Shown here: in pieces, positions 1 through 64,000 of the stretch
Position numbering within the stretch: the stretch's first letter is position 1
Layout of the letters: each line of letters begins with the position of its first letter
Source of the DNA: Xestospongia bergquistia
Lineage: Eukaryota > Porifera > Demospongiae > Haplosclerida > Petrosiidae
Assembly: GCA_963965975.1 (NCBI GenBank)
Contig: OZ014411.1
Location: 10,107,501-10,171,500, forward strand
DNA: 64,000 nt
Reading direction: 5' to 3'
The notes under the pieces: model-generated
Told to the model about the DNA's origin: nothing
Databases searched by the model: none
What the model saw: only the letters and a program-made list of their open reading frames with translations
Program-made: the position numbers and the translations under genes

Positions 1-2
1 TT

Positions 3-193
3 TGAATGATTATTCTTAAGTGCACTTGCATAAAATATGAAATGCACTAAAGTGCTTAACCTCACTGTGGTCTTTATTGAATTTTCAAGTCTTCACTGAA
101 AGCTGTGCTTTTTTCAAAAGTTTTTCTGACTTTTAAAGCTTTTTGTTTGTTTGATGCTCCTTTTGGCAGTATTCTTAAGAAGTACAGAAGTTT
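3..193 (+). repeat. Direct repeat, copy 1 of 2
   Basis: This about 191-bp segment recurs at 877-1067 at a fixed offset of 874 bp, with one mismatch seen (C184 against G1058). The near-identity indicates a recent local duplication. No open reading frame of note lies in it. Confidence 0.9.
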
Positions 194-601
194 AATACTT
201 ATTTTTTACCTATTGTAGTTAAACTAATCAACTCAAGAAATGCACATGCATAATATTAACAAATACATTAATATAAGTGCATGCTTTGTAGTTAGAAATC
301 AAAAAATATAAGTAACTTATTGCAAATCGTTATTGAAAAGGCTTTCCTCGCCAATTGATCTAATAATGTACCTGCTAAAATTTCCTACTAAATGTATATT
401 ATAGCCAGTGATGATGATGTATCATCACTCGGATTTCATATTGTGAATGATATATACTGCATAGATATGTATAAATACCTGTATCACTTATTAACTAATC
501 TATTACACTCTTGAGTGGTTGAGTGAGTTATCAGAATTATGTCTCCAAGTAGTGCTGATTGCATTCCTTATTATAAACACTCCATACCTATACATGAGGA
601 A

Positions 602-637
<36 letters not shown>

Positions 638-876
638 ATGTATATGTATACATATATAATGAACCAGACATGTAAACAACTAAATTAAATTCTTCAGTAA
701 TGGTCCAAGTGATAGTTGACAAACTTAAGACTGACTCACAAATTCCTTTTGAACACTATGTTATCATTTTCAAGTTAATGTACTTAGTTATATATGTACA
801 TTGAAGGCTTTACTTGAAAGATCTAAGGGCTTTTTGCATGGAATATGTTGGATAACATCTCGATGTATTGAATAGA

Positions 877-1067
877 TGAATGATTATTCTTAAGTGCACT
901 TGCATAAAATATGAAATGCACTAAAGTGCTTAACCTCACTGTGGTCTTTATTGAATTTTCAAGTCTTCACTGAAAGCTGTGCTTTTTTCAAAAGTTTTTC
1001 TGACTTTTAAAGCTTTTTGTTTGTTTGATGCTCCTTTTGGCAGTATTCTTAAGAAGTAGAGAAGTTT
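877..1067 (+). repeat. Direct repeat, copy 2 of 2
   Basis: Second copy of the 3-193 repeat. It stops just upstream of a CA dinucleotide run (about 1149-1165) and of the broken CARD-like exon. Between the two copies (194-876) there is only AT-rich sequence with a (TA)n run at 601-657 and no supported gene. Confidence 0.9.
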
Positions 1068-1165
1068 TGGTACCATCCACTATAGTTTGGTGGCTACCAG
1101 TGCTGTGTTTGCCAAGTTAAAGAAGTTCAAAGCCATTTGCCTGGGTAACACACACACACACACAC

Positions 1166-1559
1166 ATTGAAGTTAACCCCTTTCTATTATTAATCAGCTC
1201 TGTTCTGCTAAGTTGATAACATTAACTTTTAAAGAGGATGTACAAAGAATGAATGGTGATGCTTATGATAAATCAGACAAAGTAGCGAGTGAGCTTCACC
1301 GACAGGTTAATGAAAAAGGATTTGAGTTTTTAATAGGTCTCTGTGACTTCCTTCTCAAGCAGAACCAAGGACATTGGCATAAGAATGAAAAGTCAACCAG
1401 AAAGTGAGACATTTTGTTGTTATACAACAAAAATATTAGAAAATTACTGTTTGTATAAATAAGTCTTTTATCATGTCATAATTGAGTAACCTACTTTATA
1501 TGACAAATGTCTTTCCTTTCTATGTACTACAGCCTTAACTCCACCTACTTAATATCCAG
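1166..1559 (+). pseudogene. CARD-like domain 3' end, degenerate copy
   Basis: The sequence is closely similar to the intact CARD-like exon at 37493-37795 and its last exon. It begins abruptly after a CA repeat, lacking the first third of the exon. The reading frame is broken twice relative to the intact copy: near 1180, where a C is missing from the C-run, and near 1368, where the codons for the HQLKD segment are partly lost. The central part, with residues such as KEDVQRMNGDAYDK, is readable at about 1213-1360. The donor near 1404 and acceptor near 1531, and the short final exon ending in TAA, are retained. It is most likely a truncated duplicate, not a working gene end. The CARD assignment rests on the six-helix pattern and is tentative. 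Confidence 0.7.
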
Positions 1560-1772
1560 TCCTCTCCATTTTTTACCTTTTATATTTGTTACTTGATCTA
1601 TTTCCTTAATATAGCTAAGTTAGTAAATACACTAGTTTAAAGTTTAAAAAGTCTAGACTCTTGATTTCTTATGTTACAGCTGCTGCTGTTTTTTGTTAAT
1701 ATTTATTGTTAAAATACATGACAGTTATATCAACAACATAAAATGCGAAGTAATCCACAATTATATTATTAC

Positions 1773-2102
1773 AAAATATATTCATACAAGACCAAGATGA
1801 AATTAAGGTCGTCAGTTGATGATTATGGGTTGGGCTCAAATCATCAACTATACAAGAATTACCACTGTGGTCTTGTATGAATATATTTTAACCATGATTG
1901 GTCTGGAAACTGGGATGGTTTCAACTCTGTAGTTGAAACCAGTAATATTGCCTCATCTTTTGAGACCAGCAGTTATTATATGTCTAATTTATTCTCTAAA
2001 TCTGTCAAAATCAAGTCTGACATGTATACTAGACATGATTTTTGACAGTGGTAACTTCTATGATTTGAGCCCAACCCATAATCGTCAACTGACGTCCTTA
2101 AT
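1773..2102. mobile_element. MITE-like inverted-repeat element
   Basis: Imperfect terminal inverted repeats of about 43 bp lie at 1801-1846 and 2059-2102 (both contain the palindromic partner of GGGTTGGGCTCAAATCAT). Two further hairpins are nested or adjacent: 1773-1797 pairs with 1866-1890, and 2003-2050 folds on itself. It carries no coding capacity. It interrupts the 3' flank shared with 37.8-38.2 kb, consistent with insertion after that segment was duplicated. Confidence 0.65.
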
Positions 2103-2478
2103 GTCGCGTGATAGCGTTTATATAAGGTAATAGCGATGCAATAAACACGAAGAAAGGATATATCTATTACAACTAAAAGATGCGTCTAAAGTTGCCTAAT
2201 AAAGATGAACTAGATCAATTGGAAAGACTAAGTTAGAAGCTAGATATACAGAAACTAAGCTACAAATCCCAAAATTTTACTTTATCCTGGACAGCCTAAC
2301 GATTTAGTCTCTAATAGAATATTAGATATAATTTTACATTAATCAGTTATAATATAATTTCTTATGTATAATATCAATTTATATAATACTAGGAGTAACA
2401 TGGATACGTGGGATTTGCCTCTCTCAGTGATAGACTTGATTATAATACAAATAATGTGACTTTAATCTCTTTCCTTAG

Positions 2479-5400
2479 CACTGAAACCAATTCATCATGA
2501 CTTTGTAGTGGGGGCTCAGTTAAGTTCAAAAGATCAGTGGAGAATAGTAAGTTTACTAGTAAATAATACAGTATACTGCATGTGTTAGTGTATAATCAAG
2601 AGATATGGCCAGAAAAATGATTATCACATTCAATCTATTACAGTATATTGCATTGAAAGAACTGTTAAAGTTGGCTACTAGGTTTATTCCAGCACCTACT
2701 TGCCATTATTGATTATTTCCCAATTATTTGCATCTTTATATAGATAGTAGGTCCTTCTCTCAATGGAGAACTAGGAACTAACTAAACAGCCAAGTTGTTC
2801 CTCTACTTTCTTCCTATAGTAGCATGTACATAGCCTCTTCATAACTCAAACTATTCATGAATTGATAGTTTCATACAGTGGCGGATCTAGGAAAAAGTTC
2901 TTGGGTGAGCCCTGAGGCTAATTATTCACACTATTTGGATTCATTAATTTACAACTAATTATGTTCATTACCACATTTCTATGAGCCTGTCTCTAGTACT
3001 CACTTTAATGCTTGAATAGTGTTAAGTTATTATTATTACTTGATCATATCCCTTGTGAATCAACAAAAGAATAGAAATAAGTTTAATTAAAATAACTTCT
3101 TAAGAATATGTAGGGTAGCAATACCAAAAATTATTGAAACAAGGTGGGAAGGGATAGCTGAGACAAAGATAGATTGTTTTACTTTAATTTACATTAAGAG
3201 TGAGTAAGACTCCACTGCAATAGTATAAGTGTTGTTTAATCCAGATTCATATTATTCATTAGTTATGTAGTGGTAAATAAGATATCTAAACATATCTACA
3301 ATATATATATATGTAAACATTGGTTGACGAGTCCAATTGCTTATAACACTATGTAGTTAATCATCCAATGGATTCTAATTAAATTCAATTCCATGTATGG
3401 CTATATACTAGATGGATAATATATGCTAATTATATTAAGTATACAAGATTTATACTTGTTGGTGTTTCTTAGTAAGTACTCATATATAGCTAGTTTGTGT
3501 TACAAGTCTATGCATACACATCTCTAATAAATCCATATGATTCCCAAAATTCAGTGATCATATTGACTATTGAACAACCTGCTAATATGGAGTACCATAT
3601 ATAGAGTCATATTCATGTATGAAACTCATATAAAGACTGACATGTTAAAGTGTCATATTTTTTTTAGCAGTGTGCTAATTATGTAGGGATTACTACATCT
3701 CTACATTGTTTCAATAACTTTTTGCACTACAGTATGCATGTATGTGTTAGTTCCAATAATATAAGAATATTATGTCAGTTCCACCAATAAATTATACACA
3801 ATATATGAATATTGGTAGAATAATGATATATTGAGTTACAATAACACTTTATATTTCTTACTATCTCCTTTATTTTTAAAGTGACATTTATCATACTTGA
3901 ATTACAAGTAATTATGATTATATATATGATAATAGTCCAACTCTGTTTATAATACTAAGTTATTTGAATTAGCAGTGCCTGTTATTGTCAATAATAATGA
4001 TATCCTTGATTTCCTAATCCATGTTTTATTTAGTGCTAGAGTCCCAGAGGAAAAGGTCATACTTTAATGCTAAATCAATCCAGTTAGGTTCCAAGATATA
4101 GGGTTTAGAGTCTAGGGTATTGTTTAAGTTCATATTGAAGCATTGCATTTTCTGCTGGGACTGTCTTTATTAAAATGAAACTCTTGTATTTCCTTGTAAA
4201 ATTGCTACACTTTTTTTTTCAATAATATTCAACTAGTAGTAAGGCTACATTTACATTTGTTAATAATCCAAATTAAAATTAATTCTGAACCTTCCTATAG
4301 ATTACTTATAACCTAAAAACCAGTAAATGATAACTTATATTTGACAATATTTTAAAGTAAAAAAGATATGCAGTTATGTTTAAAGAATAGTTGCTATTTC
4401 ATGTCATTGCCTAATTTTGTGCTTTGTAATTATAAAAATTTCATAATTTATAGGTATTTCCTGGTTGCTTAAAATTTTTTGGGTCATAAAATAAATTTTT
4501 GAGAATCTAAAAGTTAATTTTAGTCAATAAAAACTTACTAGTAAATGCTTTTGTTAAGTAGGCAATGTAATTTATATTTAAGAGTGATAGTCTCTGTTAG
4601 TTATATACATAATCCTAATTACATCCTGTTCTTTTTATAAAAATATTATCACTTTGTGTTTTGTGTTTTTGATTTATTCTCTAATTTTATTAGTCTCATA
4701 TAATACATGTAGCTGTGTACAGTTTACTATTTTGCAAATGATCCTTTATACTAACTCAATTAAAAAAACATGAAGCACGGATCATATGAAAAAATTACCA
4801 CTGCTAATATGCTACTGCTATACAACAGAACTAAAAAGTAGCACAAGACATTTAACACTAACTCACAAAACATCACAAAGGAATGCAATAATTATGCTTG
4901 ATAAAATACCACAATAATGATAGCTTTTCTTAATATATAGGACAGAGAACTTTGGAAGTCTGCTGAAAAAGGACATTTAAAGGAAGCCACACAAGCCCTT
5001 CAAAAAGGAGCAAACTTACAATATCGTCATTGGGTAAGATCCTATTACTTTACCTTTAACATTATTTGTATTAACTAACTTAAGTAATTAATTATATATT
5101 ATGTAGATTTAATAGTATTGATTGTTTTAGCCACACCTAGATTTTAGTTAAAAACTTCAATACTTACACAAATTTGTATTTATTATTCTATTTGTTAAAG
5201 TTACTGAGTTTGTATTCACATATTCTTTTCAGGTAGTGTTTTTAATGTTGCCGTATAATTTAAGTGAATGAAACATATTGTGTGATATAAACGTCTTAAT
5301 CATTGAAACTTGTTAATGTAAATTAATAGCTTTATTGTATACACGTATTTGTAATTTTATTTTATTTCATATATTAAAATATCTTTGTTTATTATTTAGA

Positions 5401-8400
5401 TTGGTAACGGTAATTGTCGATATGTATCGGACATAACACCTCACACTGTAGCTTACATCAATGGTCATAGTGCAATAGTACATCTCTTGGAAAATTACGG
5501 TGCTTTTCCTGATTATGTAAGTATACACATGTATGTACTTGAGATCAGTATTTAGGATAATTCAAGTGTTTGATTGTTACATTGTATTGTGTACATATAT
5601 ATGCTTACATTAAAATGTCTCCTTTTTATTAAACTGGTAAAATAAGGCTTAGCAAGTTGATTTTAGAATTTCATATTTACCAAGCTTTATAATCATTTAT
5701 TCTTTAGTTTTTGTGTTAATTCATATGTAAGATTTTTTTGAGAAGAAGATTAAACTGGATTGTACTTCTAAATAATCACAAATTGTCTTTGAGTAGCTAC
5801 CCATCTTACCTTTAGGGTAACACCGCAAGTCTTCTGTTATAAATATATTTAGTTTTGAGTTTTAATATTACAGTCTTGAAATTGTTTCAGATAAAGATAT
5901 TATGCATTCATCTGTTGGGTATAATTATGTAACACTGCACAAGGTTATATAATTTTCATATAGTTAATAATAAAGCTTTGGGTTTATGAAATCAGAGCCA
6001 TGTGGTGTTTATATACATGTTTATTCCTAGAATATACTGTTTTATTTATTATGATGTACATTATCTGCATTTACTTATTGTGGTTTTGTAGAATGAAATT
6101 ATGTTGGCAGCTGCTGTAAGTGGATTAGTAGATATAATGAAAGAAGCCATTGAGAAGAATGCTAATGTCAATGGACAAGACACAGATGATGTAAGTTATG
6201 ATCTTATTATAATAGTCTAATTAATGTCACAGTTATAATTTGTCTACAAAAACTCAGATATACAAGACTTAGTTATATTGTCTTAATGTAGTATTTAAAA
6301 TTGTAATAGTCATTTTTGCATTCGCACTCTTTGGTGTTTTATTATTAGGATGGTGATACAGCTTTGCATTTAGCCTCAGGTAATGGTCACACTGAGACAG
6401 TCCAATTTCTCTTATTATCAAATGCAGATCCCAATATTTGTAACAAGGTTAGTGTGCGATGTGTATTGCTTGTATTTCATTTGTTATCTCTAGTACATGT
6501 ACATTTTGTAGTACTACCTTCTATAGTATGTTTATGTTGGCTTAGAACCCTAAGCAACATAAATATCTTGTTGTCTTATAAGATGAGGACATGGGATAGT
6601 TAAAATAGGAATAGTTGTTGTGACAACAACTGTTACTATGATAAAATGCTGTTGATAATTTAAAGTATATAAATTATTAGTCTTATACCCAGGCTTTTGT
6701 GAAAAAGAAAAGAAAGCCTGGTAACTACTGGTTGTGCATGCGCATAATTATTGTAATTTATGCAATATAGTGACATCATAATTACAACATTTTAAATTAA
6801 ATGATGAAATAAATGGGCTGGGTTACATTGATGACGTTTCATTCCACGCGTTTAAGCATGGCTAGTCAAGTTTGTCGGTTGTGCAGATTTAAAAAGAGCG
6901 TCAAACTTGTTCAGTGCTGTTGGGATACAAAACCACACGAAGACATCTTTTCCATCATATATAATTTCAATGGACAAGAGTTGCTCTTTTTTAAGAGATA
7001 GATTTGGACTTCCTAGCTGCTTTAAAGCTTAGAGTAGAGCAGCAGAAAAGTTTTTATCAGTATTGCAAGTAGCCATCACAGTCTGACATTGCAGTAAAAA
7101 AGAATTTTGATGTCATAGTTGACGGAGGATTCCTATAGTTTACTATTTTCCAATAAATCTGTGGAAATTAAACTCATGCGGAAACAGTAGTTACCAGGTG
7201 TTCTTTCTTTTGCGAATGCCTGGGTATGAGGCTAATAAATTATAAACACATGAGTGGTAAATATTATTAGTGGTTATCACTAACAATATTCACAATGTGA
7301 GATGTACCACTTATTGCCTCAATCAGAGTATCATATACTTAGCACCTCTATTTAAGTAGTTTGAGTTTTTATGTCATTGGTCAGATTTAATGTGGTAATA
7401 TGATGGCTGTTGTAATGACTGTTATAGCTAGTCTGGTAGCTTCTATGTTTTTTATAATTGAATAACTTTTCCTTTTTTTAGGATGGGCAAACACCAGCAC
7501 ATTATGCAGCAGAGGATGGTCAAGTAGATGCTCTAAAGTTATTAATTACAGTGGAACGAGTTGATGTAAATGTTACAGACAAAGTAAGTCATATTACAGT
7601 TATGTATGAGTTATTCCATTTGAACTATGACATTTAATGTTGTCTTAAATATTAATAACAACCTCTACCATACCAAGACTGTTCATTACTTCAAATATTC
7701 TAATAATATATTTTTGATAGAAATGTTCAAAGATCAAAATCCAAAATCATTCACAGTTGAAAAAACACTGAAACCCAATTTAAGTGACAAAATCCCTAAC
7801 AACTATATTGTTAGTACAATCTATTGATAATAATGGACATATATAGCTTTTAAGATTTCCTGTTCTTACTTTGAAGATTGATATTTTCTTTATATGCTTT
7901 TATCACCCTAAATTTTTGTTTTTGCCTGCAGCATTCAAATTGTTGCTAGATTTATCAAGTTCCAACTCTAGATTTCCTTATAGACCATATAATATTGGGT
8001 ATTGCCATACCCAAATCTTTTCTTTTCTTGATTTAAAGCAGCATTCTCTCCACAAATAACCCTTTACTTGATGATATGTTGTCTTTTCCTTTGAGAAAGC
8101 CATCCGCCTCAGCTTTGACTTTCAGTACCTCACTACTGATAGGAATTGTCTGAGCTCAAGCTACTGTGAACCAACTGAACAAAACAGCATTAATGTCAAC
8201 ATCAGTAAGATCTCCTACTGCTTTTTCAACTTCCAACAGCATGATTTGCTTATAGAACACTTTTATTTTTTAGACTAGGGCTAGGAGTACTTGGAAGAAT
8301 GTGGTACTTACCAGGAAAACCTTTCTTCTTAAATTTTTCAGCTCTTCAATTCACACTAGAACTTTGTTTTAGTTGATTTATTGTATCGTTGTATATGACT

Positions 8401-11400
8401 TTTAGATCAATGAATGAAATTAACCTGCATACAGTAGCTACCAATGCACATACCAACTGATGAATGTCATTACTTTACCACAATGGTTAAAATATAAAAA
8501 TAATGCCAGTTGGATGCTCCTTTGCATCGCTTCACGACACTCATGCACTCCTAGTCAAATCTATAGAAGTTTAACATTATAATATCAGGGTTTCATTTAA
8601 GGGTGGGGGTGGGGGGAGGACATTTGCCCCCCCCTGCCAGAGTCTGCCCCCCCCTCTTGGAAATTAGGTTAGCCATTTAGGAAAATACAGCATAAGACAA
8701 TCTTAGGCTAAACACAGGGAGAATGTACAGTTTTAACCTAAACAGCTATTGTACTTTTTCTGCTCCATGTCATTTGAAAACCACAAATGGTCTGAAAATG
8801 TGCCAGAAGCAATTTCAGAGGGTCTAAAATTCAAAAATTTTCTGTGGGGCATGCCTTCAGACTCCCCTAGAGGGTGTGCTGTCACACACAGTCCCTTTGC
8901 CCCCCTAAATTTTCTCTAAGTATTATTTTGTCCCCCCTTGTCCATTTTTCTAAATGAAACCCTGAATGTAAAAACATTAGTATGTTCTCGCATGAAATAA
9001 ACCTGATTAGTCCTAAGATTGTTTTGGACCATGTGAGTATGGATATTTCTCTATATGTTCACTTTAACAACTTTAATCTATTAAAGAATTCATTTCATTT
9101 TATAGTGGGGACATAGTCCACTTCATTTAGCACACTGGTATGGTCATGATAACATTGTTAATCTTTTGTGTTCCTTTGGAGCAAGAGATATAGACCAAGT
9201 TAGAAATGTAAGTGATTAATGTAAAAATATATATTTACTATATGATAACAAGGACAATATGATCTTACATATATGATGTGTTACAAATATGTTTATAATT
9301 ATATGTGGGCAAATTTCACAGTTATAATATATTGTTTATTTTAACAGGATGACTTACTTTTGACTTCAGCTAAAAAGGGTGATATAGAAAATGTAGTTCT
9401 AGCACTTGCATCAGGTGCTAATGTCAATGTTCATCATCCTATGAAAGTTAGTAGACTAATTTAAAAAGCAATAAATTAATGTTATTGTTAGTGTTGATTT
9501 TTTAAAATAATATATTCTGTAACAAAGGAGATCATTTACAAATATTTAAGAGATTTAGCCCTACTCACTCTTGTATACATTATTTCATCTAGAAGGCAGT
9601 TTAATGTATGTTTTTTTTTATTTCCATAAGACTCCTCTATCTGTTGACATTGTAATACAATTAACATTATACCAGACAATCGTTAATAGCAGTGTATTAT
9701 AATTTTCTATAAATTTTTGTGCTATTAGGACAAATAATAAATACTTTTGTATTCCACTAGGGTCAGAAAACAGCTCTACATCTAGCCTCTAGGAAAGGTC
9801 ACTGTGATATTGTACAGCTACTGTTAAACTCCAATGCAGATCCCAATATTTATGATGAGGTCAGCATATATTGTGTGTAGAGATTTCTACGCATTTAAAT
9901 GAGTATAAAATAGATAAAGAATGTTATAGGTGTGTCTATTAGAAATTTCTACATTGAATTGTTGTTTAAATTTTTGTTAGTAAAGGATGGACAAACATAG
10001 TCAGTGGCAACTATCAGTAGGTGTGGCCTGTTATAATAGTGCATGTACTTTAAAGCATCTTGGTATGCATAGGGATACCACTAGTACGGTGTGCCATTTA
10101 TGTGAAAATGTTGTAGTTGTCTTTTCGCTAGAACAGTTCACATGCTAGACAATGAGAAGTTATAGACAGTTTTAATATGTAGTCCATTTTATCGTTGGTA
10201 TGTATTAAATTTTCTATAAATTTTATGGTATTGTAGTCAAGAATAAATGCTTTGTATTTCCTCTAGGGTCAGAAAACTGCTCTACATCTAGCCTCAATGA
10301 CAAGTCACTGTGATATTGTACAGCTACTGTTAAACTCCAATGCAGATCCCAATATTTATGACAAAGTATATATTGTTTGTAGAGATTCCTATATGTTAAT
10401 AGATTTAAATTAATATCTAATTGATATAGAATATTTGGGTGTGGCTGCTAGAAATTTCTACATTGACTTATTGTTTAAATCTTTTGTTAGAAAATATTAA
10501 CAAACATAATCAGTGACAGGTATCATTGAGTATGACCTGTTATAATAGTACAGATACTTAAAACCATCTTGGTAATTGCAGAGGTACCACTAATATGATA
10601 TGCCACTTGTGGCAAAATGTTCTTATAATTGTAGGAGTTGTATCATCAGCATTACACTATACTTTTAGGCTGTTACTAGACCCCATCCAAAAACCTAAAC
10701 TCTAAACACTTGAGCCTAAAAAGAACTGCCATTAGTGGACGACTCCTGTTTTAATTTTGAGACTAGGAATATACCATACTTATTTAATATCTTAGTCAGT
10801 TTCTGTGTGTTTGTGTTGCTGTCATTGCTCAAATTTGATACAGTAATAAATAGCTATGATTATTTGTATTGATGACTGTTATATTGACTATATAGTTTAT
10901 TGAGTGATAGTTTCTTTACTATTTGAAATTGACTAACTTTTCCTCTTTTCTTTCTAGTTTAAACAAACACCAGCACATTATGCAGTTAAGGAGGGTCATG
11001 TTGATGCTCTAAAGCTATTAATTGAAGTTGGACAGGTTGATGTCAATGCTACAGACAAAGTAAGTCATATTAAAGTTAGTTAGAATTTGTCTTTAATATT
11101 GATACCAACCTCTCTCATACCCATTCTGTCTAAAGTTTTGATAACATGTTTTTGGCAAAAGATGTTCCAAGAACAGTAATCCAAAATTGAATTGTGATAT
11201 TTGCTGGCAACGTGTCAAAAATAGCCTGTCGTCATTACTTTGATTAATGTTAATATTCATTAAGTAACAATTAATTAATTGTTATAAATAATTAATATTC
11301 AAAATGTAGCATGCTGTGTGTGATCTTGATCAGCCCTCCCTCTTTCCACATATACACACATGCACATAAACACGTTTCAATAGTTTTATTATATACTGTC

Positions 11401-14400
11401 TGTTTGCTGTTTCAATAATTTCTAAGTCCCTGTTATAATGTATTCTACATTGATTCTTTTGCAATTATGTAATTCCATTTTCGAAACTTCATCTATTCTG
11501 AATTCATTACCAACTTCACCTTGCAATTTGATATATGTATCATTGGTCTAAAATGATAAATAATGTTACATAAATTAATAACTTAGTTTTGCTTGACCAT
11601 GCTCTGACTGTGAATGTCACTTAAAGTCCTCTTTACATAAAAAAAACATTTGTACATAAAACTGACTCAGAGTCTAAAGTGTAAAACATTAATAATAATA
11701 AGTAAGCTTCAGTTAATTCCATTGATATAATACTTCAGAATATGACAGTTCAGCTTACTTCAATTAAATCAGTGCTCTTTTTTGGTTTCTTGGTGTGACT
11801 GCTAGTGACATTTATGAACTAATTGTTATCAATCAATAAATGTGGTATGTTATGCTCAATAAAATTGAATTTATCTATTAGTGACAGCAGTTTTCTTATC
11901 TATGATGACACTACATGTAGTGTAGAGAGTGTTAGAACAACTGCTAAGTTAAGATCTCCCTTGTCTCTTTATCTTGTGTTCTGAATTAGGGTTATTTTTT
12001 AAGTGAAAGACTAAATCTTGACATGAAATTGAAAGAATGTATGAAGAAGAAAAATAAATAGACCTTAGAAAATAATTAAATTTCAATGTTACAAGTTTCA
12101 CTTCTAGTGTCATTATAGAAAGGTTACATGCAGAAACTTAATTTTATCAGGGTAGTGCTATTAATTAGTAAATAAAGAAATCATAAACATTATTAAAAAC
12201 CTTTTCTATATCATATTAAGAAACATTTTTTATTTTATATTTAATAAAGAAAATGATAAATGTTACACTTTAGTATATCTTCTGATACAAACTACAATAA
12301 CAATCTATAACTGTGTATGATGTACTGATGTTTTTTATTAACTAGTTAAAGAGGTAGTCTTTGATGTGATCTCTAACACACATACATACAATTTGTCTTG
12401 GAGCTTGTAATATAAGTTTTCGTTGTCATTGTCATTAGCAAGCTAGATCCATCTCCATTTTGATAGGCTGATGGCAAAGGAGGTGAGGCTCTAGAAGTGA
12501 ACTAGGCTTACTTCCCCATTCAAATGAGTGGAATGCACTGCCCCATTGGAGTAACTGGAATGTGGGACAGTACTGTGATGTTTACATAGTGGTTACAAAC
12601 TGTTATCACAATTAGCAAGTGGAGTAATGTATGGAGCAAAAAAGCTACTTGCAATTCAATCTTGATTAGACTCTCTTCAAACGACTCATGATTGTTTTAA
12701 GGACGAGCAAAGAAATGCCATCTTAAAAGTTTTAGAGGGAATCATTGTTTCATTTCTTATATTTCAAGTTCTCTCATTTGTTATTGAATATTATATAAAA
12801 TTTTCAGGACATTCCAACATTATCTTCTGATGAGTGTTCATCAATTGTATTAGTAATTTCACCATTGCTAACTAGATCAGGTGTTGCATATTTGGAAACA
12901 AACTCTGATATCTCCTCTGAAATTGTTTGCTCACAAAGCGTTTATAAGTGACATTATAACGACTTGGATTTATCTTTAAAAATGTTTTCTTTAAGAAACT
13001 TTTTTATTACTGCAATAAGATGTCCCTGGGTTTCAGTTATTGTATGTTATCTTGGCATCACAGTTTCCAACTTGAAAGGAAAACAAACACCGATAAAAGA
13101 ATTCAATGTCATGTGACAATTGTAATAACAGTTTGTAACCACTATGTAAATATTGACGTACTGTCCCACATTCCACTCATTCCAATGAGCAGTAAGCCTA
13201 GTTTACTTCCAGACTCTCCTCCATCCCTCAACTTATCAAAAATGAAGAAGGTCTAGCTCACTAGACCATGTCATTGTATAATGTACATGCTTTTCTTTGG
13301 AAAGATTCATTTTTTCTTATGACTGTAATATATCAAAAGTATTTTAAAACATATCAATACTAAGTTAATCTGTTTCTGGTTATCGTAATACACATGAAAT
13401 ATTTATTATATTACTTATAACAATACAGTTGTTATTTATATTGTCACTATTTTCATTTTAGGATGGCAATAATCTACTTCATTTAGCCTGTGAAAGTGGC
13501 AGTGAAGAAACCGTGTATTATCTTTTACATGATGTCCAGCTAGATCCAGATCATCTAGTTGCTCAAAATAATCATGAACAAATGCCATTAGATCGTATTT
13601 CACCATCTAATACCAATAGATTTCAATTACTGAAGTTGTTTCAGCCATTCAAACAATGTCACAGAGACTACCTCACAGAATCGTATGCTAAATTATTTCT
13701 CTGCGGAAAGAAAGAAGCTGGTAAAAGCTCATTGGCTGCTGTTATCTCTTATCGTGCTGACAAATGGTATCTTCAAGATATTGATCCAGAAATATGTGTT
13801 AAAGGCGTTGTATTACAAACCACCGGAATTGAGTACCACACTGTTCATAGCAGGGAAATAGGAAATGTTGTAATTTTTGATTTTGCCGGACATGCAGAAT
13901 ATTATAGTAGCCATGCTGCAGTACTGGAAACTCTCTTGTTGAGGTCACCAGCTGTCTTTGCTATTTTAAGCAACCTTACAGATGATGATGATATGATCAA
14001 GAAGGACCTGCTTTTCTGGTTTAACTTTGTTGAAAATGTTAGCATGAACTTAATTAGTTCAAGTCAAATACTTGTCCTTGGAAGTCACATTGATGAACTG
14101 CGCAGTGAAAAGGACTTCAATCCTTTCGTGAACGATGTAGCAGATCTGGCTGTTCGTTTTCAGAATTACAAAGGTTTTTTGCCAATTGACTGTCATCGAC
14201 CAGGAGGAAGAGGTGTCAATGCATTTATGAAGAAATTAAGAGAGAGCTGTGAAGCTATTGTGGACAAAAATGATAAGATGAGCTACCACTGCCATTGTCT
14301 AAATTCCTATCTTCAACAGCTTAAGGAGGTTGCTATTAGCCTAGATGAGCTCTGTTCCAGATTAATGGAACTAAATGAGAGTTGTCTTTTGACCGATCGA

Positions 14401-16806
14401 TCAACAGTGTTAGAATTATTGTCCATTCTTGGAAGTAAGGGTCTCATCTTGTTTCTGGCTAACACATGGGTAATTATTGACAAAAAGGCTCTCTTAACTG
14501 ATGTAAATGGGGTCTTATTCAATAAAACCATTGATCGTGAGCGTAAACCAGTTGCTAGTAATACTGGTGTAATGCCTGTTTCTGCTCTAGCTAACCTTTT
14601 CCCTAAACACAACACAGATATGCTTATTCGCTTCTTGACAAGTCTACAGTTTTGTCATGAAATGAATGCTTTGGCTGTTTCTAGTATAACTAACAATGTG
14701 CTATCTGATGACTCTGCTCTTAGTAAAGATGAGAAATTTTTATTTTTTCCTGCACTCATTACTGAAGACAAGCCCTCTCAAGTTTTTGAAACAACAGATG
14801 GATTTGGTTGGTGCTTATGGTGCCCTGAATCACAACAATTTCTCTCCATGCGTTTTCTCCATACTCTTCTTCATCGCTTAGCCTTTACTTGCTGCCCTCC
14901 TCCTCCCGAGGAAGCTGCCTTTATTACTGAAAATCTGGCAATCCAGGAGTTGCATCGAGTCTGTATTATGTGGAAAAATGGTATATATTGGAAAGAGGAG
15001 AATATAATCGAAGTAATGGTTGAGGTTACTGAAGATAACCGATGTGTTACCATTCTTGTATCTCATAGCAGTTTAATCGAAAGCTATAAACTTCGTGCAT
15101 CTCTCATTAAAGAAGTACTTAGTCTTAAAAGTCAGTTGTGCCAATGTACAGCAAAACAATTCGTTATTGCACCTGGTAATGTTAAGAATGTCATAGATAA
15201 GGAACAAGCAAATCGTGTAGTCTATTCACTTAGAGAAGCTGCTAAAGGAGTACTTGCGAGAGAAAATGTTTCTTCAACTAACAATGAAATTGTCAATGTG
15301 CAGTTAGTTGTTGGTAAAAAAGAACCATACCTCTGTATTGTGCCTCTGCTGACCAAAGCACTTTTTACTGACAGCAACAAAGATCTCCAACTACCAGATC
15401 ACTATGTCCAACATATAAGAGAAGTATGCAGTGAGATTATGTCCTCCTATCCATCATCTGATTTCACTTACTTTGCTGTAAGAGAACATCTAAATCAGTA
15501 TAGTATTTTTGCTGGACGTAATCCTTTGGTAAGCTTATTAATATCTTCTGTCTAAACATAATCAAACTTTTGGTCCTACATAGAGTATACCTTCTCCACG
15601 CATTAAAGATGAAGTAATGCAAAGGTTATCAAAACATGTTCAGAAAGGAACAGCAAAAGGTTGTATAAATGTCATATTATTTGGTTCTTAAATTTTGTAT
15701 TTTATATCTACTACTTATATATTTGATTATTTTCATTAATTGTTAAATATTGTTATATTGCAGGTAGTACCCAGGATGATTTCCCTAAATTATGTATGTT
15801 ACACAATCATATATGACAGGTCATTTTATCTTATTGTTGTACTTACAGTTGAAAGGCCTACAAGATGTGCAGTTTTAGTCCAACTATCTAGTATTAATGC
15901 TTCATGGCGTAGTATTGGTAATGGTCTTGGAGTAAGTTACAATGACCTTCAAGGTTTGGCTCAACGCAATGATTCAGATCAAACAAGACTTGATCATGTT
16001 ATTGAGAAGTGGTTTAAGATGAATGGTGAAGGTGAAGGTGCTCCTGTCATTTGGAAGACCATTATAGAAGTAGTAAAGGGACCACTTATTCAAGACAAAG
16101 CTCTAGCTATGACAATATATGAGTCCTTGAAACGAGAAAATTCTGTACAACAGAATACTCAAAGTAAATATGTAATACTATCATTACAGTTAGAAGGAGT
16201 TGTATTTGATTAGTGAGTCATCAGAAATAAAATTGTATCAATTCACTACTTATCTTCTACATTGTTTATTAACTATTCTTTAACTCTATTACATTTCATT
16301 TTCTTGTTGCATTTTCTAGGCAGTATTGATCCATCTGAAATATTTCTAGAACATTTTGCTGACATTTGTGATGCCATTGAAGTTAAACCACTGCCCATTG
16401 TTAACCAACTCCTTGTTGCTAAGTTGATATCATTAAATTTAAAAAAAGATGTAGAGAGTATGAGTGGGGATGCTTATGACAAAGCAAACAAAGTAGTTAA
16501 TGATCTACAACGACAGGTTGATGAAAAAGGAATGGCATTTTTAAAAGCTATCTGCTGTTTCTTTCTGAAGCAGAAGCATGATTTAAAAGATATTGGCACA
16601 AGAATGAAAAGTCGACTAAAAGTAAGACATATTATCACATATTATACAATTACTAATTATATAACTAAGTCTTTAATAATGTTATGATTAAGTAATCTAC
16701 TGTATTTGACAATTGTTTTTATTTTCTATGTACACAGGAGCAGTTTTTCTTCGAACCTTTCTTTCATGTCTACATCCCTGATGAACTTCAGGTTAACTCT
16801 CCTTAG
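2479..16806 (+). CDS. Ankyrin-ROC-COR-Death-CARD-like ROCO protein
   Basis: Likely intracellular death-fold signalling GTPase, closest in layout to the DAPK1 C-terminal half. Exons read by splice signals and phase: 2479-2546 (tentative), 4941-5033, 5400-5516, 6092-6190, 6349-6447, 7482-7583, 9106-9207, 9348-9446, 9761-9859, 10267-10365, 10958-11059, 13462-15528, 15584-15659, 15764-15793, 15849-16163, 16320-16621, 16738-16806. From 4941 this is 3870 nt, a whole number of codons. Eleven ankyrin repeats come first, ten of them one per phase-0 exon. The large exon has the P-loop GKKEAGKSS (about 13705), DFAGH (13879) and GSHIDEL (about 14080) as G1, G3 and G4, then COR. Next comes a Death domain (conserved W near INASWRSIGNGLG) and a CARD-like helical domain ending EQFFFEPFF. 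No kinase domain is seen. The start codon is unresolved because the first exon needs an upstream phase-1 partner. Confidence 0.85.
6674..7238. mobile_element. TIR element in ROCO intron
   Basis: A 565-bp insertion in the intron between the fourth and fifth ankyrin exons. Its ends are inverted copies of TTATTAGYCTYATACCCAGG, extended by a pyrimidine/purine-rich stretch. A 62-codon open stretch at 6813-7001 has no recognised domain. The right end (about 7110-7238) is repeated near 39373-39500, so this is a dispersed family. Probably a non-autonomous DNA transposon; family not identified. Confidence 0.75.
8585..8967. mobile_element. Small TIR element with CAGGGTTTC ends
   Basis: Inverted termini CAGGGTTTCATTTAA (about 8586) and TAAATGAAACCCTG (about 8951) bound a 0.38-kb segment in the ROCO intron before the sixth ankyrin exon. 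G-runs and C-runs just inside each end strengthen the fold. It has no coding capacity. CAGGG-type ends resemble hAT-like MITEs, but no clear 8-bp target duplication was seen. Confidence 0.55.
12442..13255. mobile_element. Inverted-repeat element in long ROCO intron
   Basis: Diverged inverted arms of about 140-175 bp lie at 12442-12617 and 13115-13255; both contain AACTAGGCTTAC and TACATAGTGGTTACAAAC in opposite orientation. About 500 bp lie between them with no credible ORF. It occupies the 2.4-kb intron (11060-13461) between the last two ankyrin exons. The rest of that intron is AT-rich and shows nothing else recognisable. Confidence 0.6.
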
Positions 16807-17502
16807 TTAGTACCCAAACTTTTATATTTTTTTTACTTTTTATATATGCCTTCTTCATGTATTTCTTTGGTATATCTAGGTCAGTAAATACACTAAAAAC
16901 TTAGAAAGTCTATACCCTTACATTTATGTTATGCATGGCTGCTGCTAATTTTTTTAAATTTATTTGTTAATATACATTACAAAGTAATCTCTATTATATC
17001 AATAGCATAAAACATGAAGCAATCCACGATTACATTACTACAACATCTCATTAAAACATATGCGTCGTCATTCAGTAATTGCCTTATAATTTTCTATAAC
17101 ACAATCTTAATAATAGTAGTGGGTTGTTATCTAATGTAAATGAGTTAATTAATCAACAAGATGTCTAAAGAGTTGAACTAGTTGGTCGAATTTATCTTGT
17201 GCATCCTACAATAGTGCTATGTAGCTAGAGTATATAATATAGTACTAACTTAACTAGCAAAGTCTTGTTTTGTTTACAGTGTTAATTAGTTCCACTATTT
17301 TTAGTTGTAAATCTCTCCAGGAGACACACCCTGCATTAGTTGAGGATTGAAATGAAAGAAAAGAATAGGATCATGATATTCTGAGATTAGATTGCAAATT
17401 TGCAAGCAATTGTCTCCAACTCACTAATCAATTAGAAATAAAACATCGTGTAATATATAAACTAACAACATTATACTGTCAAACATCCAACATGGACATA
17501 AC
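16807..17502. other. ROCO 3' flank with decayed minus-strand ORF tail
   Basis: This flank resembles 37.9-38.4 kb and 1.4-1.77 kb, so it travelled with the CARD-like exon. On the minus strand, 17150-17290 matches the two exons annotated at 38248-38477, but the upstream exon carries in-frame stop codons. This copy is therefore a relic. Nothing else is supported here. Confidence 0.6.
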
Positions 17503-18753
17503 TTAAGGTAAAAATATCTGAAAATTTTTTTCAGCTTTTTTTGATGGAATCATGTAAAGATACTTGTTCTAATAATTGATCATGCTTTAAAAAACTTTTT
17601 AAACCCTAGTACTTTGCAGAAATGTAGTTTGATTCCTTAATATCTGCAATGTTTGGAGACGTCAAATAATAATATTAAAGAACCTAGAGAGCTGAAACTT
17701 TTGAAAATTAAAGATGAAGTCAATTACTACAATTTTACGGATGGATTTATTTCTATAATAATATTTGACATTTTTACAAAGCTATAAACCTTCCCTACTT
17801 TAATCACTATTATTATTACATGTTATACAAATCGTACAAAGAAATGCATCCGTAAAAGTACTAAAAATTGATCATTTTCGTTCTTGAACTTGTCAGCAGG
17901 TTGTTACATTATCCATAGAATCAAAAATCACAACAACAGTATCTAACAGTGCAAAAGTCGCCATCTTGATAATGAATAATCGATTTTTATTAATTAAAGC
18001 CAATGAATACACTTAGTGTCAGGTTATTGATAAGTGACTTTCGCGGGGTTAAAATAGTTAAATATATTATTACTATTTTTATTATTGTTGTTATTACTGT
18101 TATTAAAGCATGGTCTGCTTTGAGATGAAGGCACATAAGACTACGAACAATAATAACAATAATAATAATAGTAATAATAATTAATACATTTTATTTAACT
18201 ATTTTAACCCCGCGAAAGTCACTTATCAATAACCTGACACTAAGTGTATTCATTGGCTTTAATTAATGAAAATCGATTATTCATTATCAAGATGGCGACT
18301 TTTGCACTGTTAGATACTTTTGTTGTGATTTTTGATTTTATGGATAATGTAACAACCTGCTGACAAGTTCAAGAACGAAAATGATCAATTTTTAGTACTT
18401 TTACGGATGCATTTCTTTGTACGATTTGTATAACATGTAATAATAATAGTGATTAAAGTAGGGAAGGTTTATAGCTTTGTAAAAATGTCAAATATTATTA
18501 TAGAAATAAATCCATCCGTAAAATTGTAGTAATTGACTTCAACTTTAATTTTCAAAAGTTTCAGCTCTCTAGGTTCTTTAATATTATTATTTGACGTCTC
18601 CAAACATTGCAGATATTAAGGAATCAAACTACATTTCTGCAAAGTACTAGGGTTTAATAAATTTTTTAAAGCATGATCAATTATTAGAACAAGTATCTTT
18701 ACATGATTCCATCAAAAAAAGCTGAAAAAAAATTTCAGATATTTTTACCTTAA
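17503..18753. mobile_element. Long-armed foldback (palindromic) element
   Basis: Two arms of about 600 bp are near-perfect reverse complements, meeting at a short spacer near 18100-18150 flanked by AAT/ATT microsatellite. The outer ends are TTAAGGTAAAAATATCTGAAA and its complement. The arms contain no substantial ORF. A single diverged arm is found at about 38766-39372. Long-armed foldback elements of this kind are usually non-autonomous DNA transposons. Confidence 0.85.
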
Positions 18754-19040
18754 AATGTATACATAAACAAAAATTTCAAACTGAGGAAGAAGAAACTATT
18801 GCCTAGCTCATGACCATATTTGAAAGTTGAGTATATGTGTGAACATTAAACATTTTCTTATAAGGTCATCTAAGTGTGATTTAGACAGTTACGATATACA
18901 CCAAAAAAATCATTTAGGAGGCGTGGATCTAATAACTAGCTCACTGATCCTAGTAATCAATACGCACAATAGCATTAATGATATTCATAGGCAACAAACA
19001 GCGCGCCCCACAAGAGCATGAAGACAAAATCTGCAGTATA

Positions 19041-19047
19041 TATAAAA
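19041..19047 (+). promoter_or_regulatory. TATA box of structured RNA copy 1
   Basis: TATAAAA lies 34 nt upstream of the first base of the core's closing stem. The same box sits at the same 34-nt distance in copies 2 (23640) and 3 (34282). This spacing fits an snRNA-type promoter (Pol III type 3) or a Pol II TATA promoter; the T-run terminator favours Pol III. No transcription data are available. Confidence 0.55.
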
Positions 19048-19074
19048 GGAAATGAAAACCACCATGGATAAGTT

Positions 19075-19432
19075 ATGTTGTGGGCCAGCGTTCTGCAATG
19101 CATCAGACCTCTGAGATGGTTACCAGCATACTCTTCGGAGTATCCGAAAGGCCGACTAGGATAGGGCTGGTAGTCTCCCTTTAAACGAGAAGAGGCTGGT
19201 GTATTTGTGGTTCCCGGTTCCCGAATGCGATATTCCCTAAGAGCTGGAATCCCGTACGGCTGGTTTTAAGTTAGGGCGATGCTCCAGCCAGGATTACCTC
19301 GTCTTCGGACGAGGGTTACCAAGCCAGGTGGCAGTCCCAGCTAGCAATAGCAGGGAATCCTGGAGCCTAAGTGGAAGCCTGAGTGGGTGAGCGAGTAGGA
19401 ATCGTTTGGGCAACACAACATGTTTTTTTTTT
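19075..19432 (+). ncRNA. Candidate 347-nt structured RNA, copy 1
   Basis: This GC-rich block in AT-rich surroundings begins with ATGTTGTG (19075-19082) and ends with its complement CACAACAT (19414-19421), giving a closing stem. A run of about ten T follows. Visible internal helices are TACCAGC/GCTGGTA (19121-19127 with 19166-19172); a UUCG-capped hairpin ATACTC/GAGTAT; a UUCG-capped hairpin CCTCGTC/GACGAGG (19297-19314); a GNRA-type GCTA-GCAA-TAGC hairpin (19340-19351); and a long-range stem GCTCCA plus GGATT with AATCC plus TGGAGC. All reading frames are interrupted. It does not match RNase P, MRP, 7SK, SRP or spliceosomal RNA signatures as far as I can judge. It could be a Pol III transcript, a SINE-like element, or the untranslated part of a transposon. 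Confidence 0.55.
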
Positions 19433-19974
19433 ACTTTGACTAAATCCTTGCTTTATTTTAAACTACAAGAATTGTCAGTCAATCCAAAGTAAAGTTAATG
19501 TTAATTTTTAGTTGCTAAAACTCAAAATTAAATGACATATTGGAAGTTCCTTTAATTTCAGTTCAACATCACACTAACTATAATATGTGAGACATCACGG
19601 ATGTTGTCACCATATAGATATTTGATGACAACATCCGTGATGTCTCACTGATTGAAGATCTCCTTGCAATTGTGCTAGCGCTATCATCACAACATTGTCA
19701 ATATTATAGTTTTCAATGGATCCTGGATAATAAGTTTCACAATTAGTCAGTAAGCTTGTTTGGAATAACAAAACATACCTTTTTTAAATGTAATAGAAAT
19801 ATGTTTATAATACTTCAGAACATTTTCAACTTTTGATGTTTTACAATATTAATTGATCAATTTTTAGAATTACTTTGCATTTGTCTAAATTGTAATAACT
19901 GTTTATTTGCCCTTTATCCACTTGAATTGTGGCTAAGATATTAAAGCTACATATTCTCTAACCATGGCCAGGAT

Positions 19975-20388
19975 TAAATCTGATCCTTTCCAATATCACT
20001 AATGTATATAGTATCATCGTGTACTGTAATGCATTTAATTCATCCTTTTTAGTGAACTGTCCTATATATACATCATTTGAAGAGAATTCTTGAATGCATT
20101 GATTGTAGTCATCAACCACCAATAGGTGGCCTTCTTTAGTAAATGCTAATCCCCAGGGTCTCGTTCCTTCAACTGAAAGGAAAGATTTAAATGTGAAATC
20201 AGCACCGAGGACTTGAATTCGATGATTATAGCTGTCACTAACATAGATATTGTTTGTTGTAGGATGAATGGCAATATCAATTGGATAATCAAACTCCAAT
20301 GGACCAGTACCCTTACTTCCTGTCAGTGAGATAAACTTTTGATTTAATTTTTTGCTACCTATTAAGGTGTTTAGTTGATTGTATTATC
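19975..20388 (-). pseudogene. NHL-repeat fragment (TRIM/NHL-type beta-propeller)
   Basis: The minus strand is open for about 130 codons and reads roughly two NHL blades. The diagnostic elements are FDYPIDIAIHPTTNNIYVSD, NHRIQV and a second blade RPWGLAFTKEGHLLVVDDYN. Such repeats form six-bladed propellers in TRIM-NHL proteins. Only a fraction of a propeller is present, with no RING, B-box or start exon. The frame ends inside the boundary of the dispersed repeat at 19973, so the 3' part appears cut by that junction. Most likely a gene fragment; an exon of a longer minus-strand gene is possible but no partner exons were found. Confidence 0.65.
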
Positions 20389-21656
20389 ATATATACATGT
20401 ATTTTGTATGCACAAATACAGCTGGGGTAATAGGTGTGGTGTCTCCTCTCAGCAAAAGAAAAAAATATAGAAAATTTTATTTTTGCTGTGCTATTAAGGT
20501 GTATAATTGATCATATTAGTCAAGTTCATATGTATTTTATATACATAAACACAGTCAAGACCATTGCAGGAGTAGATGTAATGTCTCCTTCCAACAAAAA
20601 TGGCAAATTTATAATTTTTTTTGGTTGGCCTATTATGGTATCTAGTTGAACATATTAATAATAACTTGTTGATGATAAAAATTAAACACATTTTGGTAGT
20701 TTCTAATTGATAATTGTTTTCCAATCAACACTAAGTATAATCTCTAATTTTTTAAACAAGGTAATGGGTTCTGCAGCAATAAATTTGAAGATATCATTCA
20801 ATGTTTATTTCATTTATTACGTTTCTGTTGACATATATGTAGGTTTGGTTGTAATGTCTTTGTTTTATATATTGTGATAATTTTTGACTTTAATTTTGTC
20901 TATTTTAGCCAATTTAATATTAGTATGCACTCTCATGCTATACACAACAATTTATATTATTACTGTTATTCCTCAGGCACCTTCGTCTGGTTTATTGAGT
21001 TAAATGTAAATATTACATATATATTCTTAATCTTTGTTAAATAAAGAAAAAATTACAAACATTATGACTGCCCCACATGTTGATATGGTAACGCCCACGT
21101 AACACCAAAAGTTGTTGCTTATTAAACACTTGGCTTGGTAGCATTCAGGCAATGAACCATTTTGATATAATCATATCAATTGAAGATCATTCTAACTGAT
21201 CAATTACCTGGTCTTCCTCAGTTATTTCTAATTTGTTGTACTATCACTTCAGTGTAGTAGGTGCATGATACAACAATATGAAACTGAAAATGTTATTGAC
21301 AATTCAAGTAGCTGTGTATAACACAATTACTGCCCATTATACAACTGGTTTTAGGATAGTTTCCTATAATATTTCTATGATCCTTCTAACACTGAGCTAA
21401 GTCTATTAAACTTGGAATCAAAAACATCGACAATGTGTTTCTTGTACCCTTCTAGAGAAGTACTCTCAGCCATGACTAACAAGTAACTAGGTCACCATAT
21501 TATGCCAATCTAACCATTGTCTGCTTAGTAAGGCCCAGACCCAAATTGCAGTATTCGGGTGAGACTTATGCATTGCTATATTTCTATCACTTGCTTGCTA
21601 GAGCCTAGAAGACATGTAGTAATTCAACTGTATTAACTGATCATCTCCTCAATAAT
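20389..21656. other. AT-rich spacer with a diverged tandem repeat
   Basis: A unit of about 125 bp, recognisable by CTATTAAGGTGT and GTCTCCT, occurs near 20350-20460 and 20480-20605, with a weaker third copy near 20630-20700. From 20760 to 21656 I see no gene or clear repeat. Confidence 0.5.
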
Positions 21657-22080
<424 letters not shown>

Positions 22081-22679
22081 GGACTGCAACAAGGTAAGTC
22101 GAAAGCCATTGGCTTAAGAACGTTATCCAAAGCTGGAGCACTTGAGGAACTAAAGGAGCTGTTATAAATTTAGATAACGAAGAAGAGTGTTTAGGTAATG
22201 ATTTTTATTTTTTAAGCCCCTATAAAATTAAAATAATTATGATAAAAATTATTATCTTTAGTAGTGTTGTTCTAGTTTGCTTATTAAGTAGGACTAGTTT
22301 TATTCTTGTCCCTTAAAAGTTACAGTATTTTAGTAGTATTAATTATTTTAACAATCTTTTCTTTTAAATAAAACTTTCTCCTGTCGATCCTATCAAAAAC
22401 AGTATAATGATAAAACAACAATTTGGCAACAATTCACTTATAATATCATTTTTAGCTTTCTTGTATTTATCTCTGACTATGTTTTATTAGTAGTTAGGGG
22501 TCAATTTTTCATTATTAAAGAAACATGTTAAAAGAAATCACAAAGTATGTGAAGCACACATATGACAATTGCATTGTACACTCACCCCTAGACCTAAACA
22601 TTGCTAAACCTAATTTGTACAGCAAGTATACACTCAAATGAATTACATTTACAGAACAAATACGGTTAATATTGGTTTT
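22081..22679. other. Spacer, nothing recognised
   Basis: AT-rich sequence between the zinc-finger relic and the tandem repeats. No ORF, hairpin or repeat that I could support. Confidence 0.4.
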
Positions 22680-23160
22680 ACAATGTTAATACATTAATAA
22701 TACAATCATTGAATTAATTATCATCACATATACAATTGTAGAACTACTAAAGAAAAGCGATGTATTATTTACATCTGTTTTACGATGTTAATGTATTAAT
22801 AATACAATCATTGAATTAATTATCATCACATATACAACTGTAGAAAAGCGATGTATTATTTATAATGGTTTTACAATGTTAATACATTGATAATACAATC
22901 ATTGGATTAATTATCATCACATATACAACTGTAGAAAAGCGATGTATTATTTATAATGGTTTTACAATGTTAATACATTGATAATACAATCATTGGATTA
23001 ATTATCATCACATATACAACTGTAGAAGTACTAAAGAAAACGATGTATTATTTACATCTGTTTTACGATGTTAATACATTCATAATACAATCATTGTATA
23101 TAATTATATTGATAATACAACGTTAATACATTCATAATACAATCATTGTATATAATTATA
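22680..23160. repeat. Tandem repeat, 90-103 bp unit, about five copies
   Basis: The phrase ACAATGTTAATACATT recurs at 22680, 22783, 22873, 22964 and 23065. The units differ in whether they carry the GAACTACTAAAGAAAA stretch. All include AATACAATCATTG. It is noncoding. Confidence 0.85.
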
Positions 23161-23290
23161 TTGATAATACAACGTTAATACATTCATAATACAATCATTG
23201 TATATAATTATATTGATGATACAACGTTAATACATTAATATTACAATCATTGGATATAATTATATTGATAATACAATGTAAATCATTGAT
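23081..23290. repeat. Tandem repeat, 52-bp unit, about four copies
   Basis: Units containing TACAATCATTGTATATAA start at 23081, 23133, 23185 and about 23237. The unit appears to derive from the end of the adjoining 90-103 bp repeat. It is strongly AT-rich and palindromic in part (ATACAATCATTGTAT). Confidence 0.85.
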
Positions 23291-23514
23291 GATACAATCA
23301 TTGTATTTTTTTTAATATTGATTTTAATGTAAATATTACAATCATAAGATTATTGTCTGATAATTTTATCACTAATATTGTATAATTGTAAAATTTCATC
23401 CAAAAAACCATCAATATTACATCCATTGGTAAATATGCATACATATATAGTAATACAACTGATGTAAATATATTATTTTCCAAACATCGTATTTAGACTT
23501 TTTTCCCTGTGGTT

Positions 23515-24657
23515 GCTATAGTAATCATGTTCACAGATGTCGTTAGCTCACTGATCCTAGTAATCAACTAGCGTTAATGATGTTCATAGGCGACAAACAG
23601 CGCGCCCCACAAGAGCATGAAGACAAAATCTGCAGTACATATAAAAGGAAATGAAAACCACCTTGGATAAGTTGTGTTGTGGGCCAGCGTTCTGCAATGC
23701 ATCAGATCTCTGAGATGGTTACCAGCATACTCTTCGGAGTATCCGAAAGGCCGACTAGGATAGGGCTGGTAGTCTCCCTTTAAACGAGAAGAGGCTGGTG
23801 TATTTGTGGTTCCCGGTTCCTGAATGCGATATTCCCTAAGAGCTGGAATCCCGTACGGCTGGTTTTAAGTTAGGGCGATGCTCCAGCCAGGATTACCTCA
23901 TCTTCGGACGAGGGTTACCAAGCCAGGTGGCGGTCCCAGCTAGCAATAGCAGGGAATCCTGGAGCCTAAGTGGAAGCCTGAGTGGGTGAGCGAGTAGGAA
24001 TCGTTTGGGCAACACAACATGTTTTTTTTTATTTTTAATAAATCTTAGCTTTATTTTAAACTACAAGAAATGTCAGTCAATCCAAAGTAAAGTTAATGTT
24101 AAGTTTTTGTTGCTAAAAGTCTAAATTAAAGGACATATTGGAAGTTCCTTTAATTTCAGTTCAACATAACACTAACTATAATAATATGTAAGATATCACG
24201 GATGTGATGTCTCACTGATTGAAGGTCTCCTTGTGCTAGCGCTATCATCACAACATTGTCAATATTATAGTTTTCAATGGATCCTGGATAATAAGTTCCA
24301 CAATTGAGTCAGTAAGCTTGTTTGGAATAACAAAACATATCTTTTTTAAATGTAATAGAAATATGTTTATAATACTTCAGAACATTTTCAACTTTTGATG
24401 TTTTACATTATTAATTGATCAATTTTTAGAATTACTTTGCATTTGTCTAAATTGTAATAACTGTTTATTTGCCCTTTATCCACTTGAATTGTGGCTAAGA
24501 TATTAAAGCTACATTTTCTCTAACCATGGCCAGGATAATATAGATTGTGTGTAAAATAGCAACATTATTCTACATTTCTGGATATCTTCCTGTAATCCAT
24601 ATCAACTAAATTACAAGATTAAACCAGCAGTCACACTCTACACTCTCAAAACCTAAA
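23515..24657 (+). repeat. Dispersed structured-RNA repeat unit, copy 2
   Basis: Matches copy 3 (34148-35262) from GCTATAGTAATCATGTTC through the GC-rich core and AT-rich tail to the CACACTCTAC region about 120 bp beyond ACCATGGCCAGG. Relative to copy 1, the 22-bp palindrome in the tail is mostly deleted. The core has no net length change. Confidence 0.85.
23674..24030 (+). ncRNA. Candidate 347-nt structured RNA, copy 2
   Basis: The core spans 23674-24020, again exactly 347 nt. The closing stem is GTGTTGTG with CACAACAT, its first pair a G-U wobble where copy 1 has A-U. TATAAAA lies at 23640, 34 nt upstream, and nine T follow the core. One helix carries a mismatch here (CCTCATC against GACGAGG), so this copy may be slightly decayed. 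Function unknown. Confidence 0.5.
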
Positions 24658-26090
24658 TCAAAGATTGTCTTTTGCATTAACTTTGGCCTGTACTAGTGTA
24701 CTCACAAGTCAAAGAGCACAATGATGACTTAACTAACTTGTTGTTAATTAACTTATACAACACAAACCTGCAGCAACCTCCACCCATGTAAATAATTAAA
24801 TAGGTGTTACATATATTCTATGATAGAGGAAATAATGAGTACTTCCTTAAACCCTAACTTTTAAACATACAAACATTATCCTAAGTGTATTACTGTTTAG
24901 GGCTTTTCTTTTTGGTAAAACAGTGCTTTTAGATAGAAAGACAAAGTAAGTTCTGTTACCCTTGTGTTTCTATATGCATAGATAATGACGAGTGTTAGTT
25001 GCTAGGTCATTTGACAAGAATAGTCTGAGTAAGCTAGATATTTCTATGGATAAACAATTCTTATTGAGTCATATATTTAACAGACTTTGTACATTCATTC
25101 ATATTGGTACATTACTCTCAACAAAAAATAGGGGTTTTAAAATCACATAAACATTAACAATACTCCATAGTACATACTCTTTTATATGAAGTCTGAACCA
25201 AAATATGATTCCATACCAAATGCATCAAATAATAAATGCTACTTAATGGCAATGATACAAACCAATGATACTAAAGTGACTGGATCAAATAGTAAATGCT
25301 ACTTAATGGCAATGATGCAAACCAATGATACTAAAGTGACTACTTTGTATAAATTTGATATTAAAATAAATGACTACTTTATTTTAGTAATTATTATGAC
25401 ATTGCAATGATACAAAATGATACTAAAGTGACTACTTTGTATAAATTTGATATTAAATTAAAGGACTACTTTATTTTAGTAATTATTGTGACATTAAAAT
25501 GACTACTTTAGTAATTATTATGACATTAAAATGACTACTTTATTTCACATTTAGCATTTAATAATTATAATGATAAATGTTTTTTATGCAATGATTATAA
25601 TGATAAATGATTTTACATTATGCAATGATTATAATGATAAATGATTTTACACAATGACACTAAGATGACGTTTTTACACAATGATACTGACATTTAATAA
25701 TTATGATAAATGTTTATACAATGATTATAATGATAAAATGTTTTTACACAATGATACTAAAATGACAATGATACTAAAATGATCACTGCCCAGTGAAAGA
25801 CTCCATAGCCTTTTATAAATAGCAAATCCGGCTGTTTTTTTTCACAATTACAAAACTGCCCAGTGAAATACTCCAGCCTTTTGTAAATAGCAGCTGGAAA
25901 CTGTTTTACTTGCTGCTCAAATCAAGTACTTGTCCTTTGCTGCCCAGTGCTTATAATAAAACTTCAGAATTACAATAAAACTTCAGAATTACAATAAAAC
26001 TTCAGAATTACAACGTGGTTTAAAACTTGCTTACAATGACAATTAAAAAACTTGGCTTACAACGATGCTTACAATGGCAATTAAAATCGA
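24658..26090. repeat. AT-rich spacer with low-complexity tandem repeats
   Basis: 24658-25180 shows nothing recognisable. 25186-25500 has short tandem copies around CTACTTAATGGCAATGAT and GATACTAAAGTGACTACTTT. 25560-25780 is built from ATAATGATAAATG-type units. 25790-25990 repeats CTGCCCAGTGAAA and AAAACTTCAGAATTACAAT. The CTGCCCAGTGAAA motif resembles the ROCO G4 region (CTGCGCAGTGAAA at 14099), suggesting that repeat was seeded by gene fragments. Confidence 0.6.
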
Positions 26091-26720
26091 TTAGGAAGTG
26101 TTGCTGTCCAATTAGTAATTGGTGAAAAGGAACCATACCTCTGTATTGCCCCTCTTGTGAACAAAGCTCTCTTTACTGACAGAAACAAAGATCTCACTAC
26201 CAGATCACTATGTCCACCATACAGAATTGGCTTCAGTACCCCTCTAAATTGCTATCTTCCAACAGATTAAAGAAGTTGCTGTTAGCCTAGATTAATTATG
26301 TTCCAAATTAATCTAGGTCTTGCTAAATTCCAAATTATACATGCTAAATTCAAGTTATACAAACAATATTCCTACGTATGTACCTCAAATCGTGCTAAGT
26401 TTCATGATCAGGTTCAATTGAAGGGGCTCCAATTGCAAAGCCAATAACTTTAGTGAACGTCACCCAATATGAGAAATTCGTATCTTGGTAATTACGATGA
26501 AATTTCAGGTTACCTGAAATTATCAAGAAAACAAGTTCAATCTCCATGTCAGGTAGCTCATGAAGGCATCAAGAACTACTTTTCAACCCAAAATCGATCA
26601 ACAGTGTTAGAATTAGAAGAGATCTAAATCGATCAACAGTGTTAGAATTGGAAGCAAAGATCTCATCTTGTTTCTGGCTAACAAAATGGTGCTGACAAAT
26701 GCATTGATCGTGATTGCAAA
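26090..26720 (+). pseudogene. Scrambled ROCO gene fragments
   Basis: Three stretches match the ROCO exon out of order. 26095-26230 resembles about 15290-15420 (late COR region); 26250-26320 resembles about 14305-14370; and 26590-26720 resembles about 14395-14560, with a tandem copy of ATCGATCAACAGTGTTAGAA. Frames are broken throughout. These are rearranged duplicates, not exons. Confidence 0.75.
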
Positions 26721-27276
26721 CCAACTCTCAAGATAGAAGACAGCTATCTTATATACTTTACAAAGACAATGGTTACAATACATATCAACAACTAGAGTGT
26801 TTAAACAAATACACACATATAAACCAGACTACAGTGTTCAATTGTCTTCAATTGTCTCTATATACATGACAGCTGAGTACACTATGACAACTGAGCACAC
26901 TGTCTTTACATGATACATTTCCCCTTTTATTTGAAATTAGTATATGTTACATAATTTGGTGACTTACACATTGGATATCTTCCTGAGTGGGAAGTCAGTT
27001 TTTGTTGGTATCCATTGGGGTGGTATCATTTGGTATACTGGCTACATAGGAGAGATTTAGGTGGTCACTAGTAATGTGTCTTCATGAGTCAATGGTTGAT
27101 TCCTTCCTGTTTGAGTATCCGGTCCTGAAGTGTACTCTGGGTTAGTAAATGGCAGTGTTAAGTCTGTATCTTCATTTAATTTAGAGTGTGTCTTCTTCGT
27201 ACATTAAAGGATTATCCCTATTGTTAAGTTGAATGATAGACAATTTTGGACCTGCATAAAATAAAACCAGGGACCG

Positions 27277-27324
27277 AATGATTCTCACCCTTTGCAATTT
27301 TTTTTGCAAAGGGTGAGAATCAAT
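27277..27324. repeat. Perfect 18-bp-arm hairpin
   Basis: GATTCTCACCCTTTGCAA (27280-27297) is followed by a T-run and then by its exact reverse complement (27304-27321). Possibly a minimal MITE or a relic of a larger inverted repeat. Confidence 0.7.
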
Positions 27325-27591
27325 ATAATGCTACTTCTACTGCAAAACATCTTGGCTGAGTATTTTTGTTGGCAACTTGTTCTTAGATATATTGTTTACA
27401 TTGTACACAATCCCTTAATGTTGGTTTCTGTAGGTCCAGTCTTGATCTCAATTTTATTCCATTAACAGTTCATTAATAATCCCATGGTGGTATGAGGTGT
27501 CAACCTGTAATAAAATAGGAACTTTGATATTCTGTCTGTTAGAGTTCCTGTTGCTATTTTCTTCAGACCATCCATGAATGTGAACTACAAT

Positions 27592-27850
27592 GTTCAATTT
27601 GTCTCTACATAACAACTCAGCACACTGTCTTTACGTGCATGACAACTTAGCACACTGTCTTTACAAAACAATTGAATACACTGTCTTTACATGACAACTC
27701 AGTACACTGTCTTTACATGACAATTTGGCACACTGTCTTTGCATGACAACTCAATATACTGTCTTTACAAAACAACTGAACACATTGTTTTTACAAGACA
27801 ACTTGGCACACTGTCTTTACATGACAACTCAGCACACTGTCCTTACATAT
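27592..27850. repeat. Minisatellite, about 27-28 bp unit
   Basis: About nine to ten copies of a unit resembling CACTGTCTTTACATGACAA, with variable ACTCAG/ACTTGG spacers. Two or three further copies occur near 26850-26920. It lies just upstream of the next ROCO pseudogene block. Confidence 0.8.
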
Positions 27851-27879
27851 ATATCAAACAGTACACCCATGTACTTCAA

Positions 27880-29045
27880 AACAGTTTGCTATTGCACCTG
27901 CTAACATTAAAGCTGTCATGGAAAAAGAACAGAGAAGTCGTATACTAGTACTCTATGTAAAGGAATACTAACAAGAGAAAACATTACTTCCTCTACTGAT
28001 GCATGAAAGTGTTGCTGTCCAATTAGTAATTAAGGAACCATACCTCTGTATTGCCCCTCTTGTGAACAAAGCTCTCTTTACTGACAGAAACAAAGATCTC
28101 ACTACCAAATCATTATGTCCACCATACAGAAGATGTATGTGGGGACATCCACACCATATCTCTGTAAGACAACATCTTAACAATTTAGTATTTTCACTGG
28201 ATGTAAAATCCCTTTGGTATGTTTACATTCATTATCTCTTAACTAAGTGTCTATGAAATTCTTTTATCTTCTCTTTATAGAGTATACCTTCTCCACCAAT
28301 ATAAGATGAAGTAATGCAAAGACTATCAAAATATTTTCAGACAAGAACAGCAAAAGGTTCTAATTTTGTCTGTATTCTTATGTATTGACTTAGTGATTAT
28401 TACAGATTTTATTAACCCTGTTACTAAACCTGACAAACAGATATCATCATCTATTATATGGAATGTCGGAGGTATGTCAACACAATTGAATATTTTCAAT
28501 AATTTACCAATTATATAATTTAGTTTGTTTATTATTTAATTTTCTTATTTTTATATCTACCCACTTTTACATTTGATTACTTTCATTAATTGTTATATAT
28601 TGGTATATTAGTAGTTAGGAGCCAATGTAAATTGGATTACCAACGTTAAAAGGATTACCAAACTGATAGATTCAGTCATTTCACAAATGATTTATGTTGA
28701 GTAATCTTATTATATGACAGTACTTAATCTTATTATACTTACTGTTGAAAGTCTACAAGATGTAAAGTTTTAATCCAACTAGCTGATGGTGATGCTTTAT
28801 GTTGTAATATTGGAGTGAGTGATAATATCCTTCAAGGTTTGGCTAATGGCAGCATGCAGAATTAAACAAAACTTGGTTATTTATTCAGAATTTGTTGGAC
28901 ATGAATGGTCAAGATGAAGGTACTCACGTTACTTGAAGTGCCATTTTAGTTGGTATAAGTTGTCCACTTGTTAAGAAGAAAGCTCATGCTCTGACATTAT
29001 ATGAATACTTAAAACTAGAAAGTTCCAGATACTCAATGTAAGTAT
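27880..29045 (+). pseudogene. Degenerate ROCO 3' half (COR end to Death domain)
   Basis: This block follows the parent order. 27885-28205 corresponds to about 15165-15530. 28280-28356 corresponds to the 15584-15659 exon, keeping its acceptor and a GGTTCT donor. 28740-29040 corresponds to the Death-domain exon. The COR part has frame breaks, and the Death domain has a stop after the ANGSMQN stretch and lacks the conserved Trp region. Between them, about 28405-28471 is a possible extra phase-1 exon (residues FINPVTKPDKQISS) not seen in the intact gene. The block is a decayed paralogue. Confidence 0.7.
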
Positions 29046-29499
29046 GTAATAATATTTTTAGTTATTAGAATTATATAGACTGCTTGCAATTTCATGGTCA
29101 CTAAAGATGTAGCAAATGTAATCACATCAGCCATGTTGATGATCATCATGTTAGGAGACATTTTGTCATAGCTTTGCATGTATCTTTGTTATGGAACATG
29201 ACAGTAAAATATTGATTATGAGATAATTAGGAAGTTTACCTGTGGGTAACCAAAAGAGTTCAAATGAACAAGTTTCAAATATCAAGCTATTATTGTGTAC
29301 ATACCTTTTATCATAAGTAGTAACAGTAAACATGTTGGAGAAGAGTCCTCTAGAGGTGATGATAACACTAGTACATATATACACTAGTATATATTATGTT
29401 CATTGAAACAAACAAAAACATATTTGATGATCAAACTGATGGTAAGTTACTCTGACCATATCATTTAACCTGTACATGATTACACAATCATTCCTATGT

Positions 29500-29880
29500 T
29501 CTATGTATTAATAAAAGTGTTTGTGAGTCTTTGCTGAGGACAGTCACAGAGTTAATGGTAAGTTTTGCATCACTATAATTAGTAAAAAGTGCATCCATTT
29601 ATCCATCCATCCTTCCTTCTATTTTACTCCTTTCATTCATCTAACAACTCAGCTTTTTTTTAATTATTAGAGTATCCTCCATCTAGTCCAGAGCACATTG
29701 ATAAACTCAAGCAGTTGTTTGGTCATTCCAGATCCAAACTGTAAGTTTAATAAATAATATAGAATTGTTTTAAATGTATTTATTAATATTTTTATTAGTG
29801 AACAATGGAAGGTTATTCATTCAATACTTTACAAGAAGCAGGATAACTGTGCTGTCATAACAACAGATATATGTACAATA
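29500..29880 (+). other. Candidate exon relics of a ROCO/CARD paralogue
   Basis: GACAGTCACAGAGTTAATG followed by GTAAGT (donor near 29558) is shared with the exon ending at 36488. The next candidate exon, about 29672-29741, starts in the matching phase and reads EYPPSSPEHIDKLKQLFGHS. A third candidate begins near 29800 (EQWKVIHSILYKKQDN) but soon meets a stop. The phases fit the 36.4-37.9 kb gene, so these may be remnants of a related gene's linker between Death and CARD-like domains. Coding status is uncertain. Confidence 0.35.
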
Positions 29881-31720
29881 GTAAATTTAAACCCAAATAG
29901 GCTCAGTAGCTAATGGAAGGTACAGCTGTGTCTAATTAAAGGGTTATAGTTATCAACATTCACAGATCATTGGAACTGTTCCCTAAAATATTTACAGCTG
30001 TGATTAATCAATCATTAAGAGAAATATCAAACCATGACTTGTGTCTCTTATGACAAGATCCACTATAGGCAATGATATCATCGCTAATAAAAGGATTGGA
30101 CCAGATTGTAGTCATATTTTAAATTCATTGTTTGCCTGCAGGTATGTTCCTGTGATTATTATCATAATTGCTTATCTCCTTATCAGATTGTCATCGTCAT
30201 GTGTGTTACATATTGTTAACATTAGCAGACACTACAATGTTTAATTAGTACCAAACATTTATTCCCAGGAATAAAATTATAGCCATGCTGTTTTACATAA
30301 CATTATAGCCTCCTGGTATAGCTAGCAATTGCTATCAATTTGTGTCCTCCAGTGTCCACTGAATCACCCTATTTTTCAGAATTCATGCAATCAACCAGTA
30401 AACATACATATTGTGAATGTATAAAATCAGGTATTTTATATATATATTGTAAATTTAAAGTTAAAAATAATTCAAATTAATACAAAATTATGCTGTTACA
30501 CAGGAGTATGTTTACTGAAGGTATTATTACATCTATACAGCATGTACAGGTATAGCAGTGGTACAACAACACTTTCATCAGCATCTCTTGTTCAAATTCT
30601 ATCAAGTAAAAGAGAAAATACACCAAATATTAGAGCTTATTATTGCAAACAGATCGATATGCACAAATCATTTATTCCTGGTAGATACCAAATGCTCAAG
30701 AGTATTACATCCAACTAGTAAAAAATTAAGCTGAATTATTTGATGCAAGGTAAGGCCTTGTATCACATTTTTAAAACGTTTATTGTTGAGTGCACGACAA
30801 AAACTAGTAGAACAATTTTTTTGTGACTAGATGGAAACAGGTTACAATTCAGTAACCTGTTTATCAGCTATCTGACTCAGTCACAATGACATATAACAAA
30901 TGTAATTGCAGCAACAGTAACACAAAGACTAGTAGTGTGCTTGAATTGAAAATACATGTTAGTAATGATATTAAGAATGGTGCTCAATATTAATATATTG
31001 AACAGGGTAACTTCCATCTGTCAATGTTGTATCATTACCACTACCCTTGCTAAACTTAGAGAGGTCTAGCCACACCCCTTCTTTCATGGCTATATTATTA
31101 TAACAGATAAAAGAGAAGACTAGTCCATGGTGCTGGGGCAGTAAAACACAATATAAATTGTCTTACAGAGTGCGTTAACACACAATAGTGTAAAAGTATC
31201 GCAGACACTTTTGCCCAGGTTGGTATATGTTAAGATGGCCTGTTGTAAACTACATAATACACGCCATTTGGCTTTGTTTGATTTACCAAATTCAACTTAC
31301 TGGCAACTGTAATTACCTCAACTGTAAGCTATTATTCAATATGTATTAATGATTATATAGTTTTTGTGTATAAATACTTTTATTAGCGGTTCTTGCACTA
31401 GCTTGTCTGTTATAAAGTGTTAATGTAATATTTTACACCAGATTTTAGCATGTGAGGATTAGGGATAGAGAAATATGGTTGTATGTTTATGCAACAGGTC
31501 ACCTAGCAATGTGCACTATAAATAGAACACAATACATGGTACTGTGTTTAGATTTAGAAGCCTCTAGAGTGTGGAATCAATTGATGATGTAATCCTTTGA
31601 ATGATCACATGAAGAAAACCAGATGTGAAATTATAGACTATTAGATATTAACTTATAATCATAGAAAAGATGAGTTGTAACAAGTACCAACTATCACTTT
31701 GCTTCTATTTATTTTATCTT
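29881..31720. other. Spacer, no supported gene
   Basis: AT-rich sequence. A possible short exon near 30505-30550 (between CACAG and GTATAG) is too weak to call. No repeat structure was recognised. Confidence 0.3.
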
Positions 31721-31727
31721 TTTTAGT

Positions 31728-32286
31728 GATGTGACACCAGTGTATACCTTACCACAGATTACTACTAATCTGATGGTAGCACAATTGAACAAAGATTGTG
31801 TATTATCTGTTAATGAGAGTGGAGTCATGTCTGCTGTAGAGGTTGGACATTACTCCTTACAACAGTAAGTTTTATATACAAGAGAAGTTAACAATAAAGT
31901 TTTAATTGTACAGTGGGAATATTGTTGAGGGTTTTAAATTAGAAATAGACCCGTTTACAGATTTGCTAGCTTTTGCTACACCCACAGAATTTATTTCTAC
32001 AGTTTTGTAATTAATATGCTCTTTCTCCTTTCCTTTTTTTTGGATAATTTTCAAATGGTCTTTTTTGTGATCACATACTTGTCAAGTCCTCCTTTGTTAC
32101 AATTACTAGTAATCATAGTTAGTATACACTGTGCACAAATACACTATAATATTATTGTTGACTGTATATCATTATTATAGATCTCAAGATGAATGGTATC
32201 AAATGGTAGGTGAAGACTCTGATGGCAAACAATTAACTTTATCTAGAGATAGTAGTCTCAATACATCAAAACCAAAACATGGAAAG
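31728..32286 (+). other. Two candidate coding exons of unknown gene
   Basis: About 31728-31867 follows a TTTTTAG acceptor. It is open for about 46 codons (VYTLPQITTNLMVAQLNKD and onward) and ends at a GTAAGT. About 32181-32286 follows TATAG and is open in the compatible phase (SQDEWYQMVGEDSDGKQL), ending at GTATAT. A third open stretch near 33260-33401 (VLKPLHVNVPYSKDAERQW) ends at GTACTT. The phases are compatible, but no start, stop or domain was recognised, so these could be an unfamiliar gene or chance. Confidence 0.3.
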
Positions 32287-33469
32287 GTATATTATAGACA
32301 CATTTGGAACCCAGTACTGTAGATCCTTAGCATAAACGTGTCCTCATAGTATTGCATACATAGAACTAGAATAATTGTTCTCAATTTATGGTATCATTTC
32401 TGAAATGTTCCACTGTAGTAATAATATTTGAGAGAGATTGTGCCATGTTCAATAGTTTCTTATGTTTGTAATAATTCCATGACAAAATTTGTATACTTAC
32501 TAACTCAATGAAGTATTTATCTTCTAATCCTCCATTTATGGTATTGCTCATCATGTTGGTGGTAATGAATACATGGGCTGGGGACTGGAGGTAGAGACAC
32601 CACTGGACTAGGTGGGAAAGGTAGTCCATACAGACTAGATGCCTGGTCATAATGCTTCCAGCTATCTGATAAAGAGAAGATGGCTGTACCCATAAGGTAT
32701 GGGAGAATCTGTTCTTGATACATACCAGTAGTACAACCATAGTAGTGGCTGTATCCAACCTAATTCTTTTTAAAATTATTAATAAGTGCAATAATGTCAA
32801 CAATGTGAGGTGATATTCCACTTGTTAGCTATTATTGAGACTCTTTATGATAATTTTTATAAGCTATTGTTATGGAGTTTAGAGGTAAAGCAAGCTGCTA
32901 ATGAACTGTGACAAAGGCATGAAAAGAGAGGTATATATTGAAGGAATTAATGGTTATAAAATTAGTAGTAATGCTGGCCTTGTCCCTAGTTACCCATTTA
33001 CTAAATATTAGAAAGTCATTATTAGTAATTTTAGTGTTATAATGTAATAAGAACACAAGAACCAATAATGCATTTTCTTTATAGTCTGTTTCTAGCTGTT
33101 TGCTCTTTCAATAACTATACAAGTTTATTACGTGTTTTTATCAAGTATATAAAAATTATGTATAATTAATCGCTCTCTTGCTAGATTGTAGGAAATAGCT
33201 ATAAATGAACCACCTCATAAGATGTATACACAGACAAAGAGCGGATAAACAAATACAAATGTTAAGAACTATTTTAGAGAATATTCAGGTCAGTTAAGTG
33301 GAAGTGTCTTAAAGCCGTTACATGTAAATGTACCTTATTCTAAGGATGCTGAGAGACAATGGTTGAGGCACCAAACATTTGGTGATTTTGATGATAGGAA
33401 GGTACTTTAATATGTACTCTATACACTTTTGTAATGAAGATTTTATACGTAGTGAGATTCCCAACTTGT

Positions 33470-34130
33470 TAATAGCAAATCTGGCTTTCGTTTTCACAAT
33501 TACAGAGAACTGCCCAGTGAAAAGACTCCAGCCTTAAACATTGTAAAGAGCAAACCCAGCTGTTTTGATTTCACAATTACAAAGAACTGCCCAGTGAAAT
33601 TTCTCTGCTGCTCGATTTTAACATCAAGTACTTGTTGCTTGCTTACTGGTTCAACCCCAGGACAGTAGACTAAATCGACCAGCTGCAGGAATAAAATGAG
33701 AGCATGCAGCTAATTAGCTCAAATCAAGTGAGGAGTTTGATTATACCACTGAAAGGGTTGGTGTCTTTTAAGAGAAGGTTTTGCTGAAGTTAGTACCTAA
33801 AATCTATCCTACAAGTCACAGTAATTCCAAGAAAATCTAATTACTGTGACTTGTAGGATAGATTTTAGGTACTGTTAATTCGCTTCCTTTATGTCAAGTA
33901 CTAGTTCTTGGAAGTCACATTGACGAACTGCCCAATGAAAAAACTTGCTTACAATGACAATGGCAATTAAAATTAAAAGTGAGCATTAAGCTAATTAGCT
34001 CAAACCAAGTACTTGCTTACTGCTTTAAAACTTACTTACCTCTGTCTGGAGGAAAATGTGAGCATAAAGCTAACATAAAGCCAACATTGTTGACAAATGC
34101 ATTGATCGCGAGTGCAAAGTATTAATTATT
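33470..34130 (+). pseudogene. ROCO fragments and derived short repeats, with palindrome
   Basis: Contains repeated CTGCCCAGTGAAA-type units as at 25.8 kb. A segment at 33896-33945 matches the ROCO G4 region (TTGGAAGTCACATTGA). There is also a snippet of the CATTGATCGYGAG region. A hairpin with arms of about 34 bp lies at 33793-33872. No frame is kept. Confidence 0.6.
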
Positions 34131-34147
34131 TTAACAGTCTCATCGAT

Positions 34148-35262
34148 GCTATAGTAATCATGTTCGTAGGTGTCATTAGCTCACTGATCCTAGTAATCAA
34201 TACGCACAACTAGCATTAATGATATTCATAGGCGACAAACAGCGCGCCCCACAAGAGCATTAAGACAAAATCTGCAGTACATATAAAAAGAAATGAAAAC
34301 CACCATGGATAGGTTGTGTTGTGGGCCAGCGTTCTGCAATGCATCAGACCTCTGAGATGGTTACCAGCATACTCTTCGGAGTATCCGAAAGGCCGACTAG
34401 GATAGGGCTGGTAGTCTCCCTTTAAACGAGAAGAGGCTGGTGTATTTGTGGTTCCCGGTTCCTGAATGCGACATTCCCTAAGAGCTGGAATCCCGTACGG
34501 CTGGTTTTAAGTTAGGGCGATGCTCCAGCCAGGATTACCTCGTCTTCGGACGAGGGTTACCAAGCCAGGTGGCGGTCCCAGCTAGCAATAGCAGGGAATC
34601 CTGGAGCCTAAGTGGAAGCCTGAGTGGGTGAGCGAGTAGGAATCGTTTGGGCAACACAACATGTTTTTTTTTTAATAAATCTTAACTTTATTTAGGAAAT
34701 AAAGTTAATGTTAATTTTTAGTTTCTAAAAGTCAAAATTAAAGGACATATTGGAAGTTCTTTTAATTTCAATTCAACATAACATTAAGTACGATAATATT
34801 TGAGATATCACTGTGATGTCTCACTGATTGAAGATCTCCTTGTGCTAGTGCTGTCATCACAATATTGTCAATATTATAGTTTTCAATGGATCCTGGATAA
34901 TAAGTTCCACAATTGAGTCAGTAAGCTTGTTTGGAATAACAAAACATACCTTTTTTAAATGTAATAGAAATATGTTTATAATACTTCAGAACATTTTCAA
35001 CTTTTGATGTTTTATAATATTAATTGATCAATTTTTAGAATTACTTTGCATTTGTCTAAATTGTAATAACTGTTTATTTGTCCTTTATCCACTTGAATTG
35101 TGGCTAAGATATTAAAGTTACTTTTTCTCTAACCATGGCCAGGAGAATATAGATTGTGTGTAAAATAGCAACATTATTCTATATTTCTGGATATCTTCCT
35201 GTAATCCGTATCAACTAAATTGCAAAACCAGCAGCCACACTCTACAATCTCAAAACATAAAT
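34148..35262 (+). repeat. Dispersed structured-RNA repeat unit, copy 3
   Basis: Closest to copy 2 and alignable over its full length. Tail indels are scattered, including loss of much of the AACTACAAGAA stretch after the T-run and of the internal palindrome. The core shows no net indel. Confidence 0.85.
34316..34673 (+). ncRNA. Candidate 347-nt structured RNA, copy 3
   Basis: The core spans 34316-34662, exactly 347 nt. The closing stem is GTGTTGTG with CACAACAT. TATAAAA lies at 34282, 34 nt upstream, and ten T follow. Both UUCG hairpins and the GCAA-loop hairpin are intact. By its paired regions this is the best-preserved copy together with copy 1. Function unknown. Confidence 0.55.
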
Positions 35263-36420
35263 AATGTAACATAGCCTGACTACTCCCACCATAGGAGAAA
35301 GGTGTTATCAAAGTAATAAACTGATTTGTCTATGTCCAGATATGTGCATCCAAATGAACTACTGCCATATCACAACACTTACCATGCTTCCAATTCTAAT
35401 CACTAGGCAGTCCATATAGTATAGAAAGGTCACAGTGAAGGCTTGGGGCAATGACTACTTCATTATAATATAAGTCAGCAATATCTATACTCACTCTACA
35501 TTTAGCATGAATTTCAACTTCTTACAATCCTCATAAATCTTCATCACAAATTGTGATTCACAATTGAATAGAAAGTAATGAAACTATCATGTGTCAGTTG
35601 GACACTCATATCTGAATACCAGAGACAAGTTATATATTGATTTAGATCAAAACAACTCCCTTGTAAGGTAGGGATAGATATCTAAGTCTCAGATTAGTTG
35701 TTCTTTTTGCACTAAATCCAAGGCTTATCTTCATTTACTGAGTTCTGTCCCAGCTATTTGTCATATTCTCAGTTCGTACATTATATACTAAACCTAGAAG
35801 TGAAACAAGGATGTTTTCACATTCATATGAAAGCAAACTTAAAACACAAACCTCTCACGTGCAACCACTGCTTCCAGTCTCACAGCCTCACCATTCAAAT
35901 GATCCAATTAAGTAGTTGTTAAGAATGTCTTTGATGTAGGAATGTAATGCTTATGTTGTCATTAATATTTGGAGTAAATAAAATTTAACCAGTACTTGTA
36001 TGGTAGTCAATTCACTTTAATCGCTGTCACTGACTACCATTTTTGGATCTCATAATAAATCTCTTTAACCTGCAAAAAAATTGGGCCTACCTTTCGATTC
36101 AATGATTAGTACTAATGGATCCAAATTTCCTGGGGTGCCAAATTCCTGTGACACTGGACCAAATTTTTCGTGACGCCAACTTAGACACTTGTTTAACTGA
36201 CACTTCTCATTGTTATCCTCAAGATCTGCCAGATCGACAATCACTGTCGTCATTGGGAAATAGTCATTGTACATATTTGTTGCATTGTTTCGTAAGTGAG
36301 TGTCATTTGTGATGTCATTAGGTATGAATATTGTTATGATTTGAGCATGCTCAGTTTCCTTCTGCCTGTGTGTCTTTGTAGTTTAAGTTATATCCCAGTA
36401 AATCGTTGATAGTATCCCAA
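35263..36420. other. Spacer, no supported gene
   Basis: AT-rich sequence without repeats I could recognise. Near 36060-36400 it is less AT-rich, with open stretches on both strands but no splice or domain support. It may hold the promoter or 5' untranslated exon of the CARD-like gene that follows, which has a good acceptor near 36381. Confidence 0.3.
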
Positions 36421-37944
36421 TAATTCGTCAATAGTAGTAAACACAAACGTGACAGAGTCTATTACCAAGAACAGTCACAGAGTTAATGGTAAGTTTTTAA
36501 TACTATAATTGATAAAAAGTGGCTCATTACGTCATTGTACACATCCAGAGAACAGATACCTCCAAATAAATATGGAATGTATAATTTTTCTGATTTTTCC
36601 TAACTGTTCACATATTATATATAGTTTAATGTTATATAACAATTATATCAAACTATTAACATATAATTGTCACTTTCGTCTACTCTATATTAAGTAGAAT
36701 GTGCTAAGAGATCAAGTCCTCCTGATTTGACTGAAGTCTATATTACTGACAACTTATCAATGGATCATCAGGTATGATTTACCCTCTTAAATAGTAGATT
36801 GTATACATTCTGGTCACTGACAGAATTCAGCTTATTAAAGATATTAGTGGATATTACTTATCCCAGTGTGTAGCTATTAATATACTATAGCTTCTTTTGG
36901 TAATTAAGAGTTATTCTTGCTTATCAAATCACTTGTGTTCTGCTAACTGGTTAACTGTATGGTATCATGCCAAGATATTCAATAACTTAATGTGAGAAAA
37001 GGCATCTCATATATTCACAGGCAAGATGGCGGATTTCGGTGATTTGCTCCAGATAGTACAAAAATAGTTTTTTTTATATTAAGCAAGTGATCGTCTAGTT
37101 CTGTGACTAAGTCATCAATCTTGTGTATTATAAAGCTATAATACTTTATACCTCACTTATATATTGTACCTAATAGCAACATTCTACTGATGAACTATCA
37201 AGCAAGCACAAAGCTGAGACTACACGACAAGGTAATATAAGACACCTGAATAATAAACACTACATATAATGTATGCAATGATTTCAATTATGTTTGTATA
37301 TAGTTATTGTCTAGGTTGTTATAGTTGACATAGGTAGTATATAAATGTTGAGAAATATACTACTTAAAAGAGTTTTATTTTATTACTGACAAAATGAGAA
37401 ATTATAGCATATTAATTCACTCTTCTCTTTTACATTGTTCACCAAGTATTCCCTGTAACTTCAATTAGATTTCTTTTTGTTACATTGTGTAGACATTAAT
37501 GATCCATCAGAAATATTTGTGGAATATTTTGCTGACATGTGTGATGCTATTGAAGTTAACCCCCTTTCCAATATTAATCGGCTCTTTTCTGCCAAGTTGA
37601 TAACATTAACTTTTAAAGAGGATGTACAAAGAATGAATGGTGATGCTTATGATAAAGCAGACAAAATAGTGACTGAGCTACACCGACAGGTTAATGAAAA
37701 AGGATTTGAGTTTTTAACAGCTCTTTGTGACTTCCTTCTCAAGCAGAACCACCAGTTAAAGGACATGGGCATAAGAATGAAACGTCATTTAGAAAGTGAG
37801 ACATTTTGTTATCATACAACAAAAATATTAGAAAATTACTGTTTGTATAACTAAATCTTTAATCGTGTTATAATTGAGTAACTTACTTTATATGACAAAT
37901 GTCTTTCCTTTCTATGTACTACAGGCTTAACTCCACCTACTTAA
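36411..37944 (+). CDS. CARD-like domain protein, 3' part or short gene
   Basis: Five exons fit by phase: about 36411-36488 (residues TNVTESITKNSHRVN), 36698-36771, 37177-37231, 37493-37795 and 37925-37944 (ending SLTPPT, stop). The large exon encodes a helical domain of about 95 residues (DPSEIFVEYFADMCDAIE through LLKQNHQLKDMG). It is clearly homologous to the C-terminal exon of the ROCO gene at 16320-16621 and to the broken copy at 1166. The spacing of hydrophobic residues suits a CARD-type death fold, a family that mediates homotypic complex assembly in apoptosis and inflammation. The 5' end is uncertain: the first exon has an upstream stop and no ATG. It could be a short protein or the tail of a larger gene whose N-terminal half is lost. 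Confidence 0.5.
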
Positions 37945-38247
37945 TATCCAGTCCTCTTCATTTTTTACTTTTTATATTTGCTATTTGATGAATACAGCAA
38001 AGTTAGTAAATATACTTATAACTTAGAAAGTCTAGAATCTTAATTTCTTATGTTACAGCTTCTGCTGTTTTTTGTTAATATTTATTGTTAAAATACATGA
38101 CACTGTTATATCAATAACATAAAATGCGAAGTAATCCACAATTAGATTATTACAACAATTCATTAAAACAATATAGATGTAATTGTATAATAATTTTTTA
38201 TAACACATTACTAATAGTTGTGGGTAGTTATCCATTGTATAGTGTCT

Positions 38248-38477
38248 TTATTGATGGGTGGATTGATGAAGATGTTTAAAGTGTTGAACTAGTTGGTTGA
38301 GTTTATCTTGTACATCCTACAATAGTGACACGTAACTAGAATAGATAAAGTTATACTAACTTGATTAGCTAAGTATTGTTTTGTTTGCAGTATTGGTTCC
38401 ACTATTTCCAGTTGTCGATTTTGAAAGAAAGGAATAAAAATGCAATTAAATATTCCCTTATAAGCCACTAGAGTCAT
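38248..38477 (-). CDS. Small two-exon hypothetical protein, minus strand
   Basis: Exon 38477-38361 begins with ATG after a TTTTTTGTAG acceptor-like site and ends at a GTTAGT donor. Exon 38316-38248 follows a TATTGTAG acceptor and ends in TAA. Both are phase 0, giving 61 residues, mostly helical with the ending DKLNQLVQHFKHLHQ. No family was recognised. Further possible minus-strand exons lie upstream (about 38600-38500 and 38670-38580, including DIGAALIALAAKGYGILRK), so the true start may be further right. A copy at 17150-17290 has in-frame stops. It is convergent with the CARD-like gene. Confidence 0.35.
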
Positions 38478-38765
38478 CTACAAAAAATCTTTGCTGCTTC
38501 CTCTTCAGTGAGACAATAGGTTAACCAACAACTCAGAGTTTGAGATAATACGTCCACCATGTCTTTAACATACCATAACTTTTTCTTAATATTCCATATC
38601 CTTTGGCAGCTAGAGCAATTAGTGCTGCTCCAATGTCCCTATCAAGACAAGTATGTTAATTGAGATGTCATGGCTAATAATCCATGTGAGTTGGCTATGA
38701 AAGAGATCAACTTGTATGACCAGTCCATGGGAATACCAGAGCAACATTTTCCATTAGCTATGTCT

Positions 38766-39372
38766 GTGATAATAATAATAATAATAATTGTAATAATAAT
38801 CAATACATTTTATTTAACTATTCTAAACCCGCGAAAGTCACTTAATCAATAACCTGACAGTAAGTGTATTCATTGGCTTTAATTAATGAAAATCGATTAT
38901 TCATTATCAAGATGGCGACTTTTGCACTGTTAGATACTGTTGTTGTGCTTTTTGATTCTATGGATAATGTAACAACCTGCTGACAAGTTCAAGAACGAAA
39001 ATGATCAATTTTTAGTACTTTTACGGATGCATTTCTTTGTACGATTTGTATAACATATAATAATAATAGTGATTAAAGTAGGGAAGGTTTATAGCTTTGT
39101 AAAAATGTCAAATATTATTGTAGAAATAAATCCATCCATGTAATTGTAGTAATTGACTTCATCTTAATTTTCAAAAGTTTTAGCCCTCTAGGTTCTTTAA
39201 TATTATTATTTGACGTCTCCAAAGCATTGGAGATATTAAGGAATCAAACTACATTTCTGCAAAGTACTAGGGTTTAAAAAATTTTTAAAGCATGATCAAT
39301 TATTAGAATAAGTATCTTCGCGTGATTGCATCAAAAAAAGCTGAAAAAAATTTCAGATATTTTTACCTTAAT
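38766..39372. mobile_element. Single arm of the foldback element
   Basis: About 600 bp matching one arm of 17503-18753, from the AAT microsatellite side to the terminal TATTTTTACCTTAA. The partner arm is missing. The terminus abuts directly the right end of another TIR element. Confidence 0.8.
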
Positions 39373-39500
39373 GTCATAGTTAACGGAGGATTCCTAGAGT
39401 ATACTATTTTCCAAGAAATCTGTGGAAATTAAACGCATGTGCAAACAATAGTTACCAGGCTTTCTTTTCTATCGCGAAAGCCTGGGTAAGAGGCTATAAG
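39373..39500. mobile_element. Right end of the 6674-type TIR element
   Basis: About 125 bp closely matching 7110-7238, ending in GCCTGGGTAAGAGGCTATAA. The remainder of the element is absent, replaced by the foldback arm. Confidence 0.75.
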
Positions 39501-40628
39501 ATAAGCAAGCAATGTCTTATAATTACATTATATGTCATCACACCAACTGCCTGTCAATTCATCCATCAATATATAAATGTGTCCATCTTTCCATAAATAT
39601 ACATCCATCCATTCATCCATTTATTATTACATCATTAATCCATTCATCCATTTATTATTACATCATTCATCCATGTATTAATCTATTAATCTATTCATTA
39701 TCTATTTATACAATCAGGAATGTTAAATTCATTCTCAAAAGGTCAGAAACCCTTTTTAGTAAAGTTTCAATACATGTTCATTTATGTAACAAGGCACTAC
39801 ATTATCTTCAAAATTATGACATAGTGTTAAAAAGTAATTGGTCACATCTGGAGAGTCTCTAATTTGTCAATTAACACCTTACATCATTACTGAAGAATGT
39901 ACTGTTTTACTACTGACTTATCAAAATGGAGTAGATTGTAGTGATAACTGTCTAATCCAACCATGGTCAATAGCTACCATATGTACTCTATAAGATGTCT
40001 ACAGTAGTACTAGTCATAGTGTTCCAATCAATAGTACTGTTCACTGTATATATACTAGCATTATAGACTGTTAATAACTGTAATGAAGTAGAATTTTTAT
40101 AGTGACTGTGTGTAGTATTGTCATTTTTTGCTTGTGTATCTAATCTAACAATAATTATAACAAACAAAGAAGGTTATGTAAATATAATAATTACATGAAT
40201 TGTGTCATTGTTTAATACAAACACTCAAACCACAAACTCATTACACATTTTAAGTAAACACAGTACCTAGTAGTAGTTCAGACTTATTCATCATTTATTG
40301 TAGATCAGTTTGAGTGTATTGGTTACTATCTCATATCAAGGTCATCTATGCTATATAGTATTAGTGTTAGGAGTTAGATTACACAGATTTTAGTTTGTAA
40401 TATCTCCTATTAATACTCCATCATGAGCTTCATCCAAGTTAGTACCCTCAATATTTTAAGCATGAAGTTTGGTTGGCATCTTTCCTTCTGCCAATAACAT
40501 ATCTAGTTAGTGTAGTATAGATATTATTATTACAAATTAATTCTTAATAATCAGCAGAAAATTTAATACTACAATCGTACACAAACTGACAATTATGTAA
40601 TTATCACAGTTATAGATAATGTCAATTA
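39501..40628. other. ATCC/ATTC simple repeats and spacer
   Basis: 39550-39715 is an imperfect CATC/CATT microsatellite (CCATCCATTCATCCATTTAT). From 39720 to 40628 there is AT-rich sequence downstream of VTI1A, likely including its 3' untranslated region, with no supported gene. Confidence 0.5.
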
Positions 40629-43600
40629 TTATGACGAAGATGTCTTTTGATGTATTTTGACAATACCAAAGATAAGGAGCCCAATAATAACCAATATAAC
40701 TAACACAACGATGATAAATATAATCTTGTGTTGAATTATTCTTCTTCCTATTCTACGGATCACTCGACCACCTTTACTGATTTCAGAGTCAGTATCTCTT
40801 AGCTATAGGAGATATAAAAGAAACAATTATCATCAATTTCAAAGACAAAAAGGAAGGTCTAACAAACAGAATATAATAATGTTTGTAAATCAGGCCTGTC
40901 GTGTACATACTAAAAGTATATAATGATATATTTACTTCGTTATTTTGGCTACTTTCTTATTTAAACAATGACCTATGGAAATTGTTAATGACATATACTA
41001 CTTAACTGAATTATTAAGACATTGCCTGATATCTTGTCATTCTAGTAGTAAATACACTATATACTACATTTATAGAATATGATATACTACAGTCATTTCC
41101 ATTTTGGATATTCAGTATGTCACTTGATTATTAATGAACTACACAAACTTTTCCAGCTTCAAATCACAACTGTACATGTAATAGACACATCTACTGTTAA
41201 AGTGTTGCTAACCAAGAAGTAAAGCTCTCCTATTAAAGTCTCATAAACAATTGTGACTACTTTGGAACCTCTGAATAAATTACAGTACTATATTTGGCCC
41301 ACACTGGTTGGGTAAACTACCTCTCAGACATTTTGAAACAGGTACCCATTACCTCACAAGGCTATGGATGCCTGTTTGAACATGCACCTCTCTAAGTACT
41401 TTGCAGGTGTATAGTGTGCATTGATATTTTGTCAAAACAACTTTTATAATAGAAACTCTCCATTTCTAATTATTTTATTAGAACATTATCTTAGTCAGAG
41501 TATTGTAAGTATATTGTACTTACTCTTCCTCTAATGCGATTTAAAGTGTCTCTGTCGCTTTGTAAGTTATCAATGATATCAAGTCCAATGTTCTCTGTTT
41601 CTTTAGCAATACGATAGCCTTCATCCAGAGTGTCTGTGGTCTTAGCTAATCTCTCTGTATTGTCCAGTAACATTGCCCTCTAAATAATTAGAAAATATTG
41701 ATTTACTACAGTTAAGAAATTACCATATAGTGGGTAATTATCAAGAGAGAAATATTGGAGATCTTTTTATTCACCCAAATTTTATACTCCTAATATTTTA
41801 ATTAGAGTTGTTGTACTAAGCAGAAGTCATTCTCCAAATTTAATTTTGTCATTCTATTTATTTCAATTAGCCAATGTTTTCTCCCTCCATGATTACTCAC
41901 TATATGGTATTTAATAATTATTAATTAAGTCAATTACTAATATACATGTAATAATATTATAAATCCTTAATTTTACTATGATTATATGTAATTTAAACCA
42001 AGTTAGTTTAAATGTGGTTATTGAGGATGGACCCAATAATGTGTATATACAGTGTGAATAAGACCACGCGTTTTGCTACAACTGCTAGTGAGCTTGACAA
42101 CTTTATCCTTGTCCCCATCTCATGATAATTGTGTGATAACATGACTAATTAGACCTTCATTTCATTCACTAAGGAGCAGCTCAAATTTTTAAAAACCTAG
42201 ATGAAACTGTCACTAAGAGGCAAGTGGAGATACTACCATTGTGACCCAAGTGGGTCTCGAGCCAGGAATGCCTCTCATCAACTAAGGCACACTGATACCC
42301 TGTTTACACTGGCACATTTACCCTGGTATAATTTTAACCTAGGCCTAGCCGGGGCTAAACAAAGTCAGTGTTAAATGACATGTTGAAGCGTGGGCTGCGT
42401 GGCTAAACATTAACCCGGGTTAGGTTTGACCCTGGTGTGTACCCCTGTTCAAATCTTTAACCCAGGTTAAAATTGCAGTGTAAATGTATCACTTATTTTT
42501 GAACCGTGTCAAAACTCTTTACTTCTGGCTGCACCCTTCTAAAGCCCCGCCGAAACACATTTTAAACATGGGTGAAAAGGAAGCTAGAGGAAAGAACTGG
42601 TCAGATGAAGAAACTTTGGAGTTAATATCTCTATGGTCTGATGACCTTGTTCAGGAGAAACTTGAAGGAGCTATAAACAAGATATAAAAGGATCAGCAAG
42701 GTGTTGGCAGAGAAAGATTTTAATAGAAGTCTGGTTCAATGTTGTGAGAAAGTGAAGAAATTGAAGAAGGATTATAGAAAGATTTGTGACAATAATAATG
42801 CGACAGGAAGGAAACAAAAGTCTTGTAAATTCTTTGATGAGTTGGACAAAATTTTAGCTGCTAAACCAGTGACCAAACCAACATTAGTTATCAGTTCTGA
42901 ATTAGGACTAAGTGACCATTCTGATGACAAACAGTTTGTTGGAATTTCACCGATATCTGATTCACTGGAGATCGGCGAGAATGGGAGTTGTGTGTTGAAA
43001 GATGATGATGTAAGTGCTTCAGACAATGCAGCACAAACAGAACATTGTAGTACATCAACGCCATCCCCAGTTGGAGAACCAAATACCATCAATAAGAGAA
43101 AAAATGTAGATGAGAATATTGTGAAACAACTAGCTTTGAAAAGAAAGAAAACTGCAACAAAGCTGGAAAGGAGCCTGGAGACTGTTACTGGAAAATTTAT
43201 GGAGGGACAAAGGGAGATGGAAGCAAGGTATAATGAGTTGGAGGAAAAGCAAACAGCAATGGAACTGGAATTGGAAAAAAGGAGAATGGAGATGGAAGAA
43301 AAAAATGATCTCACTAAATCAATTTATGGACTGTGATAATGGGAAGAGGATGTCAATATGGGCCACAAGGTAACAGTTTTCCTTATCCTTCCTGTGGAAA
43401 GGAAGCCAAATCATCACTATATCATCAAGCCAATCAGAATCTCCATCTTCCTTTGAGACGTCCAAATGCATTCTCAATTACAATTCCAGCTCTGGTCAGT
43501 TGATAGTTAGATGATGGGCCAGATGACCAATCTCTGTATGCAGGGCATAGCTTCAGGATCAAAAAATTGCAATGGCAGTGATTGGTCGTCACTATAGGTA

Positions 43601-46007
43601 CAATTACATGGACACCTTTAATGAGTCTTAAAAGAGCAGTGAATACACATTGAATAGTAACTTAAGTACTGAAGAGACTCTTATTAAATAAAGCACACAC
43701 ACTACACAAAGCTCAATGCTATCAGTATACATGTACATGAATACACATTGAATAGTAACTTAAGTACTGAAGAGACTCTAATTAAATAAAGCACACATAC
43801 TACATACACAAAGCTCAATGCTATCAGTATACATGTACATGAATACACATTAGCTTTAATTATATGAAGCTTAAGTGAAGCTCATGGCAGTAATGTTGCT
43901 AGGGAACAGACAATATAGACACAGGTAGACATATACATGGACAGACCAAGTACAGTATTCCTAGCTAACACAAAGGTGGCAAGGATTAATGATGCAACAA
44001 ACAATAAACAATACATGACTATACCTGATCTTCTGAGGTGTGTAGTTCCTCTCTTTTAAACAGTTCACTACGCATGCTCTCATCTCCCACAGCTATTTGA
44101 GCTTGACGCTACATTAATAAGACATAATATTATATATCTACTTACAGTGTACTAATGAAACATCAATTTATAATAACAACTAATCATTTTGTGAAAAGCT
44201 ATATTCAAACATAGAATTACCATATAATAATACAACATACATGTATTATATGTAGTATATGTTTACATGTAATACATGTAGTACATGTATTATATGTAGT
44301 ATATGTTTACATGTAATACATGTAGTACATGTAATATTATATGTAGTGTACGGCATTAAAGTTATCAGTTATGAAATAAACTAACAACAACTCTGAAAGA
44401 CAAACTAAAAGATGTAATGTTTAGTTCACTTGCTGTTACTTTCATTTCTAACCACTTTTCATCTTATTTGAAAAAGAATTTGTTTAAATAACTAAAATAC
44501 TTTTATGTACTATATAGTAGTTGTATTATTTTTTATTTCTAGAGTTTAATTTTTACAAAACTTTTTCTCAGAAAATGTCTTTATGAAGTTATTTGACATA
44601 ATGTGATAGAAGACAGTAACTTCAATATTTCTCTCTGACAAGATTGACTTTTCTCAAGTGGCTATTGTTATCTTATTGTACAATCAATAGTTCCTATACT
44701 ATTAACAACGCAAAAAAGTCATAGTGCTAGCTCATCACACTATGGTATGTACATTATCTTGACAACATTAGCAACTCAAAATGGTGTTTGTTCTCAGCAT
44801 TTAATCAAGGTAGTAGCTAGGGAGTAGTTTGTTTATTTGGTTTAAAAATTCCATTATATCATTAATAGTGCCAGTATTATATTAGTATATATTGTATATA
44901 TTTTATTATGATCAAAAGTATGTTAACATAATTTTGTTAAGGCTAATGTTATTATAATATAAATAGCAACTTAGTGTTGTCAGATAGCTCTACAATCATA
45001 TAACACTATATATCTTCAAAAGTATGAATAAAATTAAAATTCTTTTACACAATGATACTATAAGTATACACTACAATAGATTATGTAAGCATCTTTTTAA
45101 GGAAACCTGTTTTATTTTGAAAAACAACTATCATATCTTCACATTAGCAATAGAGTACATTCTACAGTTATAGTTACAGTTATTAAAACTTACAAACTCT
45201 TTCTTTAGTCTCTCCAGCTCATGTTTATAACTTGTTAAACGTTGTCTGAATTGTGGTCTTAACTCACTAGGTACATCATGGATCTCTAAATCCATTTGAT
45301 CCAACTAAAGAAATGAGAATAATATTACATTTAATAGGATATATTATAATAAATAAAATAATGAGAAAATTAAACTCAGTAATTAAATAACTGAATAACA
45401 CATTACTAATCACAACATTGAACAACAAGAGATATGATATTGACATTGTGTTGATAGACTTTAAATTAAAGGTAATGTCCTTGATGCTACTAATGATTTT
45501 GATTATTAAGTTAATTATCAATTCAATAAAGCTGACCACACCCATTTTTACACATGTAGTAGTATTAGACTATGTAGTAAATCATCCTATACATGTTTTG
45601 AAGTATGATAATGCCAAAAATTGCTGACTTGGCAGAAGTATTGGAGAGACTACAGAATACAACAAAGCTCTTTTAACTATGTATAGTGGTGTTGTGTACA
45701 TGTAATTCAATTAATACTGTTTCTATATGATAATATTAAGGGGAACAACCCTTGGAGATTATCATTGTATTTTAAATTACCAATTCTCCAGCTTCATCAA
45801 TATTCCCTTGAACAACTCCAATAGCTGTTTTCTTTTCAGCTACAAAGAAAGCAATGATGTCATCAATAGTATTATGATGTCATCAATAGTATTATGACTT
45901 ATTAAACACTCACTTCCAACTAAGTTAGGTATTTTCCCAATTCTTGCTGTGATGTCAGCTGTTATGGTAGAAAACTGATGTTCATAACTCTCAAAAACAC
46001 CTGCCAT
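40629..46007 (-). CDS. VTI1A: Vti1a-type Qb-SNARE
   Basis: Vesicle-fusion SNARE of the Golgi/endosome system. Six coding exons on the minus strand: 46007-45914, 45839-45781, 45304-45194, 44108-44025, 41679-41524, 40802-40629. They total 678 nt, 225 residues plus stop, close to the usual Vti1a length. The N-terminal region begins MAGVFESYEHQFSTITADI and contains the three-helix Vti1 domain (LDQMDLEIHDVP, YKHELERLKKEF). The SNARE motif covers about residues 120-182, starting at the family hallmark LLDNTERL, with GYRIAKETENIG in the middle. A C-terminal hydrophobic anchor of about 22 residues (IIFIIVVLVILVIIGLLIF) and a short tail follow. All introns have GT-AG ends and consistent phases. The ATG lies three bases inside an exon after an acceptor, implying a 5' untranslated exon near 47594. 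A PIF/Harbinger relic sits in the 41680-44024 intron. Confidence 0.93.
42568..43336 (+). pseudogene. Myb/SANT-like protein of Harbinger element
   Basis: The ATG at 42568 opens MGEKEARGKNWSDEETLEL, the first helix of a Myb/SANT-like DNA-binding domain (conserved Trp in NWSDEE and ISLWSDD). The frame hits TAA at 42685. The sequence resumes one frame over at about 42688 with ISKVLAEKDFNRSLVQCCEK, the remaining helices of the domain, and runs to 43336. It ends in a highly charged coiled-coil region rich in Glu/Lys/Arg (EEKQTAMELELEKRRMEMEE). A single small indel thus separates the two parts. In active Harbinger elements this protein helps the transposase reach the nucleus and bind DNA. Confidence 0.8.
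43370..43560 (-). pseudogene. PIF/Harbinger DDE transposase remnant
   Basis: Read on the minus strand, about 43555-43440 encodes SSNYQLTRAGIVIENAFGRL followed by KGRWRF. This is the conserved C-terminal signature of the DDE_Tnp_4 (Harbinger/PIF, HARBI1-like) transposase. The rest of the catalytic domain is missing, and stops follow immediately. It supports the identity of the element. Confidence 0.8.
43637..43846. repeat. Tandem duplication, about 104-bp unit
   Basis: GAATACACATTGAATAGTAA through ACAAAGCTCAATGCTATCAG occurs twice, with a third partial start near 43840. It lies next to the Harbinger remnant in the VTI1A intron. Confidence 0.8.
44229..44345. repeat. Tandem ACATGTA-rich repeat
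   Basis: Copies of ATTATATGTAGTATATGTTT with ACATGTAATACATGTAGT spacers, period about 55 bp, inside a VTI1A intron. Near-palindromic and noncoding. Confidence 0.75.
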
Positions 46008-46498
46008 ATTCTAAAGCAGAAGATAAAGATACAATTTAAACTTTAGAAGCTAGACTAAATATACTGAAAATATAATTCCATTTAAGGTTTATAATGAACA
46101 CAGTCTATCATATAAAGTCTTAATTAACATTTCAAAATACAAATAATTATAATAAAATAATACATATCACTATTTATTTTAACAGTTTTCAACAAACACA
46201 ATATAAAACAAACATTTACACAATGTAAGGTCCATAATAGTGGTAGTTATATTAGATGATGAAAGTGACTTCATTAGTCAACAATTTGTTCTAAACAAGT
46301 TTCAACCAATGAGAAGTCTCAAGACTAATTACCATCATAGATGCTCATTAATTTAATAGAATTCTCTAAAAAAGTCCAATATGACATTCTAATTTTTTTT
46401 TTAATTAGAACAATAGATGATCTCATATGATAAGAAATATAAACATAACTTTGATTACTTGTAATTGTCTCCAGTTTAGATAGCTTTAACACAAGACA

Positions 46499-46900
46499 TA
46501 CCGTAAGGGTACAAATTTTCGAGGGTTTAAATTTTCGTGTTTTTTAAATTTTGCTTTATTATTTAAATTTCGTGGGTATTAATTTTCGTGTTTAGTGGGT
46601 GTGAAGCATTAATAATGGGTGTGGTATCAGGCACGTGTTGTGATCACAAGCGTGATTTTCGCGAAATATGGCTACCTATTCCTATAAATCCATGGTGAGA
46701 GGGTACCATATATACAAGAAAATCTGGGAGGCAGTTGACAGAGAAGTACTTCAGACAGTGTAAAAGAGAAAGAAGTGACCGACATGAATCCCTTTGCGTG
46801 ATTATGCGTGGGTGGAATAAAAGTTAAATTTCGTGATAAAACAACAACCCACGAATATAGCGAAATTAAATCGCCCACGAAAATTTATACCCTTACGGTA
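46499..46900. mobile_element. MITE with TACCGTAAGGGT termini
   Basis: A 402-bp element with inverted ends TACCGTAAGGGTACAAATTT and its near-exact complement at 46878-46900. Subterminal TTTCGTGGG-type motifs repeat within it. It has no protein gene. It lies in the VTI1A 5' intron and is likely a non-autonomous DNA transposon with TA or similar target preference. Confidence 0.8.
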
Positions 46901-47593
46901 AGTTATATCTATATGTTTTACTATAATGATTATTGTAAGGCTATCTTCTAACTTCCCTTACAGGAATTTAGACAACATCAATGCTACACATATATTAATA
47001 CTAGCCAATACTTTTTGATACACCCACACATATTGTAGTATCACTTCCTGTATGACCTAACTTTAATAGCAAGTAGGCTTCACAAACTAGGTGGTTTTTT
47101 TCTTTCAATACTGATGACACACATAATATTTTATTAGCCATAGGAACTGTTTAAATGATGCACACTTTAAAACTATCACATCAAAGATTCTTAAATACTT
47201 TGAGTTCATCCATCCTAGGTCTAGTTTATTTTGGGTTTAGATTAGAGAAATATTACTAGCTAAAGACAAATGGACTGATACAAGATGGACTTAAGCTTCA
47301 ATCCAAACAATTACTCAATCAGTACAGCTACCAGACCCAAGGGGTTGGCTTCAAGACACAAATCTTTATCTGAAGTCAGGCTGTTTTATAGCTTATGAGA
47401 CCTGAACCACAGAGATATCTTATACATAGTTCTGTCTTGTGTTGAATCAGTAGAGGTACCATACCAGATCAACACATTTGAATCTTGTGGTTCTGTTCTA
47501 GTTCTCTAGTTAAGTGTCTATATACACTATGTAGGTTATATACATTATAGTCGCGGTATTATTTGTCTGTAATTATTATTGTAAGTTAAGTAC

Positions 47594-47720
47594 CTGAATA
47601 TACCAGGATCCTTCGTCTATTAGAATGATAAGAAAGCCTTTTCAGTTCGTCTGGCGTATCGCTGACTAAGTTTGCTGTTGTTGTGACACTATTGTTAATG
47701 CCACACCTACTAAATTAAAT
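47594..47720 (-). promoter_or_regulatory. VTI1A: Probable VTI1A 5' untranslated exon and promoter side
   Basis: The minus strand shows a good donor (CAG then GTACTT) at 47593, fitting the acceptor just before the VTI1A ATG. The region is free of long ORFs. If correct, the transcription start lies near 47.7 kb, head-to-head with the transporter gene about 1.1 kb away. The span is approximate. Confidence 0.4.
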
Positions 47721-48861
47721 TAATGAATGAGCAAAGGGTTAAAAATACATATTGGTGATAAGAGTCTGTACATTGCAGTAGCCCCGAAACCCCAGACCTA
47801 AATCCTTAGAATCTAAATGTATTAATTTTTCAGTGGAGCTTATGCTTCTTCTACTCTGTGAATAGCCACTATGATATTGATACTTCTTGACAAAGTTGAA
47901 TAAATTCAACCTTGTTAGGTCTACTTAGCCCATTATACATACAACCTAACTATTTTAAACAATCTAGTAGTGAATCTACCAACTTAGTAGGCCAACTTTG
48001 TCCTGGCTTTGAATAAAATAAGAGAATTGTAATACTAACAGATAAATCCATTGCTATTTAAACTGCACATACTATATGTAATATGATATATATTGGATAT
48101 AATAAGGAATAACATTAACAACTACATGAACTATTATGCTTCTTTCTGAATCAGGAGATTAATTAAAACTATGATCAAAACAATTACCAATTAGTTATGT
48201 GCATACCAACCTAACTATCAAGAAGTCGTACATTAATTATGGCAGCAATACTCAGACTGTCTTCCATTTACTATTGTAATAGGATGCTAGCTTCTGAGTT
48301 GCTAAAATACACTAACTCTGACATATCATCATCCTTTTAATCCATCTCCACTAAATGGAAAATTTCAAACATAGTCTATAGCTCTGTATTCTATTTTGAT
48401 TGTATTATGACATCAAAGCAACACTATAAATTATTCAATTTGTTATGTTTCTTATAAAAATCTTTATACTTTAGTTCACAATTATGTCTAATAATTTCAT
48501 TTCAATGCTGTAATTATATATTTTGTTTTATGTTGTTACTTTTTATGTCACTGGTTTCTTTTGGTTACATTGTGTATGCTAAAGCCAAGTAATAGCAATA
48601 AAGCCAAGTAATGTTGATTTAGGAAGTGATGTCAAATTGCATACCATAGTAGCTATGCTGAGCTGGTTGGTATAACTAGTATTTTGACTGATGACTATAT
48701 CTATATAGTGCTCTTTAACAGTGTCTTTTGTTTGTCTGTTGAGTCTAATTGGTCTGTAGAAATAGTTGCTATAGTATTTCTATAGTTTTCCTAGTGTTAT
48801 TGACCTAGTGTATCTGTAGTGCTTCTGATTTAGTTAGTTGATTGTGTTCTATGCCTGTAAG
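47721..48861. other. Intergenic region between divergent genes
   Basis: AT-rich spacer between VTI1A (leftward) and the TMEM104-like gene (rightward). It presumably holds both promoters, but I recognise no defined element beyond scattered TATA-like sequence. Confidence 0.35.
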
Positions 48862-51367
48862 ATGATTAAATTAATTAAAAATAAGACCAATCAAGTGGAG
48901 AATGACAGACCTCGAACCATTAATATCTTCTTTGGATTTTTTTTGATGGTCAATCTTGTAGTAGGTACTGGTTTTCTCTCTATACCTTATGCCTTCTTTC
49001 ATGGAGGTATCTTGTCTGGGATACTGACAATATTGTTCATTACATTTCTATCTTGGCTATGTGCCACTTGGGTTATAGAAACTATGGCAAGATCACAGGC
49101 AAGTTAACCCAACTAGAGTAAGATGGTTAAGGAATATTAATATATACATGTGTATTTAGATTTTATACTGATTTAACAGCCTCAGATAAATCTACTATAC
49201 TTGTTTTTGTAGCAGACGTATCTCTTTACTTTCAATGTACATTAATACTTAGTTTCAATTAGCCAGACATATGGGAAAAATAAACTGTAAACAAACATGT
49301 GATTTGAGGTACATTGGACTGTTTCAATAATTTTCATGTCACCCAAATCTGCAAAGGTAGTGTGACTTGCTTCGGTTTCAAAATATAATCTAGAATAAGC
49401 ATTACTTTTCTTTATAAAAGGTTTACTAACTCTTTCAGAAATATTGTTATTCCACTGTGCAATTGAGAATACAAGTTTCCTCACGAGAGTATAAGGAAAT
49501 CGTACATGAAATTTGGTCACAATTCACAAATTCCTTTGAAACCAAATTTAATCTGTAAATAGCACTTTTCCTGTATGTCTGGCCATGTAAATGTGTTATA
49601 AAGGATATGTATGGTTAGGTTTAACACTTATAGGATTGATAATGTAATGGGTGTCGTTATATCCAAAACCTGTTCAATTCATTGCTATAATGACACATGA
49701 TGACTCAATAACATTATATACATTTCCTTAATATAGGGTGTAACTGATTTTAAGGAAACACTAACACCTGGTAGCTCTTCTCCTGCTCCTACAGATCAAA
49801 AGCCTGTGTTTAGCGTTATTACAACTCGCAAGTTTGAAACCAGTGAAATGTGTGAACTGTTTACAGGACGTTGGTCAAAAGTAGTATATCTGTTTCTGCT
49901 TACCTTCCAAAGTTTTTTAGGTTGTATGGCTTATTGCTCTGTAGCCGGATCAGCTTGGGCTACCAATCTACCTTTGAACTTTGGTAGAGTAGAAGAATGT
50001 ACAGGAGAGGACTTTAAAGAACACATACTTCCAGAAGATGGGTGTCGCTATGCATATCGATTCTGTGTCTTTTTGTTTGCTTGCATTGTGATTCCTTTCT
50101 CCCTTCTATCATTAAAAGAGCAAGTAGTTGTGCAGGTTGGACTTGGTCTATTACGTTTTGGTACTATTGGTGCTATAATCCTTTACTGTTTTATTCACTT
50201 GGTTCAGGGACATGAGATGGAAACTTGTTCTGATCCTGATGCATATAACACTTCTAAAAAAATAAATGCTACACTTGATTTCAGAGAGATCACTTTCAAG
50301 TTTGACATCACAGGCTGGCTCATATCAATACCTATCTTTACATATGCTCACTCTTTACATGTATCTATTCCATCTCTTACTCATCCTATTAGACAAAAGC
50401 AGTGGTTGGGTCATTTGTTTCATGTACTGTTCATTATAATAGGTGTGTGTTATATGCTACTTGGACTTATGGCATCACTATGGTTTAGAGATTGTATCAT
50501 TGAAACTTGTACTCTGAACTGGGTATGTTTGTAATTGTAATACATTTGCCATGACACCATATAATTGGCCATGAAATATAATTATAATCAGACCTACCTT
50601 TTGTATTATTTACTTGTACATTGCCCTATTTTGGTTCTAATCTTTATGCTGTTACCACATGTATATTATGTCTATGCTAACATGTTATACAATACTGCTC
50701 CAAATTCTTACATATTAACTCCGTAATTAGTTTTCATATTCTCATTTTTCAGGATCCATTTACAGAGCCAGGACATAGTACAGCTCTACGTGCTCTCTCT
50801 TACTTTATTACTCTATTCCCCAGTATTGATGTTGTGTCTGCTTATCCTTTAGCAGTACTTATCATGGTGAACAATATCTATACTGTAGTGTTAGGACAAG
50901 ATACAACTCAACATAAAGGATGGTATTATACTCTTATTCATTTAGGAATGAAATTTTTGGCTGCTATATTGCCAATTGGAGTGAGCTTTTTTGTGTCTAA
51001 TTTAGTGTTTGTCACTAAATATGCTGGTCTTATTGGGTTTTTTATCTGTTTCTATTTCCCCATTGTACTTCAGCTTCGATCACAATGGGTTTGTCAAAAA
51101 AAGTTTTCTTACATTTTGAAGGACATAAATTTGGCTGTTCAAGCTAAAGAAGATGTTTTAGTCAGTGATATTTCTGAGAAGACTCCTTTACTATCCTCAT
51201 CAGTACCATTTTCTAAACGTCTGTCCATATTTCTATGTGGTAAAGGTGCTCCATGTTATACTACACCTTATTCTCTACCTATTCTTAGTTCTCCTATTGT
51301 TGTTATAATAACAGGTATCATTACAGCATCATTTTTAGTGATGACTATTGCTGGTATATTTTCTTAG
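48862..51367 (+). CDS. TMEM104-like amino-acid-transporter-family protein
   Basis: Multi-pass membrane protein of the amino acid/auxin permease superfamily, closest in pattern to animal TMEM104. Exons 48862-49098, 49737-50522 and 50753-51367 give 545 residues, all junctions phase 0. The first exon encodes a charged leader, then FFLMVNLVVGTGFLSIPYAF, matching the family's conserved first helix, and a second helix ending WVIETMARSQ. Exon 2 carries about five more helices and an extracellular loop with Cys residues (EECTGEDF, EDGCRYAYRF, METCSDPD). Exon 3 supplies LFPSIDVVSAYPLAV and the last helices, with a TPLLSSS-type loop. About ten to eleven helices are likely. The first intron fits phase only with a GC-AG pair (CAG then GCAAGT). 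The ATG at 48862 is the first in frame. Substrate is unknown. Confidence 0.85.
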
Positions 51368-52783
51368 CTGTGTCAAATAACTTTTTGTTATAAGTATTAC
51401 TATACATGTTTTATTATTGTATTTGAACATTTTCTGTTTTTAAGCTTATTTAATTAATTTGTCTGTGAATAACTTTTGTGTGATAATGCAAGTTACATTT
51501 TAACCTGAGACTATTAATTTTATAAAATTTTGGCTGTGAAGAGAAGTAATCATCAAAAATAAAGGTTTTAAAAACATTACAATGATAACAAACTAAGTAT
51601 TTTGGGACTTAAATTTTAGGTTAATATTTAGACTGATAAATGTCACTAAAATGTGGAACCATAAAGTTCATAGTTACATTATACTATCACATTTAATTGA
51701 TCTGTATGTGAATAACTTTTGTGTGATATTGCAAGAGATGTTTTAGCATGAGACTGTTTGTTTTCATAAATTATTTCTGTGAAGAGAAGTGAACATCAAA
51801 AAATAAGGGTTTAAAACACTACAATGATAACAAAACTATGTATTTTAGAATTAATATTTTAGGTCAATATTTAGACTAATAAATATCACTAAAACATTAA
51901 ATCACAAATTCTACAGTTACTGCCACATTTATACTTGATAAATAATTTGAAATAATAAGTTCTTATATCCCCAATATCAAGCTTACATGATAAAAGAAAG
52001 AGTAAAGAATACATACTAGTTGTATATGTATACACATAGTCAGTGTTATTACTGCCTGTCTAAATTGTTTATATGTCAATGATAATAACAATATTCAACT
52101 AGTTGAACAATGACATTCTCCCAAACTGTAGTTATATTGGACAAATTAATTTTATACTGATAATAGTTTTAAAACTATGTTTAATATGTTGTCATACAAG
52201 GTACTAACATCCTTTACAGTACTTTGATGTTTGACTATGTCTGTTTCAGCTAGGAATTTAAAAGCACAAAGTTCAATGTTACATTATACTACCACATTTG
52301 TACTTAATAAATAATTTTCTTGACTGCATTGTTTATTCTATTACATGATAGTACATGTTTTATGTACAGAGTATTTTAGTGTCTGATAGTGTGGCCATTG
52401 CTTAACATGTTTATACATGTCAAAATTCTGTAGCAAAGTAAATGTATGTGCATTTTACTTGACTGTTTTCCTCATTAATATAAATTTAAACCTGTCATGC
52501 TAATAAGTGTCACACTAAATGGTTTATTAAGGTATGTCACTAATAATGATTTACTGTCATCTTCTATTTGGTTAGAGAGTTAATAAACAAGTAATACTAG
52601 GGACATTTCATATGTTGGTAAAATTAATTACTTTTAGTTTTAAACCTTTATACAACAAGTGTTTTTCAATGAAATTTTATTAATAAAATTACAAAAGTAA
52701 CATGTACATTACATTTGATAAGATGATATAGATATGTCATATAATAATAAATAAAATAAAGTGATAATCTAGTAAAGTAAACT
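51368..52783. repeat. Duplicated flanking sequence, no gene
   Basis: About 51455-51600 and 51700-51845 are diverged direct copies (both with GTGAATAACTTTTGTGTGAT and GTGAAGAGAAGT). About 51960-52780 is a segmental duplicate of 55920-56480 (AAAGAGTAAAGAATACAT, GATTTACTGTCATCTTCTAT), and part of it recurs at 57670-57890. It forms the 3' flank of the small three-exon gene family. Confidence 0.7.
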
Positions 52784-53481
52784 TTAGTTGTGACAATATA
52801 AAGCTAAATATATATATATTACAATATTAATTAAAATGATAACTCTACAATTTTGAAGACAATGAAGATAGTCCAATGATATTAAAATGTAGCTCATTCC
52901 ATGGCATTGATCAGTAATACAGTTATCTTCTGTAGTATTTCTCTCAGCTTCTGTAACAAGGCGAACTCCATTGACATCTCCTACACTTAAGTAGTAATTC
53001 TCTCCATTATGTACAGTCTTAAGTCTAACATTAATTTGAGTACCAATAGGTTCCATAGTAAACTCAGCTCCTGTACCTTGTGATCCCTATATACAAGATT
53101 AAGTTAAAGTTGTTACATAAAATGTTAATATACTCACTAAAGTCAGAGAGGCTGGATGTATAACAGTTAATTCCATTTGTCCCATTTGACTCTGACTGAT
53201 GATGTGACTTGTAGTATTTGGTTTATCCCAAATTTTAAGATTAACTAAACAAAATATGTTAATTAATATAGTTCAAATTAAATTGTACTTTGTAAAACAC
53301 AATATTATTAAAAAGATATAATTTTTTCAAACTTACAGGCATTATTTAAACTTGTGATACCTACAAGACCAATTCCTGGGATATGTGCCAAATGATATCC
53401 AGTTCCATTACAAAACAGAATGTTAGTGACATTAGCAGAAAGACTGGTAGTACTTTTAGTTGTACTGATAATATAAGACAT
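52784..53481 (-). CDS. Small three-exon protein, copy A (family founder here)
   Basis: Exons on the minus strand: 53481-53337, 53244-53138, 53086-52784; phases 1 and 0 agree. The protein is about 184 residues, starting MSYIISTTKSTTSLSANVTN. Its middle exon has KIWDKPNTTSH, and the third has GTQINVRLKTVHNGENYYL and SVGDVNGVRLVTEAERN. The alternating beta-strand pattern, with short NGENYYLSVGDVNGV turns, hints at a beta-trefoil-like or similar small beta fold, but I do not recognise a family. No signal peptide is evident. After the AERN segment this copy appears shifted by one base relative to copy B, giving a different hydrophobic tail; copy B's ending there is FWTIFTVFKTVE. So copy A may itself be altered at the C-terminus. 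Confidence 0.6.
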
Positions 53482-53519
53482 GATTATTGCTATAAATGAG
53501 AATATAGACAATTAGTATA

Positions 53520-54999
53520 ATTATTATTGAAGCTAAATTAAACTTACTTTACTTCTTCAAATGTTTTGTAATAGTTATAATGTTAACTAGTAGTTTTGGT
53601 ATCTTTTATATACTGAGTTTGACAGAAATTCAAGGCAAAATACTATGACAAGTTATGATGTACATCCTAATTAGAAAAGCAAGTCATTACAAAGTAACGC
53701 ATACTACAGGTCGTTGTCTTTCTTGTTAACAAGACATGTTATGTGCAAAGGCAAAGGAAATTCCTTTTATTATTACTATGGAATGTTGATAGGTCATTTC
53801 CTTTGAAGACTACTATAATTCAATTTCTTAAATGGATTTTTGTACTGATAAGTCAAATAAAAATTTGTGAGCTACTTGTCCTCTTTTGTGTCCAAGTTAA
53901 CATATGTAGGTAGATGAAGTTCACTAATTAGGGAGAAATCTTCTGATTAGCAGATGGAAACTATGAGGACCTATTTTGATAAGATAATTTTTAAACTGCA
54001 TAGTCATACTTTGCGCATTTCAACAAATGATAGATGAAACATGATAGAAGGAAATATACCCATATAGCTGACATTATATACATGTATATAAAATGAAATG
54101 ACTGGTGATATTAATAATCAGTTTGTGTTAATTAGTATAAGTGCATGCTTCTCAACACAAATAACCATCAATTAATAATAACAAACAATTGTAGAAATTA
54201 TTAACACTCCTGACAAATTACATGGTTGTGGTCCATGTAACTGGTTTGACATGGTTACCCAGAAAAAGTTTGGTATTGATATGTGGTATTCCATGAATTA
54301 TAATAACCTCCATAAGACAAATACTTTGGCAATGTCACAAATGGTTGTGGTACAAATACTGGCAGTTTTGAAGTAAGTAATGATAATATAAATGTGAATT
54401 ATTAGTGTTCCCTTTTTATAAACAAGGACTATAATACATGTCATCTATGTTGAATACATGGAGGGAAAATGATCTGGAACAATATCTATTATAAAAGTAC
54501 ACAATCAGACATTACTTCATAATTTCATTTACACGATATAATAATCATTTTTCACAAGCTAATTTTCTTCACACGTATAGAGGAGCTGATAGTACCACAG
54601 ACAGTATCAGAAATAGGCCTATGAGGTATGAAACCAGAGAACAGACTAACAGTTAGGGGGGAGCAGAAAGAATGAAGGATGTTCACTAGTGGATGTAGGT
54701 GTAGTCTCAGGGGAAGGAGCTTGCTCTAACCGTTGCAGAATATTCATATTATGGCTACTAGTAGATTTAACTTTGGCTTTACTGTTCAGGATGCTGGTGT
54801 GTTTAAATTCCTTTGAAATCCATCCTTAGCTTTGGCGTTGGAGATCAACCAGATTCTGAGCCAAGGAGAATACATTCTCGTCCAAGATATCGTAGTGGTG
54901 GGGATGATCCTAGAGCAACAATTTAAGTAAATGGAGATTCACTAGTGGATGTAGGTGGGGTCTCAGAGGTCGCTCTAACTATTGGGTAACGCCCATATT
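53520..54999. other. Duplicated upstream flank and partial 5' copy of next gene
   Basis: 53520-53900 (upstream of copy A) recurs inverted at about 57040-57330 and again near 58340-58500 and 59190-59310. 54190-54370 recurs inverted near 58960-59110. 54680-54830 resembles the 5' end of the PPSY gene (CACTAGTGGATGTAGGTG and TTACTGTTCAGGATGCTG), so it is a truncated tandem copy. No other gene was seen. Confidence 0.6.
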
Positions 55000-55842
55000 A
55001 TGGCTACTAACTGTGGCTCTACTGTTCAGGATGCTAGATCAACAAATTTAAGCATTGGTTATGTTACTGAGTCTGTGAAAGGTGTAAGTCTTGAAGCACC
55101 ACCTTCTTATGACGAATCTACCAAGGAACAAACTTTGGATGAGATAGAAAAAGAATTGAAACGACTTTGGGAAGATAATTGCAAAGAGAATGGTCACGAA
55201 AAAGCTTGGACTACTTTGATAGCTTATTTACAGATTTATTATCCTTACAAATCTAACCAAGAGCTATTCTATAAAGTGTGGGAAATTAAGTCACAGTATT
55301 CTCCATTGTCAAGTTACACTGTTGAGAAGCAAGTTTGGATTAGAATGTGGGTAAAACTACGATTAAAGAAGAGGGAAGCTACCTGGTTCGATGTTAGTAC
55401 CTTTATGTCGATGCCTTATGATGATCTCGTGAATACTACACTCCCTCTATTGAACAAAGGGGATCTTATTCCAGCTGTCATCAACCTTAATAAGGAAGGC
55501 CAAATTCAACCTATTGTATATCAATGGGAAAATCCTGAAGAAAGAAGTCTATTACTTTATTGGAATTACCACTTTTTTCATTCTGAATCAAAAGAACAAG
55601 CTTGGGAAAATTTGTTAAAATATGTTGATACTAAGCTTCTTCTCAAAGATCATTATGAATTAAGTCACAAAATGTTTGTACTCTCGATGAATGTATCGCC
55701 TGGTTTATTTCTCATGAATCGAGACAATCATTCAGAATATGTATACCATTTAAAGGTGTTCAATTCTCTGGCTAGCCTGTCAAGAAGAAATGTGACATGG
55801 AAGCAACTATTCCAAGACCCTTACAAAACTCTCAGTTCATGA
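55000..55842 (+). CDS. Unrecognised single-exon protein with PPSY motif
   Basis: An uninterrupted ORF of 280 residues from ATG at 55000 (the frame is open a little upstream, but without ATG) to TGA at 55840. Near residue 33 it carries EAPPSYDE, a PPxY motif of the type bound by WW domains of NEDD4-like ligases. The rest is acidic to neutral, helix-rich and Trp-rich (EKAWTTLIAYLQIYYPY, EERSLLLYWNYHFFH, KEQAWENLLKYVDTKLL). No signal peptide or membrane segment is seen. No domain recognised. Lack of introns could mean a retrocopy or a small native gene; no poly-A tail is seen. A truncated duplicate of its start lies at 54680-54830. It sits between duplicated copies A and B of the small three-exon family but is not homologous to them. 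Confidence 0.65.
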   Translation: MATNCGSTVQDARSTNLSIGYVTESVKGVSLEAPPSYDESTKEQTLDEIEKELKRLWEDNCKENGHEKAWTTLIAYLQIYYPYKSNQELFYKVWEIKSQYSPLSSYTVEKQVWIRMWVKLRLKKREATWFDVSTFMSMPYDDLVNTTLPLLNKGDLIPAVINLNKEGQIQPIVYQWENPEERSLLLYWNYHFFHSESKEQAWENLLKYVDTKLLLKDHYELSHKMFVLSMNVSPGLFLMNRDNHSEYVYHLKVFNSLASLSRRNVTWKQLFQDPYKTLSS

Positions 55843-56515
55843 TTTTGTGTATTAATAATAATTTGATAACGTGATAATGCTTTTTCTTTTGTCACACCTT
55901 TTTCTTTTATCATTTGAAGTATTAATCTTTTATGTCCCCAATATCAAACCGACATGAATAAAAAAGAGTAAAGAATACATGTAACATGTATTTGTATACA
56001 AATAGGTAGTGTTATTACTGTCTGTTTTATGTACAGAATATTTTAGTGTGAGTTTTGAGTGTCCATAACATAACATGTTTTATATGAGCAAATTCTGTAG
56101 TAATTACAAAGAAAAGGTATGTGCATTTTTTAAATATTTCCTCTTTGATGTGAGTTTTAAACCCAACCAGTAACTTATTAATAATTGTCAAAATAAATGG
56201 CTATGTCACTAATAATGATTTACTGTCATCTTCTATTTGGTTAGACAGCTATTGTCACTAATGTTGTGCTATGAACAAATAATACTAGGGACATTTTAGA
56301 TATTAGTAAATTAACTACAATTGATTTTAATCCTTTATAACAACAAATGTCATTCAATGAAATTTTTATTAATAAAATTACAAAGTAACATGTATATTAC
56401 ATCTGATAAGATGATATAGATATTCCATATAATAATAAAATAAAGTGATAATCTAGTAAAGTGGACTTTTCGTTGTGATAATAGAAAGTCAAAAATATAT
56501 ATATTATAATATTAA
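55843..56515. repeat. Duplicated 3' flank of copy B
   Basis: Counterpart of about 51960-52780. It shares AAAAGAGTAAAGAATACATG, TTACTGTCATCTTCTATTTG and TAAAGTGATAATCTAGTAAA in the same order and contains no gene. Confidence 0.65.
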
Positions 56516-57660
56516 TTACTCTACAGTTTTGAAGACAGTGAAGATAGTCCAAAATGTAGCTCTTTCCATGGCATTGTCACTATTGTGGTTAGCTTCTGCA
56601 TTATTTCTCTCAGCTTCTTTAACAAGCCAAACTCCATTGACATCTCCTACACTTAAGTAGTAATTCTCTCCATTATGTACAGTCTTAAGTCTGACATTAA
56701 TTTGAGTACCAATAGGTTCCATAGTAAACTCAGCTCCTGTACCTTGTGATCAATACATACAAAATAGTTTAAGTTCTAACATAAAATGATAATATACTCA
56801 CTAAAGTCAGAGAGGATGGATGTATAACAATTAATTCCATTTGTCCCATTTGACTCTGACTGATAATTTGACTTGTAGTATTTGGTTTATCCCAAATTTT
56901 AAGATTAACTAAACAAAATATGTTAATTAAAAAAATGTTAATAAAAGTAGTTCAAATTAAATGATACTTTGTAAGGCTTGATATTATTAAAAACAGATAT
57001 TTTTTTCAAACTTACAAGCATTATGTGTAAAAATCCATTTAAGAAATTCAATTAATGTAGTTTTCTAAGGAAATCACCTATCAACATTCCATTGCAATAA
57101 GAGAAGGAAGTCCCTTTACCTTCACACATAACATGTCTTGCTTTCAGGAAAGACAGTGTCCAGTAGAAAGCATTCCTTTATAAAAGATAAATTATAATAA
57201 TGACTTCCTTTTTTTAAAGAGGATATGTATCATAAGTTGTCATTACTAGCTCAAGTTGAGCTTCTGTCAAACTCAATACATAAAGGATATCAAAACTGCT
57301 AGTTAACATGAATTGTTACTGCTATAAAGAATGAATGAAGTAAAAATAAGTTTAATTTAACTTCAATAATAATCATACTCATTGTCTGTATTCTCATTTT
57401 TAACAATACTCATGGCTTATATTATCAATACAAATGAAAATACTAACAGTCTTTCTGCTAAGTTCACTAATGTTCTGTTTGTAGTGGAACTGGATATCAT
57501 TTGGCATATATCCCAGGAATTGGTCTTGTAGGTGTCATAAGTTTAAATAATACCTGTAAGTTTGAAAGAATTATCTCTTTTTAATAATATTATGTTTTAC
57601 AAATTACAATTTAATTTGAATTATATTAATTAGCATATTTTATTTAGTTAATCTTAAAAT
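56516..57660 (-). pseudogene. Small three-exon protein, copy B, split by inversion
   Basis: Exons 3 (56516 to about 56748) and 2 (about 56805-56908) are on the minus strand and close to copy A. The acceptor before exon 3 is lost (ATAG-G in copy A, TATTGAT here). Exon 1 is missing at its expected place near 57020. Instead exon 1 with its intron lies at about 57412-57650 on the plus strand, preceded by inverted upstream flank from 57025. Its frame also reads FVVELDIIW in place of FCNGTGYHL, a shift. So an inversion of about 630 bp split the gene. Exon 3 retains the ending FWTIFTVFKTVE. Confidence 0.75.
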
Positions 57661-57890
57661 ATGTACTATGAACAAGTAATACTAGTAGCATTTTATATAT
57701 AGGTAAATTAACTACTATTGGTTTAAATCCTTTATTACATACTACAAATGTTATTCAATGAAACTTTTATTTATAAAATTGCAAAAGTAACATGTACATT
57801 ATATCTGATAAGTTAATATAGATATTCCATATAATAATAAAATAAAGTGATAATCTAGTAAAATGGACTTTTGATTGTGATGATACCAAG

Positions 57891-58302
57891 TTAAATATAG
57901 ATATATATTACAATATTAATTAAAATGATGACTCTATAGTTTTGAAGACAGTGAAGATAGTCCAATGATATTAAAATGTAGCTCTTTCCATGACATTGGA
58001 TCAGTAACATGGTTAGTTTCTGCAGTGTTTTTGTAGTATTTGGCTTATCCCAATTTTTAAGATTAGCTAAGCAAAACATTTTAATTAATACAGTTTAAAT
58101 TAAATTGTACTTTGTAAAACACAATATTATTAAAAAGAGATAATTCTTTCAAGCTTACAGACATTATTTAAACTTGTGATACCTACAAGACCAATTTCTG
58201 GGGTATGTGCCAAATGATATCCAGTTCCATTACAAAACAAAAGGTTAGTGAAATTAGCAGAAAGACTGGTAGTATTTCAGCTGTATTGATAATATAAGCC
58301 AT
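57891..58302 (-). pseudogene. Small three-exon protein, copy C, deleted and shifted
   Basis: Exon 1 starts at 58302 (MAYIINT) but a lost base shifts the frame relative to copy A. Exon 2 runs straight into the end of exon 3 (WDKPNTTKTLQKL), because the rest of exon 2, the intron and most of exon 3 are deleted. It cannot make the family protein. Confidence 0.75.
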
Positions 58303-59380
58303 GAGTATCGCTAAAAATTAGAAGACAGGCAATTAGCATAATTATTATTGAACTTACTTTAACTTCTCTAATGTTTTATAACAGTTACAATTTCATGTTC
58401 ACTAGCAGTTTTGTATCCTTGATATACTGAGTTAGGTAGGAGCTCAAGTCAAGCTAGTAATGACATGCTATGATGCAAATCATCTTTACACATTCAACAG
58501 GTCACTGTGTTTCCTATTATAAGCAAGATAACTTATCTCAGAAGGTAAAGGGACTAGTACTTTTCCTTCAATTTTATGGTTTCTCTTTCTACAATGGAAT
58601 ATTAAACCATGTTTCAAATCATTTTATTTAGAAGACTGTTAATTTACTGGTTTTTTTATATTCTTGCACTTAAAATACAAAAAGAATAAATTGTGACCTA
58701 CTAGTCTTTTTATGTGAGCCCAAATTGATGGTCTCTGAACTGCATGGTCATACTTTGGGAATATATATATACTGCTATAAACAGCTTTGGCCCACTTTAG
58801 TGTGATGACAACTTAGCTTGGGAGAAATAAATTATATTTTGATGTAAATGGAAAGATGAAGTAATGCCTGATTGTATTTTTGTAACAGCTCGCTCTCCAT
58901 CAATGTAGTCCTTGTTATAATCACATTTCATTGTTATTACTTAATTCAAAACTACCAGCATCTGTTTCATAGCCATTTCTGACAATGCCAAAGTATTTGT
59001 CTTATAAAGGCTATCCTAATCCATGGAATGCCACATATCAATGCCAACTTTTCCCCCCCCTAACTATGTTAAACCATTTAACTGGACCATCCACATATAA
59101 TTTATCAGGGTCAGTTAGTGTATTCAAAATACTTTATAATTTTTGTTTTTGAACTATTACTACACATTAGCTATTACAAAGAAACACATTCTACAGGTCA
59201 CTGTCTTTCCTGTAAGCAAGACTGGTTATGTGAGAAGGCAAAAGGACTTCCTTTAAACATTATGGCTTCTTGTATTTCAATGGCATGTTGACAGGTCATT
59301 TTTGATGCTATTTGTGGACTTTACAAAGACGATATAAGATACTGGTTTGATTTAAGGTTAATAGTTATGTCTCTAGTCTA
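58303..59380. other. Duplicated spacer of the three-exon family
   Basis: Mostly copies of the upstream flank of copy A (58340-58700 and 59160-59310) and an inverted copy of 54190-54370 (58960-59110). A short C-run lies at 59052-59059. No gene seen. Confidence 0.55.
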
Positions 59381-59831
59381 CATTGTAAATGCTGTTCTTC
59401 AAGGTAGCAACATGACTCTACAGCTTGTACTGTCACTTATTATATTGGGGTAATTTACTCTAGCAGAAGGTGTGTTCTTACCATTTAAGAGTAAGACTTT
59501 AAATATATTGGACTTGTGGTTTATGGTACTTCTTTTGTTTATTATTTTAATATATGAGTCATTAGAGACTGCTTCTACTTTAATAACAACAACAACAACA
59601 ATTACATTTGTTCTCAGCTTTGTCACCTTTTTTGTCATCCTTCTATATTATAGTTATTTATCAATGAGTCATTTTCGTTGTATCAGGAAATGTGTTCAAT
59701 GTCTTTTTACTAATAATAATTGCAAGAGGATCAAAAAAATAGTTCTAAAGAGTAGTACTAGATCTAGATCGCAAAATGATCTGATGCCACCTCTGAGAGA
59801 TAATGACCATTTACAGGATGAAGAATGGTAA
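59381..59831 (+). pseudogene. C-terminal remnant of a multi-pass membrane protein
   Basis: The frame is open from 59454 to TAA at 59829, reading FTLAEGVFLPFKSKTLNILD, two hydrophobic helices (LWFMVLLLFIILIY; TFVLSFVTFFVILLYY), then a basic and acidic cytosolic tail. The same frame upstream reads NMTLQLVLSLIILG followed by a TAA at 59451, so a stop interrupts a longer membrane domain. The arrangement of a proline/lysine-rich loop before the last helices resembles the C-terminal region expected of large beta-helix receptor-like proteins such as the next gene, so it may be the tail of a lost paralogue. This link is inferred. No start codon or upstream exons were found. Confidence 0.45.
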
Positions 59832-61860
59832 CAGAGTGTTCTATCAAATGATTGAATATCCTTATATTATATTTTCTTACCATATAAATATATGTGTAAG
59901 TATTAATTAGTAGATAAACAAGCTTAATTTGATGTTTATGCTTTTTTAAAATAAATTAATTGCAACAATTTGATTTAACTATTAACAATTGTATGTGACT
60001 GTTGGCATGTTACAATCAGGAATATGATGTATAAATAAAGTAGGTTTCTGTCTTCTTACCACACAAAACAAACAACTGATTTCAATAATAGGTACTGACA
60101 AATATTAAAGTATTTTCATTTAATGCCAAAATAACAGTAAAGTATGAAGGATAACTTTGAAGTCGGTCAATCACAAAAAGAATAAACAAACATTGTGTAC
60201 AAAAAAGGTATGTTGTCATAATGTTCTTTCTGGTGAGTATCTGTTTTCTGTCCCTCTACACCTACTCTACCCTTTTCCAACATAGTCCTGTATTAATATC
60301 AACAAATCATAGACATCTAAGATATTTGATAGTGTTGTTTTTTTTCGTCTTTATTATTGTGGGATTAAACATTTTGGGATTTGATAATTTGACCATTAGA
60401 CATTTTGGGATTAGACATTCAAGGATGCATTCCATGTTCTCCCTGTAGTGTATCACAAAACAAATTTTATTCTTGTTCCTACTACTCTCCAGTGACATTT
60501 AATTATTTCCTGGTCTTGGACGATATGATATTGTGATATGTTTTGCTTGTCCAAATTGCAAGAGGAGTCTGGATACATAATATCTTATGACCCTTATTCC
60601 TGATGGTGTCACACGGTGATTTCACTTCAACTGTAGTTCCTAGTGTCAATGGTGTGATATAAACTTACTGTGCACAACTAAGTTATTTGAATTTCTATAA
60701 TGTGTGGTACATTTTACAAATGAATGAACAAACAGTTATGTCTGATCATTTAAACCACATTAAATCATACTATAACAATGTTAATACCACCAACCTACAT
60801 TTCATGACAGACACAATGCTAGAGAAGATTCTTCAAAGCTAATTGTTCTCTTAATTTGTCATTATCCATCTGACACTAATGAGTAATCTACACTCTGCTT
60901 TTTACATTAATGAAACATTGTAACAGCATATACACACACATTTAAATTGCAATCGTATGTCTATAGTTACTTAGTTATGAAAATATAAAAAGTTGTTTTT
61001 CTGTAAGTGGTAACCATTACATCTATGTTTACTAATATACAATTCTCAATTCTACTGTTTCTCATTTGTACATACTAAAAATCATGTTAATGTGTTTAGA
61101 CAATAAACCTGTTGACAAACTGTAAATGATTACACTCTAATATAAATAACATCATAATTTACTTAATTTTTCTCTTAATAGCTAATAATGAAAAAGATTA
61201 ACAAGCAAACAGTTTGCACCGTCTACAAAAACATTTTATGTTTACTTGTGATAATTTATGTATATACAATTAATAAAGTAAATAATGACATCGATTATTT
61301 TATATGGCAAAACTGCCCCCAAACAGTGTGCAGTATAGTGATCATATCTAAATGTTCTGTACATGATCATATCTAAGTATTCTGTACATGATGTTCATAG
61401 AAGTTAGTACATGGAACAGTAAAATAAACACAGATTATTTTTCTCGAAATATGAGATGACAATTTAGTGTAACCCTCATTAGGGTTGCGTATTTGCCTTT
61501 TTAGTTTAAATTACAGTTATTTTAAAATTTATAGATAGCTGCAGTATAAAATAAAGGACAGTCTATATTTAATATGTGGTTATTATTAATTATTTAGGCT
61601 AACAATGTAGCCACATTGTAAGATTGTAATAACAACATCTGAGCAGTTATATGAATGACAGTTAATTTTTCCATGAAAAGGGGTTCATATTGTTTAATAT
61701 AATATATAAAATACATAACAACTGTACATACCATATTTTCGCTGATGTGTACAGGCTTAATAGATTTATATTGCTCTGGCTGTTATGTTAACAATCTGTT
61801 TATACTAACATCCCTAATTATAAAATAACTTCAAAATTTGCTTACTTTTTGTCTGGTTAG
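59832..61860. other. Spacer before beta-helix gene
   Basis: AT-rich sequence. A plus-strand open stretch near 60221 begins with a hydrophobic, signal-peptide-like leader (MFFLVSICFLSLYTY), but no splice link to the gene at 61861 could be shown. No repeats of note. Confidence 0.35.
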
Positions 61861-64000
61861 TAACACATCAAATATCACCTTAAGTAGTACATCAGAATCT
61901 TCTGCAAACATTACTTGTAGAAAACAACATAATATAACTATTGGCTTTGGTTTCTATAATGTTAGTGGGCTATTCATTGATAATATATACATAACACAAT
62001 GTGGGGGACCAATGTCATATCCTGATCAAACTAACACACTGTATCCTAACGATACAACTTTCTACTTTGTTGAGGGTCAGTTAATCACATTACTTATCAG
62101 TTACTCCTCTAATATCATGCTGTTTAGAATAACTGTTATCAATTATTATGGTTTTGCCATTCTTTTAATCAACCCTAACAACAATGTAAATCTTACCAAT
62201 ATCATTGTCACTAACTCCTCAATGGTTATTACCAATTCACCACAAAGTGGAGCAGGTCTTGTAATATATTTTAGTAACTTTAACAAGAGAACTGAGTTCT
62301 TGCAAACGCAAATACTTTTAAACAAGATTGTTATGCAGTGGAATGTCAACTTAGTACCATATAATGAAACGTCAAATGCAGCCAAAGTATATACTTTAAA
62401 GCCTAAAGCGATTAGTGCATTTGCAGCTGGTTTGACAGTAATATTTAGTCAAGGGAACTACAGTGCTGATGTTTGTTTGGCAAGTTTTTCTGGAAATACC
62501 AACGCAGGTGGAGTCTTTGACGGTATAGCATTTATTTTTAGTGATGCACCGGTTAGAACGACTTCTATTGTAATTAAAAACTCTGAATTCATCCACGTTG
62601 TAGCGAGTGCTGGTAAACAGGCTATATTTGGAATTGGTATTATGGTAAGCAAAGTGAAGTCTAGTAATGACTATATACTCAATGTACCATGGAATATAAT
62701 AACAATTTCAGATAGTATTATATATGACAGACATTCTACACATTTCTCGGACAATGAATTCAGTTTTTCCTTTAGATTAAACTTATATAATCACTCTGCT
62801 TTTCATGTTATTACCGCTTCTAATGTGATCAATAATATCACAATTCATATATCTAATTTAAAATACGTTCAAAGTTACACTGGCATTCGTAATCCATTTA
62901 TATTCTCAGAAACAACAAAAGGACACAAAAACGTTCATTTCATTTTAGAATCTGTAACTTTAAGTCAAGCATTTTTTACTGCAACGGAGACAACGCTGAA
63001 TACCGGCAAATTGGTTTTTGTCAACGCAGCATCTGTTTATATCAATGGAATAAATGACTTCAGTGAAATGACAGGTTCAGTAATACAAGCATACAACAGT
63101 GAATACATTTGAATGGTTCAGCAAAATTCCATAACAACAAAGCCAGTCATGGAGCTGCTATTCGACTTGATTCATCATCGCATCTCTACATTCACGAATC
63201 AACTAAAGCATCTTTTGTTAACAATCACGCTTCTTTTTATGGTGGTGCAATTTATGGATAGAAATCTCCCTTTCACAAATCTACTATGTGCTATTCAAAT
63301 AGTAAGTCAAAACATTTCAGAATTAAACATCACTTTAATTTTTAAAAGTAACACTGCCACACTGGCTGGGAACTCTATCTATGTTTCTCCATTGTATGAT
63401 TGTCAACAGTTGTATCTAACAAATGTAAATTCTAGTGACTTATTTAACAAGGTATTTTGTTTTATTGGAGAAAATCAGGTTGGAGAGATATCTTCAGTAG
63501 CTGTGAGTACTCAAATTTGCAATATCAATGGGACAACTGACAATCACCAAATCAAAGTATATCCTGGTGAAACAATAACAATTGGTTTAAGAGCAAATGA
63601 TCTAAATGGAAATCCAACTTATGCTCATATTCTCACAAGATTGACCAAAGCTGGAAAAAAATTGTATAAGAGTCATTATGAAATAGTTTACATCACATAT
63701 GAGTTACCTGCTAAGCAAAAAATTCAAAATGTTTACAGTATTGGTTGTACTCCATTGAATTTTACAATATTGCCTCAGAATGCAAGTGTTCAGCTGGATT
63801 TACATTTTGAAGTTATAGGATATATTCCTACAGCTTCAGTTAAATTGCTTCAACTGACATGCCCTCAAGGATTTGTATTTAATAGCGAGGCCAAAGCATG
63901 TGTATGTAGTGTATTTCTAAAAGAATTTGCTATTACACAGTGTAACATTGATACTACATCTGTTAACATTCCACCACAATCATGGCTAGGAGTTATGGAT
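61861..64000 (+). CDS. Beta-helix-like extracellular protein, 5' and 3' incomplete
   Basis: Starts at an acceptor (GGTTAG at 61855-61860); the upstream exon is not identified, and the gene runs off the window. Encodes over 700 residues dense in N-glycosylation sites (NTSNITL, NITIGFGFYNVSG, NLTNIIVTNSS), with short beta-strand rungs typical of right-handed parallel beta-helices. It includes a segment with FHNNKASHGAAIRL and NNHASFYGGAIYG, the GGAI-type repeat seen in polymorphic-outer-membrane-like repeats of sponge and other proteins. Later comes a Cys-containing region (TCPQGFVFNSEAKACVC). The frame of 61861-63109 stops at 63110. The GGAI repeats lie one frame over (about 63109-63258), and the original frame resumes near 63254 to the end, so two compensating indels are implied. 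Likely a secreted or single/multi-pass surface receptor; function unknown. Confidence 0.7.

Follow-up and report, generated by a model that had tools for sequence, protein, structure and literature searches.

We describe here what is very probably an undescribed, high-copy family of RNA polymerase III (Pol III) type-3 genes for a structured RNA, the transcription of which we infer from sequence. Roughly 300 near-identical gene-like units are present in the genome of one animal, Xestospongia bergquistia. Three of them lie on the + strand of the window, that is, the whole stretch of 64,000 nucleotides analysed, and the preliminary description had accordingly spoken of a three-copy family; this holds for the window, but across the genome the copies number in the hundreds. 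In all three the core is exactly 347 nt long, the three cores being about 99% alike and having a GC content of 53-54% as compared to 26-39% in the window (2-kb slices), and TATAAAA starts exactly 34 nt upstream of each, just as first described. The T-run reported to follow the cores at once is present too (10, 9 and 10 nt at copies 1, 2 and 3, respectively), but one G intervenes. The + strand of the window contains 26 TATAAAA motifs, and only those of the three copies show T8 at 380-395 nt.

In copy 1 a distal promoter element (TTAATGATATTCA, 18975..18987) and a PSE-like element (CCCCACAAGAGCATGAAGACAAAATC, 19006..19031) precede the TATAAAA box (19041..19047), and a T10, the predicted Pol III terminator (19423..19432), follows the predicted RNA (19070..19422), which takes in the core at 19075-19421 and whose putative start is set by the TATA-to-start distance of U6. 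Copy 2 has the same arrangement, with the distal element (TTAATGATGTTCA) at 23574..23586, the PSE-like element at 23605..23630, TATAAAA at 23640..23646, the predicted RNA with its putative start at 23669..24021 and a T9, the predicted terminator, at 24022..24030, as does copy 3, with the corresponding features at 34216..34228, 34247..34272, 34282..34288, 34311..34663 (start again putative) and, for its T10, 34664..34673. The copies also have a conserved promoter block, absent from the preliminary description, that extends from 66 to 10 nt upstream of the TATA box.

A U6-like Pol III type-3 layout had been proposed from the TATA box and the T-run, and this proposal is now backed by the PSE-like element, which together with the TATA box is in register with the upstream regions of the genome's own U6 (two loci) and RNase P (three loci) genes. 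The promoter alignment scores against these genes reach z values of 5.1-11.8 relative to the window's 58 other TATAAAA sites, and not one of these 58 scores as high. The own U6 genes (RF00026, L054 and L055) share with the family a distal element (TTAATGAAATTCA / TCAATGATATTCA), CCC--AA...CAAAATC and TATAAAA at equal spacing, and a T-run at the end, and U6 starts 29 nt past the first T of its TATA box. They differ from it in that U6 RNA is unrelated, is about a third as long as the family RNA and has two loci (among the best 48 of 15937 candidates) as opposed to hundreds. Likewise, the own nuclear RNase P RNA genes (RF00009, L057-L059) resemble the family in promoter type, RNA length and complementary ends, and an element like the distal one lies upstream of them as of U6, at a distance that varies; however, the family has no match to the Rfam model of RNase P RNA, and the RNase P and MRP RNAs are encoded at other loci. 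Judged by these alignments, a PSE-like and a TATA element at fixed spacing, as in the genome's own U6 genes, constitute a promoter of type 3. The T-run as putative terminator and the lack of a B box (consensus in 0/54 copies) are those expected of an snRNA-type gene, while the loose A-box consensus, which fits 53/54 copies, means little alone. A caveat to reading the family as Pol III genes is the internal TTTT in 53/54 cores, as TTTT halts Pol III in some organisms.

A search of the core through the genome of 146 Mb returned hundreds of further copies, which are dispersed over both strands. The 5' end of the core matches at 661 places (control 0), the 3' end at 302 (control 0) and the upstream promoter at 321 (control 2). 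That 5'-end matches are more than twice as numerous as 3'-end matches suggests that many copies are divergent or decayed. The promoter is closely linked to the core: in tests in which places were selected by the promoter and not by the core, the exact 27-nt 5' end of the core lies 57-65 nt from the exact promoter in 62 of 72 places on C1/C2, and at exactly 64 nt in 58 of them, and the exact 39-nt 3' end lies at 354-363 nt in 45 of 52 such places on C1. Some copies recur at spacings of 4,314-4,315 bp, and some partial copies keep the 3' part alone.

Copies were compared in a set of 54 with an identity of at least 94% (41 of class A and 13 of class B). Counted from TGTTG, the core measures 339 nt in 36 of these, 341 nt in 16 and 340 and 333 nt in one each. 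The constant core length noted for the three window copies is hence not absolute in the family. The step of 2 nt corresponds to TC-UUCG replaced by CGAA, and random indels in the core, which would have spoken against the reading given in the preliminary description, are absent from the near-identical copies but present, as larger indels, in the divergent copies L011, L015 and L023 outside the set, which look decayed. The TATA-to-core distance is 35 nt in 40/41 class A and 36 nt in 11/13 class B copies, and a 3' T-run of at least 3 nt is found in 54/54 and of at least 5 nt in 53/54. Core divergence among the compared copies is about 0.011 (about 1%), whereas that of the alignable flanks is 0.111 on the 3' side (199 pairs, flank above core in 195) and 0.128 on the 5' side (156 pairs, flank above core in 154), a contrast inflated by the choice of copies, most of which were selected for the similarity of their cores, with those below 94% left out. 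By median values, copies are homologous from 107-109 nt upstream of the core to 20-41 nt downstream of it, and the homology is ragged past the promoter and the T-run.

The core is predicted to fold into a closed structure. The two TTCG loops and one GCAA loop noted before are present and cap predicted hairpins. The 8-bp closing stem described previously (ATGTTGTG/CACAACAT) is Watson-Crick throughout in copy 1, but copies 2 and 3 begin with GTGTTGTG. In class A the 5' side of the terminal stem is GTTGTGTTG in 40/41 copies, with a 9-bp pairing with CAACACAAC, and classes A and B differ in both strands of this stem with pairing kept. A structure of 84 pairs was assembled by eye and from the pair probabilities of 17 copies, and was evaluated on an alignment of 27 chosen rows (15 class A/B, 4 divergent and 8 partial copies). 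In this structure, which leans towards the sequences it came from, 97.1% of cells are paired as compared to at most 44.6% when it is slid. Covariation is present but thin: there are 3 double-change pairs, a number that 33 of 500 shuffles reach, and RNAalifold, run on the same alignment, gives 35 pairs, none of them double-change. Finally, the fold energy is modestly better than that of shuffles (z -2.26; 1/100 as good).

Which RNA might this be? The earlier suggestion of an undescribed ncRNA family is in keeping with Rfam, where at gathering score no family matches the core anywhere in the window, and where one copy each of classes A, B and C, searched at E values up to 10, retrieves chance-level names alone (mir-4003, mir-219, WT1-AS_2 and Qrr, all far below the cut-offs). 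U6, SRP, RNase P and RNase MRP can be set aside, since their Rfam models match separate loci of the genome and not the window. Scans for exact 22-mers in viral_contigs and genome_contigs gave 0 matches, a tRNA scan of the window found none, and no description of such an RNA was met in titles and abstract beginnings of openly licensed PMC papers. Protein coding is rejected by the 2-nt indels between near-identical copies and by the finding that in three copies no frame is stop-free for more than 63 codons. Telomerase RNA is rejected because CTAACCC, needed for the template, occurs in 0/54 copies, and a copy number in the hundreds is a further argument against it; CCCTAA (52/54) and TTAGGG (54/54) are common in the family and pair with each other in the predicted fold. 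The snaR, vault and Y RNAs resemble the family in that each is a structured Pol III RNA with more than one gene, but they are shorter and have far fewer genes. The vault and snaR promoters, moreover, are internal.

Could the family then be the animal's own 7SK, too divergent for Rfam and in unusually many copies? The likeness to 7SK (RF00100) is considerable: a structured RNA of about 330 nt that has a long hairpin at its 5' end and is read from a Pol III type-3 promoter. Furthermore, the genome encodes HEXIM (E 4.5e-31), and the Rfam 7SK model has no match in it among the best 19 of 1429 candidates, which does not imply absence. GAUC, a hallmark of 7SK SL1 according to PMC10083321, is found as GATC in only 2/54 copies and is absent from 52/54. 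It can be lost, however, since a Drosophila 7SK-like RNA has GAUG in its place, as stated in PMC8406779, and GATG is present in 54/54 copies, albeit as a 4-mer and hence as weak evidence. In the predicted fold the U tail comes directly after the terminal stem, with no hairpin like SL4, which sits 3' in 7SK. Added to this, one copy each of classes A, B and C lacks a 7SK match at E values up to 10, and intact genes by the hundred would set this RNA apart from other 7SK, human 7SK being a single gene according to PMC10083321. We therefore regard identity with 7SK as unlikely.

High copy number could also reflect mobility. If the family were cargo of a DNA transposon or other mobile unit, the likeness of its copies would mean recent spread alone. 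Three observations fit this explanation: copies are scattered in their hundreds over both strands, some of them recur at a spacing of 4,314-4,315 bp, and border inverted repeats are slightly in excess (own mean 6.94 vs 6.54; at least 8 nt in 28% vs 18%). It does not readily accommodate alignable flanks far more diverged than the cores, the absence of a direct-repeat signal at the borders and the raggedness of homology beyond the promoter and T-run, and we consider it highly improbable; the earlier alternative of a transposon that captured an ncRNA, with its ragged borders and no clear TSD or TIR signal, remains without clear support. Retroposition, as a SINE or otherwise, for which copy number and the partial copies with the 3' part alone might be cited, is scarcely credible, as the promoter lies outside the predicted RNA and yet travels with the core in 62/72 places, the signatures looked for (B box, 0/54; border direct repeats, own mean 6.72 vs 6.57 mismatched pairs in 53 copies) were not found, and the partial copies L065, L073 and L007 keep the T-run and 3' flank in the manner of DNA duplicates.

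We thus favour a Pol III type-3 gene family of its own kind, and suggest that it works as follows. The distal element, the PSE-like element and the TATA box would place the start of transcription some 30 nt past TATA, and the T-run would end the transcript about 353 nt past the start. The RNA would fold as a closed particle in which the terminal stem joins both ends and encloses two domains. The 5' domain would be a long hairpin with a loop of the UUCG type, and the 3' domain would hold three hairpins, one capped by UUCG, one short and one capped by GCAA. Because of the terminal stem and the U tail, the predicted RNA is most likely the scaffold of an abundant ribonucleoprotein, by analogy with the 7SK, 7SL, vault and Y RNAs, and several hundred genes would provide a high dose of it. 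The copies may have spread as DNA, by local tandem duplication and perhaps by exchange between chromosome-end regions, with the transcribed part being kept alike by selection and gene conversion.

The known type-3 Pol III RNAs of animals form a short, old list (U6, U6atac, 7SK, RNase P, MRP and Y). If our reading is true, this list would gain a member encoded by hundreds of genes, as compared to 2 U6 loci and 5 RNase P matches among the best candidates in the same genome, an abundant ribonucleoprotein would have been missed in a lineage, and the family would clearly exemplify the concerted evolution of dispersed Pol III genes. The sequence, promoter and predicted ends offer a direct handle for finding the particle. 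We would go further only with the chances evenly balanced: the family may be a ncRNA class unmatched in Rfam, of a probably early-branching animal, with about 300 Pol III genes of the snRNA type, a good many of which lie close to chromosome ends, and may form an abundant ribonucleoprotein not met in the papers searched, and two helices of its 3' domain may act as a conformational switch. These two 7-bp helices, GCUCCAG/CUGGAGC and CCAGGAU/AUCCUGG, are mutually exclusive, and both are kept in nearly all of the 27 aligned rows.

The family appears to be what the preliminary description took it for in kind: judged from its sequence it is a real, large and constrained set of gene units of the putative snRNA-type Pol III class, predicted to encode a structured RNA that belongs to none of the families searched. 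Its Pol III transcription and a role in an RNP are putative. The three copies of the window do have cores of equal length (347 nt each, about 99% alike; 19075-19421, 23674-24020 and 34316-34662 for copies 1 to 3) that are GC-rich (53-54% as against 26-39% for the window), lie 34 nt downstream of a TATAAAA and are followed, after one further G, by T10, T9 and T10, respectively. The window has 26 TATAAAA on its plus strand, and a T8 follows at 380-395 nt in these three cases alone. All three copies also have part of the 5' flank and some 500 nt of the 3' flank in common, with the indels described before, and are therefore local duplicates. Directly 5' of copy 1 lies a 614-nt inverted repeat (arms 17492-18105 and 18151-18764, 45 nt apart, 96% complementary), which could have arisen as a palindromic duplication or be a foldback element. 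The 3' flank of copy 1 contains, at about 19593-19650, a near-perfect hairpin (ATCACGGATGTTGTCA...TGACAACATCCGTGAT) that copies 2 and 3 lack, perhaps a foldback insertion of small size. The repeats are adjoined by open reading frames that we take to be death-domain/GTPase-like genes; a Pfam search with the largest of them gave no match. Together with the AT-richness and the size of the genome, such genes may point to a demosponge as host.

The three copies of the window are a small part of the family: pattern counts across the genome (146 Mb, 21 contigs), reported as complete, give hundreds of places. With up to three mismatches the 27-nt 5' end of the core occurs at 661 places and its 39-nt 3' end at 302, the reversed patterns at none, and in a DNA search with the core the best 40 of 416 candidates all showed 97-100% identity. 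The surplus of 5' ends is due at least partly to divergent copies, about 80-84% alike (for instance L015 and L023), which diverge more strongly at the 3' end. The family would therefore comprise about 300 genes that are nearly intact, along with several hundred copies that are more divergent or decayed.

The proposed U6-like type-3 layout is supported by the host's own genes. Alignment of copies with unrelated flanks reveals a conserved upstream block consisting of a TTAATGA-ATTCA element whose distance varies (in the window copies it precedes the TATA by 66 nt), followed by CCCCACAAGAGCATGAAGACAAAATC and TATAAAA. The CCCAC...ACAAAATC element is found in register with the TATA upstream of the two U6 genes (L054, L055) and, less exactly, of three RNase P RNA genes (L057-L059), and an ATTCA element resembling the distal one is present at both at other distances. 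When 12 family promoters drawn at random serve as the reference and the TATA is excluded, these five upstream regions score 24.7-35.2, as compared to a mean of 16.6 and a maximum of 20.3 for 58 TATAAAA sites elsewhere in the window. In the U6 genes the model begins 29 nt downstream of the first T in the TATA, a distance that would place the start of the family RNA at 19070, 23669 and 34311.

Spacing is equally regular in 54 full-length copies of at least 94% identity, which fall into classes A and B, differing on both sides of the terminal stem: the TATA precedes the core by 35 nt in 40 of the 41 class A copies (34 nt in one) and by 36 nt in 11 of the 13 class B copies, the other two carrying TATATAAA and no TATAAAA, and a T-run closes all 54. 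The promoter pattern, which lies outside the predicted RNA, occurs at 321 places genome-wide versus two in the control. Selecting exact promoters may enrich for intact genes, but is blind to the core; among those on contigs C1 and C2 the exact 27-nt 5' end follows in 62 of 72 cases (at 64 nt in 58), and on C1 the exact 39-nt 3' end follows at 354-363 nt in 45 of 52 (at 361 nt in 37). Three of the ten promoters without an exact 5' end (in L074, L077 and L078) have a 95-98% copy, two (C1:10560037 and C1:28070825) keep an exact 3' end in place, and five are unaccounted for.

Sequence conservation is highest in the core. In 820 A-A, 78 B-B and 533 A-B pairs, homology extends upstream of the core over a median of 107-109 nt (upper quartile 149-231) and downstream of it over a median of 20-41 nt. 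Median divergence among 51 copies is 0.9-1.5% in the core, 12-20% in the promoter and 7-35% in the spacer between TATA and start, in a sample that was mostly picked by core likeness, with copies below 94% dropped, and is thus biased; the promoter-selected tests are free of this bias and agree. Alignable flanks differ by 12.8% on the 5' side and 11.1% on the 3' side while the cores of the same pairs differ by 1.1-1.2%, the flank being the more diverged in 154 of 156 and 195 of 199 pairs, respectively, and core divergence stays at about 1% throughout a flank divergence of 2% to 25%. A CGAA replaces TC-UUCG in 33 class A and three class B copies (assigned by core length), and its presence in both classes suggests that gene conversion acts between them on top of selection.

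Pair probabilities from 17 copies, each folded singly, predict a common fold with a terminal stem and two domains. The 5' domain consists of stacked helices and has a loop of UUCG type, which many copies replace by UACG; the 3' domain has three hairpins, one with UUCG, one that is short and one with GCAA. In a 27-row alignment 97.1% of cells form the pairs of the 84-pair model, versus 35.1-44.6% after a slide of one to three columns. Covariation, proposed as a check, is suggestive only: three pairs show double changes that preserve pairing, namely columns 8/373 in the terminal stem (U-A in class A and G-C in class B), 186/219 (U-A in place of A-U, in a single row) and 276/281 (G-C in place of A-U), but 33 of 500 shuffles also reach three. 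The 17 further pair types in the model are not above shuffles in number, and RNAalifold alone predicts 35 pairs, none with a double change. The outermost pair of the terminal stem, 7/374, is absent in class B. Two mutually exclusive 7-bp helices, GCUCCAG/CUGGAGC and CCAGGAU/AUCCUGG, are each preserved in nearly all of the 27 rows.

In Rfam neither the window nor one copy each of classes A, B and C matched a family. The Rfam 7SK model finds no 7SK RNA in the genome, in a search of limited power that does not prove absence. HEXIM, an animal-specific protein, is encoded. GAUC, described as a 7SK hallmark (PMC10083321), is present in only two of 54 copies; as GAUG replaces it in a fly 7SK-like RNA according to PMC8406779, and GATG is present in all 54, this test is not absolute. 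The family is also distinct from U6, SRP, RNase P and RNase MRP RNAs, whose models match other loci. The SRP model that matches is Metazoa_SRP, which, like HEXIM, indicates an animal host.

The genes are loosely clustered: exact 5' ends that follow one another on C1 and C2 are separated by 3.5-18.5 kb in 47 of 97 cases. Among the matches listed for C3, C4, C5 and C7, a count that leaves out C6 and later contigs and may cover C7 in part, 13 of 22 exact promoters are no more than 0.5 Mb away from a contig end, against an expectation of 2.2, and 19 no more than 1.5 Mb, against 6.7; of 15 clusters, nine are no more than 0.5 Mb away, against 1.5. C1 and C2 follow no pattern so simple. Exchange between chromosome ends would account both for dispersal without transposition and for the likeness of the copies. 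No B box was found in the 54 copies, direct repeats at copy borders show no excess and inverted repeats a small one only, and the three copies tested contain no open frame of more than 63 codons.

In L065 (2026-2155, 3439-3546, 3694-3833) and L073 (665-804, 922-1060) 3' parts of the gene are repeated downstream; since they retain T-run and flank, they point to tandem DNA duplications, not retrocopies. In L007 a class A gene (1501-1846) is followed after about 0.8 kb by a 3' half (2628-2787) that has a class B end and a T-run of its own, so that both classes mix in one cluster. Near a contig end a family copy (C5:8814549-8814890) and one of the two U6 matches (C5:8816535-8816639) are separated by about 1.6 kb, on the same strand. 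RNase P RNA is represented by three genes (C5:8258235-8275789) that resemble one another, are spaced at about 8.6 kb and share this promoter type. At L062 (C1:5717500-5727400) the RNA genes are spaced 4,315 bp with repeated ORFs between them, one of which presumably resembles a pogo/Tigger-like DDE transposase.
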